Origin: Rhodamnia argentea
Taxonomy: Eukaryota > Streptophyta > Magnoliopsida > Myrtales > Myrtaceae
DNA: 64,000 bases
Assembly (NCBI RefSeq): GCF_020921035.1
Contig: NC_063158.1
Span: 25,654,178-25,718,177 of the forward strand
Direction of reading: 5' to 3'
Positions 1 to 64,000 of this stretch are shown piece by piece; the first letter of the stretch is position 1, and each line of letters begins with the position of its first letter. The notes beneath the pieces were generated by a model that saw only the letters and a program-made list of their open reading frames with translations, searched no databases and was not told the DNA's origin. Position numbers and translations under genes: made by a program.

Positions 1-342
1 CATTAACTGCTATCATTTGGCCGTTATCAATAAATCGAACCTTATGATGGAGGCTTGAAGAGACAGCCCTAGCCATATGAATCCACGGTCTACCTAGCAA
101 CATGTTGAAGGAAGATGAAATGTCCGGAATTTGAAACGTCATTGAGAACTTGGAAGGCCCAATCAACACCTCCAATTTAGCTTCACCCAGGACATTCTCG
201 CTCATACCATCAAAAGCCCTCACATTTGACCTAGATGGATGCATGTACGACTTTTCAAATCCCAGTATATGGTATGTACTCAAGGGGAAAATGTTCATAG
301 CAGACCTATTGTCAATAAGGACTCGTGAAATCATTTTGCTTC
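1..342 (-). pseudogene. Retropepsin-like aspartic protease fragment of the Gypsy element
   Basis: The minus-strand frame reads VLIDNRSAMNIFPL and further on LLGRPWIHMARAVSS, which are the active-site and flap-region signatures of plant Gypsy proteases, whose usual form is L-V/I-D-N-G-S-A/S-x-N. The catalytic Asp and Asn are kept, but the Gly after them is Arg (codon at 305-307), which should abolish activity. The segment is one reading frame out of register with the preceding gag-linker ORF: a one-base shift near 331-335 puts a TGA right at the junction. The piece is cut by the left edge of the window. Confidence 0.8.
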
Positions 343-1098
343 GGCACTTAATGGAGATGTGGAGAGCATTGCAATGGAAGGACCACCGGACGGAAGATTC
401 TCATCAGAAAACGATATTTGATTATTTAGCGGAATAGAGCCAACAAATTCCTCCAACTGGAGTGCGCCGGTACTATTGGGAACATGCACCTCGTTAAGCA
501 CCTTTAGAAGGGTCTCTTTATGCTTTTCCGACGATTGGAATAACTCGAGGATGGAAATGCGGGCCGGTATTTTTCTAAGGCGATCTACCACAGAGAACTC
601 ACTAGTTTTTACAACAGATAGAAGATGCTCGGCCTCCACTTCGATCACGGGTTTCTTCCGAGATAGCCCCGGAGATGCATAAGAACGACCTGTCCTGGTG
701 GCCGAATCAAATGTCTCGGCCCCATAATCCCAGGCCACTTCCTTAGTGTTGATGGGAACTGGTGGACCTTTACTCGCAACCATTGATGGTGTATCAACCG
801 TGATTAGGCAGAAGCTGCTTCCCACGATGTCCAAACTAGCATCCAACCGAGCTCCCATACGAATGAAATCTTCGGAAGTGAGATCAATAACCATGTAGCC
901 CTCATCTTCAAGCTTGTAATTGCCTAAATCCTCTACGACAGTAAGGTCTATAACAACAGGCTCTACCATAGTGATAAGTGTCTCATTCAAATCCGACACT
1001 ATTTCGAGGGCAATTGCATCATCAAGAGCCACCTCTTCTATGCTTATAAGCCGTTCTGCTTCATTCAAGACAACCGCTCCGTCGGTGGGCTCCAGCAC
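331..1098 (-). pseudogene. Gypsy gag-protease linker ORF
   Basis: An open frame of 255 codons. Its C-terminal part (ARISILELFQSSEKHKETL, then LLKVLNEVHVPN and a SFSDENLPSGG segment) matches the spacer that plant Gypsy polyproteins carry just before the protease domain. The acidic N-terminal half is low in recognisable motifs. It ends at a frameshift immediately before the protease motif. The enzymatic role is none; it is a structural spacer by family knowledge. Confidence 0.7.
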
Positions 1099-1268
1099 GT
1101 CGAACTCATCCCCCTACTCGTTCCAATAAGCTCGTGTCTCGGGGATTGCTCCTCAAAGAACCAAGATGGCGGTGAATACTTTACCGGAAAATCATATCCA
1201 CCATTGGGCTATCCCAAAGTATCAACGATCTCCCCTGTAGTATATGCGCTTCGCGAGAATTCTTGATC

Positions 1269-1997
1269 CTAGTAGTGCGAGTTGTATGTGGCATCGGTTA
1301 TTAGATCTTGATTCTCGTCTGGTTGCACCGGCGCCACCTCGGGCACGATTATGTCTTCCGACTCAACAAAGGGATTGCCAGGCTCAACCACGGCTACCTC
1401 CAAGTCCGGCTCGACATGGGCGGTTTCGGGAATACCAACCACATGAGGGGATGAAGAGCCAATGACTTCCTTTGGGATAGCCCAAATTACTCCATTTTGG
1501 AACATCTCGGCGATGTGCACATGCTTCCCTTGGATAGGGATCAAATCCGTACCTTTGTAGTGCCCATTTGAAATGAGTGCATGATACATTTCCACAACAT
1601 CTATTCGGAATCTCTTCTTGGTGACGCTCCTCACCTCTTCAATGATCGCCACATTTGAGGCATGGCCCGATAACGGATTCTTATGCACATTCAGCTCGAA
1701 GTCTTTAAACGACAAATAATTTCCCTCTAGAAGATCTTTGACTTTATGCTTGAGGATGTAGCAGCCGTCAACGTCATGCCTCTTTTCCCTCGTGTGGAAA
1801 ACGCGGGATTTGGAAGGGTCGAACCCACGATACTTCGGGGGGTTAGCTCGAGCGACTTCTTTAGCTACAAGCTGCTTGCCCAACAAAGCGGGTAAAAGTT
1901 GTGATAATGGCATCGGCAATGGAGTAAATGGTCTTGGCTTTCTGAGCTGAGTATTCTGATATCCACTATTATGATAACTTCCGGACGCATAAGTCAT
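1269..1997 (-). pseudogene. Gypsy gag linker with degenerate zinc-knuckle-like segment
   Basis: An open frame of 242 codons. The segment HTREKRHDVDGCYILKHKV is the counterpart of the C-x-H-x-D-x-C-x-LKHK stretch found in plant Gypsy gag proteins after the core domain. Here the first Cys is lost (Phe in its place), so the metal site is incomplete. It is followed by DLLEGNYLSFKDFELN, also typical of the family. A stop and a frame change separate it from the gag core to its right. Confidence 0.7.
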
Positions 1998-2197
1998 CCG
2001 ATTGGGGGCGGGTTGGGAAATTGGTGTTGATCGGGTAACTGGAGCTTGAACAAAGGATACTTCGACCTCCTTTTCCTTTCTGATCGGTGTCCTCTGCCGG
2101 TACCTTTCGTTATTCTTCCTTCATGCATTCTACCCTCAATTCTCTCCCCGGCTTCGATGAGTAAAGGGAAATTCTGAAATCCTGCTCCAATGAGCTT

Positions 2198-2548
2198 TTA
2201 ATAGAACTTATTCGGAAAGGTCTTTACAAATATGTTGATCATCTCGGGTTCCTCGAGGGGTGGACGAACTTCGGCGGCTAAAGCGCGCCACCTGTGAGCA
2301 AAAACCCCGAATGATTCGTCTCTCTTCTTTATCGTACGGGACAACACTTCCCTTGTTGGAGCCATTTCGGTGTTGTATTGGTATTTCTCTATGAATACCT
2401 TAGCCAAGTCTTCCCATCTTTCAATTCTATCTGGCTTCGGATCTAATAACCAATGAAGCGCCGCATCCTCCAAACTATTCCGGAAAGTACGTATCAGCAA
2501 AGGAATATTCTTGACGTACCGACCCATCCGATTGGTGTAATAAATCAA
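2198..2548 (-). pseudogene. Gypsy retrotransposon gag core domain fragment
   Basis: The 116-codon frame contains FRNSLEDAALHWLLDPKPD, then WEDLAKVFIEKYQYN, TREVLSRTIKKRDESFGVF and AHRWRALAAEVRPPLEEPE. These are the hallmark segments of the plant retrotransposon gag domain. The frame stops with TAA at the position where related proteins continue with a LIGA-like segment, which is still readable after the stop (KLIGAGFQNFPLLIE), so the stop is a simple nonsense mutation. Confidence 0.85.
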
Positions 2549-2868
2549 TTGCGCCCTTGGATCGCCCTTGCCAGAATACTTCGCGAAGTATGGAACTGTA
2601 AACTTATCGGGAAAGCTGACTTGTCATATCGGAACAGATTCCCAACATTTCCGAGTCCATGCTTGTCATTGAGCTGTTGCTCTAGATTCGCGAACCGCTT
2701 TTTGGTTTCCTTCTCCAATCGGGCCGAAATGGCTACCGAGATGGGATCAAGTGGAGCGGGCGTAAGAACTTAAGCAACTACCTCTTCAGTGATTGGATTT
2801 GCTGGGTGGTCATCAATAAGGCTAGGCACATCAGCGGGCGGCAGAAGCCGCACTTGATTCCGGTTGCC

Positions 2869-3440
2869 CTATACAGAAAGTGCCACGACTTCGGTAGATG
2901 ACTGGATCAACATGGCCCTTAAATCTTGGACCTCCGCGAAGGCGGCTGCTCTTAGACTTCGATTTTGCGCTTCGTCATCTGCATGGGTTTCCATATGTGC
3001 CGTTACGGACCTAGTACGACTAGGTGAACGCGTAAAGCCCGTAATATCTACCTGTTTCAAGGTGAAATCCATCGGTGATTTCAAATAGAAATGTACACGA
3101 TTTTCTCTGAAAATATAAACTTTTGCAACGAACTTGAGATAAGTAAATTCTCTAGCAAATCTAAATTGAGAGAATAGACTCTATCATGGGTCGTTTAGAA
3201 AAGAATACATTGTCAAACGGAAAAACACGTAATAATTAAATTAATAACAAAGTCGGTAAGGAAATGAAGACTTCATATAATAAGTTTAAGTAGGGTTTTA
3301 ACAACAGATTACAAAAGACCAATTCGGAAAACACTAAAATATGATATAAACTCGATGGGTAACGGTTCCATCGATATCAAAATGCCCACTCCCTTGACCG
3401 CTAAATGGGAGTTTCGAGCAACCTATCCCTGTTCTTGGCT
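2869..3440 (-). pseudogene. Gypsy gag inter-domain region and AT-rich spacer
   Basis: A short minus-strand frame (2869-3084) has the Ala/Arg/Gln-rich composition usual between the two gag domains of this family, including the segment LRAAAFAEVQDLRAML. From about 3090 to 3440 the sequence is AT-rich and has no open frame that I can assign. It separates the gag core from the N-terminal gag domain. Confidence 0.45.
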
Positions 3441-4045
3441 TATCGGCCGTGTTCTTGCTGGGGCCCATGATGAATGACCTCCGGGGGGATGACGGATAAA
3501 ACGACTCGGTAATTAGGATCCTCAGGGCGGTGAATGTACGCCAATGATGCTTGATGGAGTCCCATCTCGCCTTCTAGTTCGGGAGCTTGGACAATGGTCC
3601 GCTTAAAACAACTCTCCCAGGCATTCTTGATATTGTCAATGTCCACTTGACAAAGGGCGATTTCTTGCTGATCCATATGACCGTGCATGAGGTTGAACCT
3701 AAACAATTGCCCTCTCGGTGGTGGTGGGATATCCTGAAGAGCCCCATATTGTCTAACCGTCCTCAATGGGTAACCGGTAATAGCACTAGTGAACCCCAAC
3801 AAGGGTATGGGATCGGTGTTAGCGGGAGCAAGGTGGATGTTTTGGAATTGGGAACCCCCGAATTTCCATTGGATTTGGCACGGGGTTAAGCTCCTCAAAA
3901 AATAAAACCAGGTGCGGTATGACCGCGTATGAGGTTGCATATGCAAGTGTATAAGCTTTTCAAATGGGTGAGTACGATGCTTAAGATCGGAATATGTTAT
4001 GTGGAAGGATCTTTCATGAATATGAGAGATGAACCAAGTATACAA
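3440..4045 (-). pseudogene. N-terminal gag domain of the Gypsy element (plant DUF7745-like)
   Basis: An open frame of 201 codons with GFTSAITGYPLRTVRQYGAL and RGQLFRFNLMHGHMD. This matches the style of the plant-specific domain placed ahead of the gag core in many Gypsy polyproteins, where a segment of the form YP-x-R-V-x-RQ-x-G-x-QD is characteristic. The start may lie further right, since no clear leader or primer-binding site is visible. The family assignment is by recognition and was not searched. Confidence 0.55.
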
Positions 4046-4070
4046 AAGTCCAACAGGCGCTTCTCTAGTT

Positions 4071-4615
4071 TGTAGGAGTAATTTAGTTCTCCCGCTAATT
4101 GTTAGAACTTGAGAGGGATGAAGCTAAGTTAATTAGTCTAATTAATTCATTTGGTAATTCATTAATTTGAAACTTGAAAAACTCGATTTTTAGATTGCGA
4201 CATTAAGCCTTGATACATGAATTCGTTGACTCGATCGCGACCATTGAAATCAAGGTCTAATTTCGACAACAATGTCTATTGGAGCCATCAAGATCACTTG
4301 GGCTGCACCTCCCATCAAACCCTATATGTTCGCAACTCGGTTGCTAAAACCGAGTCTTTATAACTCGGTGATAGAATCCGTATCATACGGATATTTCTGA
4401 CGAGCAGAGCCTAGTGTCCATTCAAAGAATAGGTTTATCTTTTATTGTGATCCTAAGTCTGACTTGACCTAAAATATTATTACTTTATCCGTAAGAATAT
4501 TGCCTAAACTACGGAATTAGGCTTAAATGGATTTATTCAAACTAAAACTATCCCTTGAATTATTTAGACTACATGATTAAATCTAAGCCTAAGTATAAAT
4601 CCGGATTGCCAACTA
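4071..4615. other. AT-rich spacer between Gypsy remnant and fold-back repeat
   Basis: No gene is visible. A TGTTAGAACTTGAGAGGG start at 4098 resembles an LTR edge (TG...) on the upstream side of the minus-strand gag, but I found no matching primer-binding site or second copy, so I do not call an LTR. Confidence 0.4.
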
Positions 4616-5036
4616 TGAAAGTAATCCGAGAAAAGTACATTAGAAGTGCTATAACTTGTGTACGGCGTTCACTTGAGTGCCATAACTTTCAAAACGTTCA
4701 TTTAAGTGCCATAACTTTCAAAAATCGTTCACTTGAATGCTACGTCGGAGCAAAATCGTTCACTTGAGTACTACAAGAACTTTTCCGGCGTGCCACATCG
4801 GCTTTCCGGCGTGCCACGTCAACTTTCCGGTTTCTACAGTAACTTTTCCGGCATGCTACAATAACTTTCCCGGCGTGCTACAGTAACTTTTCGGGCTGCC
4901 ACGTCAACATGGCACTCAAGTGAACGATTTTTAAAAGTCATGGCACTTAAGTGAACGTTTTGAAAGTTATGGCACTTAAGTAAACGCCGTACAAAAGTTA
5001 TGGCATTTCTAGTGTACTTTTCCCAAGTAATCCTAA
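4616..5036. repeat. Fold-back repeat with internal tandem units
   Basis: The left arm (about 4616-4745) and the right arm (about 4910-5036) are inverted copies. Both contain a GTAATCC...AAAAGTACA edge, then GGCGTT, and two tandem blocks of the form AGTGCCATAACTTTCAAAAC-GTTCA. The centre (about 4770-4905) holds a second tandem series of TTTTCCGGCGTGCCAC-like units. There is no coding capacity. The structure is that of a non-autonomous fold-back or MITE-like element; its family is not identified. A half copy of similar arm units occurs near 57430-57560. Confidence 0.75.
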
Positions 5037-5961
5037 CCTTAATGGAATCTGATGACCTCTTAAAACTCCTCCGAATTGAACCCAAGGTTCTCCTACCATT
5101 ACATTGCAACCGTTATGATCCACATTTTAACAAAATTATTAGCAACTAAACATCGATAAGTACAATCCACAAGCAGCAAGTCACACTTATCAATCAAAGT
5201 AAGTAGTTTCTCCCCTCCCCCCCCCGCGCCTAACTTTTTCCTTTTCCTCACTATTTCCCTATCTATCTTCTCATCTCTTTATTTTAAAGAATTTTCAAGA
5301 CTTCTTTCACGATTTTGTAGACGTCGTTCGAGCCTCCGTAAGTCTTGGGAGCTCCTTTCTCATTGCGTTCAACAATGAGTTTATCTAAAATTATTTTGAT
5401 CAACTACAGTTGTTTTATAGCTCTTCTTTCTTCATTTAGAGTTAGATATCAATTTGGGAGTTCTTCTGTCCCAATCTAAATATAGATCGCTTTACAAGAT
5501 GTTATTTGTGCATTTTCAATATATTGGTGTTGTTATCATCTCTATACGATGATGATGCGGGGATGCTTGAACTCGGGGTGCACCGCCTTTCGACAAAATC
5601 TTAGTTACTATAGAGAAAGATTTCAGCGTGTGCTCGTCACAATGATATACGAGTTTTGGTGATTGGCCATCCATTGTGCTATGATGCTATGAGTAGTTCG
5701 TTCTTGTGGAAGGAGGGAGTTGCTACATATTAGATGAAATTGATCTATTTTTCAGATTTGCATTGGATTATAAGGTTTTGTGATTGATTTGGTCTTGAAA
5801 TTATGTATCTCTCTTTTGAGTGAAATGAAAACCTCCACCTCATAAAAAAATTCAAATCAAGCAAATGGAATCAATTCATACTTAATGAAAATTCAAACAT
5901 AAGTCTCCCATTTTTCTATAAAGTGGCCATTATTCATTTGTTGACAACTTTTTGAGATAAG
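5037..5961. other. Intergenic sequence left of the Copia element
   Basis: No open frame or known repeat is recognised. The stretch has a C-run near 5216-5225 and pyrimidine-rich sequence to about 5290, then unstructured AT-rich DNA up to the Copia target site ATAAG (5957-5961). Confidence 0.5.
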
Positions 5962-6209
5962 TGTTGGGGTGTGATTCATACTCCCTTGCGACGGGAAAGC
6001 ATTTGGGTCCCACTCATGAATAGCTACTATTATATATACTTTTTTTCACTTATAATTGAGTGATGAGCGAGAGGTGTGAGGTGCTAATTATAGTGAATCC
6101 TCTGCTGGACGTAGCCCTAGTTTTAGGGTAAACCAAGATAAGATCTCGTGTCTCAATTTTCTCGTTCTTGCTTTTTTTGCTTGTATGCTATTGTACGCCG
6201 ATCATTATA
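5962..6209 (+). repeat. 5' LTR of the Copia element (internally deleted)
   Basis: It starts with TGTTGGGG and shares with the 3' LTR the segments TAGCTACTA-TTATATATAC, GTGAGGTGCTAATTATAGTG, TCTGCTGGACGTA and the TTTTCTCGT-CTTGCT end. Relative to the 3' copy it lacks the middle part containing CTCCGACGGGGGTCTC. A TATATATAC box (about 6033-6041) may be the promoter. LTR divergence and the deletion indicate an old insertion. Confidence 0.88.
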
Positions 6210-6226
6210 TCCGGTATCAGAGCCTA
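6210..6226 (+). other. Copia primer-binding site
   Basis: CCGGTATCAGAGCC directly follows the 5' LTR. It matches the 3' end complement of initiator-methionine tRNA (consensus TGGTATCAGAGC) except for one base at its start. Confidence 0.85.
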
Positions 6227-6274
6227 TGGTTGATTGCTAGCTCACTCCCAATATGTATTGGTGTTTAGCGAACA

Positions 6275-6492
6275 TCTCAAGAAAGAAATCTAGTGGTCAA
6301 AGCGGTTTCCGAACCGATGGGTGTTGTGGTGTAACCGTGCGGGCTCAATGGGTGTTGATGACAATTGAAGCTGAGATGGATTTTCTCAAGGAAGGAATTT
6401 GGTGGCCAACACGGTTTCCAGGTCGGTGGCATTGTGGTGTAGCAATGCTGGCCCGATGGGCGTTGATGGAGATTCAAGTTGAGATAAGTTGG
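6275..6492 (+). repeat. Two tandem copies of a 109-bp unit in the Copia leader
   Basis: Copies at 6275-6383 and 6384-6492 both begin TCTCAAG-AAG-AAT and share CGGTTTCC, TTGTGGTGTA, GATGGGYGTTGATG and GA-ATTCAAG/GAAGCTGAGAT segments. The copies have diverged by roughly a fifth by eye. They lie between the primer-binding site and a second LTR-like sequence and have no coding role that I can see. Confidence 0.75.
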
Positions 6493-6557
6493 CACGGAAA
6501 GATACTTGGATTAAGGGGGAGCAAACCTACTACTGAAACTTACACGTGAGGGGAGAT

Positions 6558-6763
6558 TGTTAGGATGCACGTATGAGTTGTGTTAAAGAAGTCCTAAATT
6601 AGAGAATGTGTAGAACAGTTAATATATCCAAATTGTCCCACAACTCATTGGCTTAAACTTTTGAGTGAAAGTGGGTCCAACTACGTATGTTAGCAGGCTC
6701 GGACTTGGGCTCTCTCTTGACGATCTCCCTGGTAAAGTATCGAACTTCCGCTACATCCCAACA
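6558..6763 (+). repeat. Internal LTR-like sequence with polypurine tract and primer-binding site
   Basis: The segment begins TGTTAGGATG and ends CATCCCAACA. It is preceded by a polypurine tract (GTGAGGGGAGAT) and followed within 3 bp by TGGTATTGGAGCAAGG, a near match to the tRNA-iMet primer-binding site. It therefore has the left context of a 3' LTR and the right context of a 5' LTR. It differs from the outer LTRs. It also contains ACAACTCATTGGCTTAAACT, a phrase common in short plant Copia LTRs. Confidence 0.6.
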
Positions 6764-6949
6764 AATGGTATTGGAGCAAGGTTTGAGGTTAGGGTTCTCT
6801 TGGTGAAGAGAGATCCGAAAAATCGAATCTTGGGAAGTTGTCAACCGGTCAATCGCGAATTAAAGCAGAGAAGTTTGGAGGAAAAGGTTTTGAGTTCTGA
6901 AAATTAAAGATAGAGGCTTTCCTTGTGGATAGAGATCTATGGTACGTGA

Positions 6950-7557
6950 TCGAATAAGATAAACTTGTGGTGATTACCAAGGAAAAAGCGAAGGAGGAGG
7001 AGATTGCATTTGCATCAAATCAATTGAAGGCATGGATTAGTAGTGATCAGAAAATGCAAAGCCCGATCTGGCTATGTCTAGCTGAAAATGTCTTGGTGAA
7101 CATGACCTTTGAGAAGACGACAAAGGATCTCTAGACTAAGATGGGAAGCCTTTATCGGAGCAAATCGCTCGTGAATAGGTTATTTCTGCGAAAACGACTA
7201 TATAACCTTCGGATGAGTGAAGGTGATTCTTTTTCTGCACACTTAAACGAGTTTAATAGTATATGTGGGTAGCTTGTGTCTATTGATGTTAATCTTGATG
7301 AGGAAGATAAAAAATGTACTTTGCTATGTTCACTCCCGAATTCATGGGAACATATAATTGTTTCGATTGGCATTGGTGTTAGTACGTTGTCCTTTGAGAA
7401 CGTTGTATCCGTTTTATTATCTGAAGAGATGAGGAAAACAGGTTTTGATAATACAACAAATGATGCTCTTTTCATAAGAGGAATGAGTAGTGAACGATCT
7501 AAATCTAGATTTGGTGTTAGGAATAAGTCTAGAGGAAGATCTAAAAGCCGAGATTGA
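6950..7557 (+). pseudogene. Copia gag fragment
   Basis: The readable frame includes TTKDL, MGSLYRSKSLVNRLFLRKRL, MSEGDSFSAHLNEFNSI and EEDKKCTLLCSLPNSWEHI, the typical UBN2-type Copia gag core. In-frame stops occur after TKDL (TAG near 7135), after SICG (TAG near 7270) and after the RSKSRD segment (TGA, 7555-7557). A basic Arg/Ser-rich tail leads to the zinc knuckle. Confidence 0.85.
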
Positions 7558-7560
7558 TCT

Positions 7561-8292
7561 CGAAAAAAGTGTTGGAAGTGCGGAAAAGCTGGACACTTGA
7601 AGAAGGATTGCAGAAGCAAAAGTGTGGGTCCGGAGAAGCGAGATGAGGTGACATCGTCTAGTTTAAAGAAGGATGATGACACTAGTGCGGGAGATATGTA
7701 TCTCGTTTGCAGCTCATCTCAAATTGACTGCGATGCATGGATAATTGATACTAGAGCGTCTTTCCACATAACGCCTCATAGAGATTGGTTACGCTATTAT
7801 GAGCCATATCATGGAGGTATAATGCGTATGGGAGATAATACGACGCTTTATATTATCGATCGCAGAAAGGTGAAACTAAAGATGAAAGATGGGACAGCCA
7901 AGAATCTTCCATATATGATGCATATTCCTAGTCTTACCGGGAATCTTATTTCTGTGAGAATGATGGCAGATGCTAGTATTACTTTCGCCAGCGATAAGTA
8001 TTCATGCAAGCTAACCTATAGTTCTATGGTAATCACCAAAGGGGAACGGGAAGGAAAACTATGGAAATTACTGAGAATCACGGTGATTAGTGGTCAGAGT
8101 TATATCACGGAACAGGTGCAAGAAGATTCTTTGATGTTGTGGCATCGGAGATTGGGTCATATCGGTGAGAAAGGGCTGGTGACTCTTACTTCAAAGAAGA
8201 TGGTGGATGGAAACCCAAGCTGTTCTATGAGTTTTGGATTTTGTGAACATGTCTACATGGGAAACAAAATTGGGTATCTTTTGAATTCGTAG
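7561..8292 (+). pseudogene. Copia zinc knuckle, protease and pre-integrase region
   Basis: This frame carries CWKCGKAGHLKKDC, a complete CCHC zinc knuckle for RNA packaging (about 7570-7611). Next comes the aspartic protease motif WIIDTRASFHIT: the catalytic Asp-Thr is kept, but the Gly is Arg (AGA at 7753-7755), which is expected to be inactivating. MLWHRRLGHIGEKGL (near 8137) is the GAG-pre-integrase zinc-binding motif. The frame stops at 8290-8292, just before the integrase core. Confidence 0.88.
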
Positions 8293-8295
8293 GAG

Positions 8296-8890
8296 GAAGA
8301 GCGAAAGGGATTTTGGATTTAATCCACAGTGACATCTTCGATTCTACACCTGTAGCATCGTTTGGAAAATCAAGGTGTTATGTTTCTTTTTTCGACGACT
8401 TTTCCAAGCATGTATGGATATATTTCTTGTACAGAAAAGATGATGTATTTGAAAAATTTCTGAGTTTAAAGATTTGGTGGAGTTTGATAGAACAATCAAA
8501 GTTTTGCGGATCGACAATGGAGGAGAGTTCCGTTCAACGAAATTTGATTAATTCTGTGCAACTAGTGGTATTGCAAGGTGGAAAACAACGCCCTATTCAC
8601 CTCAGCAAAATGGTGTAGCGGAAAGGCTTAATCGGTCTCTAAATAATAGCTCTCCTACATCAGCCTTGAAGGATAAGACACCTTTTGAGGCACTGTCCGG
8701 AAAGAAGCCATACATATCCCATGTTAGAGTGTTTGACTGCGAAGCGTATGTGCATCTGCCAAAGAAAAAGAGAAATAAGCTTGAAAAGTCGGAGAAGTGC
8801 ATCGTCATTGGGTACAAGATGTGGAATTCTGATATTAAATGTATTATTTATAGCGGGGATGTCGTGTTCATAGAATCTACGATAAATTAG
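8296..8890 (+). pseudogene. Copia integrase core fragment
   Basis: Frames at 8313-8618 and 8666-8890 read LIHSDIFDSTPVASFGKSR, YVSFFDDFSKHVWIYFL, then TPFEALSGKKPYISHVRVFD and LPKKKRNKLEKSEKCIVIGY. These are the integrase catalytic core and the conserved segment after it. The middle of the core, including the third acidic residue, is interrupted by frameshifts and a deletion around 8460-8660. Confidence 0.85.
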
Positions 8891-8920
8891 ATTGTTTCAC
8901 GGGCTCTTGAAGAACCACAT

Positions 8921-10166
8921 ATGGTTGAGTTAGATGTTGGTTTGCGGGGAGAGACAGAGGCTACACAGGCTGAAATAGAAAATTCAGATTTCGAAGGCGA
9001 TGAGCCTAATATGGAGAATGATATAGTAGATTCTGATGCTGAGTTTGAAGTCAAAGTACCACCTAAAGCGGCCTTAAGGAGGTCCATACAACAACGAAGA
9101 CCACCCGAGAGGTATATCTTATGTGTCAGTAATGAAAATTGTGCTCTGATTGTTATTGGTGATGATCCAAATACTGTTAAGGAAGCAAGAAGCGTGAAAG
9201 ATGTCAAGCAGTGGGAGAAAGTCATGAAAGATGAGATGGAGTCATTAGATAAAAACAGAACATGGAATTTGGTAAAATTACCTGCAAATTAGAAGGCAAT
9301 TTGTCATAAGTGGGTATTCAAGAAGAAGATATCTGCAAATGGAGATATAAAATGATACAAAGCTCGTTTGGTTGCAAAGGGGTACTTGTAGATAGTGGGA
9401 GTCAATTATGGTGAGATTTTTTTTCCTGTTGATAAATTAAATTTCATAAGACTTGTTTTTATCTATAGTAGCTGCATATAATCTAGAGGTAAAGTAGCTC
9501 GATCCAAAAATAGATTTCCTATATGGTGAGTTGGAGGAGGAAATTTACATGAAACAACCCGATGGGTTTATGGTCAAAGGAAAAGAAGATTTTGTTTGCA
9601 AACCGAGCAAGTCTTTGTATGGCCTAAAACAATCTCCAAGAATATGGTACCGGAAGTTTGACTCATATGCCTTGAAGCTTGACTTTGTTATTTGTGATGC
9701 TGATCATTGCGTTTACGTGAAGAGGTTAGATGATCATTTTGTTATTTTAGCTTTATATGTTGATAATATGCTAGTTGTTGGGAGTAGTATGAGAATGATT
9801 AGCACTGTAAAAGGACTGTTAGCGAAACAATTTGAGACGAAAGATCGAGGCTTAACAAACTTCATCTTGGGCATGTAAATAAAAAGGGAGCGTGAGAATG
9901 GGAAGTTGTGGCTCGGTCGGAAGATCTATATTGAAAGTGTGTTGAAGAAGTTCAATATGATAGATCGTAAACCAGTAAATATCCCCATGCCCACGAGCTC
10001 TAAGTTATCAGCCCTCCAATGTCCCAAGATTGAAGAGGAAGCTGAAAAGATGGCAGCAGTTTCATATGCAAGTGCAAGAGGGAGCTTAATGAATGCCATG
10101 GTGTGTACTTGTCCGGATATTGCTCATGCAGTGGGAGTTTTGAGTAGATATGTCCAATTCGAGTAA
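8921..10166 (+). pseudogene. Copia reverse transcriptase fragments
   Basis: Three frames (8921-9292, 9531-9878, 9906-10166) carry DVKQWEKVMKDEMESLDKNR, TWNLVKLP, then YMKQPDGFMVKGKEDFVCK and SLYGLKQSPRIWYRKFDS. The polymerase motif reads YVDN instead of YVDD (9756-9767), so the second catalytic Asp is lost. ISTVKGLLAKQFETKDRG, VNIPMPTSS and YASARGSLMNAMVCTCPDIA follow. Stops and frameshifts between the pieces make it non-functional. Confidence 0.9.
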
Positions 10167-10289
10167 AGAGCATTAGATAGCTATAAAGAGGGTATTTCGA
10201 TATCTTCGCGATATGTCTAACTTTGAGTTATGTAATGAAAGCATGAAAAGCTTAAAGGGACAGTAAGCGTTAGAACTGAAGTGTTTTGT

Positions 10290-10750
10290 TGATGTTGATT
10301 GGGGAGGTAACATTGATAGCAAGAGGTCGACTAGTGGTTATGTTATTTCTTTATTTGGCCGAGCTGTAAGTTGGATGAGCAAGAGACAGAGCACGGTTGC
10401 TTTATCTACTACTGAGGTAGAATACATGACTCTTACTCATACTGCTAAAGAAGTGATCCGGATACATAGATTGTGTATTGCACAAGGAGAAGTCAAGATT
10501 GGGTGTGATAGCCAGAGTGTCATATTCTTGGCTAAGAATCCTCCTTTTCATGCAAGAACAAAGCACATTGATATACAATATCACTTCATCCAAGAGAAAG
10601 TAGAACATAAAGTTGTAGTACTAGGAAAAGTTGACACACGGGTGAATAGTATAGATTTTTTTACCAAGGCGGTGACTACGGAAAAGTATGAATGTTGTAC
10701 AACCGAGTTGAGTCTAAAGAAGCATAGGAAGTATTCACCAAGTGGGAGAG
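10290..10750 (+). pseudogene. Copia RNase H fragment and polypurine tract
   Basis: The frame reads WGGNIDSKRSTSGYVISLFG, SWMSKRQSTVALSTTEVEYM, then VKIGCDSQSVIFLAKNPPFH and RTKHIDIQYHFIQEKVEH, all typical of the C-terminal RNase H of Copia elements. The polypurine tract AAGTGGGAGAG abuts the 3' LTR at 10751. This is the best-preserved domain of the element. Confidence 0.88.
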
Positions 10751-11106
10751 TGTTGGGATATAGTTCATACTCTCCTATAACAGGAAAGCACGTGAGTTTC
10801 GCTCCGACGGGGGTCTCAAGGGGGCAGCACCTTCTGAACACGAGAGGGCTTTTACGATTTAAACCAGTAATTTTTTATTAGTAGTTTAGGCTTAGGGTTA
10901 TGAACAGCTACTACTATATATACTCTTTTTAGCTTGTAATTGCATGATGTACAAGAGCTGCGAGGTGCTAATTATAGTGGAATCATCTGCTGGACGTAAT
11001 CTTAATTTAGGGGTGAATCAAGATAAAATATCATGTTTCAATTTTCTCGTCCTTGCTCGTTTTGCTTCTATACGATTGTGAATGCGATTGTGAGCTGATC
11101 CTTACA
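10751..11106 (+). repeat. 3' LTR of the Copia element
   Basis: 356 bp from TGTTGGGATA to CCTTACA. It shares its ends and the TATATATAC box with the 5' LTR (5962-6209) but retains about 108 bp of middle sequence that the 5' copy has lost. It is followed by ATACG, the partner of ATAAG before the 5' LTR. Confidence 0.88.
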
Positions 11107-12789
11107 ATACGGACCACAAAAACTCGAAATTAACAAATGCCCCGACTAGTCGGATTATCCCCTATATTTGGATCGGTACTTTGTGCCTTTACTTAACCTA
11201 CCAAACCATCATAGAAAATTGTGAAAGTTCCCTAATTGAAAAGGTCGGGTGTCTTCTAAAACTTTCTAGTTCATTTTTTTGGGATGTAGCCCATTTGTTT
11301 ACGCAACTATAGAAATAGCTCAACCGACTCTGAAATTAGCCCCGTACGTGCTCGCACTTTGGAAAAATCATTTGACCTGGAAAGTTGACCCGGATATTTG
11401 TGAATTTTATCTTGTTTAAAAGAATAAGAAATCCTATAAAACTTGTTTGCTCACGACTTTCTACAATTTTACGTTTAGGATTTCTAATTTCCTAAGTACC
11501 AAGACATGCTCATGAGGAATCTATCATCAAAATTTCCAATCGGTTTTCTTGGATTTTGGTATAGATTTGCAATGTTATTTTAATGTAGAAAACGATGTAA
11601 ATTTTTCCTCAAGACCTATCAAATTGAAGCTTAAGATGTCTTCTTCAATTTATTAATTGACAATTTCCATTATTTTTCCATTAACTAGGTGAAATCACCT
11701 AATTAACGGGACTACGTGGACTCCCAAGTCGGCATGCATTCAATTAATGAATGAGCGTTCCTAGCCTAACAGCCAACTCAATTGGCTTCAAACCAAACTC
11801 ATCTAGCATTATTCAGCATTCATCAATATCATCAAGGAATATGAAGTAATAATCACATGGGTGTACATGGAATCATCATCTATACAAATCGGTTATCAAC
11901 TACAAAAACATATACACTTGCTCACTTATGCCAAAGCGAGGGCGGTGGTTGTTGCTCTCATGGTTGTCACATTTGAGACTCACTAGGGCTTCCGTCATCT
12001 TAGAGCATAGACCGAGCAACTGAAATAAACACACAAGCACCGTGAGAAAGCTCTATCATCGCCGACGAAAGGCACTAGATTGAAAACCCTGGCTCATCAA
12101 AAGCAATTGCGAGAGGGAAGGAATGGGTTTGCGTTGGAACCAAAACAATAATGATGACTTTGAAGATTTAGAACAAAAGCACAAATAAAGATAAGATGGA
12201 AAACTAATTGAAATGCAAATGCTTTTACTTTTGGTGAGTCTACAAGCCCGAACGCCACATCTTTTATAGAGGTTAGTTGCACAATTTCGGGCGACATTAA
12301 ATGAGGAACCAAAGAAAGTCCACAAAGCGATAAAACCACACAAACAAAAAGTCAAATAAAACAAACTCCATAAATACATCGGAAAGCATGCATATCTTCC
12401 CATGATGAATTCAATTACTTCTGTAGAGCTCTTTGTCTTTATAAATGCTTGCAGTGTTTCTCTTTTACTCTTTTTTAGGTGCCTGCCATAAATCAAGCTT
12501 CACCGATTTATTTTCAATTTTCTTCTTCTTCGGCGCCCGCCATAAATCAAATGCATCTCTTTGAATTGGACCAACAAGCAAATCTAGAAACCGCAATTAA
12601 CATGCTTAAAACTTCAACAATCAATTTTATGTTGTTCAAACAGTCCGGGAGAAGATTTCTTTATCGACATTAGTAAAGCTCTCAAGCCTCCGCGCTATCC
12701 ATCTCATCTTGCTCCCCTTGGCATCTCACCTTTTCGCAAGTCTCCCTCTTGTCCTATTCTTGCAATATCTAGCTCTTCTTGCCATGGCC
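11107..12789. other. Intergenic repeat-derived sequence, no gene seen
   Basis: AT-rich sequence with no convincing reading frame on either strand. The largest minus-strand frame (12056-12496) has no recognisable domain and has two competing frames. A phrase of the form GCC-GCCATAAATCAA occurs twice (about 12482 and 12534), a small local duplication. The end of this stretch probably contains the left edge of the Gypsy LTR described next. Confidence 0.5.
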
Positions 12790-13270
12790 CCGTTGACACC
12801 TAAATTTACCCGAGGAGTCACGTGATAGGTACGTGGAGAAGTCATGATCGATTACAAATGAGAGCATTGGAATCGGAGTCTGGCTGATTGTAAGGAGGCC
12901 ACGTGCCAAGGATGGGTTTTGACGAAGGAAAGAGAGACACGCGAAAGAGACCACAATCAAAGCGATTGCAGAAATGGGTAGCAATCCTCAAAAGTGTATA
13001 GTGAATGGCACATAAAACAAGAAATCATCGATGATAAATCGTTGATGGATAGGAGAACGTGCTCAAAGTGGAGCATGACATAGAAAGCCAAGGATGGTAA
13101 CTGGTTGACGGTTACTAAAATATCTCTATAAATATCATGAGTCGCCCAGCAAGGAAGGCCCCCCCAAATCAACACAATAAGTGTTTTATCTTTCATTAGC
13201 TTTCAGTACTTAGCTTAGCCTAGCAGTAGTACAGATTCCCATCGTAGATTCAATTTCGGCGAATTTCTTA
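12790..13270 (+). repeat. Probable 5' LTR of the truncated Gypsy element
   Basis: It starts around GTTGACACCTAAATTTACCC, a phrase common at the start of plant Gypsy LTRs (normally TGTTGACACC), and contains a TATA-like box CTCTATAAATATC (about 13123-13135) followed by a short transcribed-type region ending in TAGCTTAGCC. No second LTR copy is available in the window, so the boundaries are estimates. Confidence 0.5.
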
Positions 13271-13278
13271 TCCTAGGT

Positions 13279-13446
13279 TGGTGTTGTTGATTAGATTCCG
13301 GCATCCATCCACCATCCAGTGTCGTCGATTAAATTCCGGCATTGTGTCCTACCTTGTCCGGTGTCGCCGATTAAATTACGGCATTGTGTCCTATAGTGTC
13401 CAGCATCGTCGATTAAATTCTGGTGTTGTACCTTTAGTGTTCGTAT
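13279..13446 (+). repeat. 42-bp minisatellite in Gypsy leader, four copies
   Basis: Copies begin near 13283, 13321, 13363 and 13405, each around the core GTCGTCGATTAAATTCCGGC with a following ATTGTGTCC. The spacing is 38, 42 and 42 bp. Because 42 is a multiple of three, the array is open in one frame and gives a repeated C/H-RRLNSGIVSY peptide, but nothing suggests translation. Confidence 0.75.
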
Positions 13447-14379
13447 ATCATACGTCATCGGTTGCGTCGACCATTAATTGGTTAAGAGTCTTTATAGTGC
13501 TGCTGATATTAATATATCTTTTGTATTTGACATCTCTATCCAAAACCGACCCGAAACACTTTATTGGAAAATGAACTTCTTACGTTTGATAAAAGATTTG
13601 TGTCAACAATCCTTTTTAGCACGCCCGATGGGACCTGAAGGTGTTAGTTCGAGAGAGTACTATGCTACGCACAAGAGGACATAGCAACTTAGATGGCATT
13701 GGAGACGAACCCGTGAAAAAAAAATGCAACGAACAGAGTCATCAACTATTCACAGGTTGCTAAACCAAGTCTAGGGTAATGATGATGACATTCCTCGACA
13801 ACATGTGGAAGAGCCAAGAAGAAACATGGAAATAATGCATGTCATGTTGTTGTCAATCAGACATACCATTGAGGAAACTTAGAATCGGTTTGCAGACCAT
13901 ATTATTCAACGGATGATTGATGTTGTTAGAACATTAATCATCAGCACTTATCATGAGTGTACCTCGAGTCAACATGAATCTTCGATAGGGCCGTTGCAGC
14001 CTCAAGTTGGGAATGTTCTCATACCCGCTAGGTACACCTAGTTATTAGCCACTCCATCGACGAACATGGGTTACGTTGGGCAGAACGTACCACCGATAGC
14101 CCCCGCTAGGGTTTTGCAATAAGGAGAAACTTGTCCGTCGCCCAAGTTAATGGTTAGAACCTTCAAGCAAATGAAAATCCAAATGAGGCGCCCGGTTACT
14201 TCATTCGACAAAATATGCCTGCTGCCCAACCTATCGTTGCTGCTCACGCTCAACAAAACTTTATCACTATAAATGAGCTATCTGCACCCATGGTTATCAC
14301 TCCTCTTAGGGTGCGGTGTCGAGCTAGGGGCAGGATTAGTTGCCCCAGGTTAGGAGACCGGATCAGCCTTTCCAACCAA

Positions 14380-15100
14380 GATATCATGTACAGCAGTAGT
14401 TTGTACAACCAAGGTTCCAACCAGCGTATCGGGTTCCGCTGCAGCCGCAGGCTCCCCGATCAGTATTTCGGGCTTTTCGATCGACGTATCAAGCTCTACA
14501 GCAGCTAGGGTATCCGAGACCGTACCAACCAGTGTATCAGAATTAGCCAGCTATCGATTCGGTGGTACAGTATTACGATCCACCGATCGGGTATAGAGTT
14601 AATGTTTATCTTAAGCCATACCCCGATTGGATGGATACGATCCCTTACCCAAGAGGATTTAAGATACCTAAATTCACATTATTTATTGGCGAGGATAATC
14701 GGTCCACATACTAACACATTAACCGCTTCTTAGCATTGTGTGGAGATACTACTCATGCCGATCATTGGAAATTAAGGTTGTTCCTACTTTCTTTATCAAA
14801 GACAGCCTTTACATGGTATCTTGCCTTACCATCGAATTCGGTGCTAACATGGAAACAAATGGAGCAACTATTTCACAGCAAGTTCCAAGGAGCATTACTA
14901 AACACGTTGGTCACCGACTTGTAGACAATGAAGCAAATAGCATGCAAAACTGTGGACCAATTCATCACAAGGTTCAAGAGAGCTAGAAACAAATGCTTGG
15001 TTCCTTTGCATGAGAGAACATTTGCTATCAAGCATGAAAGCCTACTTAGAGATAAGGATTGAAGTTTGAAATTCGGGACAAAATGGTCCGCCAACTATGT
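14380..15100 (+). pseudogene. Gypsy gag core fragment
   Basis: Across several frames one can read PYPDWMDTIPYPRGFKIPKF, TLFIGEDNRSTY, HINRFLALCGDTTHADHWKL, LSKTAFTWYLALPSNS and QFITRFKRARNKCLVPLHE, the standard landmarks of the plant Gypsy gag core. A proline- and glutamine-rich linker precedes them (about 14380-14600). Stop codons sit after the STY and VTDL segments and frameshifts occur around 14930 and 15060. Confidence 0.88.
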
Positions 15101-15379
15101 GTAGACTTGTTTGAACCGTCGACAATAACTGTTAAGCATGAAAGCCTACTTAGAGAAAAGGATAAAAGACACACATGAAGGGGAGATATGAATTTTGTCG
15201 AACCATACGACCTCGATGAAGAACCGAGAGACCCTATTGCAATAATTGTTGCCCAGATGATCATCAACAAGCCATATACTTGCTAGGCGTTAAGGCCTGC
15301 GAGGGGTAAAGAAAGATCAACCATCATGGACAAGGCTAAGGAAGCTGTGTATTATTCCTTCGATATAAGTCAAACTAAG

Positions 15380-15990
15380 GAGATTTTTGATATATTGTTG
15401 GTGATTGACGGATCAAGCTAACAAAAGGGCAAAAATACCGACTAAAGATGAATTAGTAGGGAAGAAGTACTGCAAATTGCATCATTCACGGAGCCATAAC
15501 ACCTCGAATTGCCTAGTGCTCAAGAAGAATATCCAAGAAGCAATTCGACAGAGGAAAATCAAGTTTACTGATAAGGGTAAATCCCCAATGGATAGAGACG
15601 ATGATCCTTTCCCTGTGATGACGTAAATGGTATCCCTAAGGTATTTAGACAAGGGGTATAAGTTGTCGAATCTATGTGCACGTTGCGGATGAAGGTTGGA
15701 GAGCATAGATCAACAAGAAAATGACTATTAGAGGGATGACCGAGCTGACATGAAGCCCCTTGATGCCAAGGTTTCCGGGCCGAGTCAAAAGCGATCCCAA
15801 GTTAAGAATGCAACGTCAAAGGGATTTCCTGTCTATCAAAAGCCTCGTAAGTCCTTTAAGCAAAGATATGAGGAAGGAGATCCTACTATTGGTACAATAG
15901 GAGAGCCTAGTGGTAAATTCAATTACTATGTAAGCTATGCTTCCTTGCCCGCATACCCTCGAAGTGAAGTTCCTTCTAGATAGGGAAAGG
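15380..15990 (+). pseudogene. Gypsy gag C-terminal region with CxH-type segment
   Basis: The frame includes KKYCKLHHSRSHNTSNCLV and LKKNIQEAIRQRKIKFTDK, the counterpart of the YCKWH-NSW-SH-TTNNC stretch followed by QDAI-x-x-G-x-F/LKF in this Gypsy lineage. Stop codons flank it on both sides. The following frame (15750-15983) is a variable linker. Confidence 0.75.
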
Positions 15991-16394
15991 TGTTTAATGA
16001 TGATATCTATCGGGGTTACTATGCTCCGATAAGACTACATCGACGATGAACCCTTAAGATACCAAATGATCCGCTCGAGGGGTTGTGGTATGAGGCGATG
16101 GAGGTCCCAAAAGAAGTCATGACTCGCACCTAGAAAAGGAGGATATAAAGGAAGAGAAGAATCCATCAGCTACATCAACGGCCTAATCAAGTTGACTTAG
16201 CTCAAGTTAAGCCGGTGCCGGTGGTAACTGGTGGTCTCAGATTTTGAAGGTCCAAGAATTTGGTTTGGAGGCACAAACCAAATGATGAGGAAGCTTGACT
16301 TGCTCGAGAGAAAAAACATGTGCAATCAGCTCCCTAAGAGGCCGCAAAGCCAAAGTCACGATTCGAATCTCTCATAAGTAGGTCGGTATCGCCC

Positions 16395-16930
16395 TTGAGG
16401 TCATGTATCGTCCAAGTGAAACCGCCTAATGAGTTTCGACTAGAATCGCCAGCATTTGGCGACGCTAGCGAGGATGCGTTTCAAGAAAAGGAGGGACCTC
16501 GATTATACTTCGACAGTGAAGAAAAAATGGAATTCGAGAAGCCCTCAAAGAATGTCTTCAATCATTCAAGGTCACTCAACATTAATGCCAAGATAAATGG
16601 GTGACCGACAATGAAGGTAGTTGTGGATGATGGATCAATGCTGAATCTCATCTCGTACGGGTTCTTTGAGAAACCGGGAAGGAGAGATGAGGAAATAATC
16701 TCATCGAATATTCAGCCGTCAGATTTTCTTGGTGAAATCACCGAGGTAAAAGGTATATATATTGTGAGTCTGATTGCAGGATCAAAGACGTAAAGGACAT
16801 CTTTCTATGTTGTCGATGCTGACGATTCATATAATCTACTCTTGGGAAGATATTGGATACATGGGAATCAGTGTGTTCCATGAACATTACACCAAGGCAT
16901 CGGCATTCGAAATGGAGATAAGGCAGAGTA
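16395..16930 (+). pseudogene. Gypsy aspartic protease fragment
   Basis: The readable pieces are SLNINAKING, then MKVVVDDGSMLNLISYGFF (active site normally VLVDNG-A/S-x-N), SDFLGEITEVKGIYIVSL and, one frame away, YNLLLGRYWIHGNQCVP. The second residue of the D-N-G triad is Asp here. A TGA (16602-16604) precedes the active site, and a TAA at 16791-16793 plus a frameshift breaks the C-terminal half. Confidence 0.82.
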
Positions 16931-17149
16931 TGTGAAAGTTGATACTCCTCTTTGTACGACATCCCGTATTTGAGGATCCCGGCATCCGAGAAATGCTTTA
17001 AATTTGTTACGCCGATCGCTATAATCCTTTCCTTCAAAGTATGGTGGCCTGTTGTTGCTTCCACCTTCGATCCAAGAAGGAGAGAAATTGCTAGCCATAA
17101 AAATCGTTAGCTCGAAGTAAAAAAATACTGCACAAAATTCGAGCACCTT

Positions 17150-17161
17150 GCTCTGATACCA
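17150..17161 (-). other. Primer-binding site of the truncated Copia element
   Basis: Plus-strand GCTCTGATACCA is the reverse complement of TGGTATCAGAGC, an exact match to the tRNA-iMet primer-binding consensus. It lies 2 bp from the LTR end. Confidence 0.92.
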
Positions 17162-17163
17162 AT

Positions 17164-18273
17164 TGTTGGTGGCTAGTAAATTCAACTAGAGGGGGTGAAT
17201 AGGTGATAACGTGTGATTTTAAGATTTTATTGCGGAATTCAAATCACACGGTGTAAAACAGAAATCTCGGATGCTCAAGCAATTCAATTGATGCAAGATA
17301 TGTAATAGGATCGATGCGTATTGTCCGTGTGCGGTTTAGCTATCACAAAGTATTTAGAGTGATCAGAGTAAGAGATAAGGAAACCGCACGGAAGGATTAT
17401 AGTGGTTCGGCTTTGGTTAAGCCTACGTCCACTTCTTCGGCTGACGCCCAATCGGCCGGATTCCACTATTAATCTACTCGGAGGTTACGGATCGTTGATC
17501 GTTTTGACACGTAAGACTTCACACCTAGCATTCAACACTCTTGTGTACACCTCCTCACGATTACAATGGATGAATCAAGAAATGTGTTTAAAATGGAGTA
17601 CACTCTATCTAGGAATTATGAACATTTTTCCCTCTTTACGCCGATCTTTTTTCCCTTCGTCTTCGAGATGTCTTTTATACTCTTCCGCCTCCAATCTAGC
17701 CGTTGCAAGGCATCCAGAAGAGATCTCTCCAAATCTACCCTTTTGGACGAGATGTTTACAAAAAAAAGATCTCTTAGCCGTTGGGGATCGCCAAAGCAAA
17801 GTCTTCCCTGTTTGGATCAAATCGCTCATACAATTATGATCCCGAGTTTCCATAGATGGTTTCTTCCATTTGGAAAGTCTTGATTTGTCTTCTCGGTTCT
17901 GCATTCTTGATTGATCTCAATCGATGAGAATCTTCAAGGATGATCCAGCTCGATGGCGTCCGTTGATATGCATCAATTAAGCTCAATTTGTATTCCTCTT
18001 GAAATTCTGATTACTACTAGTGAAGTACTTCTCTCAGAGCTTGAGCGTCATTCCAACGTCCGAGCTATCCACATTCAATGTCCGAGTTCGAACCAGCATC
18101 CGAGACTCTTAGAAACAACATCCGAGCCAAATCCTTTTGCTAGATTCAATCCCGTACATCCCCGCACCAAAGGATAATCTGCAAAACAAGTAAATCACAG
18201 CATTATCTCAAAATACAAGGGTACTAGGATTGTTTTGTCAACTTCAAAACCGTCTAGGGATTTTTTCTTAACA
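17164..18273 (-). repeat. 1.1-kb Copia LTR
   Basis: On the minus strand it begins TGTTAAGAAAAAATCCCTAG and ends CTAGCCACCAACA. The plus strand near its start contains AGAGGGGGTGAATAGGTG, a signature of a widespread long-LTR Copia group in dicots. The next plus-strand bases are GGAAG, but a target duplication cannot be tested because the other end of the element is gone. Confidence 0.85.
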
Positions 18274-18378
18274 GGAAGGGGCTTGAACTTAATGAATTAT
18301 CATTAAGTGCCTATATATCTTCTTGGGAATAGAAGAATGAAAAGCTCATATAGTTCTTTTACCTTTGATAACACCAAC

Positions 18379-18625
18379 TTACCTCATCATTAATAAGTCG
18401 CTACCCATTGTGATACCCGTGGGGGAGGTTTCTCCATTATCATCATTGAAGATTTCGTCGTCTCGATCCAACTTTTGTTGTCGAAATTTAGGCTTTGTCC
18501 AATCATCAACACAAGCTTGAGTCTCCACAGCATCTGGATTTAATATTGAACTGCGATCGTCCAAAATTAATCCTCCAGTGCTAAATGCTTGTTCAATCGC
18601 AATCGTTAAAGAATGAATTGCTAAT
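18379..18625 (-). pseudogene. hAT C-terminal dimerisation segment
   Basis: The minus strand reads IAIEQAFSTGGLILDDRSS, then ILNPDAVETQACVDDWTKPK, the conserved end of the hAT dimerisation domain (usual form ...SxxAFSTGGRxLdxxRsxLxPxxVxALxCxxDW). The remaining tail is acidic. The dimerisation core to its right is too decayed to read. Confidence 0.85.
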
Positions 18626-19124
18626 ATCTGTCTTGCGATGAGAGCGAGGAATGGGAATTGGGTTGAATGAGTCTTTCATCACTCTAGAATTTTGAAATCT
18701 GTATTGTGTTCGGAATTACGGAGCTTAAAAGCAATGGTTAAATAGTTTTTTAATTTGAAAATATTACATGATGCTCCATTTTATTTTATTTTTTGCCTAC
18801 TAATGAGCAGATTATACCCTCTACTAATTCTACCACTATCCTCCCTTTGTGAGGCGCTAGATTGAGAAGATCCACTATCACCTAAACCATATTTACTACA
18901 AAATTCATTATATAATGCTACTATAGCATCTTTAACCTCTCATTGTATAGTTTTAATATCTCTTGTTTCATTCAAATATAAATAATCATAATAATAATCC
19001 TTTAGATAATCATACAAACCATCTAATTTAGTACGTTAATCAAAAACAATAGTAATCAAATAAATAAGAGGAATGCATGCATAATAATGCAGTCATTTTT
19101 CTTTCATTGCTATTATAGTCGGAG

Positions 19125-19990
19125 CTAATTGATCATCTTTTTCATATTTACAAAAATACCAGCAATATTAACACGCTCTACTAAAAATAAATGCGTAGTA
19201 GGATAATAAACACCAGATAAAGTACAAGTTGCATCATTAAAAACTTTCAAAAAGTAAAATTTTTTTTCAAACAACCCAATTTTGCGGGAGTAAACTAATT
19301 TCGGAAACATTATTCGAAATAAATGCACATAATAAATCTTTATAAGCAAAAGATTGATGAAGCAACTCGTAGGTAGAATTCCAACGAGTCAGAACATCTT
19401 TTGAAAATAGTTTTTGTTTTTGTGCATGTGCTTGACAAAATCTGCCCCATTCTTTCATAACTTTGGGATCACTCCATAAAAATTTAATTACTCTCTTTAT
19501 TGGGGTGAGAAAAACCTCAAGAGTTCGTAAACCATCTTGTACACATAAATTTAAAACATGGCAAGAATATCTAATGTAAAAAAATTATCCGCCAAAAGAG
19601 GGTTTACAAATATTTTCAAACTCGGGAATGGAAGCGGTATTTGATGCGGCATTATCAAAACCAGCTGAAAAAACTTTATTAATCAAATTATATTCTTCTA
19701 AAATTTGCCTAATTATTCTATAAATATTATTGGCCGTACGCCTTTCATCAAACACTCGAAATGCAAGTACTCTTTTTTTATTGTTCCAATCGTCATCTAT
19801 CTAATAATATGTGATACCCATATAAAAATGAATTTGCCAAGGATCACTCCAAATGTCGCTACCTATATGCACACGTCCATTGAAATCCGTAAAAAAATTT
19901 TCAAAACCTTTTTTTTATTTTTTATAAACCCTAAAAAGTTTGCGTTTAAAAATAGTTCTCGGAACAGGTTTTGTTTGTAGAGTACATGTA
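19125..19990 (-). pseudogene. hAT transposase middle fragments
   Basis: Separate frames read QKLFSKDVLTRWNSTYELL and HQSFAYKDLLCAF (around 19300-19440), where TRWNSTY-ML is the hallmark of plant RICESLEEPER-type hAT transposases. VFNDATCTLSGVYYPTTHLF (around 19200) is the usual segment after it. The part between about 19470 and 19900 is riddled with stops and can only be followed loosely. Confidence 0.8.
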
Positions 19991-20063
19991 GTGTTTATCA
20001 AAAAATTCAAACCAAAATTTTCACTAGTAGTAAACGGTAAATGTTCAATGGCAACATATTCAG

Positions 20064-20531
20064 CTAATGTTTCTTTATAAGCTTCATCACTGTAACGAAA
20101 TAAATGAGAAGTGTTAGGATTTGCGTACTCGAAAATTTGTTGTTGGGTGGTGTCGATCCCCACTTGCGTTGCATGTTTTTGCATCGGATACCGACGGTAT
20201 GTTCCATAGCTGTCTCCTTTATTAAAATTGTATGATTTCGTACAAGATAACTATCTCTACCTACATGTACCTTGTCGAAGTGTTGCCATAAGTTGGATGT
20301 ACTCTCCCGGGCTTGCCATTCGACTCCTTTCTTTGTCGACATTTCTTCGATCTTGGTAGGAGGATGAAGACTTTCTTGTGTTTGGACGTGCTCGACTTTG
20401 GGAATATAGTTGATATTATCATCAACGTCTACCGAATATGTAAACTCGGGAGGTTGAGGATAATCGGATTTCCCCATCCCCATCGACATCAGACTCTTTC
20501 TCCTGTCCCTAGCTCCGCTTCCACTTGCCAT
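20064..20531 (-). pseudogene. hAT transposase N-terminal part (BED-finger-like)
   Basis: The frame starts MASGSGARDRRKS and includes an acidic Pro-rich stretch, then GVEWQARESTSNLWQHFDKV, which corresponds to the second half of a BED zinc finger (pattern ...TSxLxxHLxxxH). The Cys pair of the finger is not clearly preserved. A second overlapping frame (19915-20184) continues with NPNTSHLFRYSDEAYKETLA, also hAT-like. Confidence 0.7.
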
Positions 20532-20960
20532 TTTTGTCAGAGAATTGAGTGGAAAGCCGATTCAGAAAATTGAGAGAATTGAGAGAATTTGAGAGAAATT
20601 GTGAGGAAAAATGAAAGAAATGAAATGATATTTATAGAGAATTTAGGAAAAAAAATGGGAGGGGGTATTTAGCCGTTACAATGCAACGGTCAAAATGACC
20701 GTTACGTTGCAACGGCCCAAAATTGGGCCTTTGGGGAAAAGAACCGTCACCCCACATCTGCTCCCCCCCTTTTCGGCTTTAGCCCAATGGCTATAAGGCG
20801 GTTTAGAATCGGCTCGGAACCGCCGGTTTCGGGTCTGTTCCCAATTTTTTTGAAATCGTAACCGACTCATGAGAGGCGGGGCCGATTTCGATTTCGAATT
20901 GGTGGTCCCGATCAACGGGCTAGTTGTGGGCTCAAACCGGCCCGTGGCCATGTCTAGTTC

Positions 20961-21695
20961 CAGCTCAATAGGCTATGGATTTTTAGCACTAGCAACACCA
21001 TAAAAAATATGCAAAAGATGGACGTATTAAACTATAAAGAAAATTTTGACCATAAAAAAAACAGGTGATTTATAAAGAAAAATGTGACCCAAAAAAAGCT
21101 ATAAAGAAAAGGAGAGAAATTGGAAAAAATAAAATTCGGAAGAATGGAGTTGTCACGAGGGCAAATCGCATCCCCACCTATGAAGTATTGACATTCTCCG
21201 AAGGACTTCGTGTTGTGTTGGACGCATGTCAGACACTCCGACACTTTCCAACATGCGATCGACACGTGATTAGCACTCCAAACACACCAGCAACAAACGA
21301 GTCTCACATCCTAACAAGCTATTTTTGTCACATACGTGGATCAATTTTAAGCATTTTTAATATATTAAATGTCAAAATGTAAATCTATTATATATATACA
21401 TATTTAAATCATATATCTAGTCATCCTAAAATTAATATATCTAGCCAATCTAAAAAAAAACCATAATTATGAATTCCTAACAAAAAAAGAAAGAGAGACT
21501 CACTCCTGAAATTTATTTAAATAATAATTTGTCATTCCTTTTTAAAAATATATATTTAATATATAATATGTATCAATGTGCCGCGATTCTATTACATATC
21601 GGCATGTCAATATGGGTGCTATTTAGATCTCTGCAACAGCGGGACAATCAACTTGGTGCCGAAAGCTGCGCAATTTTGGCCTTTTCTAACTCTGT
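20961..21695. other. Intergenic sequence before the TNL cluster
   Basis: No gene is recognised. The short frames at 21032-21382 are in both strands and have no domain. From 21360 to 21560 the DNA is AT-rich. Confidence 0.5.
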
Positions 21696-21699
21696 CCTG

Positions 21700-22011
21700 T
21701 CTTCGACCGACAAAAAAAGAGAAGAAAACACTCTATCCTGTCGGCCATTTGTTTGGCCGCATCTTCGATTTTTATTTTTTCGATCGACCAATAGCATTTG
21801 ATTTTATGGTCTTCCTCATAAAATTAGAACTCTCTGTTTCGACCACCGTTTTCTCATCGACCCAGAGCATTTCATTCTTTTTCCTATCAATTCCTCATTA
21901 CCCGTGAACGTGGCCTCTTTCTCTGTTACGAACATGGGAAATGTCTTCAGATCTACATGTCTGAGAGCGAGAGAGAGCGAGACGGAGACAGGAGGTGAGC
22001 AAACTACTGCT
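21700..22011 (+). promoter_or_regulatory. Promoter and 5' leader of TNL copy 1
   Basis: This stretch is homologous to the region before TNL copy 2 (36410-36776) and to an orphan copy at 35690-36210. The shared core is CCAATAGCATTTGATTT-ATGGTC, preceded by a GGCCA-TTTGTTT-GCC block. It is followed by a GA-rich leader (GAGAGCGAGAGAGAGC, about 21964-21979) and the GAGCAAACTA-TGC just before the start codon that is also found at copy 2. The transcription start is not determined. Confidence 0.55.
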
Positions 22012-22509
22012 ATGGCAAGCTCAGATGCAGGAACTTCATCAGGAAGCAAGTATCAAGTGTTTTTGAACTTCAGAGGACCCGACACTCGCAAGGGATTCAT
22101 CAGCTTCCTCTACAATAGCTTGGATGTTGCTGGAATCCGTGTCTTTCTAGACGATGAAGAGCTCTCTTTCGGTGCAAGGATTGATGGATCGCTAGAGCGA
22201 GCGATCAACGACTCAAGGATCTACATACCCGTCTTCTCTAAGAACTATGCCTCCAGCCAATGGTGCCTCCGCGAGCTTGAGCAGATCGTGTCTAACACCT
22301 TTAATTCGGAAGGTAACAAAGAGATCCTTCCTATTTTCTACGATGTGATACCTGACGATGTTAAGCTGAAAACTCAGCGGTATTGCAAAGCCATACGAAT
22401 ATTAAAGGACGAGAAGAGATTGAGCGATGAGCAAGTAAATGCGTGGAGAAAGGCTCTCAGGGAGGTTGATGCGATAAAGGGATGGGAAATGAAACAGTAC
22501 AAAAGGTAA
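22012..22509 (+). CDS. TIR domain exon of TNL copy 1 (possible TIR-only protein)
   Basis: The start at MASSDAG is chosen because copy 2 begins the same way and both are preceded by GAGCAAACTA-TGC. The TIR signature YQVFLNFRGPDTRKGF lies at residues 14-29, and the NADase catalytic Glu (family knowledge) is Glu88 in SSQWCLREL. All key TIR segments are intact. The exon ends at 22505 with phase 2 (AAA AG|GTAAGC). If intron 1 is not removed, translation continues AGG TAA and stops, giving a 165-residue TIR-only protein. Because the acceptor of this intron is mutated, that short product is the simplest expected protein. Confidence 0.7.
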   Translation: MASSDAGTSSGSKYQVFLNFRGPDTRKGFISFLYNSLDVAGIRVFLDDEELSFGARIDGSLERAINDSRIYIPVFSKNYASSQWCLRELEQIVSNTFNSEGNKEILPIFYDVIPDDVKLKTQRYCKAIRILKDEKRLSDEQVNAWRKALREVDAIKGWEMKQYKR

Positions 22510-23188
22510 GCTTGCTGCTTTCAAGATGCTTGATTCCCCAATTTTCCTTGATACTTATTGATAGAGGTAAAAAAGAAATCAGTAAGATTGAGGTGGGACT
22601 TCAATTATAGTAATGCAAACTGATGAACCTATGCTACGTTCGTCAGAAAATTGTGAAACTGCTTAACCAGTTCATCTTATGTAATGAGCGCATAATGATA
22701 TTCATAGCTAGGTAGCTACATCAATATTTGTTAGTGGGCACTGGGAGGAAAAACAAGGGGACAATGAAATTCCCTGCTCATTCCTATTTAATCATTTAAT
22801 ATTTCTATACGTTAAACATGTATCCTCTTGTATACACCGCGTTCAGCTTCTATAGTCCTCGCTTGAGCATAAATCATTAAATATGAATTTCAAACGCTTA
22901 AATATTTCTGCATCTATTCTGCGCAAACGTTATTAAGATAATCCCAAGATTGCTAATCTCATGTTGGAATCAAGTCAAATTTCAGGTCATGCCATGGCGC
23001 CCAAGTTGGCAAGTACATATAAAGTATGTTATGGAGGGATTTAATGTCCAACGTGGACTCTTAGAAGAAGATCACTTCTAGATTGATAATCTCCCATGAA
23101 TTATCCAATTATTGTGGAGTTTATCCAGTGCTTGAATAACATCAATTCCAGCTAGTTAATCGTGATTTCACATTTTTTTCCCCGCTAA

Positions 23189-24289
23189 ATGGTTTTCCAT
23201 TGTGGCGGTGAAGGCGAGCTGATCAAGTCGGTAGTTGAGGAGGTCATGAAAAAGTTGAAGACAAAACATAGATTGGTGTCTGAACATTTAGTTAGAACTG
23301 AAGATCGAATATTAGAAGTGAAAGAATTGTTAGAGATCGACTCCGGTGATGTGCGGTTCATTCGAGTTCATGGCATGGGAGGTATCGGTAAAACGACTCT
23401 CACCAAAGTCGTCTTTAACGAAGTCTTTTCTCATTTTGGAAAGTGTTGTTGTTTTCTTAAAGATGTTCGAGAAAAATCATCAAGAATTGATGGCTTACTT
23501 CAGTTGCAAAAACAGTTATTATCTGAAATCGGCGCTCATGCAGGAATAGGGAGCATTAATGATATTGATGATGGAATGAATAGGATTGGAGAAGCACTTT
23601 GCAACAAGAAAGTTCTCATTGTACTTGATGATGTTGATAACAGCCAACAAGTGAAGAAATTAGTTGGACAGGGCACTTTGTATTCGGGATCTAGAATATT
23701 GATTACAACTAGAAACAAAGATGATTTGCGAATAGAATATCCAGTTTTCGAGTATGAAATGAAGGTGATGAGTGATGATCATGCACTTAAGCTTTTCAGT
23801 AGGCATGCATTTAACGAAGACTCTCCTTCAAATGACTACAGTGATCTTTCAAGGGAAATCGTATCTGCGATTGGAAGACTTCCATTGGCTCTCCAAGTAA
23901 TTGGTTCGTTACTCTACCGCAAAAAACAAAAATTTTGGAAAGAGAGATTGAAGATGTTAAAAAAAGCACCTCATGATGAGGTTTTTAGAAAGTTGAAGAT
24001 CAGCTATGATGACTTGACTTTGGAGCAAAAACAAATTTTTCTCGATATTGCATGTTTTTTTGTTGGTGAGGATAAGATGAGTGCATTTTATGTGTGGGAA
24101 GATTGTAAGTTTTGTCCATATACCCAAGTTCATGTCCTCATTAGCATGTCTTTGGTAAAGATTGTGGAGAACAATAAGTTTTGGATGCACGATCAACTCG
24201 GAGATCTTGGAAGGCAAATTGTTCAAGAAGAAAAGCAAAATAGGATATGGAATTGCGAGGACATCTTTGATGCAATGGGATCGGAGGAG
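23189..24289 (+). CDS. NB-ARC exon of TNL copy 1
   Basis: The exon would normally begin at 23209, in frame with GEGELIKSVVEEVMKKL. It shows P-loop GMGGIGKTT, kinase-2 KKVLIVLDDVDN, RNBS-B GSRILITTRNKD, GRLPLALQVIGS (GLPL), FLDIACFF and MHDQLGDLG (the MHD switch), so the nucleotide-binding and ADP/ATP switch parts are complete. An ATG at 23189, directly after an in-frame TAA, opens the same frame and could start a TIR-less product. The exon ends at GAG|GTAAAA (24289). The P-loop to MHD order and spacing match copy 2 closely. Confidence 0.72.
23206..23208 (+). other. Mutated splice acceptor of TNL copy 1 intron 1
   Basis: Aligned to copy 2 (TTGTGGCAG|CCACGGCGAA, acceptor at 37801-37803), copy 1 reads TTGTGGCGG|TGAAGGCGAG. 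The invariant A of the AG acceptor is G. The surrounding bases align without gaps, so this is a point change and not a mis-alignment. Confidence 0.85.
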
Positions 24290-24445
24290 GTAAAACAATT
24301 CTACAGACAACTAATAATTTCTCTAGGAGAAAATCCTCTACGTTCCATGAGCATGCTCGTTTTTTTCCCCCCTTCTATTCCCATTTCAATCGGTTTCCTC
24401 TCAATTAAAATATTGAATACCACTCATTTATGCTCTCCTCTGCAG

Positions 24446-26190
24446 CCGAATAAGAGCGTAATAGCAGTGGATCTTGATCTACGCAGAAGTGATTCAGAGA
24501 TCGTTATTAGAAGCGAAGAGATTGGAAGGTTTGAACGTCTGAAGTACCTCAAATTAAATGGGGGAGCTTTGGTGGGTAACTTAGCGAATAGTCTTACCAA
24601 TTTAAGCTGGATTTTTTGGAGCCATCCTCTTCCAACGTCTAACCCAACCAATATGCACTTGAAGAATGTGGTCGTTCTTCAATTTTTAGACAATGACTTC
24701 ATAGATGATTCAAATCTACAGAGCTTCGTCAAGGTGCGTAATGTGCTTATTTTTGTTCTTTGAACGTAATATTTCATTGTTCATCTATTGAATATCGCAT
24801 TCATTTTGACAGATGGCAAGAAAATTGAAAGTTATTTCTCTTAAAGATTGTGATAAAATAACCAGAACGCCAAATTTCTCTGAATGCCCGAATTTAGAGA
24901 GTCTTAATGTCGACCATTGTTCCAATTTGAGGGAAATTGATGGCTCTATTGGGCAGCTGAAGTGTCTAACTTACATGAAGATTGCTTATTGCCCTCGTCT
25001 TAAAAATTTGCCCGAGGAAATTGGGGACCTAGAGAAATTGGAGCACTTCACTGTGCAGCAGTGTGATGGAGTGAAGAGACTCCCAGAATCCATATGGAAG
25101 TTGAAATCATTACGTGAGGTACACTTTTCAACTGGCTGGGATGTTTATTCAGCAAATTCATGAAGTTACCTAGTACTATTGGAAAGCTTCATAAGCTGGA
25201 AACGCTTCATGTCAATGCTTATTATTCAAGAGGTCAACTTGTTTATGGAATCGGAAGTTTGCCCTTTCTGAAAAATCTAACTCTTCCACTTGAAATTTCA
25301 AAAACAGTTGGCAAGACTACTGGTGGAATCTAAAATGTTGTCTGTAGTCCGAAATCTCTCGAACCTGACTAATTTGGCTGAGTTAGATCTTGATGATTGT
25401 GGAGGAAAAGGAGGTAAACGTTGTACTGTTGATTTACGGTGGATTCGGAGATTATCCCAAGCTGACTAAATTGAGCTTGAGACTTCACATTGTCAAGCTG
25501 CCCTTCCTCTCGGACCTTTCATCAACTTCCCATGTCTCTGCAAAAGCTAAGCCCTGACGATTTCCATTAATTGAGTCACTCTATCTGCACATGAGAAATT
25601 TGCCGCATCCAGAGCTCTCTAGATCTCCAGTGCATGCATATGAACTCGATGGGCTTCAACTTCCCCATCTAAGGGAGTTTCTTGTGCAAAGCTGTGAAAG
25701 TCTTCACGGAATTTCTTTGGGTGTTCGAATCGCTGGAGGCATCGTCTATGGTACGTTGCCAGTCCTTGAGAAGTCTAGTTTATGTGGGGGAAGCACGGCA
25801 GGATATTAAATGAGTCTGCTAAGGAGTTGATTACTTGTGGGGTGAGACTAATCCTTCATTGACTGCTTCGTATAAGTTGCAAAGTTTCGTGCTGTCATCT
25901 TGCGGCAAATACACGAGATTCAAGTTTTCAGTACGTTGGGATCAGGGGAACAGGTTTGAGATAGTCGCAAACTGCGAAGTCTTCGTGGTTCACCAGACGG
26001 GAAGAACCTCAAGTCTTTTTGTATCAATTCATGCAATTGTCCAAGGACTATCGAGGGCCTCAACGAGTTGGAGTTTATAGATTAACTTACAAGTCTTGGC
26101 CTGTGGACAGTTAGAAAGGTCGACTGATGTATCTTTGGTTCAGGGAAGACTTTCGGGGCTCCCGCTTGTCTTACAAACACCCTAAGGTGA
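24446..26190 (+). pseudogene. LRR-linker and LRR exons of TNL copy 1
   Basis: Exon 3 (24446-24733, 96 codons) opens after TCCTCTGCAG and contains VIAVDLDLRRSDSE and RFERLKYLKLNGG. Exon 4 starts at 24813 after TTTTGACAG and gives ordinary LRRs (LKVISLKDCDKITRTPNFSE, LPESIWKLKSLREV) until a frameshift stop at 25161-25163. Beyond it, further LRR pieces can be matched to copy 2 in shifting frames, such as ELDGLQLPHLREFLVQSCES near 25640-25700. The block ends with a TTACAAACACCCTAAG|GTGAGT sequence at about 26185, a consensus splice donor at the place where copy 2 has AAG|GTGACA. Confidence 0.75.
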
Positions 26191-26889
26191 GTCTCACTGA
26201 ACATTCTGTCTCTCTCGTAGTTAACAAATTGATTTGGTGTTTCGGTTTACTTCTTGTTATCAGACCATCACTGATGTCATTGGCAAATAACGATGTATTC
26301 CAATTTGATCTCACTAGTTGTGAAACGAATCTAAAATTTGGCACACTGCAAATTTTGTTTTCCAATTTCCTTTTCTCGTTTTCTACTCCTTTTTGCCTTT
26401 TTTTTTCTTCTTTTTTTCATTCCTTTCCGTCACCGAGAAAGTTTCGAAATTTTAGATAAGCTAGGGGACAAGGTCAAATGGCAACAAGATAAGTGGAAGA
26501 ACTTCGTTAACTCCTAGGTTACTTATACCCAATCATGGATGATGTACATGAAGACTTACTAATTGAATCAACAAGCAACATAGAGGAGGTCTCAAGGTTC
26601 TGATCTTCAGTGGACTAAATATGGTGAGTCTGGATGAACCATTCTCTCTCCTTTTCTTTTAATATTTCTTTTTTATGCAAGCATCCACAAACACTAATAC
26701 AACCTGTAGGTAGATTTGCAATAATTGTGTTAAATCCAAAAACAATCAAACAAACAAGAATTAAATAGGTCTCAGTTTTTTTAAGACCCACTCAACACAG
26801 GCTTTTTTTTATTTTCCGCTCCTGATTTCTTATTTTCTTATTCTTTTTTTTTTTTTTCCGTTTTCCTTTCCATGTCGATTTTTATCACA
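26191..26889. other. 3' flank of TNL copy 1
   Basis: T-rich DNA with no assigned coding sequence. The phrase CCATTCTCTCTC at about 26638, followed by CATCCACAAACA, is also found directly after the stop codon of TNL copy 2 (41089-41140), so this is shared TNL 3'-flank sequence. A poly-T run lies near 26845-26859. Confidence 0.5.
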
Positions 26890-28345
26890 AATGATTGGAA
26901 AAACTTCAATGTTTACAAGAAATATGTAGAATAGCCAAAAGTCTCTTATGAAAATGTTCTTTCCATTTTAGGGGGAGTGAATTGTCTAGTTTAGTTTCTT
27001 TTTAAGGTAATATGCTCCACTTTGTATTATTCATTTCTTACTTAATACTATAGATTATGGAGATGAGTTTGGCGATTTGCGATTTCTACACTGAAGATAG
27101 AACATTAAAAAAAGCAGATACTCATTGCACAACTCAAGACAATTTTGCTAACGGAGGTGTTTCAAGAATCAGATACTCATTCCTACTAATCAAGTGACGA
27201 AATTTGCATGTGGCTGGGGTTGGCCAACTAGTAGGTTTATTCTAAGATATTACAGTTTGATTAAAGGGCACTTTCAAACAGGAGGAACAGGAACTAAAGC
27301 AGAGAAGAAGGCGGGGGAGAGGGTCGTTCCTGTTGAAAGTTGGTGCTGCAACTTGTCTTCGAAAGCCTTCGCTATGAACAAAAAAAATTGAAGCTTCTGG
27401 GCGGTAATTCCTCATTGCTGCATTTTCTCTTTTTACTTTCCGACGATTGCCCAGCTTTTGTGTTTTTTTTTTTTCTCTCTGGATTGAGGCAGTTGGCGAT
27501 TGCCGTATTGGTGATTTTGGTTGTTGAGGATAAACAGCGAAGTGAAAGAAGACGGAGAGGTTTTTGACTTAAGTCTGTAATTGACATTGGGCTGTGAATC
27601 TGATCATTTGGGTTTATGTAGAATTGTCAAAAACAAGCTGCAAAAACTTGGAGCTATTTGTTGCTTTTTTGCTAGATTTCTTTATGCACTTAACTAATTT
27701 GTACAGTCACATTGGTGAACCAAGTCACTGTGACACGTTTACACCAAGTTTCAAACTAAATGGCCATTTTGAAAGCGTGCAACTTCACTTGGACTTGGGA
27801 GCTTCTCGCTCTGCATTTATCAAGGATGATGGAACCATAATGGGCCCTATAGGTGCTCGTGCCGAAGGTACTCCCCCTCAGTATGCTGCATGTGTTGGAA
27901 GTGCACAATGTTGCCAGTCTTACAGCTGTAAACATGCGGTCTCCCTCCTTTCTAACAGTTCCAATGCCTGAGCTTCAACAGTTTTCTCCCCGGCATCCTC
28001 CCCAGTTTTCTTCCGTTTGATTAATTGCCACTTCAAACAGGAATTAAAGGAGAGGGGAAGGCTGGGGAGAGTGTCCCTCCAATGTCTAAGCTTCAACAGA
28101 ATGCCATGTTGATTGTGAGTAAAGAAGGCGAAGCTGGCCGATAATTCGACAGCTGAACCGGTGAGGCCTTCCTTCATAAAGAAGTCAGGGGACACTGGCC
28201 ATCAAGCCAGAACGAATGTGGCTGAAAGCAGAGCTAGAGAGTACCGAAACCTAGTCTGTACTGTATTTGTGGTCTCCTGTTATATCGTAGAAGGCATTGG
28301 TTTCTTCAATACGTCTGCTTCGAAGCTCGGGCTTTGGCTCCAACC
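26890..28345 (+). repeat. TNL 3'-flank duplicated unit A
   Basis: The unit contains the marker phrases AGAATAGCCAAAAGTC, GGGGGAGTGAATTGT, TTACAGTTTGATTAAAGGGC, ACTTTCAAACAGGA, AACTAAAGCAGAG, and a later block ending AGTGCACAATGTTGCCAG. It ends with GCTTTGGCTCCAACCAATAT, a short piece of TNL exon 3. The unit has partial copies at 29628-30440 (B), 30700-31980 (C) and 41140-41815 (D). An open frame at 27594-27971 (GHFESVQLHLDLGASRSAF... and YAACVGSAQCCQ) is partly kept in C but is not a family I recognise. Confidence 0.65.
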
Positions 28346-28915
28346 AATATGTACTTAGAGCACTTTGCTCATCGGTCATATAGCTCATTGTCGACCAACT
28401 TTAATTTTATTGTCGGCCATAGAGCGATTTGCTCGTTCTCATCGACTACCAGAGCACTTTGCTTTTCGGTCTTCCAGGGAGTACTATAATAATTTCAACT
28501 TTTGGAAAAGAAAGAGAGCCATCCTTCTTCTTTTCACACATGGTGTTGGATCTTTGATATGCACAACGCGAGACAATTCAAGTTTCACTTGGTCTAATTA
28601 ATCCATGCGGATGTATGTAGAAGCTTCGTTCGCTCGTCATGAGCTAGTCTCCCCCACACGATGAAGCACGTGGCCTTCCAGATTGGTCTCAACCCGAGGA
28701 TACCGTAATTTTAACCCGTACTCTGTCGCATCCAAGCCAAAATAAAAAACGAAACGGTTGATCACAAAATTGATGGCATTGAGAAATGGGAGGATGCAGA
28801 GGATTTTCCTTTCTCCAACTCAATGCAGATTGGCAATACATTTTTTCATTCTGTTAGATGTTTTCACTCATGATTTGATATCGTCGTGTGAAGTGAGTTT
28901 GTTTTATGTCTTTAG
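28346..28915. other. Unassigned sequence before the coatomer exon
   Basis: It contains a weak local repetition around GAGC-ATTTGCTCRTY (about 28357 to 28460) and otherwise nothing recognised. The last 150 bp may be the last intron of the coatomer gamma gene that was captured with the exon, because they end in a pyrimidine-rich TTTTATGTCTTTAG acceptor. Confidence 0.4.
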
Positions 28916-29110
28916 GGAACAGAAGTGATCCCAAGCAATTCCAGGTCCCACAGCTGCCTATTATCTGGTGTATATATTGGGAACGTGAAGGTCCTGGTGC
29001 GTTTGTCATTTGGAATCGATGGTCAGAGAGATGTTGCGATGAAGTTAGCCGTACGCTCCGAGGATGAAAGCGTCAGTGATGCCATACACGAGATCGTGGC
29101 GAGTGGTTGA
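28916..29110 (+). pseudogene. Captured last exon of coatomer subunit gamma
   Basis: 65 codons, opening directly after a CTTTAG splice acceptor: GTEVIPSNSRSHSCLLSGVY, then IGNVKVLVRLSFGIDGQRD, VAMKLAVRSEDESVSDAI and HEIVASG followed by TGA. This is the C-terminal part of the gamma-COP appendage domain, which in the COPI vesicle coat binds cargo adaptors. The frame is fully open and the stop is at the family's usual end. No other gamma-COP exon is present in the window, so this is an isolated exon with its acceptor and 3' flank, produced by duplication or transposon capture and not by retrotransposition, which would have removed the intron junction. It could be a pseudogene or a splice target for an upstream transcript. 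Confidence 0.8.
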
Positions 29111-29435
29111 TTTGCGTAATCAATTTTTCTACTCTTTTGTCATTAGAAAGGAGAGTTGAAGTGGAATTTTGCAGACGGGGCCGAAACTTCTCGGCATAGG
29201 GGGTGGGTGGACATTGATTTGTGCGACTCCGCTTCATTCTCTAAGTAGATATGATTCAAAGTGAAAATAGGGAGCAAAAGAAGATTCTTCGATTTTCTTG
29301 CCGACTTAGCTTTAGTCGAGCCAGTCTGCCTCAGTGATCCCGCTCATATACGATGAACATGGCGGCACTTCGCTACATTGGCATTGTGAACTGTCTAATA
29401 ATTGTTTCGATCATGCATCTCTTTCTCCCTTTCCT
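29111..29435. other. 3' flank of the coatomer exon
   Basis: No gene is seen. This is probably the 3' untranslated region of the captured coatomer exon followed by unassigned sequence. Confidence 0.4.
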
Positions 29436-29531
29436 TTTCGAGCGCTGCCCCCGAACCCCCGCCCGCTGATCGGGCAGCGGGATACCCGTGTCGGGGGCGT
29501 TGCCCCAGAACCCCCGCATCCCGCGCGCAGG
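29436..29531. repeat. GC-rich island with repeated GC-GTTGCCCC motif
   Basis: A sharp GC-rich block in AT-rich surroundings. A phrase of the form GGGGGCG-TGCCCC-GAACCCCCGC occurs twice (about 29441-29464 and 29495-29518), with an inner palindromic GCCCGCTGATCGGGC. This wording is common in the LTRs of some plant Copia elements, so it may be an LTR remnant. No TG/CA edges could be set. Confidence 0.5.
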
Positions 29532-29627
29532 GGTCACATGTCGTTGGGTAACACTTCAGTTTCCTTAAGCTCACGTGGGCGTACCCGGTGTAAGAAACAA
29601 GAGTCCTCGAAGTATTCGCCAACTCCA

Positions 29628-30440
29628 ACAGAATAGCCAAAAGTCCCTTATGAAAATGTTCTTTTCAGTTTAGGGGGAGTGAATTGTTTAGTTTAGCGTA
29701 TGTGTTACGTAATATACTCTGCTTTATTGTCCATTTCTTTACTTAATACTCTTCATTATGGAGATTAGTTTGATGATTATTTGCATATACTACAATGAAG
29801 AATGTCCTTGATGAAATTGAGTGCTACTTGTATTTACATATGGTAGGAGTCGGCCAAGTAGCATGTGTATCCCCAAAGCATCTAAAATACTTATTCAAGA
29901 TTTTTCATTCTTAAGGAAAAAACAAAATGAAAATCTGATTTGCGGAGGATGCATTTCTGCATCGTCCCCTGTTTTTTTTTTTTTTTTTACTGAAAGCCAC
30001 TTCAAACAGGGACTAAAGCAGAGGAGAAGGCTGGGGAGAGTGTCGTTCCTGTTGAAAATTGGAGTGGCAACTGCAACTTGTCTCTCTTCCCTTTTCCATT
30101 CGAAAGCCCTCGCTATGAACTGAAAGAAAATTGGAGCTTCTCGTCGGTAATTTCTCATTGTGGCATTTTCTTTTTCTACTTTCTAAGGTTTGCCCTGCTT
30201 TTGTAATTTTCTTTTTGTCTGGATTAAGGAAGTTGGGGATTGCCGGATTGGTGATTTAGTCGTTGAGTATAAACAGTGAAGCGAAGGAGGGCGGCGAGGT
30301 TTTCGATTTAAGACTGTAATTGAGGTTGGATTGTGAATGTGATCATTTGGGTAGATAGTAGAATTGTCCAAAAAAAAAAAAAAAAACAAACAAACAAACA
30401 AACTGCAACTTGGAGCTACTTGTTGCTGTTTTGCTAGTTT
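29628..30440 (+). repeat. TNL 3'-flank duplicated unit B
   Basis: It matches unit A from AATAGCCAAAAGTCCCTTAT (29633) to GATCATTTGGGTAGA (about 30340) and then enters an A-rich stretch with CAAA repeats (30368-30400). The block GGCTGGGGAGAGTGTCGTTC is shared with unit C. It lacks the second half of unit A. Confidence 0.65.
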
Positions 30441-30699
30441 TCTTGATGCACTTGACTAAATTATACTTTATATTCCATATTTACTGCTATCAGTTGGTAC
30501 ATTCAAGACAATTGCAAGCAGTTCATTGAATGCAGGCTTCGGCAAATGACAATTTATGTGGCGGAAAATAGTTCCTCAATATCCAATTAAGCATTACCAA
30601 AATCATGACATTGTTTTTTAAATTACTGGCTAAGCTTGTGGAGTATTGCAACATTCTAATTATTCGAATCATTCTCTCTCAATTTTTTTGTTTGTTTTG

Positions 30700-31980
30700 G
30701 TATTCTTTGACGTAACTATTCACAAAGACGAGTTCAACATTTAGTTATATTTGTAATAGCTGTGCAAAATCGAAAAACAATCAAACAAATGTGGATTAAA
30801 AGAATCAGATACTCATTCCTCCTAATCAAGTGACTTATGTTCTTTATGGAACTGAGTGTTACTTGAAATTGCATGTGGCTGGGTTTGTTCCTAAAGCACC
30901 TCAAATACTTCATTTAAGATTTTACAGTTTGATTAAAGGGCACTTTCAAACAGGACAAAGAGGAACTAAAGCAGAGGAGAAGGCTGGGGAGAGTGTCGCC
31001 CGGGTTGAAAGTTGGAGTTGCAACCTGTCTTCGAAAGCCCTTGCTATGAACAAAAAGGAGCTTCTGGGCGTTAATTTCTCATGGCAGCATTTTCTTTTTG
31101 AACTTTCTGAGGTTTGCCCTGCTTTTGTATTTTGCTTTCTCTGGATTGAGGCAGTTGGGGATTGCCGTATTGGTAATTTTTGGTTGTTGAGGATCAACTG
31201 TGAATGTGATCATTCGGTAGGTACACAATTGTCAAAGACAAACTGCAAAAACTTGGGGCTATTTGTTGCTGTTTTGCTAGATCTCTTGATGCGCTTAACT
31301 AATTTGTATAGTCACATTGGCGAACCCAAGTTTCAAACTAAATGGCCGTCTTGAAAGCGTGCAACTTCACTTGGACTTGGGAGCTTCTGAGGATGATGGA
31401 ACTATAATGGACCTTATAGGTGCTGAAAGTACTCCCCCTCACCCTCAGTATGCTGCATCTGGCGGAAGTGCACAATGTTGCCAGATTCTAATATGCCACG
31501 TTGCAAGTCTTACTTATGTAAACACGTGGTCGCCCTCCTTTCTAACTGTTCCAATGCATGAGCTTCAACATTTTTCTCACCTGCAACCTCCCCTGTTTTC
31601 TTCCATTTGCTTAATCGCCACTTAAAGCAGGATCTAAAGCAGAGGGGAAGGCTAGGGAGGGTGCCGCTCCAATGCCTGAGCTTCGACAGAATGCCATGTT
31701 GATGCAAGTAAAGATGGCAAAGCTGGCTGATTATTCAACGGTGGAACCGGAGAGGCCTCCCTCTGGAAAGAAGTCAGGGGACACTTGCCATCAAGTCAGA
31801 ACGAAGGCGGCTGAAAGCAGAGCTAGAGAGTGTAAAAACACTGGAAATGCAATGGAGGGCATGCTTGCCTATTCTAGGAATTCATTCCAATGGCGTCAAG
31901 AAAAGCAAACCCAGGACATGTCGCCGTTGGCCGGAAATAAAGGCCACCCAGTTTGCTATAAGAACAAGTCATAAATTCCA
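30700..31980 (+). repeat. TNL 3'-flank duplicated unit C
   Basis: It matches unit A from about 27166 (AATCAGATACTCATTCCTMC) through the LKGHFQTG-type block, the SVQLHLDLGAS block, and the block with AGTGCACAATGTTGCCAG, and runs on to a MPELRQNAMLMQVKMAKLAD frame. That frame, with PERPPSGKKSGDTCHQVRT following, is open over about 60 codons and also readable in unit A near 28080-28240. The encoded peptide is not a domain I recognise. Confidence 0.65.
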
Positions 31981-31997
31981 TCAATCTAGTATAATGA

Positions 31998-33717
31998 TAA
32001 ATTAAAAAGTTCAAAAAAAAAAAATCCCTCTCTGTTAGCAAAAAGATAACAGGGGGAGAGAAGTAACAGAAAATCTGTTCGTGCGTGGATAAGGAGGGAC
32101 GGAGGGAGGGACGAAATCCCAAGAAAATCTCTGCTCTGCTCTCCAGTTTTCTCTCTATAAAACCGCTTGCACCAGAGGAGGGAGAAGGCACAACAGTGAA
32201 AACTCTCAAACGACAGCCTTAGAAGTGCCACATCCTGCCCACAAGAAGATGTATGACCTGGCACTTGTGAGGCTTACAGTTGTCTGAGAACAATTATGGC
32301 CGAGTTGTCGAATCTGTTTTGCGTGGCAGGCCATAATCCCGGGTACGGTTTTGGACTCATGGGTTCCATGACTGTATCGTCCCAGCGAGGAGACGCGTCT
32401 GGATGCAACGATGTGCTCCCCATTTGGATGAACTAAATCGAATAAGAACGAACAATGTGAGGCCCAATACTATCCCGACAGAAGATGCAACAATCACAAG
32501 TGCCATGATTTGGTGATCGGGATAGTCGACAATGTGGCTGAGCATAAGGTCTCGGAGATTGAGCCTCGAGGCAATGTCGATCCACTTGGACACCACGGGA
32601 TTCAACCTGTTGCCCTTTGAGAAGGCCAGCAAGCTCATTGAGTCTATGCTGAGGTCATGCTCACAGCGCCGCGTGATGTAACCATCGACGTATTCCAGGA
32701 AAGTATCGGTCGCGATGTACGCATGGTGCCCGCTGACATCCTTGCTCCCAAAGGTTTCCCCTTCGAATTCTAGAGCTGGGAGAGTGTTAAAGGCGTGGTT
32801 CCAGCCCTTGGACAGGACGCTGGTTGTGTTGCAACCCTTGGAGGTAAACACAACATGATTTTCTGAATTATCGGTTGAGGCAAGTAAAGGATGCCAAGAC
32901 CGGAGTCCGATGTATCGACATGGCCCTCAGAATTCTCCGCCATCATCTGTTGTCGCCGACTTTGTCGTTCTAAGCAAATCTTCCTGCAATACAAAAAAAA
33001 AAAAAACAAGAGAACTGCTTGTTTAAAAAAAAAAACATGTTACTTGAACCTATTGCTGTTAAACCATAATGTAAAACTTCTTTTGTTCTGCTTGAAGGTT
33101 TCCTCATAGGATGAGGATGATTTAAGTCTTGTGAATGCTGAATTTTTCATGTTGCAACGAAACCTTTGAAATTCTAATTCACAGCAAGAATAGGCTAAAA
33201 GAAACACCAGCAACCTTAATAGATAGAACTCACGGGTGCTTGGCCCTCGCATTGTTCGTTCTCATCGGATTCAATTCATCCAAATGGGGAGCATATTGTT
33301 GCATCGCAGACGCGTTTTCTCGCTGGGACGATACAGCCATGGAACCCGCGAGTCCAAAACCGTACCCGGGATCATGGCCTGCCAGGCAAAACAGATTCGA
33401 CAACTCAAAAACTCAAATGGCGATCGGATAATACAACTATAAGCCTCATGAGTGCCAGAGATGTGGTACTTCTAAGGATTAAAGTCGTATGATTTGAGAA
33501 GCAGAGAGAGTTTTCGCTGTTGTGCCTTCTTCCTCCTCTCGTGCGAGCGGTTTTATAGAGAGAACTGGAGAGCAAAGCGGAGATTTTCTTGGGATTTCGT
33601 CCCTCCCTCCATCCCTCCTTATCCGCGCACAAACAGATTTTCTGTTACTTCTCTTCCCTGTATCTTCTTTGCTAACAGAAGAGATTTTTTTTTTTTTTGA
33701 AATTTTTAATTTATCCA
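31998..33717. repeat. Large inverted duplication of a gene end (hairpin-forming)
   Basis: The left arm (31998-32466) and the right arm (33241-33717) are inverted copies, similar by eye over nearly their whole length. Shared segments include GATAAATTAAAAA/TTTTTAATTTATC at the outer edges, GGAGGGACGAAATCCCAAGA, TCGAATCTGTTTTGC-TGGCA, GGTACGGTTTTGGACTC and CTCCCCATTTGGATGAA. The spacer is about 770 bp and holds the rest of the minus-strand gene fragment. A transcript across it would form a stem of about 470 bp. Confidence 0.8.
32357..32983 (-). pseudogene. Terminal exon of an unrecognised membrane protein
   Basis: On the minus strand, a T-rich tract and TATTGCAG acceptor at 32984 are followed by an exon with a single frame of about 209 codons. 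It reads EDLLRTTKSATTDDGGEF, one TGA, then GPCRYIGLRSWHPLLAS, FTSKGCNTTSVLSKGWNHAF, HHAYIATDTFLEYVDGYI and, near the end, the hydrophobic IMALVIVASSVGIVLGLTLF, a likely single membrane helix close to the C-terminus. The only stop replaces what looks like a Trp codon (TGA for TGG). I do not recognise the family. It is probably a captured gene fragment, since no upstream exon is seen. Its last 110 bp lie in the left arm of the inverted repeat. Confidence 0.55.
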
Positions 33718-33905
33718 TTCTGCACTGTATTTGTGGTCTACTGTTATATCGTAGAAGGCATTGGTTTCTTCAATACGGCTTTGGCTCCAACCAATTTGTA
33801 CTTAAAGCATGTGGTGATTCTTCAATTTTCAAACGATGACTTCATAGATCATTCGAAACTCCAGGGCTTAATCAAGATGTGTCATGCTTTTTACAGTCTA
33901 TTTAA
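33718..33905 (+). pseudogene. TNL exon-3 fragment
   Basis: GCTCCAACCAATTTGTACTT, GTGGTGATTCTTCAATTTTC, ACTTCATAGATCATTCGAAA and GGCTTAATCAAGATG correspond to the end of exon 3 of TNL copies 1 and 2 (CCAACCAATATGCACTTGAA ... AGCTTCGTCAAGGTGCG). The donor GTGCG is ATGTG here. A CTGTATTTGTGGTCTMCTG block before it is shared with unit A near 28255. It is a fragment without function as a receptor. Confidence 0.75.
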
Positions 33906-34245
33906 CTAATATGCGGTCGTGTGCAGCCGCTATAACTTCTTACAACAACATAGGCAAGCAATCAATTAAAACTATACACGTGGTTAATAAGTTACAAACA
34001 TCAAAATTACCAAAAAAGTCCTAGACCTATCGCACTTGTGCCAATCAGTCCTAAATCTTTAAATTTGGCCAATTTGCAATAATTTATATAGTTATATTAA
34101 CACGATACATTTACTAGAATAATATACACATAAAAATAGAAAATTATAATTATAATAAATTTGAAATTTGATTGAGTCATTTTTCTTATAATTTTAACTT
34201 ATGTTGTGAGTGCCACACGTGTGCATAGAGTTGAATAACACATGA
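33906..34245. other. AT-rich intergenic sequence
   Basis: No gene or repeat is recognised in this stretch. Confidence 0.5.
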
Positions 34246-35045
34246 TTAAGGCTCCATTTGTTTCATAAAAAATAACTTATAGGAAAATGTCTTCCGGATT
34301 TTATGGTGTTTAGTTTGTGGAAAATATGCTAATCAAAGAAAATATTTTCCCTTATCTTTCCTCTCTCCTCTCCTCCACATTCATTTTTTTAATCATTTAT
34401 TTTTATTTTTCTTTTCTTTTATTTATTTTTATTTTTGATTTTCTTTTACTTTTTTTAAATTTTTTTTTTTTTTTCTTCCTCTGCCGGTTGTCGACCATGG
34501 CGATGGCCTCGCTACGACCATAGACGAGGCGAGCTTGTGCCTCACCGGCTTCGAGCAAGGCCAAGCCTTGCCGGCCTCAAGCGAGGCTCCCCCTTGCTAG
34601 ATCTAGTGAGATTGAGTACGCCCGATGAGGTTCATTCTCACTTGAAGTCGTCGAGCCATAAGTCTTGCTGGATCTGGCGAGGCGAGCCTTGCAACCTCAC
34701 CTATCGCAAGCTCGAGGTTGTCGAGGCGGCGAGGTCTAGCGATGTTAGGCTACTAAAATCTAGCGAGCTCAAGCCTCACCGGCCGATTGCCAACCAATGA
34801 AGAAAGGAAAAATAAAATAAAATAACAGAGAAAACGATAAAAGATAATGATTAAAAAATTGAATTTTTATTAAAAAAAATTAATATAAGGCGTATACCGT
34901 GGAAATTGATTTTCCTTATTAAACAAGAGAAAATATTTTTCAATTCGTATTCAAGTTTCAGCTAAATACCGAAAAATATCATTATTTTTTATAGAAAATA
35001 ACTTCTTGAAAAATATTTTGCTTCCTTTAGGAAAATCAAAATTGG
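34246..35045. mobile_element. Non-autonomous DNA-transposon-like element with GC-rich core
   Basis: The two ends are imperfect inverted copies: the left has TTTGTTTCATAAAAAATAAC, GGAAAATGTCTTCC and GAAAATATTTTCCC, and the right has ATTTTCCTTA, GAAAATATTTTTC and TTATAGAAAATAACTTC. The centre (about 34490-34790) is GC-rich with repeated GCGAGGC/CCTCGCC words and an uninterrupted but featureless frame. This matches a common plant class of non-autonomous hAT- or MULE-like repeats that pick up GC-rich cores. Exact ends and target duplication were not fixed. Confidence 0.55.
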
Positions 35046-35235
35046 TTAACCTATGTCCAAGATTCATTCCTAGGTTGTCAAATAAAAAAGAAAAGCATTG
35101 GACAAGTAAAACATCATTTTATCTCACTTCCTATTCTTTCTAAAATTGAGATAAATTAAACAAGTAATTTGTCCATTTTAGCAATGCTAACTAGCAATCC
35201 CCATACATAATTTATTCTGTCCGCTGAAAAAAATA

Positions 35236-35605
35236 AGGTTTAATACCACTAAAAATCTCAAACTGATATACATGTGACAAATTTACCTCAAATTTTTTTT
35301 TACCACCAAAAACCTTAAACTGGCACATTTATGATAAATTTACCCTAAACTAAATTTTTTTACCATAAAAAATCTTAAACTAATATACCAATAACAAATT
35401 TACCCTCTGTTAAATTGGGTTAATGTCATGAAAAATTCAAAATTGATATACTTGTGACAAACAAATGATAAAAATCCCGAAATGATACACCCGTGAACTG
35501 TTACGTGCCATCTAACTCAGCAATTTGACACTTAAATTTATGAAAAACTAACTGAGGGTAAATTTATCTTATGTGCATCAATTTGAAAATTCGTAAGTAT
35601 CCGAT
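35236..35605. repeat. Tandem and fold-back AT-rich repeat
   Basis: Several copies of a unit of roughly 65-70 bp with the words ACCA-AAAA-CTTAAACT, GATAAATTTACCCT and TGTGACAAATTTACC occur from 35245 to about 35470. An inverted partial copy near the end reads GAGGGTAAATTTATC. The same type of structure occurs at 50889-51680 and 63395-63725 with different sequence detail. Confidence 0.6.
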
Positions 35606-35689
35606 GGTGTTGGCATGTACCAATAGGTTATCTGACAATCCAATGAAAAGTCCTACTGTCTTTAAGCCTTACCTTTAGAAATCCATCAA

Positions 35690-36210
35690 ATGCGGGAAAT
35701 TTTTCTAGTTTTTCCTAGCTTGCGTTGTGTCCGCCACTATTTAGCCACATTTTCACTCTTCTTTCTCTCATCAACCAATAGCATTTGATTTCATGGTCGT
35801 CGCCCTAAAATATTAGAATTTCTGCTCCAACCATTTGATGTAACAAGCAAACTACTCCATTATTTTCAGATGACGAGTCTGACGCGGCCTCGTTCTGCGA
35901 CTTTCTGCTTCGACCCTCTTTATATTCATACACCAGAAAAGTTGCCTGGAAAACTTGTATGAATTGTGGAGGTTTGATCCCTCGGCTTCCGCGCATCGCA
36001 TGGCATAATCATCGTTCTTTCCACCCGTTCACACATGGGGCTTGCAACTGGATGCGCGGCAGTTGACTTGAATTATATAAGATGGATAGATGGGAATGGT
36101 GAAGAGGGTTGAGGGAGAGTAGCCTCTGATTTCTTGGCCAGTTTCCGTGTATCTCGTCTAGTTCATCTCCCCTCGAGATTTTAGGATTACACTCCTCCTC
36201 TATTGTCATA
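35690..36210 (+). repeat. Orphan copy of the TNL promoter region
   Basis: AATAGCATTTGATTTCATGG at 35778 and the sequence around it (CGCCACTATTTAGCCACAT before it, GAATTTCTGCTCCAACCATT after it) align with the regions before TNL copy 1 (21700-21870) and copy 2 (36410-36600). It is not followed by a TIR exon. Downstream sequence to 36210 is unassigned. Confidence 0.6.
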
Positions 36211-36409
36211 TTGTCAACTAGTATTCGTTTTTTTTTTTTTCTTATTGTAATTATCCATAATATTGGTTATTTACTAACCAAAATTACTAACTTACTAATT
36301 TAATGGAATTCTTACGAATTTCTAATACGCTAGGCAAGTTAGCAAAATTTCAAAAAAAGTTGGTAAATATTTTACAAAAAGTACTTGAAAATTTTGAAAG
36401 AAATTGAGA

Positions 36410-36776
36410 AATGAATCAAGCGCGGGAAAGTTCTCATATTTCTCCCCTCTGCCGGCCACTTTGTTTAGCCACGTCTTTTTTTTAAATTTTTTTTCTTAAC
36501 TCATCAACCGATAGCATTTGATTTTATGGTCGTCCTCGTAAGAAATTACGACTTTCTGTCGCAACCATTTTCGCATTGACCCATGGCACTTTCATTGGAT
36601 TCCTTTCCACATTCTCTGCTCGATTATTTCCTCATGACGTGTTGACGCGGCCTCTCCCTCCATCTCGTCGACCCACAGCGGTTGATTGGTTTTCCTATAT
36701 CTACTCCCTAGTTTCCCCACAACGTGCACCTTTCTCTGCGAAAAGACAGATCTGCTAAGCTGAGCAAACTATTGCA
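36410..36776 (+). promoter_or_regulatory. Promoter and 5' leader of TNL copy 2
   Basis: It is homologous to the regions before copy 1 and to the orphan copy at 35690. The core CGATAGCATTTGATTTTATG lies about 270 bp before the start codon. GAGCAAACTATTGCA immediately precedes ATG, as in copy 1. A CTATATCTAC stretch near 36695 could be a TATA element but is not tested. Confidence 0.5.
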
Positions 36777-39700
36777 ATGGCGAGCTCAGATGCGCCGTCC
36801 GGATGCGAGTATCAAGTGTTCCTCAGCTTCAGAGGACCCGATACTCGCACTGGATTCACCGACGTCCTCTTTCACAGCTTGACTAGTGCTGGAATCCGTG
36901 TTTTTCGGGACGACGAAGAGCTCCGTGTCGGTGAAAGGATCGATGGATCACTTTGGCGAGCGATCGACAACTCCAGAATCTACATACCCATCTTCTCTCG
37001 GACCTACGCTTCGAGCCAATGGTGCCTGCGTGAGCTCACACAGATTGTGGTAAACACCTTTAAATCGGAAGGTACTAAAGAAATCCTACCTATTTTCTTC
37101 GACGTGAATCCAGACGATGTTAAGCTGAAGACTCCATTGTATCGAGATGCCGTACTCAATCTGGAGCACGAGAAGAAGTTGAGCCCTGAGCAAGTAAATG
37201 CGTGGAGAGAAGCTCTCATGGAGGTTGATGCGATCAAGGGATGGGAAGTGAAGAAGTACAAAGGGTAAGCTTGTTTCCCTAACTTTCCTCAATTATAAAT
37301 GTAAAAGTTCCAGTATGATTGAGTGGTCTTTTAGAATAATAACTTCAAATAAATACTTTGATTGTGGGCAGCGGGAGGAAAAAGAGTGGGATAATGAAAC
37401 TGCATGCACGTTCCTCTCTAATCGTTTGATCTTTCCGCTACGTTGAAAATTTCTTCTCTTATCATACAGAATGTTTAACTTTCTTTTTTTTTTTTAACAA
37501 TAATGTTTAACTTCTATAGTCGTTGCTCGAACATAAATAATAAAATGTCAATTTCAAATGCAAATATATGTCTTAACTCTATTTTGCACGAGTGTTATTG
37601 ACATCATCGTGAGATCGCTAATCTCATGACATGGGGAACGCGTTGCCAAAGTACAATAAACAATATGTTAAGGATTGAGGTTAAGGTTCCATTGTCTTTC
37701 CGATTATTGTGTAGTATTTCCGGTTCTTGAATAACATCACTTCTAGCTAGGAAATTGTGACGTCGCTTTTTTCCTTCATTAAATTGGTTTTGCGTTGTGG
37801 CAGCCACGGCGAATTGATCAATTTGGTGGTTGAGGAAGTCGTGAAAAAGCTAAAGACAAAACATAGATCGGTGACGGAACATTTAGTTGGAATTGATGAT
37901 CGAGTAGTGGCAGTGAGCAAATTATTGGATGTCAACTCTGGTGGGGTGCGGCTCGTTCAAATTTATGGGATGGGGGGTATCGGTAAAACGACTCTCGCCA
38001 AGGTCGTTTTCAACCAACTCTCTTCTGATTTTGGAAAGTATTGTTGTTTCCTTGAAGATGTTCGAGCGAAGTCATCAAGAGATGTTGACTTAATTGAGTT
38101 GCAAAAAAAGTTATTATCCGAAATCGGCCATCCCGCTGGAACAAGGAGCATTGATGAAATTAATTATGGGATGAAGAGGATCGAAGAAGTACTTCACAAT
38201 AAGAAGGTCCTCCTAGTACTTGATGATGTTGATAACTACGAACAAGTGGAGAAATTTGTAGGAAAGAGTCCTTTATATTCAGGATCTAGGATATTGATTA
38301 CAACCAGAAATAAAGATGTTTTGCAAATCCATAGACCGAAGGAGTATCAGATGTTAGAATATGAAATGGAGTTGATGAGTAGTGATCATGCTTTTCAGCT
38401 TTTTAGTAAGCATGCATTTGACAGAGACTCTCCTTCAGATGAGTACAAGGAACTATCCAGGGAAATCGTATATGCTACAGGGAGACTTCCATTGGCTCTT
38501 GAAGTAATTGGCTCGCTCCTCTACAACAAGAAAAAGCAAGAACAGTGGAAAAAGACATTGAAGGAGTTAAGAAGAGCACCGCATGATGGTGTTTTCGGAA
38601 AGTTGAGGATCAGCTATGATGCCTTAAGCTTCGAGCAACAACAAATTTTTCTCGATATCGCATGCTTTTTCATTGGCGAGAATAGGGCGAATGCAATTTA
38701 CATGTGGGAAGACTGTGAACTTCTCCAAGACGATGGGGTCGATGTCCTCCATAGCATGTGTTTGATAAAAATTGTAGAGAACAAGTTCTGGATGCACGAT
38801 CAACTCAGAGATTTTGGAAGAGAAATTGTTCGTAAAGAAAATCATATGAATCCTGAAAAGCGTAGTAGGTTATGGATCCACAAGGACATCGTTGACACAA
38901 TAACCACAAAAAAGGTGAAGTGCCTTAGGTGGAAACCAATAGTTTCTCTACCAAAAAGTCATATACGCTGCAATATGATGCTCTTTTTTGTTCCTTCTTT
39001 TTCCCATTTTAATCCTTTCCTCTGAAATTCAATACTGAATGCCTCTCCTTTTGTTCTCTCATTTGCAGAAGAAGAAGAATGTTCAAACACTGGATATTGA
39101 TCTGCGCAGAAGTCGTGTTAAGGACATTAAGAGTGAAGAGATTGGAAGGTTTGAAAATCTAAGGTGCCTCAAATTAAATGGGGGAACCTTTGTTGGTAAC
39201 TTAGCGGTTTGTCTTACCAAATTAAGATGGATTTTTTGGAGTCATCCTCCTCGAATGTCTAACTCAACCAATGTGCACTTCAAGAATGTGGTCGTTCTTC
39301 GAATTTCTTATCATGACTTCATGGATGATTCCAAGCTACAAAGCTTAATCGAGGTGCGTATATGCTTATTTATATCCTATTTTCTTTGAAATAATATTTG
39401 CCCGTTCGTCCATTAAATGTTGCATTCTTTTTGACAGACGGCAATAAAACTGAAGGTTCTTTCCGTTGAAAGTTGTCCCAGAATAACCAAAACACCAAAA
39501 TTCTCTGGATATCTTAACTTGGAGAGGCTTACTTTCACCAACTGTTCCAATCTGAGGAGAATTGACGATTCTATTGGGAAGTTGAAGTGTTTGATTAAAC
39601 TAAAGATTGACATGTGCAATCATCTTGAAGATTTGCCCGAAGAACTAGGAGACCTAGTGAATCTGGAGCACTTTTTCGTAAAGGGTTTAGAGGTAAAGAA

Positions 39701-41087
39701 ACTTCCGGATTCCATATGGAAGTTGAAATCATTACGTAAGTTGCGCTTTTTTGGCATTAAAAATTTTTATTTAACAAGTTTCTGGGAGTTACCTAGTGCT
39801 ATCAGAATGCTTCAGAACCTGGAAGTGCTTATAATCAATACTAGTAATTTAGGAGGTCAACTTCCTTCTGAAATCGGAAGTTTGCCCTCTCTAAAAATCC
39901 TCGACCTATCGTTTACTAGTGTCAGTGGAGTTCCAAAGACCGTTGGCATGCTTCCTCGCCTGCAAAGATTGGAGTTGAGGCTATGTAATGAGATTCAGGA
40001 GTTGCCAGCGCTCCCAACAAGTTTAACCCATCTACTAGCATCATCTATATCGTTGCGGGTGGTCCCGGATCTCTCAAACTTGGCTAATTTGGTTGAGTTG
40101 AATCTAAATGAAGAAGGAGGAAGAGGATGTTGCACCGGTGAGTTACGGGGGTTTGGAAGATTATCCAAACTGACAAAATTGAGCTTAGGACTTTGCAATG
40201 TCCCTGCTACCGAGCTGGCTTCCCTTCATCTGCTAAAGGAACTTCATTTGTTTGGGCTGGACCAGGAAACCTTTCCGCAACTTCCCTTGTCTCTTCAAAA
40301 GCTAAGCCTTAACAACTTCAATTCAGCTGCGTCAATCTTTCCGAACCTGAGAGATTTGTTATCCTTAGAGCTGTATAATTGTCCTATGCAAGAATTTCAG
40401 CTCGATGGGCTTCAACTTCCACATCTCAGGGATTTCACGGTGCAATGCTGCGGACGCCTCAAGAGATTCAGGCTATCAAACATGACGAAGCTGACATGTT
40501 TTGCGGTGAGGGCTTGTCCAAAGCTGGCAGAGATCCAATTTTCTTGGCCATTCGAGTTACTGGAGCATCTGTGTCTTTCAGGGTGTGAGTCTTTGGAAAG
40601 GCTGGTTTATGTTGGGGAAGCAGCGGATGATGACGACGAGTCTGTTAAGGAGATGATTACTTGTGAAGGGAGACTAGTCCTCGCATCGGAAGCCTTGAGA
40701 AAGTTGCGAGTTTTCGAGCTGGCAGCTTGCCATAAGATTCTCGAGATTCACGTTGTGGGTACGTCGGAATCATGGGAAGTCTTCCACGTTTGGAATCATC
40801 CTCTGCTGCAAGGCATTCGGGGTTTACCAAACTTGAAGAACCTGCGTTCTTTATCAGCTCACTTCTGTGCGGGCCTAGAGGTTGTCGAGGGGCTCGACGA
40901 GCTGGAGTTTTTGAACCTGTTAAGTGTTAGAGGTTGCCAATCTTTGGAAAGGTTGATCGACAAATCAACCACCAGATTGCCAAATGATTGCCACTTAGAT
41001 ATCTCAGGTTGCGAAAAATTACGCGAGGCTAGGAGAGGATTCGAGGGCTCCGTAACGTATTTCAAGCATCATAAGGTGACAGTCTAG
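36777..41087 (+). CDS. TIR-NB-LRR disease resistance protein (complete, L6-like layout)
   Basis: Four exons: 36777-37264, 37804-38914, 39069-39353 and 39438-41087, all GT-AG, phases 2, 0 and 0, giving 1177 residues. Residues 11-163 form a TIR domain (YQVFLSFRGPDTRTGF; catalytic Glu86 in SSQWCLREL), whose NADase activity starts immune signalling in this family. The NB-ARC domain shows P-loop GMGGIGKTT (218-226), kinase-2 LLVLDDVDN (299-307), GSRILITTRNKD (323-334), GRLPLALEVIGS (389-400), FLDIACFF and MHD (493-495), the ADP/ATP switch. The rest is leucine-rich repeats (LEDLPEELGDL, LPSEIGSLPSLKILDL and later ones) that would sense a pathogen effector. The start is the first ATG of the TIR exon and is shared with copy 1. 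No lesion is seen; it looks functional. Confidence 0.93.
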
Positions 41088-41139
41088 ACCATTCTCTCTC
41101 TCTTTTCTCTGGTGTCATGACACAACCATCCACAAACAT
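41088..41139 (+). other. 3' flank of TNL copy 2
   Basis: CCATTCTCTCTCTCTTTTCT follows the TAG stop directly and has a counterpart after copy 1 (26638). No polyadenylation signal was assigned. Confidence 0.4.
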
Positions 41140-41815
41140 GAATTCAACTTTTAAGTAATATATAGAATGGCTCAGAGCTTCTAATTAAGTAGGAGGTGTG
41201 TTCCAAAAGCACCTCTCGAATACTTTTATTTAAGATTTTACAGTTCGATTAAAAGCCCACTTCAAACAGGAGCAGCAACAGGAATTAAAGCCGAGTAGGG
41301 GAGTGTCGCTCCAACCGGTTCAGGAGCAGGAACAGGAACAGGAACAGGAACTGGAACTGGAACTGGAACTGGAAAGTCACTTACATCAGGAACAAGAACG
41401 GGAACAGGAATTAGAGCCGAGTGGGAGAGTGACGTCCCAACCGGAACAGGAACAAGAACAGGAAAGCCACTTACATGAGGAACAGGAACGAGAAGAGGAA
41501 CAGGAAAGCCACTTGAAACAGGAACAGCAACAAGAAAGTCACTCCAAACAGGAACAGGAACAGGAACTAAAGCAGAGGAGAAGGCCGGGGGGAGTGTCGT
41601 TCAAATGCCCGAGCTTCACCAGTTCGAGCCTCTGCTGCTTCCATGATGGGAACCGGAGAGGCCCCTCCTTCAAAGAAGTCAGAGGACGCTCGCCATCAAG
41701 TCACAAGGAAGATGGCTGAAAGCAGAGGTAGAGATTACGGAAACACTCGAAAATGCAATGGAGGGCATTCGTTTCTTTAATTCGTCTTTGCCTTTAGGCT
41801 CGGGCTTTGGGCTCC
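41140..41815 (+). repeat. TNL 3'-flank unit D with an expanded CAGGAA array
   Basis: It shares TTTAAGATTTTACAGT, TTCGATTAAAAGCCCACTT-CAAACAGGA, AACTAAAGCAGAGGAGAAGG and AGAAGTCAGAGGACRCT with units A and C. Between about 41300 and 41570 the ordinary phrase CAAACAGGAACTAAAGC has been expanded into many CAGGAA hexamers and a larger-order repeat with AGTCACTTACA. One frame (about 41250-41719) is open throughout and would encode Gln-Glu-rich repeats such as QEQEQEQELELELE, but it has no ATG near its beginning. Confidence 0.75.
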
Positions 41816-43215
41816 CAACCAATATGTCACTTAAATGAATGTGGACTTTCTTCAATTGTCCAACAATGGCTTCATAGAGGATTGGAAACTACAGAGCTTA
41901 ATCAAGGCATCCATGCTTTTTTCTCTTCTACTTAACTAGTATGAGATGGTTCGTTCGACGAATTGTGTTGTGGCATTCATTTGTTTAATGATGGAGATGA
42001 AATTGATAGTTCTTTTTCTCGTACGTCGCAGCCTGCGACTTCTTTGGATGCTCAACTTTAGAGAGGCTTACTTTCCAACATTGTCTCAGCTTAAGGAAAA
42101 TTGACAGCTTTATTGGAAGTTAATGTATCCAATCAATTTGACTGTGAATGTTCGCCCAAAGAAATCGGAGGCCTCGTGAATCTTCAGTGCTTGGCTTTAG
42201 GATGGTGTTGTTGAGTGAAGAAAATACTAGATTCCACATGAAAGTTGAAGTCGTTGGGTAAGTTGCAGTTTTTGACCGAGTACTTCGAATCAAATTCATC
42301 TCCAAACATTGCATGGCAGTTGCCTAGTGCAGCGGAAATGCTTGAAGTCGCGACTCGAAATTTGAAAAGCCAACTTCCATCTAGAATGGGAAGCGTCCCC
42401 TTTCCAAGGATCCTATGCTTGTCGTTCTCGTACCCTTGTGTCAGTGAAGTTCCAAAAATAGTTGGCATGCTTACTTGCCGTAAACACTTGAGATAGAAGA
42501 ACGTGATGAGATTCAAGAACTGCCAACGCTTTCTAGCAAGTTTAAGTAATCGACAATTGTCATCTAAATCGTTTGCAAGACGTCCCAAATCTCTCGAATT
42601 TGACTAATTTGGTTCAGTTGGACCTGTATGATGGCTCTAGTTGGAGATAAGGAAGCAAAATTCACCAGTGACATACGGTGGATTACAAGGTTATCCAGAC
42701 TGATGAGCTTGAAACTTCCCAACGTCCCTGCTCCCACTGAGTTGGTTTCCTTTTCTCAGTTAAAGGAACTTCGTCTGTCTTGTTTGGACCTGCAAACACT
42801 CGCGCAACTTCCGCCATCTCTGCTAATTTAAGCCTTGACAACTTCAATGCAACTGGGTCACTCTCATCCAATCTAGAAAATTTTGTCAAGCATAGGGCTC
42901 TCCCAGTCTCAATTGCAAGGAATTCAACTCAACAGGCTTCGACTTCAAAATTTAACAGAGTTGGTTCTGAAAAGCTGTGAACCTCCTGAGATATTGTTGC
43001 CCACAGCTAGTTGAGACGAGACCCAACTTGCCGAGCTGTGTGAATCATTGGAGGCATTTTCTATCATCTGGTGCGAGTCCTTGGAAAGGTTTAGCTTTCA
43101 CGGGTGAAGTAGAGTCTGCTAATGAGTTGATTATTTGTGAAGGAAGATAAGTTTTCTGTCGAGAGTTTTAAATAAGCTTAAAAAGTTTCAACCTTAGGGG
43201 TTGCCCGAAGATACT
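41816..43215 (+). pseudogene. TNL pseudogene, exon 3 end and LRR exon (copy 3)
   Basis: It begins with an exon-3 tail (CCAACCAATATGTCACTTAAA ... AAACTACAGAGCTTAATCAA). After a gap it contains many LRR segments homologous to exon 4 of copy 2: GAGAGGCTTACTTTCCAACA, GAAAATTGACAGCTTTATTG, GGGAAGCGTCCC, CTTGTGTCAGTGAAGTTCC. Frames change every few dozen codons and stops are frequent, for instance the frames at 42245-42496, 42628-42831 and 42780-42980. TIR and NB-ARC exons are absent. Confidence 0.8.
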
Positions 43216-43784
43216 CCAAATTCAAGTACTAGGTACAGCATTTGACCCAAAAAAAAAAACGTATTTCGTACAGCAGAATCAGGGAAGGGTCTGACTTCTC
43301 GGATTGTTTTCCGGACTTCTACCCTTTCGGCATGCCGAAAATAACTGATCAACGGAAAATACTTTCCGGTCAACGAAATGTTCCTGCATAAAATTAGGAA
43401 AGTGAATTAATAAATTTAAATAGATGAAAATACTTTTCAAAAATGCGCCTATCGAATTATTTGAGTAAATTGAAATCGTCTGTAAATTTATTTTGATAGT
43501 ACCTTTGGCTCAAGTGAAGGTAGGAATACCAGGAAACATATGGCATGCAAAGACATCATATCTCTGATCGTCTCAAGGCAAATTGTTGCTTTAAAAAGGA
43601 AAGCTCCCTCAGGATCTGCCTTGAAACGTCCTTTTCCCACAAGCCATCTGGGCTTTTTGGATTCGAAAAAGACTAGTCCTTATGCTTAAATCGAGCAAAT
43701 TTCTTTCTCAACAATGCCTGTGGCAGTAATCTTTCTGAGAAAGTTGATGATTAGATTGTTCGCTGGAGACTTTTAGAGGAAGGG
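43216..43784. other. Intergenic, no gene seen
   Basis: The stretch has a GGAAAATACTTTCCGGTCAA motif near 43357, similar to the termini of the element at 34246-35045, and an A-run at 43250. Nothing else can be assigned. Confidence 0.4.
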
Positions 43785-44180
43785 TGGATTAAACTGAACA
43801 CGGATAGGTCAGTTGCTCGAAACCCTGGTCCGGCATGAGGTGGGGGCGCCTTGCAGAGCACCTCGGCCATTGGGTTTCGGGCTTTTACAGGTTTTGAGGA
43901 ACCACCACAACTCCCCGACGGCGGAATTGTGAGCTCTTAGAGATGGTTTAAGAATTGCTCTGCATTGTCATGTATCCCATTCACGTTGATCTTCGATGCA
44001 AAAAAATATCCTTGTGGACATGTTTCTGGTTAATACTAATTGTAATGAGAATCTGAAACTGCTCTTTTCGGAACGCAGGACTATCCTCGGGAGCTTTATC
44101 CGATACCGGATGAAGCACGTACCCAGAGAGGCAAATCAGCACCCCGATTTCACGGTGAAGAAGGGCCACTTGGAATAGGA
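43785..44180 (+). pseudogene. RNase H-like domain fragment (RVT_3 type)
   Basis: Shifting frames give WIKLNTDRSVARNPGPA, GGGALQSTSA/LGHWVSGF, TTTSPTAELWALRDGLRIAL, HVDLDAKILVDMFLVNTN and RYRMKHVPREANQHPDF. This is the plant RNase H-like domain found alone or at the end of LINE-derived ORFs (usual motifs W-x-K-L-N-x-D-G, AE-x-x-A-x-x-x-G-L, V-x-R-E-x-N). The catalytic N-T-D is kept, the following Gly is Arg, and a stop lies after GPA. It is a decayed fragment. Confidence 0.78.
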
Positions 44181-44762
44181 TAATCTCAGCATCTTAGAAC
44201 AATCTCCATCAGACATTTTGAAGCTGCTGGAGCGTGACTGTTTAAGTCATCCCTTAGTTTCTGCACTTTCACGACCACTGGGTCCTATTTTATGCACCTG
44301 ATATGATACCATATTGTGCTTGCAGTGAGACGGACCGTCGCTAATCAATACAGACAACCAAACATCTGCTGCCAAAAAAAGAGAAACAATCCCTAGTTCC
44401 CATGGATGCAAATCAATTAGCAACTCCTGGGCTTCTGGCAGTAGCACAATGCATTAAAAATGAAAACTTTTGTACACCTCAAGATCTACGACCGGATCAC
44501 GTCCTCAACCGCTTTTGGAGGACGAAGAAAAGAAGAAGAGAACGATGAAGATCATCTTGTATTGCCCAAAACAGAGATGTGAATGACAGAACAAAGAGGA
44601 AAACCGATGCCGAAACTCGCATTAAGAAATGAGGGAGACCTTATTCCGAATAATTACCGCCCATTTTCTCCCATCAAATACAGGCAATGAATGTCTCCTT
44701 GGTAATATTCCCAATCCCAACTCTCTCATTAGTTAGAGTCATGACATTCTGTATTAACACGT
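44181..44762. other. 3' flank of the wax synthase gene
   Basis: No other gene is recognised. The 3' untranslated region of the minus-strand wax synthase probably lies in 44460-44762. Confidence 0.45.
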
Positions 44763-45860
44763 TCACTGGATCTGAGACACCACAGCACGACAGACGTCCT
44801 TAATGAGCGCGCCTACAGCCTCATACTCTTCCACTGCCTTCTTGACAACACCATCCCTCAGGAGTTGCGGGAAAAACAGCCAAGATCCGGTCACCATCAC
44901 GAATGTCACTGTCGCCAGACCCGTCAAAGCCCTCGGCAACTGCCACTTCGCGCCGCACTTCCTTTTCACCACCACCTCGATCACCAGACACGCCCCGTGG
45001 AGCATGAAAAATGACATGACCTCCCAAGTGGGCTTCACCCGCCCCAGGTGGAAAAACATCAGCTCATGCATGAGCCCCGACACCAGGAAGGCAGCCATCA
45101 CAGCCGGCGCCGCCGCCCACTTACGACCGACAGCCGCCAACGCAGCTCTGTGGATCGGTTCGTATACAGTCAATCGCAGGATGTTGGTGACCATGAGGTT
45201 CCACCGCTTCCCCCAGAAGTCTTGAAGTGAAGACGAGAGGTACGGATCACGGAACTGCGGCTCCAGCTCCATTCCGAAGCCTGCTCGAGCTGCCGCTTGT
45301 ATGGAGGATAAGATCAGATCAAGGGCAAGGTATAGGTGGCAGCAATAGACTAACAAGATCAGGTTTGGATGGAAATGGTCGCCATAGTCATATAAACGTA
45401 ATAGCATCACAAAAAGCAAAGCTTTTGTGGGATAGTTGAGCAGCAAGATACTTTCAGGTCTAATGTTTTCAGGATTCTGAGGGGGGTGTGTGTGATCTTT
45501 GGTGTTGTGTGTCCTCTCTGGGGATTCTTTGGGCGAGTGCTTCTGGATCTTGATGGGTAGGCAAGCGATGGCCAAGAAGCGTGGAAGAGAGATGGGAGGA
45601 TCTGAAGATAAAGGCCCTTTGCCGAAGGCGAAGAGGAGGAGCTTGGAGTTGCCAAGCCATGAAAGGATGAAGCTAGTTTGGCCTATAAGATTCACAGCAG
45701 AGAGATTGAGAGGAAGATACAGGAAGAGAGCCACAACAGGTAGTATCGCCAAGAATCTTGTGGCCCCTTTTGGGATGATCCTGCCCACTATGTAGCAATA
45801 GCACAGAGACATCAAAGCTGTGATGCATACCTTGGAGAAGTTGCACATCTCTCCTTCCAT
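44763..45860 (-). CDS. Wax synthase / long-chain-alcohol O-fatty-acyltransferase (MBOAT)
   Basis: A single exon of 365 codons with ATG at 45860 (MEGEMCNFSKVCITALMS). Plant wax synthases of this family join a fatty alcohol and an acyl-CoA to make wax esters in the ER membrane. The signature FWGKRWN lies at residues 215-221, and the proposed catalytic His265 lies in SGLMHEL, preceded by the conserved PAVMAAFLVSG segment. Several membrane segments are seen: residues 10-27, 35-55, 57-79, 145-155, 163-183, 255-270, 280-297 and 313-331. The length is close to the family's usual 340-360. The N-terminus (SLCYCYIVGRIIPKG) and PLNLSAVNL-x-G-x-SF-x-LSWL follow the family pattern. No lesion is visible. 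The substrate chain length cannot be told. Confidence 0.92.
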   Translation of the reverse strand: MEGEMCNFSKVCITALMSLCYCYIVGRIIPKGATRFLAILPVVALFLYLPLNLSAVNLIGQTSFILSWLGNSKLLLFAFGKGPLSSDPPISLPRFLAIACLPIKIQKHSPKESPERTHNTKDHTHPPQNPENIRPESILLLNYPTKALLFVMLLRLYDYGDHFHPNLILLVYCCHLYLALDLILSSIQAAARAGFGMELEPQFRDPYLSSSLQDFWGKRWNLMVTNILRLTVYEPIHRAALAAVGRKWAAAPAVMAAFLVSGLMHELMFFHLGRVKPTWEVMSFFMLHGACLVIEVVVKRKCGAKWQLPRALTGLATVTFVMVTGSWLFFPQLLRDGVVKKAVEEYEAVGALIKDVCRAVVSQIQ

Positions 45861-47360
45861 CTTGTCTCTCTTTCTCTCTCTGTCTTCCCCTGTTCCTTAA
45901 TTTTCTGCTATTCGGTCTTTCGATCTCTTCGCTGCATCAGCCGAAGGTGATATAGCTCTGCACGAGTTTTGACAGTCAAAACGTTGACAAGAGAAGGTAA
46001 GCTGTGTCTCCCAATAAGCAAGATGCCGGAAGCTGCTTCCCTGCTTTTAATTATTGTTTCCCCCCATCTGAGCCTGCTTAAATGTACCTTATTTTTTTTG
46101 TTCAGGAATCCGAAATGAGCGGCATTTTTATTCAATTTTATGACCTCGTGCTTGGCTTTCCCTGCGATGAACTGGCAATTTTCTATGTTGCATCAACGAA
46201 ACCTTGAGCATGCCATGTGCGTCTGCTTTTGTAATATAGCCGAGGACGCGGTGGAGAATGGCCAAACTAACAATCTCTTCTCCCTTGATAGTCCTTAGAA
46301 AAAAAATTCGTGCTGCTAATACTGAAATTTGAGATCAGACATAGAAAGACAGAAGACTAATCCACTCTGAGTCTGAACTGAGCTGTTGCAGATTTTGGGC
46401 TGTTTTTATAGACAGACAAGATTTCAGAACAGACTCAACCGAGATAGCCCTTGCACATTGCAGTTGTACAAATACAATAGCAAGATTTGATTTGAGCAGA
46501 ACAAAAGAATGGAATTGTCATCATTTTCTGTAAAGGCAGGCACGGCCATTTGGCCATTCCCTCTCTTTGTTTCTTCTAGTAAAATTACTGCTTTCAGATT
46601 GTACCTTCATTTCTTGGCTCTCCCAATACTTCTTCCCAGGAACATATTCTTGGATTCTCATATTCTTTCTTGTTACAGACAAACACAGATGCTAAGATAC
46701 TCATTCCCGTCCATCCAGCATCGTTTCATCATATGAGTCATACCGGTTTTCTCTCCTCATCACAAACTATCTCCTTTCCAAGAGTGAAAAAGGCTATTTC
46801 GGAATCCCAGAATATGCAGCAAACAGGTTCCAAACTAGCAAATGCCAACCATACACAAATTATCAAATGGCAACTAAAATAAAGGATAAACGGGGCGAGA
46901 GAAAGGGAGACAGACACAAAAGCAGCGTCACCAACAAATTTGAGCAACTTCATTAATGTGAAGGAATCAAATACAAGTAGCTTGATAGGGCCTTTACTTC
47001 ACCACTTCCTTGCGCACAGATTCAGCCAAAAGATACCAAAAGATATAGATGACGAAAACATACATTGCTCTTGACAACTAGTTCTTATGATCACAGTACT
47101 CGTTAAGACCGAGAGACAGAGACACAGAAAACGCTCAGATGCACCACTTCCAAATTACTCATAAGGAACAGCAGCTTCTTTCTTCAATCCTAGTTTCTTC
47201 ATGCCAATAAAATTTCGAACAAATATCTTCTCTCGAATTGTCTAGATGACCATCCAGGACAAAACTCAAGATAAGTTACACAGCAATGGTAATACATCAG
47301 ATATATCAACCTGCGAAGCAAGTAAGACCGGGGCCATGCTTGATAGAGTTGGGGAGCACT
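45861..47360. other. Intergenic region between wax synthase and Rho-GDI
   Basis: It holds the pyrimidine-rich leader of the wax synthase on the minus strand (about 45861-45900) and, to the right, the likely 3' untranslated region of Rho-GDI (about 46980-47360). Nothing else is recognised between about 45950 and 46950. Short plus-strand frames there have no domain. Confidence 0.5.
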
Positions 47361-50119
47361 TCACAAAGTTGAATTCCAGTCTTTTCGGATGTCAAAAGTG
47401 TAGTTGATCTCGAGGTAACACTTGTTGTCATCATCAACAAACTAGAGATCAAAATAAAAGCAGAAAGGAAATTGGTAAAAACAACAAAGCGCAGCAGGAA
47501 TCATTGGTGAGAGGATAATTACAGTGATTTTTTTATTTAGCGATCAAGTTTTCAACCCATAAAAACTTGCATTAATCATCAATTTTGGAGCTAATGACCA
47601 AGTAATGTTTCTTTCCTACAGATCGATCCTGGTGACAAGAATGAATGCAAGGCTGCTGTCAACCTGTGACTCAAAAAAAGCAGGTTTTAAATGTTGAAGG
47701 CCAAAGTCATGCCTCTTCTGGATGACTAGATATCTGAACGAACAAAGTTGATCTAATTGTTGCACAATTCTTTGTGCTCCATAACCTATATACATTTAAA
47801 TTCCCTTATCCCAGACATGATGTTTGAATTAAAAGAAATGCTTTATAATTATCTGTGAACCATGATTTATGAAAATGCATGCAAAGCAACTTAGCAATCG
47901 CAATACAGGAAGGAGCTGCACAAGTTGACTATTGAAATTTGAAATTGCACGTAGTAAACTGACAAGCTGTCATCCACTCAAGTGAATTACAGTCTCAGAA
48001 ATTTTCAGATTTTAAAGAAGTCTAATAGTGTGTGCCAAGATGCTCCATCACTTAAGAAATTTAGCACCCATAATGTAAGACCCTCCATCATCTTTTAACA
48101 TAACTCATATTGCGGGTGAAATTATAACGAGGGAGAAGTGGAAGCAGCTGAACTAACCTTACTTTTGGCTGTATACGATCCTCTAGCAAACATGCCAGAC
48201 GGTGTCGTATCTTCAGGCATTTCATGCGTGTAGGGCTCCTGCTGTGGACTGAAAGTTCCGATCATCTCTTTTGAGCTGTCCACTGCAAAAAGTGACAATA
48301 AAACACAGCTTAATTTACAAACCATGAAATTGCAGGGTTGAGAAAAGAGGGGACTAGCGCTACCTTTAACACCAGTTTTCCATACTGTGTTGCTGTATTT
48401 GAGACCCGACACGATGTTGTTGCTGACCTGGAAGGTGAACTTGAGGCTATAACGGCTGCCTTCTTTCAAAGTAAACCACAAGCCTTTGGGTTTTCCATTC
48501 TCAGGAATTGGCAGCAGTATATCAGGTCTACCAGGAGAAATTATTGCAAGGCTCACGATCTTGACATCTGGTTCCAGTGTTTCTACATTGTGAAGGAATG
48601 ATGAAAAAAGAAAATGATCAGTGACAATTGAATTAGGATCGGCATTAGAAGAAAGGAGTTTACAATCAACAACTTAATCAAGTAATCATTCGAGCTCTGC
48701 ATCAAATAAACCAGAAATACGCAGTTCCAAAGCCATCATTCAATTTGCTAAGGAAAAAGGCTGAAAGAGCATTTATCTCAAACTTGATTTCATTTTATGA
48801 AACAACACTCAGAAATATATAACAATCTCAGTAATGGCATCGATGGCAAATTGGAACTCGAGGGAAATTTGTGCGTTCATTTAAAGATGATGACAAGCAG
48901 AAAGCCTAAAGACAAAACTCTGTACTCCACCTTCCAGTGTGGTGAGAAACAGACGCAACGGACAGTAAAGAACCAGAAATGCTCTTCAGATCAGACAGAT
49001 TCCCTCAACCAAGCTCGCTTTGAAAAGCTACTTTAAAAGAGATTCTTCTTTTTCGTTCTTGTTTGTCAGCTCTCATGCGCATACTTAGTCCCGCTTTCTC
49101 AAGCAAAGACAGATCTTTCGCATTGAGACCAAAAGATTCATAACATAAACTTCCTCAGAGATCTCAGCCATCTTATGAACTTGGTGAGCTTAATTCTAGA
49201 GAGATTATAGCTTGCATATTTGCACCTTTTGAAGCATTCACACATACCTAGGGAAATCCTAAAAAGGAGACTCCTAAGAATTATCTACAAGAACCATTTT
49301 AACCTTAAGAAAGAAAAACAACTAAGCCTCATCCCATTACTTTGTTGCACTTTTTTAGCATATAAAGTGTCCTGTACGATCAAAGTACAAACATTTGTAA
49401 GTTGCAACCCGTAATTCCAGCCGTAGACAAGATAAAACCTCATTGTATACTGTGAAAAATGAAACCAGCTTACAGATCTGCTTACTTTCAACCGAATTAA
49501 CCAAAATTGCACCCCCATCTATGCGCTTCGTTTCTTTAAGAAAATCACAAACTTCATAATCTAACTGTTCAGTTCTGTCAGACTTTTGTTGATTATAAAT
49601 GACCCTATTCTAGTTCATTTTCACATCCCCTGTGCCAGTCCAATCAGGAAATAGTTTGTACACTTTTTTTGTCTTTGGGTGAAAAAAAAATTACCTCCGA
49701 CAGAATCAAAGTCCACGCTTCCAAGAAGCTGTTCCTTCCACCTCCTCAAGCTTTCATCATCCTATATACCATTCTCAAAACATCAACATCAAAACCCATA
49801 AAACTTACACCCCAGCAACTTTCAAACACAAGGCCAAAGAGTAATATTTCTTTTTTTCTCAAACCTTATCCTTTTCAAACTGTTCCTTGAGAGTGACCTG
49901 AGGACCCAAGTCAATCTTCTTCACGTCCTCCTCTTCATCCTCCTCGGTGGCGTATACCGAGCTCTCGCTCGTGGTCCTGTGAATCTTCTCTCCTTGCAAT
50001 TCATCCTCGTTCTCTTCATTCGGAGGTGTCTTCACCTCTGCATTTTCCTTGGACGTGCTGCTCTTCTCATCAAATCCCATGTTCTTGGAACTTGAAGCCA
50101 CTCCAACGGCCAAAGACAT
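47361..50119 (-). CDS. Rho GDP-dissociation inhibitor
   Basis: Five exons on the minus strand: 49865-50119, 49695-49761, 48364-48582, 48158-48282 and 47361-47441, giving 248 residues. Rho-GDIs keep ROP/Rho GTPases soluble by sheltering their prenyl tail, and so confine ROP activity at the membrane. The N-terminus is a flexible acidic arm (YATEEDEEEDVKK), followed by LGPQVTLKEQFEKDK, DDESLRRWKEQLLGSVD and LEPDVKIVSLAIISPGRPDI. Then come the beta-sandwich part LPIPENGKPKGLWFTLKEGS, RYSLKFTFQVSNNIVSGLKY, MIGTFSPQQEPYTHEMPEDT, TPSGMFARGSYTAKSK, and FVDDDNKCYLEINYTFDIRK. The start used is ATG at 50119 (MSLAVGVASSSKN); an in-frame TTG lies upstream at 50134. Intron 2 is about 1.1 kb. It closely resembles the plant RhoGDI1/SCN1 type. 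Confidence 0.94.
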
Positions 50120-50680
50120 CAACAGCACATCCAAAACACGAACGAAAAAATGTCCAAATGACGCACACAGGATACAATCAACCCCCGCTCACTTACCAAA
50201 TCGAAAAGACAAGGAAAGGATCTGAAGTAATTGAGGGAAAACACAACGAGAACCCACCAAAATCCTTGCTTTTGCGAACGAGAAGAAAAGAAAGATGAAG
50301 AACGCCCCCAATAAAAACTCAAAAGGAGAGAAGAAAAAAGAAAAAGAAAAGATGAAAAGAGGGACTTGGGTCAAAGAATCCAAGAAAGGCAAATGCAGAC
50401 CAATTAAAGAGAACCCAAGAACGCAAACACAGAGGAAAGAAGAGAGAGAGAGAGAGAGAGAAGGCAAAGAAAAAGAAGAACGGAGGGACGAGAGGAAGCG
50501 AGAGAAGGGTTGCTGTTTAGGGAAGTTCAAAGAAGGAAATGGTCATGTGGTGATGCGAAATTGCGAGCGAATGAGCTTGCAAGGAGAGAGGAAGAGAGAG
50601 ACAGAGCGAGACAGAGAGAGAGATCGTGAGGGTCACTCAGCGAGGCCGAGAATGGAGGGAGGGGTCATTCCAGCCGAGAC
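50120..50680 (-). promoter_or_regulatory. Pyrimidine-rich leader and promoter region of Rho-GDI
   Basis: On the gene's coding strand this stretch is strongly CT-rich, with (CT)n runs that appear as GAGAGA on the plus strand at 50439-50461 and 50581-50625. CT-rich microsatellites are frequent in plant 5' leaders and core promoters. A long plus-strand frame here is a by-product of the purine bias. Confidence 0.5.
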
Positions 50681-50888
50681 GACACGCGCACATCCACGCA
50701 CGAACCAACCATCGAGTTTCGCCTTGGATTTCGCTCATCATTTTGTTTTCCCCCCCTCTTTGACTTCTTCCTCCTCTTCTTTTTTCTCGTTTCTCGAATT
50801 TTCCTTTTATTTTCCCTCTCAGTTGATTTTTCTTTCCTTTTTCCTTTTGCTTTTTATACTTCCGTAACCGGGAGCCCTAATTCTCTAA
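50681..50888. other. Upstream region of Rho-GDI
   Basis: T- and C-rich DNA leading to a fold-back repeat. No gene seen. Confidence 0.4.
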
Positions 50889-51680
50889 AAGCCCTCAACT
50901 TTAATTCCAATCTCAAATCTATCATGAATTTTTTTCTTAAAAAAAAATTGACTTTAGATCAAGTCACAAATCTACCCCAAACTTTCTTTTTGTCTCAGAA
51001 AAAATCACCAACTTTAGGTCATTCTCAAATCTACCCCCAACTTTTTTGTATTGAAAAAAATCCTAAAATTTAGATCCAATCTCAAATTTGTCAAGAATTT
51101 TACTTTGTCTAAGAAAATCACTAACTTTCAAGCTATTATCAAATTTAACTCGTGGTCCAATCCAAACTTGATATGACATTTTCAAATAGATAAAAAGTCC
51201 AATCATCAAAGTAATTGGGTTATAAGCACTTGACCAACATTACGTTTCAACGTGGATAATAAATACACCCCCAAAAAATTGTTGAAATTTTCCAAAATGA
51301 AACCATTATAGAATATGAAAATTGGATGGAATAACATTGATATTTGGACAGATAGGCAATAGGGGCAGATTTTTTTTTTTTTTTTTGGTCATAATAGGGG
51401 CAGATTTACTACTAGAGAAAAATTGACGATTTTGTTCTTAGACAAAAAAAAAAAGGTTCGGGATATATTTGGGATTGGATCTAAAGTTTGGAGTTTTTTC
51501 TAAAACTAAAAAAAAAAATTATGGTAGATTTGGAAATGTAAATTGAGGTTTTTCCTAATACAAAAAAATTAAAAGTAGATTTGGGACTGCACTTAAATTT
51601 TAGGATTTTTCTGAGACAAAAAAAAAAGTTCAAGGTAGATTAGAGACTAAACCTAAAGTTAAGGATTTTTTTAGGGAATT
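50889..51680. repeat. Fold-back element with tandem units of about 60 bp in each arm
   Basis: The left arm (50889-51140) has four copies of a unit of the type AA-ATCACCAACTTTAGGTC followed by A-TCTCAAATCTACCCCCAAC. The right arm (about 51420-51680) has four inverted copies: GGTAGATTTGG, ATTTGGGATTGGATCTAAAG, GATTTTTCTGAGACAAA and others. The loop (51141-51419) is unrelated AT-rich sequence. There are no coding sequences. The units differ from each other by a few bases to about a quarter. Confidence 0.75.
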
Positions 51681-54600
51681 ATGTCTATTTCCAAATGGCT
51701 CAAATGTTTTTTTTTTTTTTTACCCTTTTGCTGTTCTGAAAATTTTAGTTTCTTTTAAATATGTTCAAAATACAAACTAACCACATGATTTACTAAATAA
51801 GCAGCTTATCCATGTCATTAAAAAACTTGTAAGTTGGAAAAAACCATTATGAATAAATAAGTGTGTCAAGTACTTTTTAATTATGCGAATGTAATATAAC
51901 TTTTCAATTTTTAGTAATTCCATTGTAAAAAATAAGTATCTTTTTAAGTAACACTTACCGTTACTAACTTTGATATAAAAAAAAGAGCGATACATCTACA
52001 CCATACTAGAATTAGGTATTTAATATATGTGGGTAAATTTTTCTATGCTATCGACCAGTTTTCATAAGAAGTGTCTTCAATTAACAAGCAATGCTTCCAA
52101 ACAAAGCCTAAAAGTTATTTGTCACATGGAAACATACATAATAACCACGTGATTTACTATAATAAGTTGTTGTCATTAAGAACCTTAGACTTAGAAAAGT
52201 AAGTATGAATATATAATATGTCACATTTTGCCCACGTTTTAGTACTTGTTATGAGAAAGTTAATTTGACTTATAAAGTATAGTAATCTCACAATCGAAAA
52301 AATAAGCTTCTTATCAATAATATTTTTCTGTGTTTCTCCATGTACTCGATAATTTTCTTATGTCAATGACTAATGATTTTTCATGTGGTCAATAACTTTT
52401 CATGGGAAAAAATAACCGCCACACTATCAGCATAATCAATAAATTCTCTGTGTGGTTCAAACAATCTTCGTAGAAGAAGTTGACAAATAATTATTTTGCG
52501 AAACATTTTCACTGTGATCGTCATTTCCATCTCAAAATATAAATATGAAAATACCGATAACTAATAATAATATTTCCATGTGATTTGCAATTTCCCATTA
52601 GGAAAAGAACCTTTCTTTCTACCAATAATTATTTTTCCAAGTTGTACAGACTTATGTTATGTGTTCACGAGACAAACATTTATCCTGTCATATCCCTTGG
52701 AATTATCTTCTCACATGCCACAGCATTTTTTGTCACATCGAGGGTTTTGGTGGTACTCTATTCAATTCACCAGCCAGCTCCTACGCATGTTTCTCATGAA
52801 ATCATTAGCACATGGAGTGGTTTTTAATATTAAAATCCAATCAAATGGGCCACCATGAACAATTGAAAAATTTCCTAGTAGCTAAGGGCGTGGATGACTA
52901 CACTTACTGAAGTAGAATTGCTGTTCTCAAAGTACTTTTAGGTAAAAATAAATTTAGTTACGCAACTTCACTTTTCTACTTATAAAGCTTTTTTTTTTTC
53001 AAAAGTAGTTTTAGAGCCATTTGAAAAAGTAAAAAAAAAAATTATTTCTCTCCAAAATTTAAAATAATAAAAAGACAATCAATGCCCAATCTCTCGACGT
53101 CAATCTCTCTCCCTCAATCAACTTATGCTCGGAAGCAGAAATAGAAAAATCAATTTCGGCCATAAGTTAATTTTTAGAGCAGAAGTGTTGGCATGCACAT
53201 CCTTAGAATAGCCATTTTGTTGATAAAACAAGAAGCTTTTTGTTTTTTTCGGATTCATGTTAAGAAGCAGGTGAATATAAGAAACTCTTATCTCAAGTTG
53301 TTAATGGGATGATCGTCATCGATCAAAATAAAACTATCTTGGCATGCTTGTTGCAATTTTCCGGTTCTTCTGTTGACGACTTGGGGGCACGGCCCTAATC
53401 AGCCAGCTATCCGGAGGGAAACTAGTACAATAGCTCACCAAAATGGAGCTCATTAAAACATAAGATTTACCGGCCGTGAATTGAGCTTGTAAGCATCAGT
53501 TTATAAGTCGAAAGTATGACAACTTCCTTATTGTTGTGTCAATGTTATGGAGTTCGAATTAATCCTTTTTTGCATGTTTATATCATCTGTTAATAATAAG
53601 AATCTGCAGGTTTTTTCTTTTTTGGCCCAAAGAGGGTTTAGTCTCCACCAGATTCGTGAGCCACGCCCCCTTTAGCAACTACCATCATCAAGTGCCTTCA
53701 TTTAATAATGGGTTAGGCCATCTAATCAGCTAAAATCAAGAGAGGATGTATTCACTCTCTCAATCTCCAACTTTATTAATGTATGGCGAATAGAAAATCT
53801 TGAGCCATCAAAATTTAGGCTAATAGTTAACCTGTCAAATAAGCCATCAATAGCCCTTTGTAAAGTCTCATGGTGGTTGTGCGAACCGAAAGTAATTAAT
53901 TCCGATGGAGAGAGATAGAGAGAAAGAGACAGAGCTATCGCAACGCCTGTGCCAGCGGAAGCTCTTGCAATCCAGCCGATGTCGAGCCAGAGCCTCTAAT
54001 GTTCACCGCCGCGACGCCTCGCTATTGGATTCTCAAAGCAACGTCATTTGACATGTTCGATTGCATTGCTAGGAGACAGAAAACAATCAAAATGGTCATG
54101 TTAGTTGCTAAAGACCATAAATTTGACAGCATAATTTTTTACAATGAGGAAAATTCCAACATCGAATGGTACTTATTTAATGTTTTAGTATTTCTAATAC
54201 ACTTAACTGAAATTATAACTTTGTATCGTCAACTTTAGATGAATAAATTCTTTATAGCTTTTATATTGAAATAATTTCTCTTGCCGCTCACCAATTGAAA
54301 GATTGGATGACTTTATAGTAAGGTCCTAGATTAGCAGCTCATCTTCCTTAATTATTACCGGATTTCAACCCAACAAGTGCAATAGATGCTTGCTGTAGAC
54401 AGGTGCTTTTCCATGATTGTTGACCCAACTCAAAGCCTCCGAGGGAGTTGGGAGGGTTCCATAATCAAGGGAAGCTCATCATTAATCATCACTGATAATC
54501 CCAAAATGGAAGAAAAATGATTCCAGCGTTGTCAATCACAGGGTTAAAAGAGAATGAGTTATCTCAACTAAATTCGCCCACCCGAAGTGCCTTTAATTCG

Positions 54601-55001
54601 GGGAACGATGGAGTAACTTTTTCTTTTTGATCATGAAGTAAATGATCCTTGAATTTATATGTATTAGTCAATATCGGTATCCCTATACTTTTATTGCATT
54701 CTTGAAATTTCAAAGTACAGTACGATGTGGTCCTTCCATTACGTGTGTATGGGCGGATTTTACTAAATTGAGAACAATGTTTCATTAAGATGTCAATTTT
54801 GTCATTTGTCCAAACTTTTATCCCATTAAGAAGCTTACTGTATAAATATTTAACCTAGAAACTATGCATAAAGTAGTTAGTTTTCCATTATTGTCCCTTG
54901 TGCCCCTGAAATTTGAGACAACACTTCCTTCTTATACAATGGGAAAGGCGAATGAACAAGAAAGAGAGAAAATTTGAGAATCTATCTTTTTTCGCCTCGG
55001 T
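51681..55001. other. AT-rich intergenic region
   Basis: 3.3 kb without a supportable gene. Features seen are poly-A and poly-T tracts (for example 51707-51720), a possible MITE-like stretch around 52890-53060 (GTAGAATTGCTGTTCT, AAAAGTA), and a GA-rich run near 53905-53935. Short frames on both strands show no domain. Confidence 0.5.
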
Positions 55002-56325
55002 CTACTGGATCTTCAGAAGCAATACAAAAATTGCTGCCAGAGAAAGCAGAACAAGCAAAACTATGAACCCTGCCCTCTTTGATTTACTCTTGGAAGGCAT
55101 GTAGGAACTCATCTTCTCCAACATGCTTATCAGAAATCCCATCATTTTCTGCATAAAACAAGGCAAGGCAGCATTCAGAAAAAGTGAAAAATAGGATTAA
55201 GACATGACATATACATTTGCAAAGACATATGTCCCATGATAACTTGTAGAACTCATACCAGTCTGAAGAGTTCCATGTGAGGAAATGATTCCATGAACAT
55301 CTCTACATTCCTAAAAAATAGTAAACCAACAATAATAAACCTTATAAGAAAAGTATAAATAAAAAAAAAGAATGAGACACAGAAAGCACTGATAACTTAA
55401 CTCCAGCTTCTCACCTTATTAACACTCTTCCTTGGTATATCTGGCATATATGGAAGCTGAAACCTTTTCCTAAAGGCACAGTTTCCTTCCATTCTGCTTA
55501 TATGTTCATGAAGCAGGGTATGAGCTCCCAAGTCATATTTGAAGGCAAGTATCTCAACCGGTAGGACCTAATTAAGGGCATACCTAGCTTCCACGCGACG
55601 CCGATGCTCATTCCATCGTGTGTGGTCGGTTGCACCACGAACTCGATGTTATTCCCCAAGGTCTTGATAAGATTTGAGAAAAATGCCAGAACTTGCTGCA
55701 ACAAATATGAATAATGCGAACAATTTCCACTAGGAATCCAATCTGGAGATGAATTCACCACCAGAACAAGTGCCATTTCTAACACACAGATTTTTCATTC
55801 TTATATAATAGAAACTGGAAATGGGCATTAGCTCTTGTTATGAAGTGAAGGAGATGATTCAATACAGCCGTGAACTTTGAAGTATATTTCATGTGCCTTT
55901 TAATACCAAGCTTTGGGATTTACCTTCTTCCCTTGGAACGCCTGGCAAAATGGGATGAAATTACAGACGCATCGGCATTCATCTCCAAGAATATCCGATA
56001 GTTCCCGGAGATTTTTGTTCTGTATTGCCGTATAAAGCTTGAGGACGGCTTCAAGAGCCCGGTGATCCTCCTCGTTTCCCAAAGACGATGAATTGGTAGC
56101 GGTTAATGGCTTTAACAGCAGGCCCTTCTTCCTCCTGAAATGCCATGATTCATATGAAATTGTGGATGGACGATAACAAGGAATCGAGTCATGAGATGGT
56201 GTGAGAGGATCGCTATGAATGTGAAGGCCATGGAAATGACTTGGTTGAGGGACCCATGGATGGGAGCTTAAAATTACTTTTCTGCAGCACAGCTTGGCAG
56301 AGAGAGGGTGTGTTATTAAACCCAT
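55002..56325 (-). CDS. NTF2-like family protein with C-terminal membrane anchor
   Basis: Five exons on the minus strand: 55924-56325, 55584-55695, 55415-55493, 55259-55310 and 55002-55148, giving 263 residues. The N-terminus (MGLITHPLSAKLCCRKVILS...) is Ser/His/Arg-rich and lacks acidic residues at first, compatible with a plastid transit peptide. The central part, ALEAVLKLYTAIQNKNLREL, SDILGDECRCVCNFIPFCQA and VLAFFSNLIKTLGNNIEFVV, is a plant NTF2/SnoaL-like fold. It continues with QPTTHDGMSIGVAWKL, PLGKGFSFHICQIYQG, RVLIRNVEMFMESFPHMEL and ends with a hydrophobic helix, AGFIVLLVLLSLAAIFVLLL. No catalytic role is known to me. The start is the first ATG of the open frame. All junctions are GT-AG and in phase. 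Confidence 0.85.
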
Positions 56326-57429
56326 TTTCAGGTGGAAAGAAGATCATGGAATGATCCTTAAAACAGCAAAAGAAAGAGTAAGGAATCTGCAGAATGATTG
56401 AATATGGAACTGAGGGTGATTCTATAAGAAAAGAATGAAGCATCTTCACTGTGCATCAGTGACAAGCTATGGATCTTCCCTTTCTCTGTGCTGAAGCTAA
56501 AAAACACTACTTTAGCCTTCCAACATTCTGTTGTCATGAATTTTTTTCCCTTTTAACTTGCATCAAACTACAAACTACAGATCTGCATCTCTTTTCAACT
56601 ATAAAACCTTGAAAAATCGTCAACTGAAATCACGAATAAGGTTTGTTTCCAATCCGACAGTAATCGAAACTCGCAGGTTGTTGATGTGCTGATCAGCTGG
56701 CACGATGGTCCATGACCTCATTACAACAACCTTGCCCCGCATGGAGGTAGATTTGATCATGATGCTAACATGTCTGTCAAGGGGGGTCAGAAAAGGAATT
56801 AAATGAGAGAATCAACCATCGAGCCGAAGCGAACAACCTATGCCAAACAATTCGGTTTTGGCGGGTTCATATGAAAACCAATTCATAATTAAGATGTTGT
56901 CAAAAAAAAAAAAAAAAAAAGGGCACTTAGGGCCTCCAATGAAGTATTTGTCGTGACTTGAAAATTGTCGTCTTGTAGTGATGCATTGAAAGAAGAATTA
57001 AGCTCCTAAGAATTGTACCAGGTTATTGCCGAGTGCCCTTCATATGCTCGTGAATATTTCTTCGGAAAAGGAAACTCTTCATCAAAAGGTGGAGCTCAGT
57101 GCCAATATATATATATTGGATCACTGAAATATCAATTTTTTTTAAAAATGATTATTTTGTTGCCAATTCCGGTGAACTTCGGCGGAAATCATACGTGGTT
57201 CTCCGAAGGATCTAGTCAGCCAAAAAAAAAAATCAATAAAAAGATCCATGTAATATTAAAAAATTAAAAATAAACTAAAAAACTAAAAACAATTAAATAA
57301 ATAAATATATAAAAGAAGTTGTAGCAGGAGGTTATTTTTCAGTTTATTTTTAATTTATAAAAATTAACTTATTCTTAAGTTTAAAAGTTCACGTGGACAC
57401 CATGTGGCTTGAATTTTAAAACAAAAAAT
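56326..57429. other. Intergenic region left of the EMC3 gene
   Basis: The first 150 bp are the leader and promoter of the NTF2-like gene. A poly-A run lies at 56901-56918. From 57220 to 57400 the sequence is extremely AT-rich with AAATAAATA words. No gene seen. Confidence 0.5.
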
Positions 57430-57560
57430 TACCACGTAAGTGATCGTTTATTAGTTGGCTAGAATTTCTCGCCGTTGACACTTAAATGATCGTTTTTTTC
57501 TCCAATTTGACACTTAAGTGATTCAAAGAAAATATTAATACTAAAGTGAGCACCGTATGC
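57430..57560. repeat. Tandem AAGTGATCGTTT-type repeat
   Basis: Three related units: ACGTAAGTGATCGTTTATTA, GACACTTAAATGATCGTTTT and GACACTTAAGTGATTCAAAG. The words CACTTAAGTGA and GATCGTTT recall the arm units of the fold-back repeat at 4616-5036 (CACTTAAGTG, AATCGTTCACTTGA). Confidence 0.5.
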
Positions 57561-57916
57561 AAATTGGCATTCCACGGGTGTCCTTTTGCCGAATCTTTTC
57601 TGGCAACTCTTATCTTTTGGGTTTCGCACATTTTTTTTTTTTTTACGTGTATTCACCTCTTATAGAGTAAATTAAACGAAAGTCTGGCCCAAAGTTATCA
57701 TTCTTTGGATGGATGACGGGCCAAGAAATTTTGAAGCTTAGTTAATCATGGGCCGGTCGGGCCGAAACAAAAATCGGCCCAGGCCAAGCCCAGATCTGTT
57801 GCCTCTCGAGCACCCACTCGCTTCTTCGTTCCTTGTTGCATACTCGGTAGTCAAAACACGAGCCAAGGAGGAAGAGAGAGAGAGAGAGAGAGAGAGAACG
57901 AGCGAGCGAGAGAGAG
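57561..57916 (+). promoter_or_regulatory. Promoter and GA-rich 5' leader of EMC3
   Basis: The last 50 bases before the start codon are a (GA)n run with GAGCGAGCGAG interruptions (about 57870-57916). The rest is unassigned, with a GGGCCGGTCGGGCC palindrome-like piece near 57751-57764. Confidence 0.55.
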
Positions 57917-60653
57917 ATGGCGGAGGATCTGGTGCTAGACACGGCGATCAGAGACTGGGTGCTGATACCGCTCTCGGTAGTGATGGTGCTCATCGGAGTC
58001 CTTCGCTACTTCGTCTCCAAGCTCATGCGCTCCTCGCAAAACCCCGACGCCAAGCTCGTCAAGGAAGGGTCTGTTTCTCCTCCCTCTCTCTCGCGCGCTA
58101 TCAGTTGCATTGTTTCCGATCAGTTGGCTGTGAATACGTAGTCCCTAGGACCTGAGATTGTATTGGGTCCGACTGATTTTGGTTGAATTTTCGTTGGTGC
58201 GGATCTTGTAGGCAGGTGATTGTTAGGGCTCGGAACTTGCGTGCCGCGGCTAATTTCATACCTCCCAAGTCGTTCCGTGCTCGAAGGTTTTACTACAGCA
58301 ACGAGGTCTGTGTGAAATTTTTGGCCATGTCATCTCTTGGATTTGTTTTGTGAAACTCCTTCCTATGTAGGTGCAATTTCTTGTGACTAGATCGCGTCCG
58401 ATAATGTTCAATTGAGCAAATTTAGCTTTTGCGAGCTCAGCTTGTCGGGACTTGCAACTTCTTCTCTGCATTACGCACTTAATCCCTTGCACTCGTTCCT
58501 GCTCCGGCTGGTTTTCATCTTTGATCAATAAAAAAACTGATATTGACGATCCTAATTTGCAGTTGGTCTAATGATTGGCTCTTAAGTTTGCCTCTACAAA
58601 TGCTGGGTCATCTAATTTAAGTATATTTGTATGGTTGATGAAATTTGATGGCCTTGACTGTCACAGCTAGTGTTTTTCCACTGCACTGGGGTCTCCACTC
58701 TTCTTCTTTTAGGTTTTTTGAACATTAAAATGACCCGTGCTTGACACATTGTTGAGTGATATTTTCAGTTGACTGCATTTTACTAATTATGCTTGTGGCT
58801 TATTGCATGTATTTCTTTGGTGGGGCAGGAAAATGGACTTCTATTTGTGCCAAAGGGCCAGGCTCAGAATGCTCAAGCTCAAATGTTTTCTGATCCGAAT
58901 ATGGCTATGGATATGATGAAGAAGAACCTGTCTATGATCATACCCCAGGTATTGCAAGTTACTACTCTGGATTTCTGGTTTGGTTCCTGGAACCAGATGA
59001 TTGTCTAATGGTTGCGCCTCTTTTATCCAGACTCTGACTTTTGCTTGGGTCAACTTTTTCTTCTCCGGTTTTGTAGCAGGTCCATTCTTTTCCCTTAGCT
59101 TCGAATGTAGCAATTGCCAAATTGGGTTCTACTATCTTTGCTAGTTGTTCTTCATACTGTTCTGTGCATGTGGGTATGAATTTTTTCCTGGCTGATATTA
59201 CTCTGCTATGAATGACTGAATTGTTCTTCTTTACCCAGCCAAAATTCCCTTTCCACTCACTCAAAGGTTTAGGGGAATGTTGCAAAATGGGATTGATTTG
59301 AGTACTGTCGATGTTAGCTACGTGAGCAGTCGCTCGTGGTATGTTTATTGTTTTTATATATGTAAATACTTTTGTCTCGTGTGTTGTGTATTTAATAATT
59401 CTGTTTCTTTCTATCAGGTACTTTCTCAACCTTTTTGGGCTAAGAGGTCTATTTAGTCTCATTTTGGGAGAAGAAAATGGTTAGCATTAGTCCAATGACA
59501 TTCTTTTTGGACTATGTTTTGGGTTCTAATCATAATACTGTCAAATATGCTTATGTGATTTTTTTGTTGCAGCTACTGATGATACGCAGCGTATGATGCA
59601 GATGACTGGCTTTGGCTTCGACCCAAGCAAGGTAATTACCCAAATGCGCTTTCTTGCTTCTTTGTTGAACATTAGTTCTTAGATGTGTGCCACTGCTATT
59701 CTCTGCCTTTTTCCTCTTCAATTATAATCTACTTGATCAGCATCTTTGACAGTGAATGTGATCCTATGCTCTACATCTTTTGTGGCAAAATTATTTCTAT
59801 GACAGCATATCCATCAGCCTCTATGGTGGTTCAGCTAGATTTCTGTTTTCATCCTTTAGTGCTGAGGGGCTGCAAGTTTGTGTTGACTGGCTTCTGCTTT
59901 GGCAGTAGCTATTCATAGTTTGATGTGCTGATAATAGTTGCGGTGGCATTTTGATGGTGTTGCTTTTTGCTCCTCATTCATCGAGTATTTAGCGGGGTAT
60001 TTGGCCACAATTCACTCCTCATTCATTTCCTCTCTGATAAATGATGCTTTGTTGTGGAAGGAGGGGGAGGGGGAGGGGGAGGGGAAGGGAAGTAGGGGGT
60101 GGGTGTGGAAAATTGGATACTTTTAAAAAAGATTGAAGGTTAGGAAGGAAATTCAAAATTTCCATTATATTGTCTTTCCCCTTGGCTTCCAATCAAAGCC
60201 TGATTCTCACATCTCATGATGTTGTCATGTCTTTTGTGAATTTGTGTAAATTTGTTTCTCTTGTGCACCTGGTCTTTTCTCTTTTGTGGCCAAGTCATCC
60301 TTTCTTTTCTTTTTCTTTTTGGGTGGAGGAGAAAATTGGATTTGCATGCTTGCTTTTTGGCTGATATAGATATTAGTAGTGTCCACTTCAAGATATAAAG
60401 TGTGATTTCCAAAAGTTGTGCGAAACTTTAACGCTGGTTATGGTATAGCGTATAATTTTACCAACTTGAAAATAGGACTTTTGCACGTCCATTAACATGC
60501 GTGATGAATACTTGCTTATATCTGGCCCTTTTCATTGCTGTGTTTCAGAGCCTGGGTGCTGAGAAAGACGGCCTTGACATAGTGCAGCATGACTGGACGA
60601 TGCCCAAGTTTGAGCGTCGTGCTGAATCTGTATTGAGGAAGCTTGTCCGCTGA
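57917..60653 (+). CDS. EMC3: ER membrane protein complex subunit 3
   Basis: Eight exons: 57917-58068, 58212-58305, 58829-58948, 59031-59079, 59239-59338, 59418-59479, 59573-59631 and 60549-60653, giving 246 residues, the same length as I recall for the Arabidopsis protein. EMC3 is the Oxa1/YidC-like core of the EMC insertase, which puts moderately hydrophobic and tail-anchored helices into the ER membrane. The start [20 protein letters not shown] leads to a first helix ([19 protein letters not shown]). Conserved segments follow: [120 protein letters not shown] and a soluble C-terminus ([20 protein letters not shown]). All junctions are GT-AG and in phase. No lesion. Confidence 0.95.
60058..60107 (+). 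repeat. G-rich (GGGGGA)n tract in EMC3 intron 7
   Basis: Four GGGGGA-type units followed by GGGGAAGGGAAG and GGGGGTGGGTG in the sense strand of the last intron. There are enough G runs for a G-quadruplex in the pre-mRNA. It lies about 430 bases after the exon 7 donor. Confidence 0.8.
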
Positions 60654-61007
60654 GTAATGCCTGTATCCGCAATGTTTTTCTACTTCGTCGGCCGTCATCC
60701 CGTTCTTGATTTTAGCAAAAATGTATCGGCCAGCTGCGAAGTCTGCTTCATGGATGATAGCAAATAGTGGCAACAACCTTGGTAGTGGTCTGTTCTAAGA
60801 TTTCTGTTCTTTAATATAGGAATTACACTTTGTGGTCCTAATCTTTTTCGAAATCCCTGTTTCGAATGATGTATTATTGGGTTCTCAACAGTTCTGCTAC
60901 GGATTAGTCAACGATGGTCTTCTTTCTTTTGCAATTTCAGATATAGAAATTAGAAATCTTATGAAGCACCCATGAGTGATCTCTTTTAAAAGAAGTCAAT
61001 TGTTAAG

Positions 61008-61012
<5 letters not shown>
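60654..61012 (+). other. 3' flank of EMC3
   Basis: Probably the 3' untranslated region of EMC3. No second gene is seen. Confidence 0.5.

Positions 61013-61055
<43 letters not shown>
61013..61055. repeat. (CT)n microsatellite
   Basis: An uninterrupted CT dinucleotide tract of 43 bases. Confidence 0.97.
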
Positions 61056-61058
<3 letters not shown>

Positions 61059-63394
61059 GACCACCAGATGAGGAACTGATCGATGTGAATTGAAACTCTA
61101 GAAGCATATGTGGAATTGATTCATTAAGGACGATGACCGACAATCTCTTTTTCATTATAGCGGGATCTTCGGATGAGCAATTTTGCTGCACAATCCGGTA
61201 TCAAAAGGCCTACAATCTCTGAGACTAGCAACGGACACTGGGAAAGCCAAGTTGGCTCGATTAGAGCGCGAAATGGGAGAAAGATACTTGCACAACGCGC
61301 GCTTTGCTCGCACTATTTACCTAAAGCAAAGCGGCCACAGACAAAGCAAAGTTGTCCGGGCCCAGCTTCGGCGTGGCCGGTTTAGAAGTTAGCAATTGAT
61401 TGATAGCTTTTACAGTTCCTTAGGTTGTCCGTCCTCTGGCACTCCCCTTTGGAGTTCAAATCAATGGCTCAATAGCGCTTGTCGTTAAAAATCCAGGCCA
61501 TGCAGCTTGATTAGTCAAAAAGTCGAGAACTTCGGTACAAGGATTTCGGCCAGCTCAGGGAACCAAACCCTCTCTCACGCTTCTTGGATCGCTTAAAGAT
61601 GGCGCAAAGTAATCCATCACAACGTACAACGGTTAATACACTCAACTCATTCGATTCTTACTTTGGAAACCCGTCAATTCGTCCCATATAATGTGTTCCC
61701 CCAAGGTCCAATCCTTCTTTTAGGTGATGATTTCTCCATGTCTAGAGAAGTTCCTTTCTTTCTTTAATTCTGGGGGGGACCATGGAGAGAAGTTCTTTCT
61801 TGGCGGTCTAGTCCAGTGTGATGGGTCAGTTTCAATACCAAGCAAAAACTAGAAGATAGAAATTGGGCAAATGGACAAGCATTTGCATTCGAAGGGGAGT
61901 ATCTAAATTATGTTAGCAGCCTTTCGATTCCTGGGCCCCACTGGTGCTTATCTGTCTCATCAGCTTCCAAAATTTTCAATCTTTGTGGGGTCCATCCCCA
62001 GAAGGCTTAAAGCGTCCTACCAGCCTAGCAGACCCAAAGTTTAACCATGTTCATTTCCATGAATGTGTGCTAAAGAATACATATGAAAATAACAAGCCAT
62101 TTTAGACCAGGTTGTCCGATATTGGGCACTAGACGTTGATGCGTCGATTGAAAATCAAGATTAATGGGTCAAATCATGGTCATTGGGCCCCATTTGGTGG
62201 GCCATCCTCCACCGCCCAAAAACTTCAGGCAACTTTCTTTTTCCCTCACACTTTACAGAGCGACATTTATGATTGTAGGTTTTGGGGAATGTTTTTTTTT
62301 TTTTTACTGGGCTATCTTTAAAAGGGTATGGGCTCATACTATAGAAGATGGGACATCTTTTTCACCAAAAACAGTTAGCATGTTACCGACATAAACTACT
62401 GGGGCTGGAGATCAAGGGATGCAATTCAAATTCAGCCGACTCCAATTGAAAGTGCCGCGTAGGTTTAAACCTCCATATTAGCAATTTCGATATGCTCCTT
62501 CTAGCTATAGCCACCATGAACCTATGAATGTGTTTTATGCACATATATGCATTGTAATATGTTGATTTTCTCGAATTTATAGCATGTTTTCCGACATTGA
62601 GGGCCACCATCCACTGTGCTAACCTGATTTCGTAAAAGAAAAGCTGCTACATAAAGAGCTGCTTCCACTTCTTCCTTTGCTACCAGCTTCTTTCAGTCCT
62701 AGAGTCAATCGAGAGGCTAAACTCGATCTATCTTTCCGGCTTAGCCCAACAAACGAGAAAAAAAAAAAAGAAATTTGAAACTGAGTTCTCAGTATAATAT
62801 ATTGTGTCACACAAACAGAAGCGGATATCGTATCTTTTATCAATTTTATGGTTCGAAAGACCAAGGGTGCTATCTCCATCCATTTTCTCAATAACACTGT
62901 CGACCTCTTCCTCATTGGCATAGATTAAATAGCCTCGAATCGATGCGTGTTCTTACTTATTTATTTACTTCCACCGTCTCGTCTCTTCGTAACATGTTAC
63001 TGCCAGAAGGACCAGCGTTTAACATGGCCAAATGGGACTTTTTTCTTGGCACAGTTTCTGCTAATCCCAGCAAACTCCAAGCTCGGATCTATTTCAATTT
63101 TAACCCCATCATTCAAAAGCATCGACAAGCGCGCAGCAGATCACAACACACACAAAAAAAGCCTCGCGCCACCAGACATGTCAAGACATTTTTATAAGGT
63201 CTGCTTGGGAATCATAGAGATCCACAAAAGTATTTTTAAGGACACTAAATTCAAAAGACATCATTGTACTCCAATCTGTAGCCGACACTAAACAAAAGCC
63301 AAAATGCTACCCATTCCATCATTCATCCCCAGCTCAAACCACCGATGCTGATGTGAGTGCATGCACATGTATTTCTCTTTCGTTTTTTTCTTTT
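61056..63394. other. Intergenic region right of EMC3, no gene supported
   Basis: No frame with a recognisable domain. Two overlapping plus-strand frames around 61173-61392 are open for about 70 codons each with an Arg/Lys-rich composition, but I cannot link them to a family. Features are a G-run near 61772, GGGCCC/GGTGGGCC words near 62185-62205, a T-run at 62291-62304 and an A-run at 62760-62770. Confidence 0.45.
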
Positions 63395-63725
63395 ATTTCT
63401 AGTAACCACCAAAAACCCTAACTTGGTACATATTTTACCCCTAACTTTTTCTTTGACACAAGAAACCCCGGAATTGTTTGTACCCCATATAATAAATTTA
63501 CCCTATATTTGTACTAGTATGACACATTTACCTTCCAAATTTATATTCATGCGACACTTTTATCTTAAAGTTTTTGATGTTGTAGGACAAAATATATTAC
63601 ATGGATAAAAGTTTGAAGTTTTTGATATCACAAAAGAAAAAAAATTGAAAGTAAATGTATCGTACGAGTACAAATTAAGCATTTTCGGCGTCACAGAAAA
63701 ATTTAAGACAAATATATAGTAATGG
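63395..63725. repeat. Fold-back AT-rich repeat with tandem units
   Basis: Left-side units read ACCACCAAAAACCCTAACTT, ATTTTACCCC, GACACAAGAAACCCCGGAAT and AATAAATTTACCC. Right-side inverted units read GATAAAAGTTTGAAGTTTTT, GATATCACAAAAG, AGTAAATGTATCGTACGAG and GGCGTCACAGAAAAATTTAA. The layout is the same as at 35236-35605 and 50889-51680. Confidence 0.6.
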
Positions 63726-64000
63726 GCATAATTGAGATTTTTTTTTTTTTTTTTTTTTTTGGGCAGAGAACAAAAGTTGCTTTCAACGACCGTGTCCTTT
63801 GGCGAGGTGGGAGCTTGCGACGGCATGGAGAGAGATGGGGGGGGGGGATGGTGACAGCGATCTTGCGTGGCGGATCAGACGGCTCAGAGGTGGGCCCACA
63901 CGCTCACGGAGCGGGGAGTCCTACCTGGGGGAAAGCATCATCTCCTTGGTGGGGTCCAACTCAGCTTCATCTTCATCTTCCGGAAACGGCGGTTTTCACT
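63726..64000. other. Right end of window, possible edge of a neighbouring gene
   Basis: A 24-base T-run (about 63738-63761) and a G-run (63837-63848) are followed by GC-richer DNA ending in a CTTCATCTTCATCTTCCGG stretch. The rise in GC content and CT-rich end may mark a leader or first exon of a gene beyond the window, but no frame can be judged. Confidence 0.3.

Follow-up and report, generated by a model that had tools for sequence, protein, structure and literature searches.

Active truncated TNL proteins and TIR-only proteins have been described, and TNL genes are known to give rise to alternative transcripts that retain introns (PMC4100160, PMC10972746, PMC8069298, PMC7826191). TNL pseudogenes have been reported from birth-and-death NLR clusters of cacao (PMC12405883). 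Here we describe copy 1, a TNL-derived locus in the window, which is the whole stretch of 64,000 nucleotides that was analysed (contig C9:25654178-25718177). Copy 1 is probably a degenerating TNL of a large tandem family, which lost its LRR first and a splice acceptor late, and whose remaining transcripts would encode a TIR peptide and be prone to decay. The parts of copy 1 and of the intact paralogue with which it is compared are located in the window as follows.

22012-22505, plus strand: copy 1 exon 1, encoding the TIR; 164 codons and 2 bases, open, with Glu88 and a Pfam score of 128.6 bits
22506-23208, plus strand: intron 1 of copy 1, with an intact GTAAGC donor and CGG at the acceptor position; the unspliced reading ends at TAA 22507-22509
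23206-23208, plus strand: lost splice acceptor of copy 1; CGG, against CAG in all 26 paralogues read
23209-24289, plus strand: copy 1 exon 2, encoding the linker, NB-ARC, winged helix (WHD_ROQ1) and MHD; open
24446-24733, plus strand: copy 1 exon 3; open frame
24813-25160, plus strand: in-frame part of copy 1 exon 4; 116 codons
25161-26190, plus strand: decayed LRR part of copy 1 exon 4; TGA at 25161-25163, frameshifts, and deletions, including ones of 80, 38 and 71 bases; 26190 is the end of the alignment and not a tested gene end
36777-41087, plus strand: copy 2, an intact TNL of 1177 aa; exons 36777-37264, 37804-38914, 39069-39353 and 39438-41087

A DNA search of the 346.7-Mb genome (74 contigs) with positions 23100-24290 returned at least 41 matches, copy 1 counted, all of them on contig C9 in three clusters at about 15.0-15.3, 21.9-22.2 and 25.6-26.0 Mb. 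With the TIR exon as query, the same kind of search found 40 matches including copy 1, 38 on C9 and two on contig C4. We read 26 of the 39 other copies matched (copy 1 itself and a short additional piece are not counted), namely copy 2, L016, L029-L038 and L039-L052. Among the matches listed, the nearest paralogue is 81% identical to copy 1 over 23100-24290 and 82% identical over the TIR exon. The exon 3 acceptor of copy 2 is one among four tandem AGs. Further TNL relics in the window are LRR pieces at 41816-43240, which contain stops and frameshifts, and at 33787-33886. The frames at 7558-10881, judged from their translations, resemble a broken retrotransposon of the Copia type.

The LRR exon of copy 1 lacks the open frame of a TNL. 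When it is aligned with copy 2, 13 of its 18 indels shift the frame, and the first stop is reached at 25161-25163. Compared with a paralogue that is intact, copy 1 therefore carries disabling lesions, as a TNL pseudogene does. Besides copies 1 and 2, exon 4 was read in L016, L029, L032, L034, L035 and L037, in some of them partly. In an alignment of seven sequences, copy 1 has 16 indels in exon 4, eleven of them frame-shifting, whereas frame-shifting indels are absent from L034, L035 and L037 (L035 and L037 being covered in part), L032 has two, at the extreme end, and L016 has seven. Whatever the order of the lesions, the disruption of the LRR exon from 25161 onwards shows that copy 1 did not start to decay recently. 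The very young inactivation envisaged in a preliminary description of the locus is at odds with this accumulation of frame-shifting indels.

The exons upstream of the LRR are open. Exon 1 encodes a TIR and exon 2 an NB-ARC, in the order found in a TNL, with Pfam scores of 128.6 bits for TIR (PF01582), 98.7 for NB-ARC (PF00931) and 46.9 for the winged helix (WHD_ROQ1, PF23282); the corresponding scores of copy 2 are 114, 126.1 and 45. The motifs that we take to be Glu88, RGPDT (residue 21), the P-loop (23372), kinase-2, RNBS-B, GLPL and MHD are all present. The TIR glutamate is the catalytic residue, and the predicted product of exon 1 has the whole TIR with catalytic glutamate of a TIR-only (TX) protein. 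No frame-shifting indels were seen in exons 1-3 of copy 1, and a single copy-1-specific indel, of 9 bases, is present in exons 1-2 (the fetched copies reach about position 24240). About 35 bases past MHD, copy 1 is without 18 bases that are present in copy 2 and L016. Copy-1-specific indels in intron 1 number five, or two by a stricter rule, and a comparison of exons with the intron is little informative. The indel pattern of copy 1 against copy 2 (five of five in frame in exons 1-2, five of 18 in exon 4) was dropped as a test, because three in-frame indels in exons 1-2 are specific to copy 2. The TIR frame of copy 1 also extends upstream without a stop as far as an in-frame ATG at 21934 (21934-22011; MGNVFRSTC...), and L036, which is without the inner ATG, has an MGN start at the corresponding place. 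This MGN start could possibly carry a lipid-anchor signal. Intron 2 of copy 1 (24290-24445) is 156 bases long, in frame and stop-free, so that exons 2 and 3 form one frame when it is unspliced.

The junction between the TIR and NB-ARC exons is lost at the site used by the family. The donor at 22506 reads AG|GTAAGC and is intact, and the acceptor is CGG in copy 1 alone among the 27 copies read; copy 2, L016 and L029-L052 have CAG. A GT-AG intron 1 that joins TIR to NB-ARC in frame at the family site is therefore absent. The phase-2 donor creates an in-frame stop (GGG TAA or GGG TGA) in copy 1 (22504-22509) and in 25 of the 26 other copies read, the exception being L038, which has a GC donor. 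Almost all copies read would thus have a TIR-only frame if intron 1 were retained. In L038 the change of the donor from GT to GC occurs in a copy whose exons are interrupted too.

Three AGs downstream of the lost acceptor are relevant to splicing of copy 1.

23212-23213, plus strand: first AG past the lost site and the likeliest cryptic acceptor; out of frame, with a predicted product of 172 aa
23270-23271, plus strand: in-frame AG; its use would delete 21 linker residues
23294-23295, plus strand: second in-frame AG; its use would delete 29 linker residues

Acceptor choice by scanning favours the nearest suitable AG. Copy 1 contains no AG between 23155 and 23213, and AG 23213 would therefore be the natural substitute. 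Joined to the normal donor, it adds eight residues before TGA 23236-23238, giving 172 aa in total. AGs from 23218 to 23242 give one to three residues before a stop, AGs from 23218 to 23260 give 1 to 10, and those at 23151 and 23155 lead directly into TAG and TAA. If intron 1 is retained, the product has 165 aa and ends at TAA 22507-22509. Premature stops far upstream of later introns mark transcripts for nonsense-mediated decay. After the TGA of the form spliced at 23213, exon 2 continues for another 1,051 bases and two introns follow; the stop of the intron-retaining form lies further upstream. Both transcripts are therefore predicted substrates of decay, from which little protein is expected. 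Combinations of alternative donors within exon 1 with out-of-frame AGs can produce open frames but cut into the TIR, and were judged unlikely. Much of what the preliminary description had reported for this region agrees with our reading: the change from CAG to CGG is evident from direct comparison with copy 2 and the 26 CAG paralogues, the openness of the TIR and NB-ARC exons with all their motifs is upheld by the frames, motifs and Pfam matches, and its assessment of AG 23212-23213, of the nearby AGs leading to stops and of the AGs near 23150 is reproduced. Its expectation that the TIR-NB-ARC fusion is lost holds for the normal junction; the in-frame AGs 23271 and 23295 had been overlooked.

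Selection on the first two exons was evaluated by a two-ratio codon model for 23 copies, run with a script of our own on a topology from IQ-TREE in which several nodes have weak support. The branch lengths from IQ-TREE were scaled by a common factor, and the tested branch alone was given a free length. Copies L030, L031, L033 and L038, in which tblastn indicated interrupted TIR or NB-ARC exons, were left out of this test and of the count of private changes. The dN/dS of the copy 1 branch was 0.97 for the TIR (background 0.29) and 0.94 for the NB-ARC (background 0.45). For the exons joined, it was 1.00 with a background of 0.43, and the likelihood-ratio statistic was 20.0 against one ratio and 0.0 against dN/dS = 1. 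Values from 0.7 to 1.3 were within 3.84 units, and 0.6 and 1.6 were outside. The joined values for eight control branches were 0.90 (L016), 0.75 (L035), 0.56 (L036), 0.38 (L052), 0.35 (L029), 0.35 (L037), 0.29 (L034) and 0.23 (copy 2). Most of the LRR is gone in L029, with its dN/dS of 0.35, and the LRR of L035, with 0.75, is open as far as it is covered; these two copies run counter to a simple tie of LRR loss to high dN/dS, which was not upheld. Pairwise dN/dS between copies 1 and 2 (TIR 0.27, NB-ARC 0.40) had suggested purifying selection on copy 1, but pairwise values average both lineages, and the branch test reversed that reading.

A model-free count gave 0.071 private changes per site of copy 1 in exon 1, 0.060 in intron 1 and 0.048 in exon 2. 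The ratios of exon 1 and exon 2 to the intron were 1.18 and 0.81 in copy 1, 0.71 and 1.18 in L016, and 1.01 and 0.83 in L036, whereas they ranged from 0.24 to 0.54 in L034, L029, L037, copy 2 and L035. This test is rough, since it disagrees with the branch test on L036, for which a dN/dS of 1 is 10.2 units worse than the estimate of 0.56. The branch dN/dS and the similar private rates of exons and intron indicate that copy 1 has lost purifying selection, as expected of a TNL pseudogene. The preliminary description had proposed dN/dS of each exon as a check and had named relaxed selection on both as evidence against its reading, which is the outcome obtained.

A fully neutral history of the copy 1 branch is difficult to reconcile with its open frames. 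About 210 substitutions in exons 1 and 2 would be expected to produce about seven stops under neutrality, none was seen, and one of 2,000 simulations had none. Together with the lack of frameshifts, this indicates that open frames were preserved along much of the branch, or that diversifying selection acted.

Based on these results, a probable course of decay of copy 1 can be proposed. The LRR would have been lost first. The truncated TIR-NB-ARC gene would then have persisted and been translated, under weak or diversifying selection, and the acceptor of intron 1 would have been lost late, perhaps last. The present products would be the 165-aa TIR peptide from transcripts retaining intron 1 or the 172-aa peptide from splicing at AG 23213. 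A phase as a translated truncated gene and then a late loss of the acceptor would account for both the dN/dS near 1 and the open frames, and a dN/dS at the lower end (about 0.7) with a shorter neutral phase would ease the tension with the stop count further. Alternatively, the dN/dS near 1 could be the mark of a truncated protein that works and is under diversifying selection. That the 5' exons were recently replaced by gene conversion from a living paralogue is not supported, as the nearest copies found are just 81% and 82% identical; conversion from a lost or unsampled copy may have occurred.

It is improbable that copy 1 is a working TIR-only gene, whose 165- or 172-aa TIR enzyme acts in defence without NB-ARC and LRR. 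Such proteins can be active, RBA1 being an example (PMC10972746), and the TIR exon of copy 1 is whole, has Glu88, contains neither stop nor frameshift and scores higher than that of copy 2 (128.6 versus 114 bits). Against this, a TIR kept by selection was not found: dN/dS is 0.97 on the TIR branch, with a background of 0.29, although the period since loss of the acceptor alone is not separable in this value. The private changes of the TIR accumulate at about the intron rate, and in both candidate transcripts the stop precedes the exon 2-3 junction by more than 1,000 bases, from which decay is predicted. The in-frame stop at the donor is shared across the family (25 of 26 others read) and so is no specialisation of copy 1.

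Continued production of a TIR-NB-ARC protein that ends at 25160 and, through use of AG 23271 or 23295, lacks 21 or 29 residues of the linker is likewise unlikely. The frames of exons 1-3 are open, and either AG joined to the normal donor keeps the frame open to 24289, with the missing residues located between the TIR and the P-loop, which is retained at 23372. However, eight AGs intervene between the lost site and 23271, the context upstream of 23271 is purine-rich, and scanning should favour the first AG, at 23213, which is just 5 bases from the old site. The dN/dS near 1 also speaks against a maintained protein.

We consider it quite unlikely that copy 1, having lost its LRR, kept a TIR-NB-ARC protein under diversifying selection and has now become TIR-only by a shift of the acceptor to the AG five bases downstream. 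L016 would represent the step before. In L016:1835-5850 (C9, about 25.626-25.630 Mb), about 24 kb before the window, TIR and NB-ARC are open and the 3' LRR is decayed; seven of ten exon 4 indels against copy 2 shift the frame, and none of these seven has both the place and the length of one in copy 1. Copy 1 and L016 are thus two LRR-decayed copies in the same cluster with open TIR and NB-ARC frames and dN/dS near 1, and merit follow-up.

A sequencing or assembly error at 23207 is very unlikely. The change is known from one assembly, in which the locus has a single 100% match, itself. However, further substitutions private to copy 1 are present at 23210 and 23212. Three private substitutions within 6 bases are uncommon (seven-base windows with three number 10 of 2,003, at three places), and this clustering makes a lone miscall less likely. 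Exon 4 is broken even if 23207 was miscalled.

That the locus has split into two genes, one for the TIR and one for an NB-LRR protein that starts at ATG 23189, as suggested in the preliminary description, is highly improbable. This ATG opens a frame to 24763 and is in phase with exon 2. However, 19 of the 26 other copies also have an ATG in that frame just ahead of exon 2, 14 of the 26 at the identical place and with a normal CAG acceptor, which identifies it as part of the old end of the intron and not a new start. The LRR is broken, the NB-ARC branch has a dN/dS of 0.94 and neither exon shows purifying selection on the branch of copy 1. Overall, the earlier reading was right about the lost junction and the open exons and wrong or unsupported on young inactivation and a split locus; an LRR-truncated, loosely constrained copy was missing from it.

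Open TIR and NB-ARC frames are a poor guide to the state of such a locus, because the 23-copy branch test points to lost constraint while the frames stay open; alone, they do not prove a working or a freshly killed gene. Loss of the LRR first and of a splice site late is a plausible order of decay for a TNL in a tandem cluster. If the TIR peptide is made and active, copy 1 would provide a modest example of how loss of a splice site can create a TIR-only gene; it is the intact domain that speaks for a peptide with a role.

Copy 1 resembles the TX protein RBA1 (PMC10972746) and the TIR-NBS (TN) protein TN10 (PMC8069298) in having a complete TIR and no working LRR. Those proteins were expressed and tested, whereas copy 1 is known here from DNA, and its TIR shows no purifying selection on its branch. 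Truncated DM10 alleles of Arabidopsis (PMC7826191) share with copy 1 a stop in the LRR region and the retention of TIR and NB-ARC. In DM10 the sequence past the stop still resembles full-length alleles and the truncation is thought to be recent, whereas in copy 1 this sequence is decayed and the intron 1 junction is lost too. The cacao clusters (PMC12405883) and the cluster of copy 1 are alike in being tandem and of many copies, some of them with stops, frameshifts or deletions beside intact members. Copy 1 differs from the cacao cases in that its first two exons are open while its LRR is decayed; the main text of that paper contains neither the word "splice" nor "frameshift" and hence no like case. 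Most probably, copy 1 is an ordinary product of birth-and-death evolution among TNL genes.
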